39,342 bases of DNA. Origin: Gammaproteobacteria bacterium (GTDB lineage Bacteria; Pseudomonadota; Gammaproteobacteria; DRLM01). Below, piece by piece: positions 1-39,342 of the stretch (positions are counted from its first letter, which is position 1; every line of letters starts with the position of its first letter). Under the pieces are notes generated by a model. That model saw nothing but the letters and a program-made list of their open reading frames with translations. It did not search any database and was not told the origin of the DNA. Where the stretch lies: contig JAHFRV010000029.1 of NCBI GenBank assembly GCA_023266095.1, positions 1-39,342 on the forward strand. The letters are read 5' to 3'. Made by a program: the position numbers and the translations under genes.

Positions 1-158
1 ATGGCACGGCTAGCCCTCAAAAACCACCCTCTCCACCCGCATGAATCGCACCATCCTCAACTCCGGGCCGGCCGATACCCGCACCGCCCCACGCGAGGGC
101 AGCAATAGATCTTCCGTGTATCAGGGTAGGCGTCCCCACTCGTGAAAACCACGACAGC

Positions 159-392
159 AAAGAAGGGAAACTATTCACCGAATATCGTCGTGCCCGTGTA
201 CCCGGGGCTACATGGTTTTTCACGGTTGGGTTGACCGAGCGGCGGGGCAATGGTTTGCTGGTCGAGAGAATTGATGTCTTGAGGCCGGCATTTCGCAGGG
301 TACAGGAGAGGCATCCTTTTCGGATGGATGCGGTGGTTATCATGCCCGATCATCTCCATTGTATGTGGCCGCTCCCTGCGAGCGAAAACTAA
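159..392 (+). pseudogene. REP-associated tyrosine transposase (RAYT, Y1/HUH type) remnant
   Basis: Reading in the frame of position 183 gives a recognisable RAYT N-terminal half: YRRARVPGATWFFTVGL near the start, then LRPAFRRVQERHPFRMDAVV, then MPDHLHCMW, which carries the His-x-His metal-binding motif of Y1 transposases. No credible start codon precedes it. The frame ends at a TAA (390-392) soon after the HLH motif, so the half that should hold the catalytic tyrosine is missing. RAYTs are single-copy housekeeping-like transposases tied to REP palindromes. This copy cannot be active. I judge it from motif recall only, but the string of motifs in the right order is convincing. Confidence 0.75.
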
Positions 393-511
393 ATACGCGT
401 TTGCAGATGGCCGTGCTCGCGTTTCTTAATTTAATTTTAAAAGATCGTGAACAGGCTCTAACCCATCTCGGGCACGCCGCCCAACCCCCGCCGCGCGCGC
501 CCTCGCGCCAT

Positions 512-552
512 GCCGCGTAGGTGAGCGCGGCGTAGCGCATCATCCGCACACA
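512..552. repeat. REP-like sequence beside the RAYT remnant
   Basis: The stretch around CGTAGGTGAGCGCGGCGTAG and the following CGCATCATCCGCAC resembles the widespread gammaproteobacterial repeat whose reverse complement reads GATGCGCTACGC...CACCTACG. It contains GCGC/GCGC and CGTAG/CTACG-type inverted words and lies just downstream of a RAYT fragment, as REP elements do. Only one copy is seen here, so repeat status is inferred. The rest of 393-690 holds no gene that I can support. Confidence 0.35.
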
Positions 553-698
553 CGTCACCTGCCGCCCAACGGTTCACGACAATGAGAGCCGCGGCCCCGC
601 TTTGGGTGCAAGGTGAAATTTGGGCTGAAAATGACCAAAAACCACGTCACAGCACCCGCGGATTTTGCGAACTTCTGCAGTCATGTGTCGTGCCCCAT

Positions 699-727
699 TT
701 GCCTCATTGCAGGCTTTCCATTAGAAT
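699..727 (+). promoter_or_regulatory. candidate sigma70 promoter of rpsF operon
   Basis: TTGCCT at 699-704 and TAGAAT at 722-727 are separated by exactly 17 bases, and a purine-containing start region follows about 65 bases before the rpsF start codon. It is the best sigma70-like pair upstream of the ribosomal protein genes and leaves room for the leader hairpin at 754-775. Confidence 0.5.
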
Positions 728-753
728 ACGCCGCCTTAACAATATTTCTCCTT

Positions 754-775
754 GCCTCACCGCTGAGCGGGAGGC
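754..775 (+). promoter_or_regulatory. candidate S6:S18 leader hairpin (rpsF autoregulation)
   Basis: GCCTC (754-758) pairs with GAGGC (771-775), an unpaired A follows, and CCGC (760-763) pairs with GCGG (767-770) around a TGA loop. The hairpin sits in the rpsF 5' leader, 23 bases before the start codon. The known S6:S18 leader in many bacteria is a stem with a conserved CCG that mimics the 16S rRNA site bound by the S6-S18 dimer; a CCG lies at 760-762 here. Position and sequence agree with that motif, but I have not fitted the full covariance model. Confidence 0.5.
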
Positions 776-798
776 TACTAATCCGAGAGGAGTTTCAA

Positions 799-1203
799 AT
801 GAGACACTATGAAGTGGTGTTTCTGGTTCATCCTGACCAGAGCGACCAAGTCCCCGCCATGATCGAGCGCTATCGCGCCGCCATCACCGCCGACGGCGGT
901 GCCGTCCACCGTTTGGAAGACTGGGGCCGCCGTCAGCTGGCTTACCCCATCAACAAGATCCACAAGGCCCACTACGTGTTGATGAACATCGAGTGCAGCC
1001 AAGCCGTGATCGACGAACTGGCCTCCGCCTTCCGTTTCAACGACGCCGTGATCCGCAATATGATCATGCGCCGTGACGAGGCCGTCACCGAGCCTTCCCC
1101 GCTGATTAAGTCGAAAGACGATCGCGAAGGTGGCCGTCCTCCCCGCGAATTTTCCGAGCGGCGTGACGCCGACCTCGGCGATAGCGACGGGGCCGACGCC
1201 TAA
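799..1203 (+). CDS. rpsF: 30S ribosomal protein S6
   Basis: A 134-residue S6 that binds S18 on the platform of the small subunit. The start [18 protein letters not shown] is the family N-terminus, and GAGAGGAG lies just upstream, so the longer open frame to the left is not used. The segments [18 protein letters not shown] and [15 protein letters not shown] are typical. The C-terminal tail after about residue 100 is long, charged and ends DSDGADA rather than in the Glu-Glu that RimK extends in E. coli. First gene of an rpsF-rpsR-DUF2232-rplI group. Confidence 0.97.
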
Positions 1204-1319
1204 GTCGCCACGGTAAGCGGGGCACGCCGGCCCCTCGGTTGTTTGGATAGGTTGAATGGTCGGGCGGACATCGTTATGCAAACGCTGCCGCTTGGCCGGA
1301 TAAATTAACGGAGAACACC

Positions 1320-1544
1320 ATGTCACGTTTTTTTCGCCGTAAGAAGTTTTGCCGTTTCACCGCGGACAAAGTCAAAGAGATCGACTACAAAGACATCCAG
1401 ACCCTGAAGGGTTATGTCACCGAAACCGGCAAGATCGTCCCGAGCCGGATCACCGGTACCCATGCCCGTTATCAGCGCCAATTGTCCACGGCCATCAAGC
1501 GCGCCCGTTTCCTGGCGCTGCTGCCGTACTGCGATTCGCACTGA
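1320..1544 (+). CDS. rpsR: 30S ribosomal protein S18
   Basis: A 74-residue S18 of normal length, with the family N-terminus [14 protein letters not shown], the middle [13 protein letters not shown] and the basic RNA-binding stretch [32 protein letters not shown] precedes the ATG as ribosome binding site. It forms a heterodimer with S6 on 16S rRNA. The 116 bases between rpsF and rpsR hold no priB gene, which lies there in enterobacteria. Confidence 0.98.
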
Positions 1545-1621
1545 ACCTGACGAGTATAGATCACGGGATAAAGGCCGCAGGCAACGGGTATCCGCCCGGT
1601 TGCTTTAGCGGGCTGTAAGCC

Positions 1622-2554
1622 ATGCGGGCGTTTGCTCAATATATTATGCGTGGCCGGATGCAGGCCATGCTGGTCGCGGTGGTGGCGACTCTGTTGTCGC
1701 TGCTCTTACCGCCATTCAATTATCTCAGCGGCGCGGTGGTGGCCTTGGTCACTCTGCGCCGCGGCTGGATGGATGGTTTGACCATCGTGATCGGGGCCGG
1801 CGTAGTAGTGGCCTTGTTCGCGGCGGTGACCTCGATCAATCCGCTTAACGCCGGCCTGTTCGCGGCGGGGGTGTGGTTACCGGTATGGTTGCTGGCCTTG
1901 ATATTGCGGCAAACCGTGTCTTTGCCTGCCACCTTGATGATCGCCGCGCTCATCGGTATCGCGGGGGTGAGCTTGACCTACCTGGTGCTGGATGCACCGG
2001 CCGATACCTGGCGTGCCACCATGGAGCGGGTGATAGGCGAGATTCAGCTCCCTCAGGAAAGCAGTGCGCCGGAGATGATGGGGCAGGTGATCGCGCAGAT
2101 CGCCCCGCACATGACCGGCATGTTGGTGGCCGCGATGGTATTGGGTTGGTTGTTGAGTGTATTGCTGGCCCGTTGGTGGCAGTCGCTGTTATACAACCCC
2201 GGCGGTTTTCGCCGGGAGTTTCACGACCTGCGCCTTAGCCGGCATTTTGCGCTGATGTGCTTCGCGATCCTGGCGATCAGCCTGCTGACCTCGGGCAAAA
2301 TGCAGGAACTGGCGGCCAATATGATGGTGGTGCTGGTGGCCGTGTATCTGCTTCATGGTTTGGCGCTGTTGCATGGGGTGGCGGCGGCCAAGGGCTTGCA
2401 CACCGCGTGGCTGGCGGGGTTTTATATTTTGGGTTTGTTCATACTGCCGCAATTGGCGTTATTACTTGCCACGGCGGCTTTTGGTGACAGTTGGCTGGAT
2501 ATCCGCGCTCGCTTGAGTCGTAGCAAACCGTCGGGCGGCGGATCCGAAACATAA
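1622..2554 (+). CDS. DUF2232 / YybS-like multi-pass membrane protein
   Basis: A 310-residue hydrophobic protein with about eight likely membrane segments: residues roughly 10-35, 40-70, 75-95, 100-120, 165-185, 215-235, 245-265 and 275-295. The N-terminus FAQYIMRGRMQAMLVAVVATLLSLL and the position between rpsR and rplI are typical of the DUF2232 proteins found at this locus in many gammaproteobacteria. Related to the integral membrane YybS family, which has been compared with ECF-transporter substrate-binding subunits; the substrate here is unknown. The ribosome binding site is weak, so it may be translationally coupled to rpsR. Confidence 0.85.
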   Translation: MRAFAQYIMRGRMQAMLVAVVATLLSLLLPPFNYLSGAVVALVTLRRGWMDGLTIVIGAGVVVALFAAVTSINPLNAGLFAAGVWLPVWLLALILRQTVSLPATLMIAALIGIAGVSLTYLVLDAPADTWRATMERVIGEIQLPQESSAPEMMGQVIAQIAPHMTGMLVAAMVLGWLLSVLLARWWQSLLYNPGGFRREFHDLRLSRHFALMCFAILAISLLTSGKMQELAANMMVVLVAVYLLHGLALLHGVAAAKGLHTAWLAGFYILGLFILPQLALLLATAAFGDSWLDIRARLSRSKPSGGGSET

Positions 2555-2590
2555 TCGAATCGGTTAAGAGACAAGACGAGGACTTTAACG

Positions 2591-3040
2591 ATGAACGTCA
2601 TCCTGTTGGAAAAAGTGCAAAACCTGGGCAAATTGGGTGATCGCGTCGCGGTGCGCAGCGGCTATGCCCGCAACTTCCTGCTGCCGCAGCGCAAGGCCGT
2701 GATCGCCACGCCGGATAATATGGCCGCCTTTGAAAAACGCCGCGCCGAATTGGAGAAGGCCGAGGCGGAAACCCTCGGCGCCGCTCAGGCCCGCGCCGAA
2801 ACTGTGAACGGCAAGACTCTCACCATCGCCGCCAAAGCCGGTACTGAAGGCAAACTGTTCGGCTCGGTGGGTACCGTGGACATTGCCGAAGCCGCCGAGC
2901 GTGACGGTTTGTCCCTCAAGCGCCATGAAGTGCGTCTCCCCAGCGGTCCGTTGCGCAACATCGGCAGTTATGAGATCGAATTGCATCTTCACGCCGACGT
3001 CAATGCGCGAATTACCGTGGTGGTCGTCGCTGAAGCATAA
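2591..3040 (+). CDS. rplI: 50S ribosomal protein L9
   Basis: A 149-residue L9 of standard length. The N-terminal domain [19 protein letters not shown] and [13 protein letters not shown] binds 23S rRNA; a long helix follows (about residues 41-75, rich in Ala, Glu and Lys), then the C-terminal domain with GKLFGSVGT and [25 protein letters not shown] before the ATG is a good ribosome binding site. It closes the ribosomal gene group; a GC-rich hairpin lies 22 bases after the stop codon. Confidence 0.98.
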
Positions 3041-3061
3041 TGGCTTGCTCTGGTCGGACCG

Positions 3062-3086
3062 GCGCGCACGCTTCAATCGTGCGCGC
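3062..3086 (+). terminator. GC-rich hairpin after rplI
   Basis: GCGCGCACG (3062-3070) and CGTGCGCGC (3078-3086) form a perfect 9-bp stem with the loop CTTCAAT. No T-run follows, so it is not a standard intrinsic terminator. It may protect the 3' end of the mRNA or act with Rho. The remainder of the 286-base gap before dnaB shows no gene; it contains a C-run near 3242-3249. Confidence 0.4.
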
Positions 3087-3326
3087 GGCACCCTGACCGT
3101 CACGGCGTGCCGGTGTTTTAACAGCGGTTTATAACAGTCAGCTCACCTCGTGGGTGAACATCCTGCGGTTAGCGTCCGTTAGTTAAGCCCTGTGTTGACC
3201 GGTGGTTTAATCGTTTCCCTCACATAGTTTTTAAGATTGACGCCCCCCCCTGTTCCTCCGTAATGTGATGTCTCACAGCCCGGGGGACCGGGCCACGCCG
3301 CCAGCACGTAAAGCCATTAATAAATC

Positions 3327-4724
3327 ATGCAGGAACTCGCTCATCTACCGCAGTCACTGGATGCGGCTACCGCACAGTTGAAAGTCCCGCCCCATTCGGT
3401 GGAGGCGGAACAGGCCGTATTGGGCGGTCTGATGTTGGACAACGCCAGCTGGGACGACGTGGCCGACATGGTCAGCGACGACGACTTTTACCGGCGCGAT
3501 CACCGCCACATTTTTTCGGCGATCAGCACACTGGCCGGACAAGGCGCACCCTTCGATGTGATCACCGTCTCCGAGCGGTTGGAGAATGAAGGCGCCCTCG
3601 CCAACGCCGGCGGCCTGGCCTATCTCGGCATGCTGGCCAAGAACACCCCCAGCGCCGCCAACATCAAGGCCTACGCCGGCATCGTGCGCGACCACGCGGT
3701 GGCGCGCCAACTGATCCGCGTCGGCACCCAAGTCAGCGATTCGGCGTTTAATCGCGAGGGGCGCTCCACCGCCGAATTGCTCGATCACGCCGAGCAAATG
3801 GTCTTCGAAATCGCCGAAAAAGGTGCGCGCGGCCGACGCGGCCATATCAGCATCAAGGACATTCTGGTCAAGGTCGTCGACCGCATCGACACTTTGTTTC
3901 AACAGGACAACCCCATCACCGGCGTGCCCACCGGCTTCACTGATTTCGACGATCGCACCTCGGGCCTGCAGCCTTCCGATCTGATTATCGTCGCCGGCCG
4001 GCCGTCGATGGGTAAAACCACCTTCGCGATGAACATCGCCGAGAACGCGGCGATCAAAACTGGCCTGCCGGTGCTGGTGTTCAGCATGGAAATGCCGGGT
4101 GAACAGCTGGCCATGCGCATGATGTCGTCGTTGGGCCGCATCGATCAGCACAAATTGCGCACCGGCAAATTGAATGACGACGATTGGCCGCGGCTCACCT
4201 CGGCGGTGGGCCTGCTGGCGGAGACGCCGCTGTTCATCGACGACACCCCGGCGCTCACGCCCACCGATCTGCGCGCCCGCGCCCGCCGTCTCAAACGCGA
4301 ACATGGATTGGGGCTGATCGTGATCGACTATTTGCAGTTGATGCAGGTGCATGGCAATAAGGAAAACCGCGCGACCGAGATCTCGGAGATTTCCCGTTCA
4401 TTAAAGGCGCTGGCCAAGGAACTGAGCGTGCCGGTCGTCGCACTGTCGCAGCTCAACCGCAGCTTGGAACAGCGCCCCAACAAGCGGCCGGTGATGTCCG
4501 ACCTGCGCGAGTCGGGCGCCATCGAACAAGACGCCGATCTTATCGTGTTCATCTACCGCGACGAAGTCTATAACGAGGACAGTCCGGACAAAGGCACGGC
4601 GGAAATCATCATCGCCAAGCAACGTAACGGCCCGATCGGCACGGCACGGCTCACCTTCCTCGGCCAGTTCACGCGCTTTGAAAACTACACGCAGGATGTC
4701 TACTCCTCCGAGGGGTATGGATGA
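3327..4724 (+). CDS. dnaB: replicative DNA helicase DnaB
   Basis: A 465-residue hexameric 5'-3' helicase that unwinds the fork ahead of DNA polymerase III. The N-terminal domain carries PPHSVEAEQAVLGGLMLD (about residues 21-38). The RecA-like domain has Walker A GRPSMGKTT (about 223-231), Walker B LIVIDYLQLM and the C-terminal SDLRESGAIEQDADLI and AKQRNGP motifs. No intein is present. The start is not fixed by a strong ribosome binding site, but length fits the family. The stop overlaps the alr start (ATGA), so the two genes are translationally coupled. Confidence 0.98.
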   Translation: MQELAHLPQSLDAATAQLKVPPHSVEAEQAVLGGLMLDNASWDDVADMVSDDDFYRRDHRHIFSAISTLAGQGAPFDVITVSERLENEGALANAGGLAYLGMLAKNTPSAANIKAYAGIVRDHAVARQLIRVGTQVSDSAFNREGRSTAELLDHAEQMVFEIAEKGARGRRGHISIKDILVKVVDRIDTLFQQDNPITGVPTGFTDFDDRTSGLQPSDLIIVAGRPSMGKTTFAMNIAENAAIKTGLPVLVFSMEMPGEQLAMRMMSSLGRIDQHKLRTGKLNDDDWPRLTSAVGLLAETPLFIDDTPALTPTDLRARARRLKREHGLGLIVIDYLQLMQVHGNKENRATEISEISRSLKALAKELSVPVVALSQLNRSLEQRPNKRPVMSDLRESGAIEQDADLIVFIYRDEVYNEDSPDKGTAEIIIAKQRNGPIGTARLTFLGQFTRFENYTQDVYSSEGYG

Positions 4725-5794
4725 CGCGGGCGGCGCAGGCCATCATCGACCTCGGCGCGTTACAGCATAATCTGCGCAAAGTACGCGTAGCGGCCCCCGG
4801 TCGGCGGGTCATGGCGGTCATCAAGGCCAATGGTTACGGTCACGGCATCATCACAGTGGCCCGCGCCCTCGGCGACGCCGATGCCTACGCCGTCGCCTGC
4901 CTCGACGAGGCCATGAGCCTGCGCGAGGCGGGCATCACCCAGCCCATCGTCTTGCTCGAAGGGTTTTTCTCCGCCGCCGAATTGCCGATACTGGTGCGCG
5001 AGAACATCGTCACCGTCGTGCATCATCACTATCAGCTGGAGATGCTGGAGCAGGGCGGATTAAACGGTGCGCTGCGGGTTTGGATAAAAGTGGACAGCGG
5101 CATGCATCGCTTGGGTTTCGCGCCGGAGGCGGTGGCCGCGGTCTGGCAACGCTTGCAATCATGCGGCGGTGTCTCGGTAATCGGTTTCATGAGCCACCTC
5201 GCCAGCGCCGATGAGCCGCATGACGATACCACCCGGCAACAAATCAGCCGCTTCAACGACGCGCTGGCCGCGCTGCCCGGCGAACGCAGCCTGGCCAATT
5301 CGGCGGGCATTCTCGCCTGGTCGGCTACTCAAAACGACTGGGTCCGTCCCGGTATCATGCTCTATGGGGTGTCGCCTTTCGCCGGCCAGACCGGCGCCGA
5401 TCTGGGCCTGCAACCGGTGATGAGTCTGCAATCCCAGCTCATCGCCATCCACCCGCGTCGGCGCGGCGAACGCATCGGTTACGGCGGCGACTATGTCTGT
5501 CCCGCCGATATGACCGTGGGTGTGGTGGCCATCGGTTACGGCGACGGTTATCCGCGCCATATCAGACCGGGTGCACCGGTGCTGGTCAACGGTCGGCGCG
5601 CGCCGCTCATCGCCCGCGTCTCCATGGATATGCTCTGCGTCGATCTGCGCGACCAAGCTGCCGCCCGCTGCGGTGACTCTGTCAGCTTATGGGGGCCGGA
5701 ACTGCCGGTGGAGGAGGTGGCCGCCGCTGCGGGCACCATCCCCTACGAGCTGTTATGCCGGGTCACGGCCCGGGTACGTAAACAAACGCGCTGA
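4721..5794 (+). CDS. alr: alanine racemase (PLP-dependent)
   Basis: A 357-residue fold-type III PLP enzyme that makes D-alanine for peptidoglycan. The PLP-binding lysine is K35 in MAVIKANGYGHG; the second catalytic base is the tyrosine in ERIGYGGDY (about residue 254), and other conserved stretches are WIKVDSGMHRLGF, RPGIMLYGVSP, VGVVAIGYGDGYPRH and RVSMDMLCVDL. It overlaps the end of dnaB by four bases, a common gammaproteobacterial arrangement. No sign of damage. Confidence 0.97.
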   Translation: MTRAAQAIIDLGALQHNLRKVRVAAPGRRVMAVIKANGYGHGIITVARALGDADAYAVACLDEAMSLREAGITQPIVLLEGFFSAAELPILVRENIVTVVHHHYQLEMLEQGGLNGALRVWIKVDSGMHRLGFAPEAVAAVWQRLQSCGGVSVIGFMSHLASADEPHDDTTRQQISRFNDALAALPGERSLANSAGILAWSATQNDWVRPGIMLYGVSPFAGQTGADLGLQPVMSLQSQLIAIHPRRRGERIGYGGDYVCPADMTVGVVAIGYGDGYPRHIRPGAPVLVNGRRAPLIARVSMDMLCVDLRDQAAARCGDSVSLWGPELPVEEVAAAAGTIPYELLCRVTARVRKQTR

Positions 5795-5800
5795 AATAAC

Positions 5801-5825
5801 CGCTCCGGAGCGCGAAAATTTTTCG
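5801..5825 (+). terminator. weak terminator-like structure after alr
   Basis: The perfect palindrome CGCTCCGGAGCG (5801-5812) begins 7 bases after the alr stop codon and is followed by CGAAAATTTTTCG, which provides a T-run. The palindrome can only form a short stem, so termination would be weak. It is the only such signal between alr and the next gene. Confidence 0.3.
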
Positions 5826-5967
5826 GCGGCGGGGCGAGGGACCCATTCAGCTCCCGGTCCGGCCCAGGTACAATCGAGACGCTGAGGACTTGCGCAGCGT
5901 TTACTTCCACCGGAGAGATGACTCCGGTACATTCGCAAACCCTTAAATGTACGATCGCGCCGTTCCC

Positions 5968-7035
5968 ATGATCCGTCCTTTTTTCCACAGGTGCGCGGTA
6001 GCCGTGATGACATGGGCGGTAACGCTGGTCATGTATTCCGCGCCCCTTTTTGCTGAGACCCTGGTTGACGCCATCCCCGCGCAAGAGGGGGACGAATCGG
6101 TCGCGCCCGGCGATGACGACCTTCCCGCCGCGGACGATTCTGCACCCGCCGCGGATGAGATTGAAAAGGATGATGTAAAAACCTTGCTGGAGAGGACCGA
6201 GGCCGCGCATCTAGTGGTGTCCTCCAGCCTGGAGAGGATGGCACGCAATATCGACAGCTTCTTCGCCGAGGACAAATCCTTTGATGAAGCGACATCGACC
6301 TACGCCCGCTTGCGCATCGACACCACGCTGGATAAAGATTTTCAACTGGGTTTCGACGGCGACCTCAAAATCAAAGTTGATTTACCGCGTACCGAGCGGC
6401 AATTGAAGCTCCTCATTGAAAGCGATACCAAGGAAGGCATCCCGGATCGCCCCGACGAGTCACCGGTCAATGTCTTGGAACGACAGGACTACCTGCTCTC
6501 CATCGAAAGCGTCAATAAGGCCAAGGACTGGGATATCCGCCCCGCCGCGGGTATCAAGTTACGCTGGAATCCGGATCTTTTTTTGCGCTTACGTGCCAGC
6601 CGTTACCGCAATCTGAACGGTTGGCTAGAAAGAACCTCGGGCAGCGTATTCTGGTTCACCAATCAGGGTTTCGGCGCAAACACGGCCTTGGAATATGACC
6701 GGCGTATGGGGCAATCCTGGTTGTTTCGCAGCGCCTCGAGTCTGCGATGGGAAGAGAACGATCAATTCCTCACCGCCGAGCAGCGCGTTTCGCTTTATCA
6801 AGAGTTGGATCGGCGCCAATATCTGGTTTATCAGCTCGGGGTGGTGGCGACTCAAGACCCGCATTGGGCAGTCACTCAATACAACGCGGCGGTGCATTAT
6901 CGCAAAGACGTCTATAAAAACTGGTTGTTCATCGAACTGATCCCGCAGATTAATTTCCTAGAAGAACGCGATTTCGACGCTGAACCCTCCATCACCTTCC
7001 GCGTGGAGGGGGTGTTTGGACGGGAGTATTTGTGA
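5968..7035 (+). CDS. exported outer-membrane barrel-like protein, function unknown
   Basis: About 355 residues. I prefer the start MIRPFFHRCAVAVMTWAVTL because it gives a clean signal peptide cleaved near SAPLFA/ETL; an ATG at 5947 would add seven residues. After the signal comes an acidic Ala/Asp/Glu-rich linker (about residues 33-70), then many short alternating strands with aromatic residues (DFQLGFDGDLKIKVDLP, AAGIKLRWNPDLFLRLRAS, QYNAAVHYRKDVYKNWLFIEL) and an end FRVEGVFGREYL, typical of an outer-membrane beta barrel. I do not recognise a characterised family. It lies upstream of two other small exported proteins. Confidence 0.7.
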   Translation: MIRPFFHRCAVAVMTWAVTLVMYSAPLFAETLVDAIPAQEGDESVAPGDDDLPAADDSAPAADEIEKDDVKTLLERTEAAHLVVSSSLERMARNIDSFFAEDKSFDEATSTYARLRIDTTLDKDFQLGFDGDLKIKVDLPRTERQLKLLIESDTKEGIPDRPDESPVNVLERQDYLLSIESVNKAKDWDIRPAAGIKLRWNPDLFLRLRASRYRNLNGWLERTSGSVFWFTNQGFGANTALEYDRRMGQSWLFRSASSLRWEENDQFLTAEQRVSLYQELDRRQYLVYQLGVVATQDPHWAVTQYNAAVHYRKDVYKNWLFIELIPQINFLEERDFDAEPSITFRVEGVFGREYL

Positions 7036-7229
7036 TCGGTTGCGATAGAAATAATATATTTAATATACAAAGAGTTAAAATCTTATTGTAAATAATCCCG
7101 AACGATGAGGGCCGTGCCTACTGGGCAGAATGAGATAGGGAGTATAAACTTCAGTCCATGCGGGATTTATCGGCGTTCAGCGCCACGCAGGATAACCATA
7201 ATTAAATCTAGAATCGGGGGCTCCGCAAG

Positions 7230-7397
7230 ATGCCATCAATCAAATCGATAATCTCGATCTGCCTCTTATTGGCGCTTTTTTCCCTGAGCGCCTGCGGGGG
7301 CGGGGGCAGTGACCCGAAAGTAGCCGCGCCCAATTCCACGCCAGCCGCCGCCACGCAATGGGACACCATGAAATGGGATGAAGGGCAGTGGCAATAA
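7230..7397 (+). CDS. small lipoprotein, function unknown
   Basis: An open frame of 55 residues. The N-terminus MPSIKSIISICLLLALFSLS is followed by the lipobox LSAC, so the mature lipoprotein would begin at C22 with CGGGGSDPKVAAP. The C-terminal tail is Trp-rich (QWDTMKWDEGQWQ). The Ser-Asp at +6/+7 rather than Asp at +2 suggests outer-membrane sorting. It sits between the barrel-like protein and the secreted coiled-coil protein. The ribosome binding site is poor, so confidence is limited, but the signal and lipobox are unlikely by chance. Confidence 0.65.
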   Translation: MPSIKSIISICLLLALFSLSACGGGGSDPKVAAPNSTPAAATQWDTMKWDEGQWQ

Positions 7398-7455
7398 GCC
7401 GACCCGCGCCACATTAAAATTTAAATAAACACCCGCACGAGGTAGAGGTATAAGA

Positions 7456-8205
7456 ATGAATGCTCATATGAAGATCTATGCCCTAACAGCGCTGATGCTG
7501 ATAACCCATGGCGTCCACGCCGGCCAAGTCACCAATCTCACCACCTTTAGCGCCGGCACACCGGCCAAGGCCGCCGAGGTGAACGCCAATTTCAACGCGG
7601 TGAAAACGGCGGTGGATGATAACAATACCCGCATCGAAGCCAATACCGCTGACATAGACGACCACGCGAAGCGTATCCAGAAGTTGGAAAATGCCGTCGG
7701 GGCACTCTTGAATCAGCGCAGGGGCAACTATACCGTGCCTGAGATCCCGCCGGGGGGGACGGGTTACACCGGATATATCGCGGTGGCACCGCGTATTGAT
7801 GTTGTTGATGAAAAGGGTGTTATTACGCATGAGGTTCTGGACAGTTACAAGCCGTCCGTCAACGCCCGTGCCTTCGTGCAAACCCGCTGCTCCTTCGACG
7901 GTGATAGCGCGGGTCAAATCCTTGAGCACCGCGCCGCCATACGCAGCAACAAATCAAACTCTGAGGTAGTCGTAGGTGGCCAGTATTACCTGCGCACCAT
8001 GACGCCAGCAGCCAATATCAGTGTGCAGGACGTCAATTCTGATTATTTTAATTTGACGGCAGGTGTCCCTTATGACTTTGGCGTCTATTTCTTCGAGGGC
8101 AACGCCCAGTTCTCCGCCAAACCTACACCTAAAAATGGAGCGTCTAGGAGCGACGGCAACAATGAGGATTTCTGCTCCGCGGTAGTGATGATCTTCACCC
8201 GCTAA
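7456..8205 (+). CDS. secreted protein with N-terminal coiled coil, function unknown
   Basis: About 249 residues. The signal peptide ends near HGVHA/GQV; M5 (7468) is an alternative start. The mature N-terminus has the pattern FSAGTPAKAAEVNANFNAV followed by a predicted coiled coil (about residues 48-90, NNTRIEANTADIDDHAKRIQKLENAV). This head is seen in many secreted proteins of sulfur-oxidising and related gammaproteobacteria that vary at the C-terminus. The remaining 150 residues form a beta-rich domain with two cysteines (in RCSFDG and DFCSAV) that could pair. AGAGGT precedes the start. Function not known. Confidence 0.75.
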   Translation: MNAHMKIYALTALMLITHGVHAGQVTNLTTFSAGTPAKAAEVNANFNAVKTAVDDNNTRIEANTADIDDHAKRIQKLENAVGALLNQRRGNYTVPEIPPGGTGYTGYIAVAPRIDVVDEKGVITHEVLDSYKPSVNARAFVQTRCSFDGDSAGQILEHRAAIRSNKSNSEVVVGGQYYLRTMTPAANISVQDVNSDYFNLTAGVPYDFGVYFFEGNAQFSAKPTPKNGASRSDGNNEDFCSAVVMIFTR

Positions 8206-8276
8206 GGTCAGACAGAGAAGACTTTTCCATATCCTGGTGAATATGCGAACTTTGCTCAACACAGCCAGTTACTGAA

Positions 8277-8314
8277 GAGGGCGATGCACCGACATCGCCC
8301 TCGCAGTACTTTTC
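8277..8314 (+). terminator. intrinsic terminator
   Basis: GAGGGCGATG (8277-8286) and CATCGCCCTC (8293-8302) form a perfect 10-bp stem with a 6-base loop, followed by GCAGTACTTTTC. It ends the plus-strand group of exported proteins, just before the convergent acyltransferase gene. Confidence 0.8.
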
Positions 8315-8425
8315 TTAGCTCGTCAATCGCTTTGATATAAACCCGTTGCACTACACTCGAGACGAGTTTTGGTGAGGCATTTTCTTACACACTGAATATT
8401 TTCAGCGGGATGAAAGCGGTGATCC

Positions 8426-10213
8426 TCAATGCAAGGCGGCTTGGGCGATGATGCGCTCCAGCTGGCGCAGAGCTTTTTCAATGGCACCGCGCAAAGCCCG
8501 GCCATGGGGGCTCAACCGGCCGTCGGCCCGCAGGTCGAAAGTAATTTGGCCGTCTTCGATGATGTAACCGATGCTGAGCATATGGGGACGCGGTCCGATG
8601 GGGCCGAAGGCGGCGACGCCGGGGAAACCCGAGCCGTTGGACGCCAGCACGTCTTGCCGGGTCAGGGTTTTTAATCCTTTGTCGAGATGGGCCAGGACAT
8701 CGTGGCGCCAGTTATTGATGGACCAGACTTGTTGGGTGGGGTTGGTGGCCTGCACTGCATTCAGTGCCAACAAATGCGCGATCAGACCGCGCCCGCTCTT
8801 GGCGCGTAGGACCAGATTCTGATGCGTCTTAACCGCACGGCGAATCTCTGCTGCAAGACGATAATTATTACTGGTGGCGTTTTGCAGCCCCGTCACTACG
8901 GCCATGGATTCGGCGGTGACCGGTACGATGAAGTCCATGCGGCCGCCGGCGAAGTGGCGGGTCTGCACCGGCTCGACGATGCTGAGCGGCTGGCCGGTCA
9001 CTTCGGTGATCGCGACTTGCAGGGCCAATTGCACCATGGCGTCGGGACTGAGTTGCAGAGATTTCAAACGCTGTGCGCCGATGCCGGCTGTCACCCAGGC
9101 CTCGATGTGGCGTTGATTGCGCATCTCGCCCAAGGTTTGCCTTGCCTGCTGCAATTGTTGCGCGAGCGGCGAGGAAATTTGCCACGCTACCTTGCGGCTG
9201 CGTATCAGCGGCTGACGGGTCGTCACGATGACGTCGTCCGCCGGCAAAGCGAGGCTTTCCCGGTACAAACGCGCGGCGAAGCCGAGAGCGACGCTGCCAT
9301 CCACCGCGGCGCGTTCGAAACACAGGCCGGCCTTGCCGTTTTCCATGACGATGATCTGCATGCTCTTGTCGTAATAACGGTTGTGCTGGTTGCCGTCACG
9401 TAAGGTCGCGGCGATGCCGCTCAAGGAACCGGGTGTCGCTCCGCTATCCAGACACAATACGAATAATGATTTTTCCAAAATGGAAATCGCTTGCCGGTTT
9501 TTCTCGTTTTGACAGAGCGTGCCGCGCATCCGTGTCCATTCTTCGCGAGGCAAGGCCGACAGCAGACCCGGAGCGGCCTGGTCGTTTTCCGGCGCAGTGC
9601 CGGCGTCTTCAAGGATGCGTTTCAGCACTTGTTCGATCACGTTGACCGGCAGCGGCCCGCGCTGAAGATCGACGGCGAGACAATAGACTTGGCCATTGGC
9701 CAGCACGGTGACATGCTGCGTACCTGTCACCGTGACCATTTCATCGCACTCGTGATGCGGCAGGCGGTGGGTGGCGAAGCAGCGGCGGTATTGTTCCATT
9801 TCCAGCGGCAGACTGGCGGCCATATCGGGCAAGAGCTGATGGCTATCGATGTGTTGGTATAGGTTCAACGCGGCCGCCATCAACCGCGCGGCGCGTCCGG
9901 TAAGTGTATCGGCATGGGCATCGTCTTGTAGCAAGAGCACATAATTGTTGGTGAACGGTAGTCCGCCGCGGCAACTCAACCACATCCGGGTGAGACCCTC
10001 GGCGCACCAGTTGGTGCCTTGTTCGCGGGCGAGGGTCAGCAAACGTTGTTGCTGTTTGATCTGGGCGGCGCCGTAAAGCTCCAACAGCAATTTGGATTTC
10101 AGCCTCTGCATACCGTTGAGCAGCGGGGACACGCTGCGGATGCAGGCGCTGAGGGTGTCCGCCAGCGGTGGAATGGGTTGACGCAATAGGCCGCGCTCGG
10201 TTGCTGGTTTCAT
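8426..10213 (-). CDS. choline/carnitine acyltransferase family protein with degenerate active site
   Basis: A 595-residue homologue of carnitine/choline O-acyltransferases. Family landmarks appear in order: QPIPPLADTL (residues 12-21), WLSCRGGLPFTNNYVLLL (78-95), HNRYYDKSMQIIVMENGKAGL (277-297), TRHFAGGRMDFIVP (418-431), SNNYRLA (448-454), FGPIGPRPHMLSIGYII (536-552) and FDLRAD (559-564). The catalytic His, which in the animal enzymes lies in a Tyr/Cys-Glu-His context, is Arg (R301 in CFERAAVDGS; codon CGC). The carnitine-binding GRT is GRM (424-426), and the Ser-Thr-Ser near the C-terminus reads ASNGSG. So transfer of acyl groups by the usual mechanism is unlikely. It lies downstream of phr on the same strand. 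Possibly a binding or scaffold protein; reading frame intact. Confidence 0.85.
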   Translation of the reverse strand: MKPATERGLLRQPIPPLADTLSACIRSVSPLLNGMQRLKSKLLLELYGAAQIKQQQRLLTLAREQGTNWCAEGLTRMWLSCRGGLPFTNNYVLLLQDDAHADTLTGRAARLMAAALNLYQHIDSHQLLPDMAASLPLEMEQYRRCFATHRLPHHECDEMVTVTGTQHVTVLANGQVYCLAVDLQRGPLPVNVIEQVLKRILEDAGTAPENDQAAPGLLSALPREEWTRMRGTLCQNEKNRQAISILEKSLFVLCLDSGATPGSLSGIAATLRDGNQHNRYYDKSMQIIVMENGKAGLCFERAAVDGSVALGFAARLYRESLALPADDVIVTTRQPLIRSRKVAWQISSPLAQQLQQARQTLGEMRNQRHIEAWVTAGIGAQRLKSLQLSPDAMVQLALQVAITEVTGQPLSIVEPVQTRHFAGGRMDFIVPVTAESMAVVTGLQNATSNNYRLAAEIRRAVKTHQNLVLRAKSGRGLIAHLLALNAVQATNPTQQVWSINNWRHDVLAHLDKGLKTLTRQDVLASNGSGFPGVAAFGPIGPRPHMLSIGYIIEDGQITFDLRADGRLSPHGRALRGAIEKALRQLERIIAQAALH

Positions 10214-10392
10214 GACTTAACTACTCCCTGAGTGGACTGTGATGCTAGGGGCTTAGCTTAGCCGCGATGCGGGCGATTACCGTGACTTCGGTCACAAGCG
10301 CGGACAAGAAGTGTCGGATTGTGACGCCGTGGGTCAAAGAGTGCCGTAGCAGGGACAGTCGCCCGCGCAAAGACGGTCTGTTTCCGCGTGGA

Positions 10393-11856
10393 TCAGTTTT
10401 CGGCGGCGGAGTGAGGGCCGAGATGGGCGCGGAAGACGGCGAGAGTGTCACGGCGGCTTTGGTCGATATCCAGCAGCGGGGCGGGGTAATCGGCGCCGAG
10501 GTGGATGCCGGCCTGGTCCAATACCGGGCGCGGGGCTGTCCAGGGTTGATGAATCCAGCGTTTGGGCAAGGCGACGAGTTCGGGCACCCAGCGCCGCAGG
10601 TAGTGTCCTTCGGGATCGAATTTTTTGCTTTGCAGCATCGGATTGAAAATCCGGAAATAGGGCGCGGCATCGGCGCCGCAACCGGCCGCCCATTGCCAGT
10701 TGAAGCTGTTGTTGGCGAGGTCGGCGTCCACCAGCGTCTCCCAAAACCAGCGTGCGCCTTGCCGCCAGTCGATGCGGCAATTCTTGACCAGAAACGAAGC
10801 GACGATCATGCGGACTCGGTTGTGCATCCAGCCGGTTTGCCACAATTGGCGCATGCCCGCGTCGATGATGGGAAAGCCGGTCCGGCCGAGTTGCCAGGCG
10901 TGCAATAGACTTTGCGCATCCTGCCGCCACAGCAGTTCGCCAAAGCGCGGATTGAGTGGACGATCGGAAGTGTGTGGAAAATGATGGAGGATGTGGTGGG
11001 CGAACTCGCGCCAGCCGAGTTGGCGGATCAAACTCTCGGTCGCCTGCGTCAAACCGCCGGTCTCGCCGCGGTAGGCCCAATCCTGCAAGGTCCAGAGGAT
11101 TTGCTGCGGGGTGATCTCGCCGAAATGCAAATGCGGCGAGAGGCGCGAGGTGCCGGGCCGGTCGGGATAATCGCGCCATTGCGGATACAGTGCCAGCGCC
11201 GATAGGCAAAAGGACTGGAGACGCTGATGGGCGCCGGCCTCGCCGGGTTGCCATATGTCATGCAAGCCGGCGTACCAGGCTTTGCGCGGCAGCAAGTCCA
11301 GCTCGGTAAGGCTGAGGCAAGACAAACCGTCGGCCACGGCCGGTAAGGCGCTGGGACTGGACAAGGGCGTGGGCGGTGACCAGCGCTGTTGGCAGGCGCG
11401 CCAAAACGGTGTGAAGACTTTATAAGGCTCACCCGTTTTGTTGAGTACCGTGCCCGGTTCGAATAACAGCGCGGCGGGGTGCTGACGGCAGTGGATACCC
11501 GCGTCACTCAACTGTTGCGCAATCCGCCGGTCGCGGGCGGCGGGCGCGGGTTCGTAACAGCGGTTCCAGTACACAGCGGTCGCGCCGCTCTCTTTGATGA
11601 GGGATGACAACTCCGCGGCGCTATCGCCGCGCCGGATGATCAGACGGCTGCCCAGCCGTGCCAGTGAATCGCTCAATGCCGCGAGACTTTGATGCAACCA
11701 CCAGTTGCTGGCGGCACCGGCTGACCACGGCGCCTGCTCGTCGGGTGCGTGGATGTAGACCGGCACGACGGCGCCGCCATCGGCGAGTGCCTGGTGCAAC
11801 GCGGGGTGATCCGCAACACGTAAATCGTTGCGGTACCAGACTAGGACCGTAGTCAT
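10393..11856 (-). CDS. phrB: deoxyribodipyrimidine photolyase (class I CPD photolyase)
   Basis: A 487-residue light-driven repair enzyme for cyclobutane pyrimidine dimers. The N-terminal antenna domain starts VLVWYRNDLRVADHPALHQA. The FAD domain contains TSRLSPHLHFGEITP, REFAHHILHHFP, TGFPIIDAGMRQLWQTGWMHNRVRM, LVKNCRIDWRQGARWFWETLVDADLANNSFNWQWAAGCGADAAPYFRIFNP and the terminal region with KWIHQPWTAP. The tryptophans of the electron-transfer chain appear preserved. Stretches quoted are conserved across cryptochrome/photolyases; DNA repair rather than signalling is inferred from the class I pattern. It precedes the acyltransferase homologue by 179 bases. Confidence 0.95.
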   Translation of the reverse strand: MTTVLVWYRNDLRVADHPALHQALADGGAVVPVYIHAPDEQAPWSAGAASNWWLHQSLAALSDSLARLGSRLIIRRGDSAAELSSLIKESGATAVYWNRCYEPAPAARDRRIAQQLSDAGIHCRQHPAALLFEPGTVLNKTGEPYKVFTPFWRACQQRWSPPTPLSSPSALPAVADGLSCLSLTELDLLPRKAWYAGLHDIWQPGEAGAHQRLQSFCLSALALYPQWRDYPDRPGTSRLSPHLHFGEITPQQILWTLQDWAYRGETGGLTQATESLIRQLGWREFAHHILHHFPHTSDRPLNPRFGELLWRQDAQSLLHAWQLGRTGFPIIDAGMRQLWQTGWMHNRVRMIVASFLVKNCRIDWRQGARWFWETLVDADLANNSFNWQWAAGCGADAAPYFRIFNPMLQSKKFDPEGHYLRRWVPELVALPKRWIHQPWTAPRPVLDQAGIHLGADYPAPLLDIDQSRRDTLAVFRAHLGPHSAAEN

Positions 11857-11894
11857 GATATTTATCTGGGTTGTTCGGCCTCACCCTGTGCGCA

Positions 11895-12437
11895 TCAAGA
11901 CACGGGCTTTTGCAGTGATTTAAGCGAGGTGATGACATCCTTGCTGTGAGTGTCGGGGTCGACCTTGCGGTAAATTTTCACGATATGGCCGGCCGGATCG
12001 ATGATGAAAGTGTGACGGCGTGCGAGGCTGAGTGGTCCCAAGGACCAGTAAGCGCCATACGTTTTCGAGACTGTGGCCTCGGCGTCGGCGAGCAAAGGGA
12101 AGGGCAGGCCGTGTTTTTCGGCGAACTCGGCGTGGCTGGTGGCGCTGTCCAGACTGATGCCCAACACCCGCGCCCCTAATGCTTTGATGTGCATGATGTC
12201 GTCGCGGAAACTGCACGCTTCTTTGGTGCAGCCCGGCGTATCGTCTTTGGGGTAGAAGTAGAGAATGACCCATTGGCCTTGATAGGCGGACAGCTGTTGC
12301 GGCTTGCCGTTTTGATCGCTCAAGGTGAAATCGGGCGCGGGCTGGCCGACGCTGAGTTCGGCGGCCTGAGCCGCGTTCAGGCCAAGCATAGCGAAGAAAG
12401 CGAGCGCGGTTTTTTGTAACAAAGAAGGGTGCGACAT
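11895..12437 (-). CDS. bcp: exported peroxiredoxin, PrxQ/Bcp type
   Basis: A 180-residue thiol peroxidase. The start MSHPSLLQKTALAFF follows GGGAGCACCCC, and the first 26 residues form a signal peptide cleaved near AQA/AE; longer upstream frames lack a ribosome binding site. The core has VGQPAPDFTLSDQNGK, then FYPKDDTPGCTKEACSFRD with peroxidatic C70 and resolving C75, spaced five apart as in PrxQ. It reduces H2O2 and organic peroxides, probably in the periplasm. It is divergent from oxyR with 141 bases between, so peroxide control is likely. Most PrxQ proteins are cytoplasmic; an exported form is less usual. Confidence 0.93.
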   Translation of the reverse strand: MSHPSLLQKTALAFFAMLGLNAAQAAELSVGQPAPDFTLSDQNGKPQQLSAYQGQWVILYFYPKDDTPGCTKEACSFRDDIMHIKALGARVLGISLDSATSHAEFAEKHGLPFPLLADAEATVSKTYGAYWSLGPLSLARRHTFIIDPAGHIVKIYRKVDPDTHSKDVITSLKSLQKPVS

Positions 12438-12457
12438 GGGGTGCTCCCGGTTGATGA

Positions 12458-12470
12458 GGTATCGGATACC
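12458..12470. promoter_or_regulatory. palindrome in bcp leader, possible operator
   Basis: GGTATC-G-GATACC is a perfect 6-1-6 inverted repeat 20 bases upstream of the bcp start codon, in the divergent bcp/oxyR intergenic region. It does not match the four-part ATAG-type OxyR consensus. It may be an operator or an mRNA hairpin near the ribosome binding site. Confidence 0.3.
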
Positions 12471-12578
12471 GTGCGGCCATGCTGGATGGCACATCTTAAA
12501 CAAGGTTCAGAAAAAGTATACACCGTATTAGTTGGCGGTGATGTGTTCGGCGCGGTGCGGCCTTGTTACTATAGCGCC

Positions 12579-13502
12579 ATGACCTTGACCGAACTCCGTT
12601 ATATCGTCGCCGTGGCGCGCGAACGTCACTTCGGACGCGCCGCCGAAGCCTGCTTCGTCAGCCAGCCCACCCTCAGCGTAGCGGTGAAAAAACTGGAAGA
12701 CGAGCTGAACATCGTTTTGTTCGAGCGCGGCAAGAACGAGGTGAGCGTCACACCCATAGGCGAGGCGGTGGTCGATCAGGCCTTGCGGGTGCTCAAAGAG
12801 GCGGAACGGGTCAAACAATTGGCGGCGCAGGGACGCAATCAGTTGGCCGGTCCGTTGCGGTTGGGGGCGATATATACCATCGCGCCTTATCTGCTTCCGC
12901 AATTGATACCCGCCTTGCATAAACGCGCGCCCGCCATGCCTTTGCTAATCGAGGAAAACTACACCGGACGGCTGCGGGAAAAACTCAAACAAGGCGAGTT
13001 GGACGCCATCATCATCTCCTTACCATTTACTGAGGTCGGTGTCGAAGTCCGGCCCGTGTATGAAGAGCCTTTCATGGTAGTCATGCCGAGTACTCACCGC
13101 TGGCATACGCGCGCGTCGATCGCGGTCGGTGAGCTGGCCGGAGAGACACTCTTGTTATTGGGTGCCGGTCATTGTTTCCGCGATCAGGTGTTGGGCGCCT
13201 GCCCGGATTGCCGGCGCGGTGCCAGCGAGCTTTCGTTGGAAAAAAGCCTGGAAGGCACCTCGCTGGAAACCGTGCGCCACATGGTGGCCTCGGGCATGGG
13301 CATCACCGTGTTGCCTTGCACCGCCGCGGGCGTCGACAAATACTCGCAACGGCTGTTGACCGCGAAACCTTTCAAAGCACCCGTGCCGCAACGGCAGGTG
13401 GCTTTGGCTTGGCGCGCAAGTTTTTCGCGTCCCGACGCGATCGCGGCGCTGGAAGCGGCGATGCGCAGTTGCAAACTCGGCGGCGTGACCTTTCTCAAAT
13501 AG
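12579..13502 (+). CDS. oxyR: hydrogen-peroxide sensor OxyR (LysR family)
   Basis: A 307-residue LysR-type regulator. The start MTLTELRYIVAVARERHFG gives the standard N-terminal winged helix-turn-helix with AAEACFVSQPTLSVAVKKLE (residues 21-40). The sensor domain contains GAGHCFRDQVLGACPD with cysteines at 199 and 208, the same numbers as the disulfide-forming pair of E. coli OxyR, so peroxide sensing is well supported. It is divergent from an exported peroxiredoxin and followed by rubrerythrin, rubredoxin and a rubredoxin reductase, all likely targets. The upstream open frame to 12429 crosses the intergenic region and is not the real start. Confidence 0.96.
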   Translation: MTLTELRYIVAVARERHFGRAAEACFVSQPTLSVAVKKLEDELNIVLFERGKNEVSVTPIGEAVVDQALRVLKEAERVKQLAAQGRNQLAGPLRLGAIYTIAPYLLPQLIPALHKRAPAMPLLIEENYTGRLREKLKQGELDAIIISLPFTEVGVEVRPVYEEPFMVVMPSTHRWHTRASIAVGELAGETLLLLGAGHCFRDQVLGACPDCRRGASELSLEKSLEGTSLETVRHMVASGMGITVLPCTAAGVDKYSQRLLTAKPFKAPVPQRQVALAWRASFSRPDAIAALEAAMRSCKLGGVTFLK

Positions 13503-13617
13503 GCAAAAGCTATCCCGCGCATACCGACAATCAATTAGCCGGACCCGTATCGGCTGCCTATGATGTCTCTCAGTCCGCCGATCCACGGCGGTACGTGCAT
13601 GTGAGGAGACAGCCATC

Positions 13618-14091
13618 ATGAAACAATCATCAGTGACGGTACAAAACATCGAAGCCGCTTTCGCCGGCGAATCCATGGCGAATATCAAATACCGCTATTT
13701 CGCCGAGGTCTGCCGCCGCCATGGCGACGAGGAATCCGCCAAGGTGTTCGAAGACACCGCGGCGCAGGAAGTGCAACACGCCTTCGGCCATCTGGACTTG
13801 CTATATCCCAAGGATCAACTCGATCCGGCGCGTTGCCTGGAATTGGCGATACAGGGCGAGACCTATGAATACACGGAGATGTATCCGAACTTTCGTCACT
13901 TGGCCGAACAGGAACGCAACGACGCTGCGGTCCAGGAGTTCGACGAGCAGATCGCCGAATCTAAGGAACACGCCCAGCGTTTTCAAAATACTCTGGAAAA
14001 GGCCGCCAAACGTTTCGCGGCATTGGCTGGTGTCGAGAAACGCCATGCCGAGCGTTATGCGGCCAACTTGCAACGCGTCAAGCAAGCTTGA
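13618..14091 (+). CDS. rbr: rubrerythrin (diiron peroxidase, no rubredoxin domain)
   Basis: A 157-residue ferritin-like four-helix protein. Iron ligand motifs: [17 protein letters not shown] (about residues 14-30), [13 protein letters not shown] (about 49-61), [13 protein letters not shown] (about 80-92) and ESKEHAQRF (about 120-128). It reduces H2O2 to water with a diiron site. It lacks the C-terminal rubredoxin domain of classical rubrerythrin; the missing partner is the separate rubredoxin gene 37 bases downstream. GTGAGGAGACAGCC before the ATG is a strong ribosome binding site. Confidence 0.95.
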
Positions 14092-14128
14092 ACGCGCCAA
14101 CCCGAAACGAGACAGCGGAGCAACGATC

Positions 14129-14299
14129 ATGAAAAAGTGGCAATGTGTAGTATGCGGTTTTGTGTATGATGAAGCGGCTGGCATGCCCAAAGAGGGCATC
14201 GCCGCCGGCACGCGCTGGGCGGATATTCCGGACCATTGGGAATGCCCGGATTGCGGCGTCGCGAAGTCCGACTTCGAAATGGTGGAAATCGCCGCGTAG
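14129..14299 (+). CDS. rubredoxin
   Basis: A 56-residue Fe(Cys)4 electron carrier of standard length. The cysteines are C6 and C9 in [11 protein letters not shown] and C39 and C42 in [13 protein letters not shown]. The start [10 protein letters not shown] follows GACAGCGGAGCAACGATC. It lies between rubrerythrin and the FAD reductase and should pass electrons from one to the other. Confidence 0.97.
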
Positions 14300-14381
14300 A
14301 CTATGCGCACGGCGAGGGGGCGAGGGCGGTCACGTGCCGTCCCTCGATTTATGCATAAGCGAACTAAGCAAGGTGCAAGTC

Positions 14382-15530
14382 ATGGAGAACGTGGTCATCA
14401 TCGGTAGCGGCTTGGCGGGTTATACGCTGGCGAAGGAATTACGCAAACTGGCGCCGGCCCTGCCCATCCGCCTCTTGACCCTCGATGACGGTGCCTCCTA
14501 TTCCAAACCGATGTTGTCCAATGCCTTGGCCAAGGGCAAAACCGCGCAAACATTGCCGATGGCCAGCGCGGAGCAAATGGAAGCACAGTTAAATATCACC
14601 ATAACCACCCACACCGCGGTGACTGCCATCGACACCCAGGCCCACACGGTGGCGACCGCCATGGAAGAGATTCCCTACGGCAAACTGGTGTTGTGCGTCG
14701 GCGCGGTGCCGATTCATCCGCCTTTGACGGGCGACGCCGCCGACCGGGTGTTGTCGGTGAACAATCTGACGGACTACGCCGTGTTGCGCCATGCCTTGGA
14801 AACCGCGCAGCGGGTGGCCATCATCGGGCCGGGGTTGATCGGCTGCGAATTCGCCAACGATCTGCTCAGCGTGGGTAAACAGGTGACGGTGATCGGACCC
14901 GGCGTCGTGCCCCTCGACCGCCTATTGCCCACCGAGGCCGGCGCCGCCTTGCAAAGCGCCTTGGCCCGGCAAGGCGTGGCCTGGCATTTGGGCGTGACCG
15001 CGCTGCGGGTCGATCACCAGGATGAGGCTTATCGGATCACCCTGTCCGACGGCGCCACGCTGCTGGCCGATTGCGTGTTATCGGCGGTGGGCCTGCGGCC
15101 CAATCTTCAGCTCGCCAAACTCACGGGCTTACAGACCGCACGCGGCATCGTGGTGAGCCGCCATCTGCAAACCAGCGCGGCCGATGTCTACGCTCTCGGC
15201 GATTGCGCCGAGGTGGAGGGTCTGGTATTGCCGTTCGTGATGCCGATCATGCACGCGGCGCGCGCTTTGGCGCCGACCTTGGCGGGTACACTCACCGCCG
15301 TGAATTATCCCGCCATGCCGGTGGTGCTGAAGACGCCGGCCTGTCCGGTGGTGGTGTCGCCGCCGGCGATGGATGCGGCAGGTGAGTGGCTCATCGAATA
15401 TCTGAATGGCGATAGCCTGCGTGCCTTGTACCGCGACGCCGACGGAGGTCTGCTGGGGTTTGCCTTGACCGGCGCCGCCGCTGCCGAACGTCAGACCTGG
15501 AGCAAGGAACTGCCGCCGGTGCTGGCATAA
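14382..15530 (+). CDS. rubredoxin-NAD(+) reductase (FAD-dependent)
   Basis: A 382-residue two-dinucleotide-domain flavoprotein. FAD binding: MENVVIIGSGLAGYTLAKEL (residues 1-20). NAD(P)H binding: QRVAIIGPGLIGCEFANDL (about 145-163). The second FAD motif ADVYALGDCAEV is at about 267-278. SKPMLSNALAKGKTAQTLP and SAVGLRPNLQLA are typical of AlkT/RubB-like reductases. It would take electrons from NAD(P)H to the adjacent rubredoxin and on to rubrerythrin. I choose the ATG at 14382; the longer upstream frame runs through rubredoxin. Confidence 0.95.
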   Translation: MENVVIIGSGLAGYTLAKELRKLAPALPIRLLTLDDGASYSKPMLSNALAKGKTAQTLPMASAEQMEAQLNITITTHTAVTAIDTQAHTVATAMEEIPYGKLVLCVGAVPIHPPLTGDAADRVLSVNNLTDYAVLRHALETAQRVAIIGPGLIGCEFANDLLSVGKQVTVIGPGVVPLDRLLPTEAGAALQSALARQGVAWHLGVTALRVDHQDEAYRITLSDGATLLADCVLSAVGLRPNLQLAKLTGLQTARGIVVSRHLQTSAADVYALGDCAEVEGLVLPFVMPIMHAARALAPTLAGTLTAVNYPAMPVVLKTPACPVVVSPPAMDAAGEWLIEYLNGDSLRALYRDADGGLLGFALTGAAAAERQTWSKELPPVLA

Positions 15531-15894
15531 ACTCGCAGACGCCACCGTGATTGTTTAGGAACGACCGATTAAGACGCCCAAGAAAAGCTCATCTTTAATG
15601 ACAGGTGAAAACTCTTGGCGTCTTGGCGGTTCAAAGATTTTTTAAACGCTTCCTTCACTGATCAGTGCTGCCATGGTCAGTGTTGCGCCCACAGCGGCAT
15701 ACGCTGCGCCTTGGTTGCTATAGTGTGATGCCCACGCAGTCATCTGATGTTTCTAAAAAGATCCCGCGAGTAGGCTAGAGTTTGCGTCGTGGACCGGCCA
15801 GTTCAATTTCAGTAAAGTGGAGTGGGCCGCGACACTCGGTCATTGTGCGGAGGCGTCGTTATTGGATCGTGGTGTAGTGGGTTGGAGAATAGCA
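15531..15894. other. 364-base intergenic region with an inverted repeat
   Basis: No gene seen. AAGACGCCCAAGA (15571-15583) is nearly the inverse of TCTTGGCGTCTT (15613-15624), with one extra C and a 29-base loop, followed by GGCGGTTCAAAGATTTTTTAAACG. The word TTGGCGTCTTGGCGGTTCAA resembles dispersed intergenic repeats found in many proteobacterial genomes. The T-run lies too far from the stem for a classical terminator, but this could end the reductase transcript. TATAGT near 15719 is a possible -10 without a clear -35. Confidence 0.4.
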
Positions 15895-18252
15895 GTGGAA
15901 ATCGTAAAAGGCGGACGGCGGTCATGGGCATGGGTCGGGAGACTCGTGACCCTTGCCGGTCTGCTGGCAGGGTGCTGCTGGGGTAACGTTCATGCCGAGC
16001 AGCAAACCAGCGTCGCATCTGTGGAGCAAACAATTGCCGTCTTGGATCGTATCGAGCAAGGCTTGGCCTCTGGCATTTCCGCTACACGGACTTTACACGG
16101 CTGGGCCAAAGAACTATTGGCCGCCAAGGCGGCCGGCCTGGATTGCGTCGCGCAAACCGGGCGCGCCTTGGCGGAGATGGATCAAGGGTTGGCCAGTCTC
16201 GGCGTGCCGGTGGCTGCCGAGGACGGTGAGCTGGCGCGTAAACGGCGCGACTTGGAACGAGAAAAGCTCGATCTCGAACAGCGATTGGCGCATTGTCGGC
16301 TAATCGTGCTGCGCAGCGACGACGGTCAGCAAATGCTGAGCGCTCGTCAGCGCGCCCTGTTCACCGAACGGGTGTTGCTGCACGGGCCCGATATCGCCGA
16401 GGTGATCGGGGAAAATTTGCGTCAACCCGTGGAGTGGAGTCGCGCCAGCGGCGATTTTTTACTCGAGCACGCCGGTGTCGAGTCCATCTCGCCGTGGGCC
16501 TGGGGCGGATTGCTGGTATTGGTGCTGGTGGCCGGCCGCTTGGGCTTGGGGTTGCGGCGTGGGCTGCGCCGTTGGGCATCGGCGCACGCGTGGCACCATG
16601 ATTTCCACGACCGCTTCAATCGCGCCTTGCTGCTCACCGCCGGACACTTCGCCCCGCGTTTATTGATCAGCGCCGCGGCGGCGGTGTTTTTTTATAGTCA
16701 ATTGGGACAGCAGAGGCCGGTGCCGCTGCTGGCGGTGATCGCATACGGGTTGCCGCTGTATTTCGCGGCGTGGGCGCTGGTGCGTTTGTTGTTCTCGCCG
16801 CCGCGTCCGGCGGAATTGATGCTGAATATGCCGGAAGAGGTGGGCCGCGCCTTGGCGAGGCGCTTGAACGTTCTATTCTGGCTGGTGTTCGCTGGCTACT
16901 TGTTGTTCTCTACCGTGCTCGGTCCCAGCCTGCCGGACTTCGCGTTATTGCTGGCGCGCGCGGTATTCGCTCTGTTGCTGGTGCTCAATCTGATCTGGGC
17001 CTTGTGGTTGACCGGTGCTATCCCGGCCTTTGTCCACACCTTGTGGCTGCGCGCCGTGTTGTGGCTGGCGCTTGCCGCCGGGCTGGTGGCGGAGTTGGGC
17101 GGTTATCGCGAGCTATCGGTTCTGGTCTGGCGGGTGGTGATCGGCACAACGCTAGCGATCGGTATCTTCTATCTTTTGAAACAAGTGTTCCGGGAGCTGT
17201 TCAACGCCATCGACCAGAACCGTGGTGCCTGGCAGCAAGGTCTGCGCAACTATTTCGCCATCGAGCCCGGCAAAAAAGTGCCGGGCTTGATCTGGATACG
17301 AATGACGGTAGGCATGGTTTTGTGGTTTTTTCTCGGCGCCGTCGTGTTGTGGGTGTGGGGTTTGCAAAGCACTGTGGGTCTGCAACTCTACGAATACCTC
17401 GTGCAGGGTTTTCAGGTCGGTTCACTCACCGTCGTCCCGGCGCGGGTCGCGCTGGCCCTGGTGGTGTTCATTCTGCTGTTCGCCCTCAGTGGCTGGCTGC
17501 GCGCGCGGGCGGAGCAGACGTGGCTGGTCGACGCGCCGGTGGACCGCGGCGCGCGCGAGGCCTTGGTTTCCATCACCAGCTACATCGGCGTCGCCATCGC
17601 GATCGTGGTCGCGCTCGGCGTCGCGGGCGTGGAGTTCAGTAATCTCGCCATCATCGCCGGCGCGCTGTCACTGGGTATCGGTTTCGGACTGCAAAACATC
17701 GTCAGTAATTTCGTGTCGGGTTTAATTTTGCTGTTCGAACGTCCGATCAAAAGCGGCGACTGGATCGTGGTTGGCGGCACCGAAGGTTATGTGCGGCGCA
17801 TTCGCATGCGTTCCACTCACATTCAAACTTTCGACAATGCTGACGTTATCGTGCCCAATTCCGAATTGATTACTGGCCAAGTGACCAATTGGATGCTGCA
17901 GGATACCGGCGGCCGGATCCGCGTGCCTATCGGGGTGGCATACGGCAGCGACACCGCACAAGTCAAAGAAACTTTGCTGGACATCGCGCGACAACACCCG
18001 CAAGTGATCAATGACGAAGCGGGCAGGGAACCCAAAGTACTTTTCCTGTCCTTCGCCGATAACTCGCTGCATTTCGAACTGCGTTGTTATATCCGCCAGA
18101 TCGATAAAAGTCTGGATGTAAAAAGTGAAATGAATTTCGCCATCGAAGCCGCCTTCCGCGAGCGGGGGATCGATATTCCCTTTCCTCATCGCGAGGTATA
18201 CATTAAAAATTGGCCGCCGAGCGGAGCGCTGCATGGGGAGGATAAAGTTTGA
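15895..18252 (+). CDS. large mechanosensitive channel, MscS/MscK family
   Basis: About 785 residues. I choose the GTG at 15895 because GGAG lies seven bases before it and it opens a signal peptide (about 35 residues, cleaved near NVHA/EQQ); an ATG at 15817 would add 26 residues. A periplasmic coiled-coil region (about 35-195) is followed by some ten membrane segments. The pore helix and MscS core carry AGALSLGIGFGLQNIVSNFVSG (about 584-605), FERPIKSGDWI, IVPNSELI and the C-terminal beta and alpha/beta domains ending in GIDIPFPHREVYI. It should release solutes on hypo-osmotic shock. Length matches YbdG/MscM-type large homologues. Confidence 0.9.
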   Translation: MEIVKGGRRSWAWVGRLVTLAGLLAGCCWGNVHAEQQTSVASVEQTIAVLDRIEQGLASGISATRTLHGWAKELLAAKAAGLDCVAQTGRALAEMDQGLASLGVPVAAEDGELARKRRDLEREKLDLEQRLAHCRLIVLRSDDGQQMLSARQRALFTERVLLHGPDIAEVIGENLRQPVEWSRASGDFLLEHAGVESISPWAWGGLLVLVLVAGRLGLGLRRGLRRWASAHAWHHDFHDRFNRALLLTAGHFAPRLLISAAAAVFFYSQLGQQRPVPLLAVIAYGLPLYFAAWALVRLLFSPPRPAELMLNMPEEVGRALARRLNVLFWLVFAGYLLFSTVLGPSLPDFALLLARAVFALLLVLNLIWALWLTGAIPAFVHTLWLRAVLWLALAAGLVAELGGYRELSVLVWRVVIGTTLAIGIFYLLKQVFRELFNAIDQNRGAWQQGLRNYFAIEPGKKVPGLIWIRMTVGMVLWFFLGAVVLWVWGLQSTVGLQLYEYLVQGFQVGSLTVVPARVALALVVFILLFALSGWLRARAEQTWLVDAPVDRGAREALVSITSYIGVAIAIVVALGVAGVEFSNLAIIAGALSLGIGFGLQNIVSNFVSGLILLFERPIKSGDWIVVGGTEGYVRRIRMRSTHIQTFDNADVIVPNSELITGQVTNWMLQDTGGRIRVPIGVAYGSDTAQVKETLLDIARQHPQVINDEAGREPKVLFLSFADNSLHFELRCYIRQIDKSLDVKSEMNFAIEAAFRERGIDIPFPHREVYIKNWPPSGALHGEDKV

Positions 18253-18304
18253 GCAGCGTGCCTGTCTCACTTTTTCAAGTCCTGTGTGAGATCAGTTTGA
18301 AATA

Positions 18305-19336
18305 CTACAATTTAGGCTCACGCCTGAATTCGCTTCTGGCCAATCCGTATTTTTTTATGAGTTTACCGAGTGCGCTGCGTTCTTTTCCTGAGAGGTCGGC
18401 GGCTAAACTGACATTGCCTTGTGTCTGGCTAAGTAAAGAGGCGAGATAAGAGCGTTCAAATTGAGCGATGGCACGTGCTTTGGCGGTCTGGAAATCGCCG
18501 AGGGTAATCTGGCTTGGTATACGCTCGGCCTTTCGGCGGTCATGCGCGGCTTGGAATTCATCCAAAGTAAATCTAATAAACGGTTCATCAAGTACCAAGA
18601 ATTGGCGGTGAATGAGATTCTCGAGCTCGCGAACATTGCCCGGCCAGCTGTAACGCTGAAAGGCGCTTATGCTGTCTGGATGCAATAAACGTGGTGGTTG
18701 TTGATATTCCCGGGCGAAACGTGCAATAAAATTTTCCGCGAGATACAGTACATCGTCGCCGCGTTCCCGCAGCGGTGGCAATTGCAGACACACTAAATTC
18801 AGTCTAAAGAATAGATCTTCACGGAACAGCCCATTGTCGACCATGGTCCGCAGATTGCGGTTGCTCGCCGTGATGACGCGTACATTGGCTTGGCGGAGGT
18901 GCCCGCCCACCGGGCGATAAGCATGATCCTCCAGAAAGCGGAGCAACACGACTTGCGCCTTGGGACTCATGACTTCCACTTCGTCGAGCAGCAGAGTGCC
19001 GCCTTCCGCTTGCGCGATGATGCCGGCCCGCGCCGCTTTTGCATCGGTGAATGCGCCCCGTTCGTATCCGAACAGCTCACTTTCGAGCAAGCCATCGGCG
19101 ATGGCGCCACAGTTGATGGGAATGAAAGGTTGATCGCTGCGAGCACTAGAGTAATGAATGGCGCGCGCCACCAGTTCTTTACCGGTACCGGTTTCGCCTT
19201 GGATCAGCAAAGTCGCGTCGCATGTCGATAGTTTCTTTATGAGCGACACCACGCGTAAAAACGCCGCGGAACGACCCACCAACTGAGTGTGCTGGCAGTT
19301 AACCGTAGGATTGTTGAGATGAGGCCAGTGCGACAT
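18305..19336 (-). CDS. sigma54-dependent activator without receiver domain
   Basis: A 343-residue bacterial enhancer-binding protein. The AAA+ domain starts almost at the N-terminus: Walker A GETGTGKE (47-54), sigma54-contact loop GAFTDA (94-99), Walker B GGTLLLDEV (112-120), the arginine-finger region LFREDLFFRLNLV and the conserved YSWPGNVRELENLIHRQ. The C-terminal Fis-type helix-turn-helix is SLAADLSGKERSALGKLIKKYG (about 312-333). No receiver, GAF or PAS sensor domain precedes it, so it may be controlled by a partner protein or by its own level. The loop differs from GAFTGA at the fifth position (Asp for Gly). Confidence 0.93.
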   Translation of the reverse strand: MSHWPHLNNPTVNCQHTQLVGRSAAFLRVVSLIKKLSTCDATLLIQGETGTGKELVARAIHYSSARSDQPFIPINCGAIADGLLESELFGYERGAFTDAKAARAGIIAQAEGGTLLLDEVEVMSPKAQVVLLRFLEDHAYRPVGGHLRQANVRVITASNRNLRTMVDNGLFREDLFFRLNLVCLQLPPLRERGDDVLYLAENFIARFAREYQQPPRLLHPDSISAFQRYSWPGNVRELENLIHRQFLVLDEPFIRFTLDEFQAAHDRRKAERIPSQITLGDFQTAKARAIAQFERSYLASLLSQTQGNVSLAADLSGKERSALGKLIKKYGLARSEFRREPKL

Positions 19337-19558
19337 CCACGCGTCTTCCTTAATTGTCAGGAACCTGAACTTCCTTGCATCGATGAAGTGATGAATTCTA
19401 ATTTCAGAAGAAAATCTCAGCGGCTATCTCAACTCCTAAGTGATTACCGGATAGAGACAGTGTAGGCGTCTTGGGGAAGCTTGATCAAGATCAAAGTGAT
19501 GGCTGACGGCGATACTCAGGTGAAATTCAATCCGAACTTTGACATCGGTTTGCATTAT

Positions 19559-19918
19559 TTATTTAAGCGGCGGCGCCTGGCGGCGATGGCGATATTTGAT
19601 AGTGACCGGCTGTTGAGGAGGGTTATGCAGCTCATCGATGGGGGCCTCGGCTTGCTGTTCTATGTCGCGTTCCAGTGTGGATTGGTGCGCGGTAGGCCCC
19701 GCAGTGGTAGATTTGTTACGACGCAGACGCAGATAACCTCGACGGCCTGATTCCTGAGAAGGCGGCGAGGTGCGTGCCTGGAGCACTTTTACCTGTATGG
19801 AAACTCCTTTATCGACTGCACTGAGAGTTTGTATGGCCCGTTGTATCTCGGTGTGCTGGAAATATTGTTCAAGCTGCACGGGTGAAGCTTGAGAAAGGTC
19901 AATAATAATGGTGATCAT
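19559..19918 (-). CDS. small protein of unknown function
   Basis: A 119-residue open frame that I do not recognise. The first 48 residues look like a folded alpha/beta unit (MITIIIDLSQASPVQLEQYF, then a helix and the strand GVSIQVKVLQ); the remainder is basic, Gln/Pro/Arg-rich and probably disordered, with RRGYLRLRRNK and KYRHRRQAPP. There is no strong ribosome binding site. It lies upstream of the sigma54 activator gene on the same strand, after an AT-rich region that may hold its promoter. The basic tail suggests binding to nucleic acid or membrane, which is speculation. Confidence 0.5.
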   Translation of the reverse strand: MITIIIDLSQASPVQLEQYFQHTEIQRAIQTLSAVDKGVSIQVKVLQARTSPPSQESGRRGYLRLRRNKSTTAGPTAHQSTLERDIEQQAEAPIDELHNPPQQPVTIKYRHRRQAPPLK

Positions 19919-20131
19919 GATTGGTTCTTGTTGCTTAGTTATACGCTTGAAAACTTCAAGGTTTGACGATAAGTGAGAATGCGATGCTAAATCACCTTTT
20001 AATTATTATCCAGCCCAAATTTCACTTAATTCGAAATTATTATACGCATAATGTTTATTATGTTAAATATTATAAACGGTATTTTTTGTGGCTCGCCGCC
20101 TATTGTTTCCCGTCAACATAGCGCGCGTATT
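19919..20131. promoter_or_regulatory. AT-rich intergenic region with inverted repeats
   Basis: Clearly more AT-rich than its surroundings. CTTGAA-AAC-TTCAAG (19946-19960) is a perfect 6-3-6 inverted repeat, and CATAAT-GTTT-ATTATG (20047-20062) a perfect 6-4-6 one. The region lies upstream of the minus-strand unknown protein and downstream of rnhB. It probably carries promoter and operator sites, and the second repeat may help end the rnhB transcript. Confidence 0.4.
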
Positions 20132-20707
20132 TCATGATTCCAAGAGACGTCGCACCGGCCTAAACGACCGTCGATGTACCGGCGTCACGCCCAGCAGTTC
20201 CAACGCGGCAACATGGTCCTTGGTTGGGTAACCCTTGTGGCGGGCAAAGCCGTAGCCTGGATAGTGGCTATCGAGAATTATCAGCTCGCGGTCGCGCGCG
20301 ACTTTGGCGAGGATGGAGGCGGCGGATATCGCCGCTACGGTTTCATCGCCTCTAATGACGGCCTCGGTGCGACACGACAAGTCGGGACAGCGATCGCCAT
20401 CTACCAGCACCAGCATGGGCGCGGTATGCAAGGCCAGCACTGCCCGCTGCATAGCGAGCATGCTAGCCCACAGAATATTCAGAATATCGATCTCCTCCAC
20501 CTCGGCCCAGGCCACGGCCCAGGCCACGGCCTTTTTCTTGATCTCAGATTCCAACGCATCGCGTTGCCGTTCGCTGAGTTTTTTGGAGTCGGCCAAACCG
20601 GCGATGGGGCGCGCCGGATCGAGTATCACCGCCGCCGCCATCACCGGTCCGGCCAGCGGCCCACGCCCAGCTTCGTCCACGCCGGCAATCAATAGTTGGT
20701 CTGTCAT
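20132..20707 (-). CDS. rnhB: ribonuclease HII
   Basis: A 191-residue endonuclease that removes ribonucleotides and RNA from RNA-DNA hybrids. The start [20 protein letters not shown] follows GGGAGACCACA, so the upstream frame to 20728 is not needed. The acidic active site includes D11 and E12 in [14 protein letters not shown], plus an aspartate in [27 protein letters not shown] is the conserved C-terminal block. A 12-base tandem duplication (GCCCAGGCCACG) gives AWAVAWAE in the middle, in a helix that tolerates it. In many gammaproteobacteria rnhB follows lpxB; here it stands alone. Confidence 0.96.
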
Positions 20708-20809
20708 TGTGGTCTCCCTGGTACGCATAGGCTAAACGCTTCTCGGCACGGATGCCAGATTCCTCCGCGCGGCTTGACGGCGATCAGATGGGCCGTCACC
20801 CTGTGCGTC

Positions 20810-21370
20810 ATGTTGCATATCCGATTCATTCATGGCGCATATCTGTTGTTGTTCCTCATCGGAATCAATCCATCCTACGCCGATGAAATCCGCCGGCTCG
20901 ATGTGACCAATGATGCAGGCCGCTACACCGTGCGCTTCGAGGTGATGCTGGACGCGTCGGTAGATAAAGCGCTGCCCTTGATGATGGAACCTGCCAATTG
21001 GCCGAAATTGTCGGATGTCATCATCGATAGCCAAGTCTTGTCTGGACTGCCAGGCCATAAAAAGAAAGTGAAGGTCACGTTGGAAGGCTGTGTGTTGTTC
21101 ATCTGCAAGACGCTGCTCAAGACCGAGCTCATGGAATCGCTGCCCAATGGGGAAATCACCACCCTCGCCCTGCCCGACCAGAGCGATTTTCTGTACGCCC
21201 GCGAAATATGGCGAATCACCGGCGATGATATGCACACTCGCGTGGAATACCACGCCGAACTGGTGCCGGATTTTTTTGTGCCGCCGGTGATCGGACCGTA
21301 CATTTTGCGGAAAAAAATTCAGTCGCTATTGATCCAAACCGCGCACAATCTTGAACGACTCACCCAATAG
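20810..21370 (+). CDS. exported SRPBCC (START/Bet v1-like) domain protein
   Basis: About 186 residues. The start MLHIRFIHGAYLLLFLIGI gives a signal peptide cleaved near SYA/DE. The mature part reads as an SRPBCC fold: strand YTVRFEVMLDAS, helix VDKALPLMMEPANWPKL, strands KKVKVTLEGCVLFICKT, EIWRITGDD and TRVEYHAELVPDFF, then the long C-terminal helix from about residue 160. Such domains bind hydrophobic ligands in a cavity. Two cysteines, in GCVLFICKT, may pair in the periplasm. It is divergent from rnhB. Ligand unknown; no strong ribosome binding site. Confidence 0.8.
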   Translation: MLHIRFIHGAYLLLFLIGINPSYADEIRRLDVTNDAGRYTVRFEVMLDASVDKALPLMMEPANWPKLSDVIIDSQVLSGLPGHKKKVKVTLEGCVLFICKTLLKTELMESLPNGEITTLALPDQSDFLYAREIWRITGDDMHTRVEYHAELVPDFFVPPVIGPYILRKKIQSLLIQTAHNLERLTQ

Positions 21371-21537
21371 TACCAGGGTGCTTAGACGCGAGGCACAGCA
21401 TTGTAACGAACGATAATTCTTGTGGCGCTCAGGAACATTTTACTTTATATTTCTGCGCACCGCAGTGGGGGTGCCATGCGGCGCGAAGTGCAAGCAGGAA
21501 GAATTGAAGATCACGATCATTATAAGGAGTAACGGCT

Positions 21538-21747
21538 ATGCCAAAGACAGCAAACGATGAGCGACTCGTTGCCGTAGATGACTTTGCCGACGGCGAGACT
21601 TTGACCAATGACACTCGTGAAACCGGCGGTAGCCAAAAGTCCGCTCCGGTGGCGCGCTACGTGTCGAAATGGCGAAACATCGAACAATACTGGGAAGAAA
21701 AACGTTTGCGCGAACAACTCAAGGATGAGCTGCTCGACGATGCGTAA
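21538..21747 (+). CDS. small acidic protein, PA3496-like
   Basis: A 69-residue protein with a strong ribosome binding site (AAGGAG seven to eight bases before the ATG). The first half is Asp/Glu/Thr-rich and probably disordered; the second half, VSKWRNIEQYWEEKRLREQL to the end KDELLDDA, is a charged helix. The R-x-IE-x-x-x-EEKRL-x-x-x-L pattern resembles the small PA3496 family of gammaproteobacteria, which has no settled function. It points toward the RLAN/RimK gene (convergent, 114 bases apart). The strong initiation site supports a real gene. Confidence 0.75.
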   Translation: MPKTANDERLVAVDDFADGETLTNDTRETGGSQKSAPVARYVSKWRNIEQYWEEKRLREQLKDELLDDA

Positions 21748-21861
21748 TGCGCGTAATATCGGGATCGCTCAAGTTATGGCGCTCATCCCCTCTCCCGCCG
21801 GAAGAGGGATAAACAATCTAACTCTCAAACTCATTTTGACCATGTGAGGCGCAGTTTAGCC

Positions 21862-23352
21862 TCAAGGCAGACCCGCCGCCACATAACCCATCGGCAACTC
21901 CACGCGGCGCACGAATTCCTCGATGATGGTTTGATACAACAGGTCACCGAGACAGGCATCTTCGACGCCGGTATCCAAATTGGGATTGTCGTTCACCTCG
22001 ATGACATATAACTGGTCGCCGAACTGCTTCATGTCGACACCGTAGAAGCCATTGCCGATCGCGTTGGCGGCTTTCAGCGCCACCTCGACGATTTTGCCCG
22101 GTACTTGCTCGATGGGCCAGGATTTGAAGGCGCCTTGGGTAAAATTGCCCGACGAATCATGCTTGACGATCTGCCAGTGTTTGGGCGGCATGAAGTACTG
22201 ACAGGCGAATAAGGGCTTGCGATTGAGGATGCCGATGCGCCAATCGAATTCGGTATAGACGAATTCCTGAACCAGGATCAAATCGGACTCTTTGAACAGC
22301 CGTTCGGCGATGTCGTTGGCGTCTTTTTCGTTTTCGGCCTTGAACACTCCCCTCGAGAAAGAGCCATCGGGAATCTTGATCACCAGAGGATAAGGCATCT
22401 GTCCTTCCAGCGGTTTGGTGTTGCCCTTGCGCAGGATCACCGTCTTGGGCACCGGGATATTGTGGGCCTTCATCACCTCGGTGAGAAACACTTTATTGGT
22501 GCATTTGAGTATCGAATCCGGATCGTCTATCACTACCATGCCTTCACTCTCGGCCTTCTTGGCGAAGTGATAGGTGTAATGATCGACCTGGGTGGTCTCG
22601 CGGATGAACAGCGCGTCATATTCGGCGAGTTTGGCGTAATCCTTCTTCTCGATCAGATCCACGTCGACGTTGAGACGTTTGCCGATCTTGATGAATTTCT
22701 TCAGGGCCGCGACATTGGAAGGCGGCAGCTTCTCGTTGGGATTGTGCAGTATCGCCAGATCACAGCGCGACATCTTGGAGGCACGCGGCATCCGCCAGCG
22801 CCGCCCGAGGTGGGCACTCAAGGTATTTACGAAAAAGGGCTGCTGCTCCGTGGTGATATTGCTGAGCGCCAACGGCTTGATCGACGCTATCTGCCAGGTA
22901 TCGCGCAACTTCAGTTCCACTTTCAGCAAGGGACAGGGGAATTGATCGAAAATCTGCCGAGCCACGTCCTGCAAATAAGCGAATTCGCCCTGGCCGAAAA
23001 AGATGTGGAACTGGAAAGTGCCGCCCGCCGGCTGATCCTCGCGCTTGCGCAAGATTTTTTGCACCAGTTCATCGAGGTCTTCGAGATTGAGGCTGTACAC
23101 CGCCTTACTGCTCAAATCGCTCAAGGTCTTGACGCTGGGAATCACCCGATGCCAGCGCGCTTCGGCCAGCAGCGAACAGTAATAGCCCAAACTCAGGTAG
23201 CGGTAGCTGCGGCAGAGATTGATGACTTTTTCGTGCTTGGACTTGAGATACTCGGGATTGGCGATGTATTCCTTGGCCTCGATGATATTGGCCTCGGGAA
23301 AATGCGGCTCCCAATCTTTACGGTTTTCTACGACGATGGTATGCGTTGACAT
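21862..23352 (-). CDS. RLAN-domain RimK-like ATP-grasp ligase
   Basis: A 496-residue protein in two parts. Residues about 1-150 are the RLAN domain (RimK-like ATP-grasp N-terminal domain; IVVENRKDWEPHFPEANII, SLGYYCSLLAEARWHRVIPS). Residues about 195-490 are an ATP-grasp amide ligase: nucleotide-binding VIKIPDGSFSRGVF (324-337), QEFVYTEFDWRIGIL (362-376), YGVDMKQ (437-443) and the Mg-binding VIEVNDNPNLDTGVED (450-465). ATP-grasp ligases of this group join an amino acid or peptide to a carboxylate through an acyl phosphate. The GNAT-C39 gene lies 30 bases upstream on the same strand, so the two form an operon. The substrate is not known; S6 glutamylation is less likely than for true RimK. Confidence 0.92.
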   Translation of the reverse strand: MSTHTIVVENRKDWEPHFPEANIIEAKEYIANPEYLKSKHEKVINLCRSYRYLSLGYYCSLLAEARWHRVIPSVKTLSDLSSKAVYSLNLEDLDELVQKILRKREDQPAGGTFQFHIFFGQGEFAYLQDVARQIFDQFPCPLLKVELKLRDTWQIASIKPLALSNITTEQQPFFVNTLSAHLGRRWRMPRASKMSRCDLAILHNPNEKLPPSNVAALKKFIKIGKRLNVDVDLIEKKDYAKLAEYDALFIRETTQVDHYTYHFAKKAESEGMVVIDDPDSILKCTNKVFLTEVMKAHNIPVPKTVILRKGNTKPLEGQMPYPLVIKIPDGSFSRGVFKAENEKDANDIAERLFKESDLILVQEFVYTEFDWRIGILNRKPLFACQYFMPPKHWQIVKHDSSGNFTQGAFKSWPIEQVPGKIVEVALKAANAIGNGFYGVDMKQFGDQLYVIEVNDNPNLDTGVEDACLGDLLYQTIIEEFVRRVELPMGYVAAGLP

Positions 23353-23382
23353 TGGATTTTCAGTCTATCCTCGCTGCTTTTA

Positions 23383-24558
23383 TTAGCGACTGCCTGCGCG
23401 GGTCGGTTTCTGTCCCAGCGCCGCCCGTGTCGGTGTTAATTTTTCCAGCGCGCCTTTTGGTGACTCGACCCGCCGTTTGAGTATCAGCACGGCCTTCTGC
23501 CCAGCCTTGCCGTAGCGGGCCATGCGTTCGAAATCTTTGCGCAGGATGGGCATATCCACACAATCGGTAATGGTCTTGCCGACCTCTTTATCCACGAAGG
23601 GATCGTGCACATAGATGAAACGTTCGTCGAAACCGGTGACCACCACCCAGTGGGGAAATTTCTCGTGGTAAATGCGATAAGAACTGATCAGGACGATGGG
23701 AATGCCGCCCTGTTCGAATTGCTGTTGCAAGGCATCCACCCCGATCACGCCGTAATGGATGTTAACCGGCACGCTGCGTAACTCGTTGACGAAGTCCTCC
23801 TGCACCAGCCGCATCACTTCTTTCTTTTCCAGACTGCGCACCGAGTCGACGAACAAGGCACGTTCGTCGTTGACGAACACCTCGACGTCGAAGCCGCGAT
23901 GATAGGCGGACAAGGCCAGGCCGTAAGGCCCGCAACCGCCATGACCCGAGGTCATGAAAATGGTGGTGGACTCGCGCCAAATGCGCAGCTCCAACATGCG
24001 GTCCAATACGATGCTGGGATCGAGTGCCTTCATCGCCATCAGCAAGGTGGACGGGCCGCAGGTAAAATCCAGGGTCTGTTCATAAAATGGCACCCGCGCC
24101 ATGGCCGGCGCCAGCTCCTGGGTCAGCGACTTCTCGAAGCGCACCGCGTCCATGTGATCTTCGTAATAATCGGTGTAGAGGCCGAATTCACGATAGCCGT
24201 GGCGTTTGAACAAGCCGATCGACGCCACATTGTCCTTACGAATCTCCAGGCGCAGCGTGACGCAGTCGTTGCGGGTGGCTTCGTCTTCGGAGGCGCGCAC
24301 CAGGGCGCCGGCCACACCCAGCCGCTGAAAATCAGGGTCCACCGCCAGCGAATACAAACGGGCCAGGGAGGTGCCGGTATTGAACAACAGCATGGAATAA
24401 CCGCGCATCACGCCGTTTTCCACGTCAACCACGGTTTCCGCGTTACCTTTGGTCAACAGGTAACGGAAATTCCGCCTCGACAGACGGTCGGTGTCGAAAC
24501 AACGGTTCTCGATCCGGACCAGGTCCTCGAGATCATCCAGTGTGGCGCGGCGTATCAT
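23383..24558 (-). CDS. GNAT acetyltransferase fused to C39-like cysteine peptidase
   Basis: A 391-residue fusion. The start MIRRATLDDLEDLVRIENRC is the natural GNAT N-terminus; the frame extends 53 codons upstream without support. The GNAT domain (1-140) has the acetyl-CoA loop VDPDFQRLGVAGALVRAS (73-90) and NVASIGLFKRHGYREFGLY. The C39-like domain (about 155-365) shows QTLDFTCGPSTLLMAM with candidate nucleophile C167, FPHWVVVTGF with H303, and YVHDPF with D319. The same fusion beside an RLAN/RimK gene recurs in other proteobacteria as far as I recall, which implies a shared pathway. C39 peptidases usually cut after Gly-Gly leaders; no such peptide gene is visible here. No membrane or export signal. 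Confidence 0.9.
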   Translation of the reverse strand: MIRRATLDDLEDLVRIENRCFDTDRLSRRNFRYLLTKGNAETVVDVENGVMRGYSMLLFNTGTSLARLYSLAVDPDFQRLGVAGALVRASEDEATRNDCVTLRLEIRKDNVASIGLFKRHGYREFGLYTDYYEDHMDAVRFEKSLTQELAPAMARVPFYEQTLDFTCGPSTLLMAMKALDPSIVLDRMLELRIWRESTTIFMTSGHGGCGPYGLALSAYHRGFDVEVFVNDERALFVDSVRSLEKKEVMRLVQEDFVNELRSVPVNIHYGVIGVDALQQQFEQGGIPIVLISSYRIYHEKFPHWVVVTGFDERFIYVHDPFVDKEVGKTITDCVDMPILRKDFERMARYGKAGQKAVLILKRRVESPKGALEKLTPTRAALGQKPTRAGSR

Positions 24559-24715
24559 GCTGCCTATCCTATCACGGGGCGGGCAGGTACTAAAAAGGCA
24601 AATGGCCTGATTCCGGGCGCCGTCGAAGCGCGCCAACCGCCGCGCCGCGACGATAAAGCCATTAAGTTCTTGCAACAACAGCGGTACACTACCGACGGGC
24701 CGAGGGAGGACCGCC

Positions 24716-26413
24716 ATGCCGGATATACGCTTTGATCAGTATTACCGTTACGATGCGCTCACAGCGCTGTTGCACACGCTCGCCGCCCGGTACCCGGCCC
24801 TGATGCGGCTCACCAGCATCGGCAAAAGCCATGAAGGCCGCGAGATATGGCTGGCCACCCTCACCGCCTACGCCCACGGTGACGATAGCGAGAAACCGGC
24901 TTTCTGGGTAGACGGTAATATTCACGCCCCGGAGCTGGCAGGTTCCACCGCCTGTCTCTATTTCATACACCAGCTGCTCAGTGGCTACGGTCATGACCCG
25001 GACATCAGCCGTTGTCTGGACAGCCGGGTCTTTTATATCTGTCCGCGCGTCAACCCCGACGGCGCGGAATGGGCATTGGCTGAACCGTCCCGCATCATCC
25101 GTTCCAGCACCCGGCCCTATCCTTATGCCGAAGAGCCGGTGTGCGGGCTGATCCGCGAAGACATCGACGGTGACGGCCGGGTGTTGAGCATGCGCATCGC
25201 CGACCCCGACGGCCCGTGGAAAATATCGCCGCACGACCCCCGCCTGCTGGTGCCTCGCGAACCGACCGAAATCGGCGGCGAATATTACCGGCTATTGCCG
25301 GAAGGCCGGCTCGAAAATTACGACGGCCACTTGATCCACGTCTCGCCGCCGGCCCAAGGCTTGGACCTCAATCGCAACTTCCCGGCTAAATGGCGCGAAG
25401 AGTCGCAACAAACCGGTGCCGGCCCCTTTCCCGCCTCCGAGCCGGAGGTGCAGAACCTCGTGCGCTTCATCGCCGCTCATTCCAACATTTGCGGCGGCGT
25501 GGCCTTTCATTGTTACAGCGGCGTGTTGCTGCGGCCCTTGTCTTATCAGAGCGATGACGACCTGCCCGCCGAAGACCTGTGGGTCTACCGCACGATCGGT
25601 GCTCAAGGCACAGCACTCACCGGCTATCCCGCTGCGTCGGCCTATCACGAATTCCGTTATCACCCCAAAGAAATCATCACCGGCGCCTTGGACGATTGGT
25701 TGTACGAACAACAGGGCGTGTTCGCCTGGACCGTAGAAATCTGGAGCCCGCAACGCCAAGCCGGCATCGGCGAATACCGCTATATTGATTGGTACCGCGA
25801 TCACCCCGTCGAAGACGATTTGAAATTATTGAAGTGGAACGATGAGGTACTGAACGGCGCAGGCTTCGTCCCTTGGTATCCTGTCGATCATCCGCAACTC
25901 GGCCGCGTCGAATTGGGCGGCTGGGATCCGCTGTTCACCTTTTGGAACCCACCGCCGGCTTTACTGGAGCAGGAGATCGCCCGCTTTCCGAAATGGCTGG
26001 TGTGGCATGCCCTCCTCTCCCCGCGCCTGGAGTGGCAGGACGTCAGCGCCACCGCCCTCGGCGGCGACAGTTATCTGGTCCGCGCAGTGGTGCGCAACAG
26101 CGGCTGGCTACCGAGCTACGTCACCAAGCTCGCCGCCGAAAAAAAACTGGTGCGCGGCGTGATTTGCGAACTGGAATTACCCGACGGCGCATGCCTGCTG
26201 CAAGGCGAACGGCGGGTGGAGATCGGGCAACTGGAAGGCCGCGCCCACAAACCTTCCTCCACCTTCGGCTGGGCGGGCAGTGTGAGCGATCCAAGCCTCC
26301 ACCGCGCCAAAGCCGAGTGGGTGGTGCAGGCGCCGACAGGTGCGGTGATTACATTACGCGCGCGTCACCCCCGCGCCGGCGCACTCAGCGCCGAGATCAT
26401 CCTGCGACCTTAA
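24716..26413 (+). CDS. M14-family zinc carboxypeptidase, probably cytoplasmic
   Basis: A 565-residue protein with GAGGGAGGACCGCC before the ATG. The N-terminal M14 domain holds zinc ligands H70 and E73 in GNIHAPELAGS and H265 in AFHCYSG, RVNPDGAE (111-118), substrate-carboxylate-binding LDLNRNF (216-222) and catalytic E341 in AWTVEIWS. An insertion, EDIDGDGRVLSMRIADPDG (148-166), has a calcium-loop look. A C-terminal beta-rich domain follows (about residues 430-565). There is no signal peptide, unlike digestive carboxypeptidases, so it may act on an internal peptide. It diverges from the GNAT-C39 gene with 157 bases between, which permits shared control. Confidence 0.9.
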   Translation: MPDIRFDQYYRYDALTALLHTLAARYPALMRLTSIGKSHEGREIWLATLTAYAHGDDSEKPAFWVDGNIHAPELAGSTACLYFIHQLLSGYGHDPDISRCLDSRVFYICPRVNPDGAEWALAEPSRIIRSSTRPYPYAEEPVCGLIREDIDGDGRVLSMRIADPDGPWKISPHDPRLLVPREPTEIGGEYYRLLPEGRLENYDGHLIHVSPPAQGLDLNRNFPAKWREESQQTGAGPFPASEPEVQNLVRFIAAHSNICGGVAFHCYSGVLLRPLSYQSDDDLPAEDLWVYRTIGAQGTALTGYPAASAYHEFRYHPKEIITGALDDWLYEQQGVFAWTVEIWSPQRQAGIGEYRYIDWYRDHPVEDDLKLLKWNDEVLNGAGFVPWYPVDHPQLGRVELGGWDPLFTFWNPPPALLEQEIARFPKWLVWHALLSPRLEWQDVSATALGGDSYLVRAVVRNSGWLPSYVTKLAAEKKLVRGVICELELPDGACLLQGERRVEIGQLEGRAHKPSSTFGWAGSVSDPSLHRAKAEWVVQAPTGAVITLRARHPRAGALSAEIILRP

Positions 26414-26516
26414 CCCGGAGGCGAGCTGGTCGAAGTCGCTGCGCAACGATATCTCGTAACATCAACGAAATTCGCAAGACACATCGAAGAAAGACACCTC
26501 AATTTCAGCGCCTGAA

Positions 26517-27155
26517 TCAGGCTATTTGCGGCAAAAATTCGCCTTGATCCTGATCATAACGCAACAATTCGCCTGATCCGATATCGAAATACCAGCCGTG
26601 GCAGTGCAGGCGCCGCTGTTCAACACGTTCCCGTATCCAAGGGAAGGTCAACAGGTTATCCAAAGAGGAGCGTATCGCCGCATGTTCGCAATAGCGGGCA
26701 CGTTCATCGGCGGTTTTTAACGCGGGGTTGTTAAGGGTCTCGTTACGCGCGCTATCGGCGATGCTCATCCACGAGGCGACGAAATCCCCAGGCTGCCCCA
26801 CATCATTGCCTTTTAACAGGGCTTGTATACCCCCGCACTGGGCATGGCCGATCACCACGATGTGCCGCACATTCAAACTGCACACCGCGAATTCCAAGGC
26901 GGCGCTGGTACCATGGTGCCGGCCGTCCGGATCATACGGCGGTATCAGATTGGCCACGTTGCGGATGATGAATAAGTCACCGGGCTCGCAATCCATGATG
27001 ATCGCCGGATCGACCCGCGAATCACAACAGGCGATTACCGCCACCGCGGGGGCCTGCCCTTTGGCGGCCAGATTGGCGAACAGCTCCGGCTCTTGATGAA
27101 AATACTGATCGCGAAAACGTTTGTATCCCTGGAGCAAGCTATCAATCGGGTCCAC
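26517..27155 (-). CDS. can: beta-class carbonic anhydrase
   Basis: A 212-residue enzyme interconverting CO2 and bicarbonate. Zinc ligands are C44 in ACCDSRVDP and H104 and C107 in GHAQCGG; the Asp-Arg dyad D45/R47 is present. GDLFIIRNVAN and GTSAALEFAV are family blocks. The start is GTG with GGAG six bases upstream. Length and motifs fit the plant-type bacterial enzymes. It stands next to a transposase remnant and away from any visible carboxysome or transport genes. The gene name is by family only. Confidence 0.95.
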   Translation of the reverse strand: MDPIDSLLQGYKRFRDQYFHQEPELFANLAAKGQAPAVAVIACCDSRVDPAIIMDCEPGDLFIIRNVANLIPPYDPDGRHHGTSAALEFAVCSLNVRHIVVIGHAQCGGIQALLKGNDVGQPGDFVASWMSIADSARNETLNNPALKTADERARYCEHAAIRSSLDNLLTFPWIRERVEQRRLHCHGWYFDIGSGELLRYDQDQGEFLPQIA

Positions 27156-27186
27156 TCTTTACTCCTTACTTTCGACCGCCGGAATA

Positions 27187-27634
27187 ATAAACGAAGTGTT
27201 GCGCAAGGTCATGACCGACCACGCAAACACGTTGCACGAGGAAGGCGTGCTGGATGTCACCTTTGCCTCGGCCAAAAGCGGTCACGCTGGTGCTGCTGAG
27301 TTTCGAGTTCTACATGATCGAAGCGAATCCGGAAAATCTGATCGGCGATCGTGCATACCACAGCGATAAGCTGGACCAGGAGTGGCGGCAGGAGGGCACC
27401 GAAATGATCTCGCCGCACCGACAGAATCGAGTGCAGCCCAAGACGCAGGACAGCCGCCGTCTGCGCCGCTGTGAACGACGCTGGCTGGTGGAACGCTTCT
27501 TTGACTAGCTTCAGGGGCAAGGCCGCCTCCTGGTCCGTGGGGAATAGTACGCCGAGAATTTTCTCGTATTTGTGCCGCTGGCCACCATCGGAATCCTACT
27601 CAGGCGATTTTGCGATGGGTTCTACAGAGAATAA
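27187..27634 (+). pseudogene. IS5-family transposase remnant
   Basis: The segment EVLRKVMTDHANTLHEEGVLDVTFASAKSG (frame of 27121) passes, after a deletion and change of frame, to VTLVLLSFEFYMIEANPENLIGDRAYHSDKLDQE, then EMISPHRQNR, PKTQDSRRLRRCERRWLVERFFD (frame of 27254). These are the DDE core of IS5-type transposases. The part between AKSG and VTLV, about 25-30 codons in intact relatives, is missing. Two in-frame TAG codons (27506-27508 and 27545-27547) interrupt the C-terminus, the first in place of the usual Trp of VERFF-x-W. The frame ends at 27634. The N-terminal third and inverted ends are not seen. Long dead. Confidence 0.85.
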
Positions 27635-27727
27635 CCGGAGGCTCTATCGTCGCTGACGTAGCCACGTTTCGGCCATTAGGTTTTTGGCGCAATGGCAATC
27701 TTCCCGCGGAGATAAATCATTGCGCTC

Positions 27728-27746
27728 AAGCTCTGACTCAGAGCTT
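27728..27746. repeat. perfect 9-1-9 palindrome
   Basis: AAGCTCTGA-C-TCAGAGCTT lies between the IS5 remnant and the end of dnaJ. It has no T-run on either side, so it is not an obvious terminator, though it could fold in the dnaJ 3' untranslated region. It may be an operator left by a lost gene. The remaining bases between 27635 and 27830 show no gene. Confidence 0.5.
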
Positions 27747-27830
27747 CATACATGATTTCATTTTCCGCACCTATTTGCTCAAGGGACACATAACATAGCG
27801 ATCAAGTTATTACGCTTTGTTACGCTAAAC

Positions 27831-28964
27831 CTACAACTTAATATCCTCAAAAAATTTCTTCACACCGTCGAACCAGCCCTTGGCTTTGGGGCTGTGGCTG
27901 TGTTCTTTCTCTTTTAGCGAATCTTCGAATTCACGCAGCAGGGTTTTCTGCTTGTCGTTCAGATGCACGGGAGTTTCCACCACCACGCGGCACATCAAAT
28001 CGCCGACGCCGCCGCCGTGCACCGACGACACGCCTTTGCCGCGCAGGCGGAACATCTGGCCGGACTGAGTCTCGGCGGCGATTTTCAATTTCACGCGGCC
28101 GTCTAAAGTTGGCACTTCCAGCTCACCGCCCAAGGCGGCGGTGGCGAAGCTGATGGGCACTTCGCAATAGAGGTTGTTTTCCTCGCGGGTGAAGATCGCG
28201 TGGTCTTTTACTTTGACGTAGACGTACAAATCACCGGCCGGACCGCCGTGTTCGCCGGCTTCGCCCTCGCCCGCCAAACGGATGCGGTCGCCGTTGTCGA
28301 CGCCGGGCGGTATCTTCACCGACAAGGTTTTGTGTTCCTGGACGCGGCCCTGGCCGTGGCAGGTTTTGCAGGGGTTTTCGATGATGCTGCCGCTGCCGCG
28401 GCAACGCGGGCAGGTCTGCTGCAAGGAAAAGAAGCCCTGCTGCATACGCACCTGGCCGACGCCGCCGCAGGTGGTGCACTTCACCGGTCCGCTGCCTTTG
28501 GCGGCGCCCGAGCCGTCGCAAGTTTTGCACGGCACGAGAGTCGGCACGCGGATTTTCACCGAGGTGCCGTGTACTGCTTCTTCCAAGGTCAGTTCGAGGT
28601 TGTAACGCAGATCGGCGCCGCGCCGCACGCCGGATTGTTGGCCGCCGCCGCGCATGCCGCCGAAGATGTCGCCGAAGATGTCGCCGAATACATCGTTGAA
28701 ATTCGCCCCGGCGCCCGCGCCGCCCCCACCCGCACCGGGATCGACACCGGCGTGGCCGAACTGATCGTAAGCCGCGCGCTTGCGCGCGTCGGTGAGTACT
28801 TCGTAGGCTTCCTTGGCTTCTTTGAATTGCTCTTCGGCCCTGGCGTCATCGGGGTTGCGATCGGGATGGAATTTCATCGCCAAACGCCGGTAAGCTTTCT
28901 TCAGCTCCGCATCGCTGGCGTTGCGGGCCACGCCCAATACTTCGTAGTAATCTCTCTTGGTCAT
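27831..28964 (-). CDS. dnaJ: co-chaperone DnaJ (Hsp40)
   Basis: A 377-residue type I J-protein. The J domain [20 protein letters not shown] carries the HPD motif in [10 protein letters not shown], followed by the Gly-rich linker (about residues 75-105). Four zinc-finger repeats are present: [24 protein letters not shown] and CKTCHGQG. The C-terminal substrate domains follow. It stimulates the DnaK ATPase and hands over unfolded proteins. Last gene of hrcA-grpE-dnaK-dnaJ; 118 bases and a strong hairpin separate it from dnaK, and it has no clear Shine-Dalgarno sequence. Confidence 0.98.
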
Positions 28965-29011
28965 TGTTTTAACTACACGCGAATGCCGCGATCCTCGCTG
29001 CTGGTAAAACC

Positions 29012-29042
29012 ACGGGGGCGCACTGTAAACAGCCGCCCCCGT
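29012..29042 (-). terminator. dnaK-dnaJ intercistronic hairpin (attenuator-like)
   Basis: ACGGGGGCG (29012-29020) and CGCCCCCGT (29034-29042) form a perfect 9-bp GC-rich stem, and CTGT/ACAG inside the loop can extend it. On the minus strand it is followed by GGTTTTACC, so a short T-run follows the stem. It should cause partial termination or protect the dnaK mRNA from 3' decay, giving more DnaK than DnaJ. Confidence 0.6.
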
Positions 29043-29082
29043 CTCTCGGTATTCACCTCGATGTGAGGCGCATTAATCACTC

Positions 29083-31023
29083 TCAACGTTTGTCGTCGTT
29101 GACCTCTTCGAACTCGGCATCGACCACATCGTCCTTGGCGTCGCCTTCCCGTTTGGTGCTGTCGGCCTTGGCACCGGCGCCGCCCGCTGCGCCCGGTTGC
29201 TGAGGCTGCTCGGCGTACATCCGTTCCGCCAGTTTGCCGGACAGCTCGGCCAGCGCCGCGGTCTTGGCCTCGATGACTTCCTTGTCGTCGCCGTTCATCA
29301 CTTCTTTCAAAGCGGCGATCGCGTCTTCAATGCGCTTCTTCTCGTCAGCCTGGACCTTGTCGCCCAATTCCTTGAGCGATTTATCGACGGCGTGAATCAT
29401 ATTGTCGGCTTGATTGCGCGCGGTCACCATTTCATGGAACTTGCGGTCGTCGGCGGCGTGGGCCTCGGCGTCCTTCACCATGCGCTGGATCTCTTCCTCG
29501 TTGAGTCCGCTGGAGGCGCGAATGACGATGGACTGCTGTTTGCCCGTCGCCTTGTCCTTGGCCGACACGTTCAGAATACCGTTGGCGTCGATATCGAACG
29601 TCACCTCCACCTGCGGCATGCCGCGCGGCGCGGGCGGAATATCCGCCAGATCGAAACGGCCCAGCGATTTATTGGCCGAGGCCATTTCACGCTCGCCTTG
29701 CAACACGTGGATGGTCACCGCCGTCTGATTGTCGTCGGCGGTGGAGAATACCTGCGAGGCCTTGGTCGGAATCGTGGTGTTCTTTTCGATGATCTTGGTC
29801 ATCACCCCGCCCAGGGTTTCGATACCCAGCGACAACGGCGTGACGTCGAGCAGCAACACGTCTTTCACTTCACCGCCCAACACGCCGGCCTGAATCGCAG
29901 CACCGACCGCCACCGCCTCATCGGGGTTGACGTCTTTGCGCGGCTCTTTGCCGAAAAAGTCTTTAACCGTGTCCTGCACCTTGGGCATGCGGGTCTGACC
30001 GCCCACCAGTATCACTTCGCTGATCTCGCTGGCGCTGACGCCCGCGTCTTTCAACGCCATTTTGCAGGGATCGATGGTGCGCTTGATCAAATCTTCCACC
30101 AAGGATTCCAGCTTGGCGCGGGTGATCTTCATGTTGAGATGCTTGGGGCCCGAGGCGTCGGCGGTGATGTAGGGCAGATTGATCTCGGTCTGCTGCGCGG
30201 ACGACAACTCGATCTTGGCCTTCTCCGCCGCTTCTTTGAGACGTTGCAGGGCCAGCGGGTCTTTCTCGAGGTTGATGCCGCTGTCTTTTTTGAATTCAGC
30301 GACCAAATAATCAATGATGCGTTTGTCAAAGTCTTCACCGCCGAGGAAGGTATCGCCGTTGGTGGACAACACTTCGAACTGGTGTTCGCCATCCACTTCG
30401 GCGATCTCGATGATGGAAATATCGAAAGTGCCGCCGCCGAGATCGTACACGGCGATCTTGCCTTCCCCGCGCTGCTTGTCCATGCCGTAAGCAAGCGCCG
30501 CCGCGGTGGGCTCGTTGATGATGCGTTTGACATCCAAACCGGCGATGCGGCCGGCGTCTTTAGTGGCTTGGCGTTGCGAGTCGTTGAAATAAGCGGGCAC
30601 GGTGATCACCGCCTCGGTGACCGGTTCGCCGAGATAATCTTCCGCGGTCTTTTTCATCTTCATCAGAATGCGGGCGGACACTTCTTGCGGGGCCATTTTC
30701 TTGCCGCGCGCCTCCACCCAGGCGTCGCCGTTGTCGGCGGGGACGATTTTGTAAGGCACCATACCAATGTCGCGCTTGACCACGTCGTCGTTGAATTTAC
30801 GGCCGATGAGACGCTTGATGGCGAACAAGGTGTTGGTGGGATTGGTGATGGCCTGGCGTTTGGCGGCTTGGCCTACCAGCACTTCGTTGTCATCGGCAAA
30901 GGCCACCACGGAAGGCGTGGTGCGTCCGCCCTCGGCGTTTTCGATGACACGGGGTTTGCCGCCTTCCAAAACCGCCACGCAGGAATTGGTGGTGCCGAGA
31001 TCGATGCCGATGATTTTTCCCAT
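29083..31023 (-). CDS. dnaK: chaperone DnaK (Hsp70)
   Basis: A 646-residue Hsp70 of normal length. The ATPase domain (about 1-385) starts [20 protein letters not shown] and has [26 protein letters not shown] and [14 protein letters not shown]. The linker [13 protein letters not shown] leads into the peptide-binding domain, and the C-terminus ends [16 protein letters not shown], close to the EEVKD-type tail. AGGAG nine bases before the ATG is the ribosome binding site. A sigma32-like promoter lies 63-91 bases upstream, in the gap after grpE. Confidence 0.99.
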
Positions 31024-31085
31024 TGTCTTGCTCTCCTAAAGTGAATTCATCATCAGGACCGCGAGCGGCCCGTCTATTACCCTGT

Positions 31086-31114
31086 AAAGTGGGGTGTATG
31101 AAACCTATTTCAAG
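31086..31114 (-). promoter_or_regulatory. sigma32-like heat-shock promoter of dnaK
   Basis: On the minus strand CTTGAAA (31108-31114) and CCCCACTTT (31086-31094) are 13 bases apart, close to the RpoH consensus CTTGAAA-(11-16)-CCCCAT. It lies just after the grpE stop codon. The perfect palindrome AGCCCTTAAGGGCT (31113-31126) touches its -35 element and spans the grpE stop. Confidence 0.8.
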
Positions 31115-31117
31115 CCC

Positions 31118-31699
31118 TTAAGGGCTATTCCGCTCTTCCGCGGCACGGGATACCACCACCATGGCCGGGCGGAGAAGGCGGTCGTTCAAGGTGTAACCCT
31201 TTTGATACACCGTGAGCACGGTGTTGGGCTCCACGTCGCTGGTCTCCTGCATGGCCATGGCTTGATGCAGATCGGGGTTGAATTTGTCGCGTTGGGGTTC
31301 GATGGCCTTCACGCCGAACTTCTCCAGTGCGCTGCCGAAGACTTTGAGGGTCAGCTCCATCCCTTCGCGAAGTTTGCTCAGATCGGCCTGCTCACCCTCC
31401 GCCGCCGCCAGGCCCAGCTCCAGGCTGTCCTTGACCGGCAGCAGTTCACGTACGAATTTTTCGAGGGCGTATTTGTGGGCGCTTTCCACGTCCCGCTCGG
31501 CGCGGCGGCGGACGTTCTCAGTCTCGGCACGCGCCAACAGTAATTGATTCCAGTGTTGATCGGCCTTGGCTTGGGCGTCTTGCAGGGTGATCAGCAATTG
31601 TTCATGGGAGGGATTCGGTTCCGCGATGCTTGCTGCGCTGTACGCGTCCTCGGCCGTACCAGCCGCTTGCTGTTTACTTGCCTGATCTTCGTTATTCAT
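31118..31699 (-). CDS. grpE: nucleotide exchange factor GrpE
   Basis: A 193-residue protein that releases ADP from DnaK. I choose the ATG at 31699 (MNNEDQASKQQAAG), which follows GGAGAGCAGG; a TTG four codons upstream would overlap that site. The long dimerising helix covers about residues 45-100 (ARAETENVRRRAERDVESAHKYALEKFVRELLPVKDSLE). The beta-wing domain has FNPDLHQAMAMQ, VLTVYQKGYTLNDRLLRPAMVVV. It lies between hrcA and dnaK; a sigma32-like promoter starts right after its stop. Confidence 0.97.
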   Translation of the reverse strand: MNNEDQASKQQAAGTAEDAYSAASIAEPNPSHEQLLITLQDAQAKADQHWNQLLLARAETENVRRRAERDVESAHKYALEKFVRELLPVKDSLELGLAAAEGEQADLSKLREGMELTLKVFGSALEKFGVKAIEPQRDKFNPDLHQAMAMQETSDVEPNTVLTVYQKGYTLNDRLLRPAMVVVSRAAEERNSP

Positions 31700-31791
31700 C
31701 CTGCTCTCCAATGCCTGTGTTGATGGCCCCGCGCCGCCAAAAAATACCGGCGCCGCCGCGCCGCCGCTGGACCTGGCTTTCCATATAAGGC

Positions 31792-32829
31792 TTATTGGCG
31801 GGAATTCAAGGCGGCCCCGAGTAATTTGGCTGTGACATCCACGATGGGAATCACCCGGTCATAGGCCATGCGGGTCGGCCCGATCACCCCTAGCACACCG
31901 ATGACTTTGCCATCCACCCTGTAGGGCGCGGTGACCAGGCTGCAATTGCCCAAAACGTCGTAACCCGATTCGTCGCCGATGAAGATCTGCACGCCTTTGC
32001 TGACCAGGCATTGGTCGAGCAGATGCAATAAATCGCGTTTTTCGGCGAAGGCCTCGAATAACTGACGCAGGGTGCTGATGTTGGAAAACTCGGAGAATCC
32101 CATGAGATTGGTCTGTCCCGCCAGCACGTAGTCGCGCTGTTCGGCGCTGCGTTGGGCTTCCTCGGCCAGATTCATCGCCGCCTGCAAGAGGGACGTGGCG
32201 TTGTCCTTGGCGTCCCGCATGGCCTGCACCACACCCTGCCGCACCTCGTCGAAGGTCTTGCCGCGAAACTGGCTGTTGAGGTATTTGGCCGCCTGGGTCA
32301 GCTCGGCCGCCGCGAACGGCCGCCCGGTGTGGATCACATGGTTTTGCACCTCGCTATCATTGATGACGAAGATGGCCAGCACCCGGTTCTCCGACAGGCT
32401 GACGAACTCCACCTGCCGCAACACCGCCTGCTCCGGCCGGGGCACGGTCACCAGCCCCGCCATGCGGGTGACACCGGACAGCAGGCGCGAGGCGCGCTCC
32501 AGCAGACCGGGCCGTGCGCCCTCCGGCTCCAATTGATGACGGAGACGCTGCACCTCCTCGCTCTCCAACAATTGGACCTGCAACAGGGAGTTGACGAAGA
32601 CCCGGTAGCCCTGCGCGGTGGGCACCCGCCCCGCCGAGGTATGGGGCGAGGTCACCAGGCCCAGATCCTCCAAGTCCGCCATCACGTTACGGATGGAGGC
32701 GGGACTGAGATCCAGATCCGAGCTGCGCGCCAGGCTGCGCGAACCCACGGGCTGGCCGTCGCGTATATAACACTCGACCAGGGTCTTGAGCAGTTGTTGC
32801 GCGCGTTCGTTAAGCTCGTTGGAACTCAC
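31792..32829 (-). CDS. hrcA: heat-shock repressor HrcA
   Basis: About 345 residues. The open frame extends to an ATG at 32877, but that codon lies inside the CIRCE operator; the family N-terminus ELNERAQQLLKTLVECYIRD begins at a GTG at 32829, which I prefer. The N-terminal winged helix has PVGSRSLARSSDLDLSPASIRNVMADLEDLGLV and HTSAGRVPTAQGYRVFV; the rest is the GAF-like dimerisation region, ending GVIGPTRMAYDRVIPIVD. HrcA binds CIRCE and needs GroEL to stay active, so misfolded protein derepresses the operon. First gene of hrcA-grpE-dnaK-dnaJ. Confidence 0.95.
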   Translation of the reverse strand: MSSNELNERAQQLLKTLVECYIRDGQPVGSRSLARSSDLDLSPASIRNVMADLEDLGLVTSPHTSAGRVPTAQGYRVFVNSLLQVQLLESEEVQRLRHQLEPEGARPGLLERASRLLSGVTRMAGLVTVPRPEQAVLRQVEFVSLSENRVLAIFVINDSEVQNHVIHTGRPFAAAELTQAAKYLNSQFRGKTFDEVRQGVVQAMRDAKDNATSLLQAAMNLAEEAQRSAEQRDYVLAGQTNLMGFSEFSNISTLRQLFEAFAEKRDLLHLLDQCLVSKGVQIFIGDESGYDVLGNCSLVTAPYRVDGKVIGVLGVIGPTRMAYDRVIPIVDVTAKLLGAALNSRQ

Positions 32830-32863
32830 AACCCGTCCATCCACCGAAATAATGACGACATAT

Positions 32864-32890
32864 TTAGCACTCTTCATATAAGAGTGCTAA
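32864..32890. promoter_or_regulatory. CIRCE operator (HrcA binding site)
   Basis: TTAGCACTC-N9-GAGTGCTAA is an exact match to the CIRCE consensus. It lies 35 bases upstream of the preferred hrcA start and just downstream of a sigma70-like promoter, so bound HrcA would block transcription of its own operon. Confidence 0.97.
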
Positions 32891-32893
32891 CAC

Positions 32894-32923
32894 AAACTAA
32901 CAAGCCGCCCAAATTACTGTCAA
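32894..32923 (-). promoter_or_regulatory. candidate sigma70 promoter of hrcA operon
   Basis: On the minus strand a perfect TTGACA (32918-32923) is followed after 17-18 bases by TTAGTTT, a weak -10. The CIRCE operator starts at once downstream, the usual place for HrcA repression. Confidence 0.6.
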
Positions 32924-33036
32924 GAAATACGCCCGACGCCGGACCGGACCTCAGCCTGCCCGCCCGACTCAAGCCGCGGTAGCGTTTGGCGCCGGAGAGA
33001 GGCCGTGCTAAGTTAGCGGGCCAACAGGAGCAGGGC

Positions 33037-33918
33037 ATGTCCAGTCAATTCAAAGTCATCGGGCTGATAGGAAAATATGGCGATCCGGGCATCGCGCAGA
33101 CCCTGGCTGCCATGGCGGGCTTTCTCGCCAGCCGCCAACTGGGTGTATTACTGGACGAGGAAACCGCCCGCGCCCTGCCCGGCCACGGACTCACCACCGC
33201 CAGCCGCGCCGAGATCGGAAAAAGTTGTGACCTGGCGGTGGTCATCGGCGGTGACGGCACCCTGCTCAACGCGGTGCGCAGCCTCACGGACTTCGGTATC
33301 CCGGTGGTAGGCATCAACTTGGGCCGGCTGGGTTTTCTCGCCGACATCTCGCCCTCCGACATGCTGGAGTGCATGAGCGAGATCCTCGCCGGCCGCTACT
33401 GCGCGGAAGACCGCTTTCTGCTGCACGCCGAGATCCACCGCGACGGAGAGCTGCTGCACAGCAGCGACGCCTTCAACGACGTGGTGGTCCACAAGTGGAA
33501 TATGTTGCGGATGATCGAGTTCGAGACCCACGTCAATGGCCAGTTCATGGACGTGCAGCGTTCCGACGGTATCATCGTTTCCACCCCGACCGGCTCCACC
33601 GCCTATGCCTTGTCGGGCGGTGGACCTATCCTCATGCCCACCCTCAACGCCATCGCCCTGGTGCCGATTTGTCCGCACACTCTGAGCAACCGGCCGGTGG
33701 TGGTGGACGGCGACAGCCGCATCGAGATCGTGGTGCGCGACTGCAAACTCACCCACGCGCAAATGACCTGCGACGGCCAGAGCAACTTCAGTCTGCTGGA
33801 TGGCGACCACATCGTGCTCCATAAAAAGGAGCGCTTGATTCGCTTGATTCACCCGGCTAACCACGATTACTTTCACATCCTGCGCGCCAAACTGCGCTGG
33901 GGTTCGAAAGGCGAATGA
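33037..33918 (+). CDS. nadK: NAD kinase
   Basis: A 293-residue enzyme making NADP from NAD and ATP. The start MSSQFKVIGLIGKYGDPGIA follows CAGGAGCAGGGC. The catalytic GGDGT is at residues 71-75 in AVVIGGDGTLLNAV; FNDVVVHK corresponds to the conserved Asn-Glu/Asp region and STPTGSTAYALSGGGPI is the Gly-rich NAD-binding loop. It is divergent from hrcA and followed by recN after 37 bases, an arrangement conserved in many gammaproteobacteria. Confidence 0.97.
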   Translation: MSSQFKVIGLIGKYGDPGIAQTLAAMAGFLASRQLGVLLDEETARALPGHGLTTASRAEIGKSCDLAVVIGGDGTLLNAVRSLTDFGIPVVGINLGRLGFLADISPSDMLECMSEILAGRYCAEDRFLLHAEIHRDGELLHSSDAFNDVVVHKWNMLRMIEFETHVNGQFMDVQRSDGIIVSTPTGSTAYALSGGGPILMPTLNAIALVPICPHTLSNRPVVVDGDSRIEIVVRDCKLTHAQMTCDGQSNFSLLDGDHIVLHKKERLIRLIHPANHDYFHILRAKLRWGSKGE

Positions 33919-33955
33919 GCCGGAACGGCCTCACCTTTATCACCACACATCATTT

Positions 33956-35632
33956 ATGCTGACTCATCTGCACATCCGCGACTTCGCCATCATCGACGAA
34001 CTGGAACTGGACCTCGCCGCCGGCATGACCGCCCTCACCGGCGAAACCGGCGCCGGCAAATCCATCTTGGTGGGTGCCTTGGGCCTCGCCCTCGGCGACC
34101 GCGCCGACAGCGGCGTGGTGCGCCACGGCCGCGAGCGCGCCGAGATCAGCGCCAGCTTCGACATCGCCGCCCTCGCCCCTCTGCAAACCTGGTTGGCGGA
34201 ACAAGGGCTGGATGCCGACGGCGACTGCGTGGTGCGTCGCCTGATCACCGCCGAGGGCCGCTCGCGGGGTTTCATCAACGGCCAGGCCGTGCCCATGTTG
34301 ACCCTGCAACAACTGGGCGAGTGGCTGGTGGACATCCACGGTCAACACGAACATCAATCCTTGTTGCGCCGCGAGGTGCAGCGCGACCTGCTGGACGGCT
34401 ACGCGGAACATGGTCCGTTATTGAATGAACTCGCCATCTGTTTCCAGCGCTGGAAATCCCTCAGCGAACAACTGACCCAGTCGCGCGCCGCCGCCGACAG
34501 CCGCGACGCCCGGCTTGATCTCCTGCGTTATCAAGTGGGCGAACTCGACGCCCTGGCACCGAGTGACGGCGAGGTCGCGCAACTGGAAGAGGAATACCGG
34601 CGCCTCCATCACGCCCAGCGTTTGCTGGAGACCTCGCAACAGGTGTTGGCCCAGCTTTACGAAAACGACGGCGCCTTGGTGAGCGGCCTCAATCAGCAAA
34701 CCCACGAGTTGGAACAATTGCTGCGTTACGACCAGCGTCTCGCGCCGCCGCTGCAACTGATGCGCGATGCGGCCATCCAACTCAGCGAGGCGGCCGGTGA
34801 ATTGCGCGATTATCTCGCCGGTCTCGATCTCGATCCGCACCGGCTCACCACGGTGGAAGAGCGGCTCAACAGTCTGCATGACTTCGCCCGCAAACACCGC
34901 ATCCAACCGGAAGAGTTGCCGGCCTTACACACGCGGCTGGCCGCCGAATTGGCGGCACAGCAAAACAGCGACGCGCAATTGGAGAATCTGGCGGCGGAGG
35001 CACGCCAGCAGCAAGATCATTACCGGCGGCTGGCGCAAGACCTCAGCGCCGGCCGCGCCCAAGCCGCGGAGTCACTGTCCGCCGCAGTCACGGCCCGCTT
35101 GCCGGAACTGGGCATGCCCGGCGGCCGTTTCAGCATCGTGTTGAACGCGCGCGCCGCCGCCGACTTCGCCGCCAGCGGCATGGAACAGGTGGAGTTTCAG
35201 GTCAGCGCCAATCCCGGCCAGCCGCCGCGCCCGCTCGCCAAGGTCGCCTCCGGCGGCGAACTGTCACGGATCAGCCTCGCCATCCAGGTGGTGACCAGCC
35301 GCTGCCTGCGGGTGCCGACCCTGGTGTTCGATGAAGTGGACGTGGGCATCGGCGGCGGCGTGGCGGAGATCGTCGGCAAACAATTGCGCACGCTGGGTGG
35401 CTCGCATCAGGTGTTATGCATCACCCATCTGCCGCAAGTCGCCGCCCTCGCCCACCAGCACTTGCAAGTGCGCAAACGCAGCACGGGCGACACCACCGTC
35501 ACCACCATCGCGCCACTCTCGGACGCGGAACGTTACGAGGAAATCGCCCGCATGCTGGGCGGCGTGGAGATCACCAAACAGACCCGCGCCCACGCGCGGG
35601 AGATGGTCACCCGCGCCCGCGATCCGGCTTGA
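33956..35632 (+). CDS. recN: DNA repair protein RecN
   Basis: A 558-residue SMC-like ATPase in double-strand-break repair. Walker A GETGAGKS is at residues 29-36 after MLTHLHIRDFAIIDELELDL. Two coiled-coil arms (about 155-235 and 295-370) meet at a hinge-like middle. The C-terminal ABC signature KVASGGELSRISLAIQVV and Walker B TLVFDEVDVGIGG are complete, as is CITHLPQVAALAH. I see no LexA box upstream. It ends nine bases from the convergent fur gene. Confidence 0.97.
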   Translation: MLTHLHIRDFAIIDELELDLAAGMTALTGETGAGKSILVGALGLALGDRADSGVVRHGRERAEISASFDIAALAPLQTWLAEQGLDADGDCVVRRLITAEGRSRGFINGQAVPMLTLQQLGEWLVDIHGQHEHQSLLRREVQRDLLDGYAEHGPLLNELAICFQRWKSLSEQLTQSRAAADSRDARLDLLRYQVGELDALAPSDGEVAQLEEEYRRLHHAQRLLETSQQVLAQLYENDGALVSGLNQQTHELEQLLRYDQRLAPPLQLMRDAAIQLSEAAGELRDYLAGLDLDPHRLTTVEERLNSLHDFARKHRIQPEELPALHTRLAAELAAQQNSDAQLENLAAEARQQQDHYRRLAQDLSAGRAQAAESLSAAVTARLPELGMPGGRFSIVLNARAAADFAASGMEQVEFQVSANPGQPPRPLAKVASGGELSRISLAIQVVTSRCLRVPTLVFDEVDVGIGGGVAEIVGKQLRTLGGSHQVLCITHLPQVAALAHQHLQVRKRSTGDTTVTTIAPLSDAERYEEIARMLGGVEITKQTRAHAREMVTRARDPA

Positions 35633-35641
35633 TCGGGCCGC

Positions 35642-36073
35642 TCATCTCTTCGCGGCTTTTTCTTTGGCCTGGCAGTCGACACACTTGCCGTAGATGTTGA
35701 GGGCGTGGTCAGTCATCGCGTAACCGAATTTTTTGGCGATGGCGCGTTGCCGCTCCTCGATGACCTCGTCGATAAACTCGTCCACCTTGCCGCAGGACAC
35801 ACAGACGATATGATCGTGATGCTTGCCCTCGTTGAGCTCGAACACCGCGTGGCCGCCTTCAAAGTGATGACGGGTCACCAGGCCCGCCGCCTCGAACTGG
35901 GTCAGAACCCGGTACACCGTGGCCAGGCCCACGTCCTCGCCGCTGTCGAGCAGGGACTTGTAGACGTCCTCGGCGCGCATATGCAAATCGGAATTCTGTT
36001 CCAAGATCTCCAAAATCTTGAGGCGGGGCAAAGTGGCTTTGAGACCGGCTTTTTTTAAATCACTGCTTTCCAC
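35642..36073 (-). CDS. fur: ferric uptake regulator Fur
   Basis: A 143-residue iron-responsive repressor. The start is GTG (36073), with GAGGA nine bases upstream; nearby ATGs are out of frame. The DNA-binding domain has LKATLPRLKILEIL and DVGLATVYRVLTQFEAAGLV. Metal sites include HHFEGGHAVFE, HHDHIVCVSCG and the C-terminal pair in YGKCVDC, so both the regulatory and the structural zinc sites look intact. It is divergent from bamE, as in many gammaproteobacteria. Confidence 0.97.
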   Translation of the reverse strand: MESSDLKKAGLKATLPRLKILEILEQNSDLHMRAEDVYKSLLDSGEDVGLATVYRVLTQFEAAGLVTRHHFEGGHAVFELNEGKHHDHIVCVSCGKVDEFIDEVIEERQRAIAKKFGYAMTDHALNIYGKCVDCQAKEKAAKR

Positions 36074-36149
36074 TGAACATCATCCTCTCGCTGGCGCGGG
36101 GCCATGACACAGCCGCCTCGATTCGGTTACCATGTCAGGACTAAAGCGG

Positions 36150-36168
36150 CCATTATCATTCAAATGCG
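36150..36168. promoter_or_regulatory. weak Fur-box-like sequence between fur and bamE
   Basis: CCATTATCATTCAAATGCG includes CATTATCATT, which matches one half of the Fur consensus (GATAATGATAATCATTATC); the other half is poor. Its place in the divergent fur/bamE gap suits autoregulation, but the match is incomplete. Confidence 0.3.
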
Positions 36169-36175
36169 AACCCAC

Positions 36176-36514
36176 ATGCAAAAGCTTATGCTTTATCTCA
36201 GTCTCTGTATGGTCTTGGCGCTCTCGGCCTGCGCCATCCACCGGCCCACCGTGCAACAAGGCAATGTGCTGGACAGCGCGGCACTCACACAATTGAAACC
36301 GGGCTTGAGCAAACGCCAAGTCAGATTCATCCTCGGCAACCCCGTGCTCAGCGACCCCTTTCAAGCCGAACGCTGGGACTACGTGTATTGGTTGAAACCC
36401 AAGGGCAAAGAACCGACCCGCCAGCATCTGACGGTGTTTTTCGAAAACGACAGCTTGAGTCGCATGGAACAGCGGGGCGTCACGCCCCCGCCCGCCGCAA
36501 CGCAGAATAATTAG
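36176..36514 (+). CDS. bamE: outer-membrane assembly lipoprotein BamE
   Basis: About 112 residues from the ATG at 36176; an ATG at 36164 would add four. The signal MQKLMLYLSLCMVLALSAC ends in the lipobox LSAC. The mature protein has the SmpA/OmlA fold: IHRPTVQQGNVLD, LKPGLSKRQVRFILGNPVLSDPF and RWDYVYWLKP. It is part of the BAM complex that inserts barrel proteins. Its stop codon overlaps the convergent rnfH stop by three to four bases. Confidence 0.95.
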   Translation: MQKLMLYLSLCMVLALSACAIHRPTVQQGNVLDSAALTQLKPGLSKRQVRFILGNPVLSDPFQAERWDYVYWLKPKGKEPTRQHLTVFFENDSLSRMEQRGVTPPPAATQNN

Positions 36515-36855
36515 CCGGCGTCCCGCGCCGGTGGCAAATCACCACCGCCCTTCTTCATTCGTTTACCCGCCGCCGCGCGCTGCTTACGCACCTCTTTGGG
36601 ATCGGCGATCAGCTTGCGGTAAATCTCCACCCTATCTCCCGCACGCAACGGCGCATCGAGTCTGGCCAGTTTGCCGAACACGCCCACTTTATTCTGTTTA
36701 AGATCAATCTCGGGAAATCGCCGCAGCACGCCGGACAAATCGATGGCCTGTTGCAGCGTCGCGCCGCGCGGCACTTGCACGGCGAGTATCACTTGCACGT
36801 CGGGCCGCGCATAGGCCACTTCCACGCTGATCGGTTCAGCGCTGCCCGTAGACAT
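36511..36855 (-). CDS. rnfH: RnfH/RatB family ubiquitin-like protein
   Basis: A 114-residue protein starting MSTGSAEPISVEVAYARPD; the larger frame upstream runs inside ratA. The beta-grasp fold is visible: strand ISVEVAYA, then VQVPRGATLQQAIDLSGV, IDLKQNKVGVFGKLARLDAPLRAGDRVEIYRKL. The C-terminal tail is basic (RKQRAAAGKRMKKGGG). The start overlaps the end of ratA by 20 bases, so the genes are coupled; the ratA-rnfH pair is conserved. Exact role unsettled. Confidence 0.93.
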   Translation of the reverse strand: MSTGSAEPISVEVAYARPDVQVILAVQVPRGATLQQAIDLSGVLRRFPEIDLKQNKVGVFGKLARLDAPLRAGDRVEIYRKLIADPKEVRKQRAAAGKRMKKGGGDLPPARDAG

Positions 36856-37273
36856 CCACCGCCCGTTTGCAGAATGAATCCACCAGGGTGTTGGCGATCT
36901 GATTGAAGATCGGGCCCATGGCCAGGCCCACCAGCTTATTGGCGAATTCAAAGTCGAGATCCAGTGATACCTTGCACGCCTGCTCGCCGAGAGACTCGAA
37001 ACGCCAAAAGCCGTCCAAGTGCCGGAACGGACCTTCCACCAACCGCATCTCTATCATTTTATTTTTCTGCAGACGGTTGCAGGTGGTGAAGGCTTTTTCA
37101 AAACCGCCACGCGACAGCTCCAGGGTGGCGCGCACTTCGTCTTCATCGCGGCTCAACACCCGTGACGTCTTGCACCACGGCAAGAACTGCGGATACGCAT
37201 CCACATCGTTCACCAGCGAATACATCTCCGCCGGGCTGTACGGCACCAAGGCGCTGCGATTGATGATAGGCAT
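36836..37273 (-). CDS. ratA: RatA/COQ10-like SRPBCC protein
   Basis: A 145-residue START-like protein: MPIINRSALVPYSPAEMYSL, DVDAYPQFLPWCKTSRVLS, then LVEGPFRHLDGFWRFESL and the C-terminal helix GPIFNQIANTLVDSFCKRAVDVYG. E. coli RatA was reported to hinder joining of ribosomal subunits, whereas the eukaryotic and other bacterial relatives bind ubiquinone. In many gammaproteobacteria smpB lies divergently next to it; here the position is taken by 480 bases without a gene that include an ISL3-like fragment. Confidence 0.94.
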   Translation of the reverse strand: MPIINRSALVPYSPAEMYSLVNDVDAYPQFLPWCKTSRVLSRDEDEVRATLELSRGGFEKAFTTCNRLQKNKMIEMRLVEGPFRHLDGFWRFESLGEQACKVSLDLDFEFANKLVGLAMGPIFNQIANTLVDSFCKRAVDVYGQR

Positions 37274-37449
37274 ATTGGTAGAATTAAGGTCAGACGGCTA
37301 ACGGTTCATTATCCCACCGCCGAGATACTGAGCGGCAGTTATATAAAAAATAGACGGCCAAACTCAAGGCCATTCCCTCGAATAGGTAAATTGCGGCTAT
37401 CTTAACATGCTAGCCACGCATCACGGCGAATCGGCCGGTCTATAATCAA

Positions 37450-37731
37450 GGTTCTTCGTAGAATTCTGTAAAAGCAGGATAAAACTACCACATCATTCAC
37501 GCTTTCTCCTTGCGGGGTTCCAGGCGGCGGCGTATGGCCCAGACGTACCACTAACATGGCAAGAAACAGGTAATGGAATAGAAGAACATTAGCGTAGAGC
37601 TGAAGTCAGCGATTATCGAGTAGACATCAACATTGAATACAGTGACAACGATCTGGAAGGCGGTCGCGTCCTCGAGATGGTGGAAGAGCGCAGCAAGGCT
37701 GCCTTAGGGGTTAAGAATTCTACGAAGAACC
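37450..37731 (+). mobile_element. 282-bp ISL3-like non-autonomous element (MITE-like)
   Basis: GGTTCTTCGTAGAATTCT (37450-37467) and AGAATTCTACGAAGAACC (37714-37731) are perfect 18-bp inverted ends. Ends starting GG(C/T)TCTTC are typical of ISL3-family elements. Inside, the frame from 37620 encodes VDINIEYSDNDLEGGRVLEM and VEERSKAA, which match an ISL3 transposase joined across a large internal deletion (N-terminal segment fused to the LEGGRVLE block). No matching 8-bp flanking duplication is seen (ATAATCAA on the left, ATGCTTTT on the right). It lies between ratA and radA; 37274-37449 holds no gene that I can see. Confidence 0.8.
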
Positions 37732-37756
37732 ATGCTTTTCGAACAACTTGCAGCTG

Positions 37757-39130
37757 CTACATCGCCTCTATCGCATCCTCCAACCTCTTCACCGCTACCA
37801 CTTCGATGTCCGCCAGCGGTTTCTTGGGTGCGTTGGCCGCGGGGATGATGGCGCGTTTGAAGCCGTGTTTGGCGGCCTCGCGCAGACGGTCGAGGCCGCC
37901 TTGCACGGGGCGGATTTCGCCGGCCAGACCGACTTCGCCGAACACCACCAGCGCCGACGGCAGCGGTTTATTACGCAGACTCGACAAGGCGGCAAGCACG
38001 GTGGGCAGGTCGGCGCCGGTTTCGGTGATACGCACGCCGCCCACCACGTTGACGAACACATCTTGGTCGTACATCGCGATGCCGGCGTGGCGCTGCAATA
38101 CGGCCAATAACATGGAGAGCCGATTGTGATCGAGGCCGACGGTGACGCGGCGCGGGTTGGATATGTGACTCTCTGCGACCAAGGCCTGCACTTCCACCAG
38201 CAGCGGACGGGTGCCTTCGCGGGTCACCATCACCACGCTGCCCGGCACTTCCTGTTCATGGCGCGAGAGAAAAATCGCCGAGGGGTTGCTGACTTCCTTG
38301 AGGCCGCGGTCGTGCATGGCGAACACGCCCAGTTCATTGACGGCACCGAAACGGTTTTTGATAGCGCGCACTACCCGATACGGCGTGCCCATGTCGCCTT
38401 CGAAATACAACACGGTGTCCACCATGTGTTCCAGCACCCGCGGCCCGGCCAGTGTGCCTTCCTTGGTGACGTGGCCGACCAGGAACAACGCGGTGCCCGT
38501 GGCCTTCGCATAACGGACGAGCTGCGCTGCGCTCTCGCGCACCTGCGCCACCGAACCGGGGGCGGATTGCAGCACGTCGGTGTAAATGGTTTGGATGGAG
38601 TCGATCACCATCACCCGCGGCCTTTCGTGCGCGGCATGAGCGATGACCTGCTCCACCTGAGTCTCGGCCAACAGACGCAACGCGCCGCCGTTCACCTGCA
38701 TGCGATTCGCGCGCAGACTCACCTGCTCCAAAGATTCTTCGCCGGTGACATAGAGACAGGGCAGTTGGGCGCTGAGAGTCGCCACGGTCTGCAACAACAA
38801 AGTGGACTTGCCGACGCCGGGATCGCCGCCGATCAACACCACCGACCCGAGCACCAGACCGCCGCCCAGCACCCGGTCCAATTCACCGAGGCCGCTGGCG
38901 ATACGCACCTCGTGATCCGGCGCGACGTCGGCGAGCGACTTGACTTCCGCGCCACCCGCCACGCCGGCGAAACCGGTCAAACGTCCCGCGCGGCCTCCCT
39001 TGCCCGCCGCAGGTGCCGCGACGCCTTCGATCAAGGTGTTCCATTGCCCGCAATCCGGGCATTGGCCCACCCATTTGGGCGACTCCGCGCCGCAATCCGT
39101 GCACCGATAAACCGATTTCGCCTTGGCCAT
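37757..39130 (-). CDS. radA: DNA repair protein RadA
   Basis: A 457-residue RecA-related branch-migration ATPase. The N-terminal zinc finger has C10, C13, C24 and C27 (YRCTDCGAESPKWVGQCPDC). Walker A GGDPGVGKST is at 101-110, and the RadA-specific KNRFGAVNELGVFAM follows in the ATPase core. The C-terminal Lon-protease-like domain has SALVVFGEVGLAGEIRPV but does not cut protein in this family. It acts in recombination and fork repair. The 3' end lies 25 bases from the ISL3-like element. Confidence 0.98.
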   Translation of the reverse strand: MAKAKSVYRCTDCGAESPKWVGQCPDCGQWNTLIEGVAAPAAGKGGRAGRLTGFAGVAGGAEVKSLADVAPDHEVRIASGLGELDRVLGGGLVLGSVVLIGGDPGVGKSTLLLQTVATLSAQLPCLYVTGEESLEQVSLRANRMQVNGGALRLLAETQVEQVIAHAAHERPRVMVIDSIQTIYTDVLQSAPGSVAQVRESAAQLVRYAKATGTALFLVGHVTKEGTLAGPRVLEHMVDTVLYFEGDMGTPYRVVRAIKNRFGAVNELGVFAMHDRGLKEVSNPSAIFLSRHEQEVPGSVVMVTREGTRPLLVEVQALVAESHISNPRRVTVGLDHNRLSMLLAVLQRHAGIAMYDQDVFVNVVGGVRITETGADLPTVLAALSSLRNKPLPSALVVFGEVGLAGEIRPVQGGLDRLREAAKHGFKRAIIPAANAPKKPLADIEVVAVKRLEDAIEAM

Positions 39131-39266
39131 GGCCGTGGATTCCCGCTCGCTGATGGATGGCGGTAGGTTATCACAGGGCTGAGTGATGACGGTGGGGCCG
39201 TCGCGAGAAGCACGGATATTCGACTAGGGCCTGTTGACGTTTCGTTTTAAGGTATTGAAATAAAAA

Positions 39267-39315
39267 AGCAAACTCGTATTCTTGGATTCGCCAAAAAACA
39301 AAAAAAGAGTTTGCT
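39267..39315 (+). promoter_or_regulatory. hairpin covering the transposase start region
   Basis: AGCAAACTC (39267-39275) and GAGTTTGCT (39307-39315) form a perfect 9-bp stem. The right arm ends two bases before the transposase ATG and includes its only purine-rich ribosome binding site. Transcripts that read in from outside would form the stem and be poorly translated, a protection known for several insertion sequences. Confidence 0.5.
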
Positions 39316-39317
39316 AG

Positions 39318-39342
39318 ATGCCCCGATTATTGCTCAGTGACG
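39318..39342 (+). CDS. IS5-family transposase, N-terminal fragment
   Basis: Only eight codons are inside the window: MPRLLLSD. This is the characteristic start of one IS5-family transposase group (MPRL-x-LSDE-x-W). With the IS-like end just upstream I take it as the real start codon. The remainder lies beyond the window. Confidence 0.6.

Follow-up and report, generated by a model that had tools for sequence, protein, structure and literature searches.

The stretch of DNA analysed here (the window) is a contig of 39,342 bases (JAHFRV010000029.1) of the 3.33-Mb assembly GCA_023266095.1 from a Gammaproteobacteria bacterium (DRLM01). On its minus strand a gene for a RimI-like GNAT acetyltransferase fused to a papain-like DUF3335 domain is followed after 30 bases by a gene for an RLAN-RimK ligase, and a gene for an M14 carboxypeptidase runs divergently from them, 157 bases off (Table 1). 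Both spacings depend on the start of the GNAT-DUF3335 gene at ATG 24558 (MIRRATL...); the open frame continues to 24717, and relatives begin at the same Met-Ile-Arg. The three genes, their gaps and the intactness of their catalytic motifs, as claimed in an earlier note on this DNA, were thus confirmed by coordinates, Pfam matches and invariant residues. A promoter scan of the divergent gap returned no sigma-70-like match. The small ORF of 69 residues, convergent with the ligase gene, was kept only within the family of the window organism and was rejected as a general substrate for this reason. The locus was also rejected as a defence system, as PADLOC gave no match.

Table 1. Features of the window, and related loci in other genomes (handles beginning with L; variants as described in the text)
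Feature	Position	Strand	Basis or remark
RLAN-RimK ATP-grasp amidoligase	21862-23352	-	Pfam, invariant residues, predicted model
RimI-like GNAT fused to DUF3335 papain-like domain	23383-24558	-	First gene of pair; Pfam, NCBIfam, predicted model
Divergent intergenic region, 157 bases	24559-24715		Between GNAT-DUF3335 and M14; sequence, promoter scan
M14 zinc carboxypeptidase, cytoplasmic (leaderless)	24716-26413	+	Pfam, PDB carboxypeptidase T alignment, 81-sequence conservation
Small ORF, 69 aa, acidic tail	21538-21747	+	Convergent with RLAN-RimK ligase gene
Variant B loci	L076:7880-12031; also L074, L078, L081, L089, L090, L092, L098, L100, L106, L109		FGase missing in L074
Variant C loci	L087:8346-10560; L053:10459-12661; L059:6036-8335; L108:8472-10696		
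Variant E loci	L054:7315-8472; also L068, L077, L079, L086, L096, L101, L102		
Variant F loci	L069:10577-11371; also L103, L108, L111, L087, L198		

The ligase is a fusion of RLAN (PF14401, 5.5e-52; 175.9 bits against a curated cut-off of 25; residues 26-176) with an ATP-grasp domain (RimK, PF08443, 6.9e-11), its RimK/ArgX-like part beginning at about residue 198. The ATP/Mg residues K326, D440, E452, N454 and N456 were invariant in 31/31 relatives. The predicted model (pLDDT 83.5) had D-Ala-D-Ala ligase, ArgX/LysX and RimK as its nearest structures, and the listed matches of the whole model were ATP-grasp ligases of about 270-320 residues. With the RimK S6-glutamate ligase model NF007764 the protein scored 31 bits against a cut-off of 331, and a separate full RimK elsewhere in the genome (C16) scored 502 bits. 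Since this full RimK is present, modification of ribosomal protein S6, which the earlier note had named as one of the findings that would overturn its proposal, is unlikely to be the role of the RLAN enzyme. Besides the RLAN ligase, the window also holds the gene for S6 (799-1203, plus strand), while the true RimK is encoded on a different contig. Both members of one other lineage have a RimK gene downstream of the RLAN pair, at a distance of about 5 kb (L069:5659-6618, L198:2-721), and that of L069 scores above the S6-ligase cut-off.

The GNAT-DUF3335 protein joins an acetyltransferase domain (PF00583, 2.6e-14; residues 1-150, RimI/Ard1-like), DUF3335 (PF11814, 2.4e-86) and a Cys-His-Asp set in one chain. 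Its papain-type residues C167 and H303 were found in 31/31 relatives and D319 in 30/31. The peptidase half had earlier been taken for C39, and it has to be renamed, the papain-like part being DUF3335 and not the transporter-linked leader peptidase. By profile, sequence and predicted structure the GNAT half is closest to the N-terminal acetyltransferases RimI and archaeal Ard1, which were also its best matches in the search with the predicted model (pLDDT 90). The list from that search was taken up by matches to the GNAT half, and comparison of the DUF3335 domain with PDB sequences gave no significant relative.

The M14 protein (PF00246, 7.6e-53) carries the motifs HAPE and DLNRNF, and its H70, E73, R220, H265 and E341, including an HxxE...H zinc site, were present in 81/81 sequences. 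By alignment H70, E73 and H265 are the putative zinc ligands and E341 the putative catalytic residue, R220 being the matching arginine; zinc site, Arg, catalytic Glu and Asp-Asp-Trp segment all align with carboxypeptidases T and B. In contrast to these enzymes, the window's M14 is without a signal or pro-peptide and is extended at its C-terminus by some 150 residues or more. D326 aligned at the Asp-Asp-Trp specificity segment of carboxypeptidase T (PDB) and was kept in 80/81 sequences; we take this to be the position of D255 of carboxypeptidase B, the residue which selects Lys/Arg. Carboxypeptidase T itself has broad specificity. Judged from the alignment, the enzyme may prefer substrates whose C-terminal residue is basic and not acidic. 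In the same 81 sequences no residue was fixed in those M14 proteins that are adjacent to the pair but not in the others.

We then consider how regularly these genes occur together. In a sample of 303 gammaproteobacterial genomes, the window's own included, RLAN was found in 66 (roughly a fifth) and full-length DUF3335 in 45 (roughly a seventh). RLAN was present in 44 of the 45 DUF3335 genomes and adjacent in 41, so that the association of the two exceeds chance and the ligase/GNAT-peptidase pairing of the earlier note stands. Separate contigs carried the two genes in three genomes (G060 and, close to contig ends, G199 and G208), while G154 (L121) has a rare solo GNAT-DUF3335 gene, with a contig end nearby and no RLAN match in the genome. 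A close M14 orthologue (58-82% identical to that of the window) was rare, being found in six of the 303 genomes, and all six carry RLAN and DUF3335. The M14 gene, whose inclusion had been a new suggestion, was beside the pair in five of these six, and in the sixth, G156, on another contig than the pair. Within this sample the close M14 orthologue was restricted to pair-bearing genomes, which represent four families (4/4), for which a simple draw of families gives a chance of about 0.0015. From a further sample of 368 genomes, which largely overlaps the first, came one more adjacent case (G349, congeneric with G101) and a distant M14 (G383, 35% identical) that has neither gene of the pair within some 1.5 kb of it. 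In the window's own order/family four genomes have M14, and the two without it also gave no RLAN in a small search that itself contained no positive, although RLAN is detected with this model in other genomes. The adjacency was observed directly in four lineages (three families and one unplaced lineage), between which all three proteins are 54-65% identical; their outer flanks differ, and clustering of the flanking genes revealed no other shared flanking gene.

Outside the pair the M14 family has a wider distribution. Among 84,980 species genomes scanned, 217 relatives turned up, and the 80 best came mostly from Chloroflexota, Armatimonadota, Cyanobacteria, Betaproteobacteria and Trueperaceae; among the relatives examined, only gammaproteobacterial ones had RLAN and DUF3335 alongside. 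RLAN was absent in 38 of 43 carrier genomes tested, nearly all of these outside Gammaproteobacteria, and the other five were four gammaproteobacteria with RLAN and one Truepera with a weak RLAN match. A full-length DUF3335 match was found in none of the 38 non-gammaproteobacterial carriers tested. Scattered across phyla (L125-L201), M14 genes of about 60% identity stand without a fixed neighbour, a distribution that suggests horizontal spread of a general peptidase. In a quick tree the eight adjacent M14 proteins formed one side of a branch (SH-aLRT 99), with the non-adjacent G156 copy outside. Pairwise identities of M14 and RLAN correlated at 0.97 overall, a value carried by close pairs, and at -0.05 among 21 deep pairs, so that the overall value does not demonstrate co-descent. 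The RLAN tree lacked resolution in its backbone and is compatible with one origin of the M14 adjacency; it and the M14 tree did not contradict each other in a comparison limited to the shallower branches. Since most of the tested carriers (38 of 43) are without RLAN and the adjacent copies have no residue that sets them apart, the M14 enzyme seems to have been recruited and not to be dedicated to the pair.

RLAN genes of other genomes have other neighbours (variants B to F). In variant B the order is C39-like gene, RLAN, GCS2 ligase and FGase-family hydrolase; its RLAN proteins form one clade of 13 (support 100/100), GCS2 and the stand-alone C39 each occurring in nine families and FGase in seven. 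By analogy variant B looks like a two-ligase peptide pathway with a GshA/GshB-like logic. In variant C, found in four families that belong to one supported clade of 13, a DUF2817 gene overlaps the GNAT-DUF3335 gene by 3, 7, 25 and 75 bases, lengths that are approximate as they were computed from open-frame starts; the overlap suggests translational coupling. Variant D has a GNAT alone before RLAN. Variant E, which occurs in eight families, has an acetylornithine deacetylase gene (ArgE, above the NCBIfam cut-off in both cases tested) divergent to GNAT-DUF3335, and in three of these families ArgA follows beyond ArgE; this gene order may simply be inherited, or it may connect the locus with N-acetyl-amino acids. 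In variant F, seen in six genomes, a DUF155/RMD1 gene directly follows the RLAN or the DUF3335 gene. DUF2817 has the motifs HGVE (HxxE) and D-x-NRNF, similar to HAPE and DLNRNF of M14, and its probable kinship with M14 rests on these, on a weak AstE/AspA Pfam match and on weak PDB matches (4oko, E 0.006; MpaA 5hxd, E 0.3). An hhalign comparison of DUF2817 with M14 from shallow alignments gave E 0.0014 and probability 17 over 22 fortuitous-looking columns. M14, DUF2817/AspA, FGase and M20 (ArgE) probably share one broad zinc-exopeptidase fold. That hydrolases of this kind turn up repeatedly next to RLAN is the strongest independent argument for counting M14 with the pair, as the earlier note had suggested.

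Combined together, we tentatively favour, at somewhat less than an even chance, a non-ribosomal pathway in the cytoplasm for the synthesis and turnover of a short peptide metabolite with an N-terminal cap, M14 being the putative turnover enzyme. In an ATP-dependent step the RLAN-RimK enzyme would add an amino acid at the carboxylate of a short peptide or of an acyl-amino acid. Capping of the amino end would fall to the RimI-like GNAT and cleavage or transfer of an amide bond to the papain-like domain (DUF3335), and M14 would take off the C-terminal residue, perhaps a basic one, and so recycle the product; we infer this substrate, the order of the steps, the direction of the papain-like reaction and the specificity of M14 from what was directly observed, namely gene arrangement, domains, intact active sites and recurrent co-localisation. 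Among the small ORFs within 1.5 kb of the pair none was conserved across families and no precursor-peptide gene could be recognised, and a ribosomal peptide is for this reason unlikely. This lack of a precursor, the small-molecule enzyme families of variant B and the analogy with the NAGGN operon (see below) are our reasons for favouring an N-capped short peptide, and the context leans to such a peptide rather than to a protein tag. Against M14 in the pathway stand its position off the pair's contig in G156 and the many carriers without RLAN or full-length DUF3335; against a small peptide stands the fact that the closest characterised relatives of the ligase include the protein modifiers RimK and ArgX/LysX.

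An alternative, in our estimate only a little less probable, is that the ligase and GNAT-DUF3335 form one system, next to which M14, an independent general peptidase, was inserted once and retained. The pair-free carriers in other phyla agree with this, as do the single branch of adjacent M14 proteins, for which one insertion suffices, their want of a residue signature and the divergent orientation, in which no operon is shared. However, adjacency has been kept while the proteins diverged and the outer flanks changed, all checked gammaproteobacterial carriers of a closer M14 have the pair, and in other genomes a gene of the M14-like DUF2817 family runs into GNAT-DUF3335. The reading of the earlier note is supported in part: its inclusion of M14 holds up, as shown by adjacency in at least four diverged lineages and by the joint absence of M14 and RLAN from two family members, and the RLAN-free carriers count against it. 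The earlier note would have given it up if M14 were adjacent in a single lineage with a phylogeny not following the pair; half of this was found, as the adjacency is confined to Gammaproteobacteria, needs only one origin and belongs to a family that is pair-free in other phyla, but the M14 tree does not contradict that of the ligase.

Unlikely, in our estimate, is a protein-tagging system, in which the ligase would extend a protein C-terminus in the manner of RimK and the tubulin ligases, the papain-like domain and M14 would remove the extension, and the GNAT would act on the same protein or tag. RimK and ArgX/LysX, nearest to the ligase, do act on protein C-termini, RimI, nearest to the GNAT, is a ribosomal protein acetylase, a true RimK lies downstream of the pair in the two genomes of one lineage, and RimB strips the glutamates added by RimK (PMC12239564). 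But S6 is already served by its own RimK in this genome, D326 of M14 suggests basic and not acidic C-termini, and GCS2 and FGase, the partners in the sister variant, are small-molecule enzyme families. A RiPP system, with leader removal by the papain-like domain, as the earlier note had imagined, and cyclisation of the core by the ligase, is highly improbable: ATP-grasp and C39-type domains do occur in graspetide and bacteriocin systems, but near the pair no small ORF is kept across families, which also led us to reject both a RiPP precursor and a LysW-like carrier protein, and no transporter gene is conserved beside it.

Returning to the N-capped peptide pathway, the hydrolase kept beside RLAN/DUF3335 in each lineage narrows its chemistry to a removable amide or acyl group and no ribosomal precursor, and this makes the product searchable by comparative metabolomics. 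A wider and rather improbable conjecture is that a family of related, exchangeable cassettes for non-ribosomal peptides with an N-terminal cap is built around RLAN ligases, each lineage having recruited its own zinc hydrolase (M14, DUF2817, FGase, perhaps ArgE) and its own enzyme for capping or for the first ligation (GNAT or GCS2); the window would be the M14 version, and its product a new intracellular class of acyl-peptides with a basic C-terminus. Should the zinc hydrolases prove able to replace one another as partners, an entire class of non-ribosomal acyl-peptides would still have to be discovered.

Among known systems, the RLAN-RimK and GNAT-DUF3335 neighbourhood, reportedly described by Iyer et al. 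2009 (doi 10.1039/b917682a), shares its domains (PF14401, PF11814) with the window, where the divergent M14 is the added element. The pairing is thus known in kind, as the earlier note had said: the Pfam families exist, and a role in peptide ligation or acylation is proposed for GNAT fused to DUF3335 in a passage of PMC10318531 that cites Iyer et al. For the arrangement with M14 we found no description in the literature searched, which omits most older work. ArgX/LysX of the LysW system are among the nearest solved structures to the ligase half, but pairs of the window type have no conserved small carrier gene beside them. RimK-RimB (RimABK) likewise places a RimK-like ligase and a peptidase in one neighbourhood, RimB removing the glutamates that RimK adds; in contrast, the window's ligase has RLAN and scores far below the RimK cut-off, and the retropepsin RimB is replaced by other folds. 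In the NAGGN operon (PA3459-PA3461) the amidotransferase AsnO, the GNAT-ligase Ngg, which both acetylates and ligates, and a glutamyl aminopeptidase yield an N-acetyl dipeptide osmolyte (PMC8070244), and so it unites N-acetylation, peptide-bond ligation and an exopeptidase, as predicted here. A complete NAGGN synthetase was rejected for the window, with 31.9 bits for TIGR03103 against a cut-off of 569 and no full NAGGN synthetase in the genome. The NAGGN operon combines GNAT and ligase in one protein and includes AsnO, whereas in the window the fusion partner of the GNAT is DUF3335, that of the ligase is RLAN, and the peptidase belongs to M14. Of the experimentally known arrangements of a GNAT, a ligase and an exopeptidase, the NAGGN operon is the nearest.
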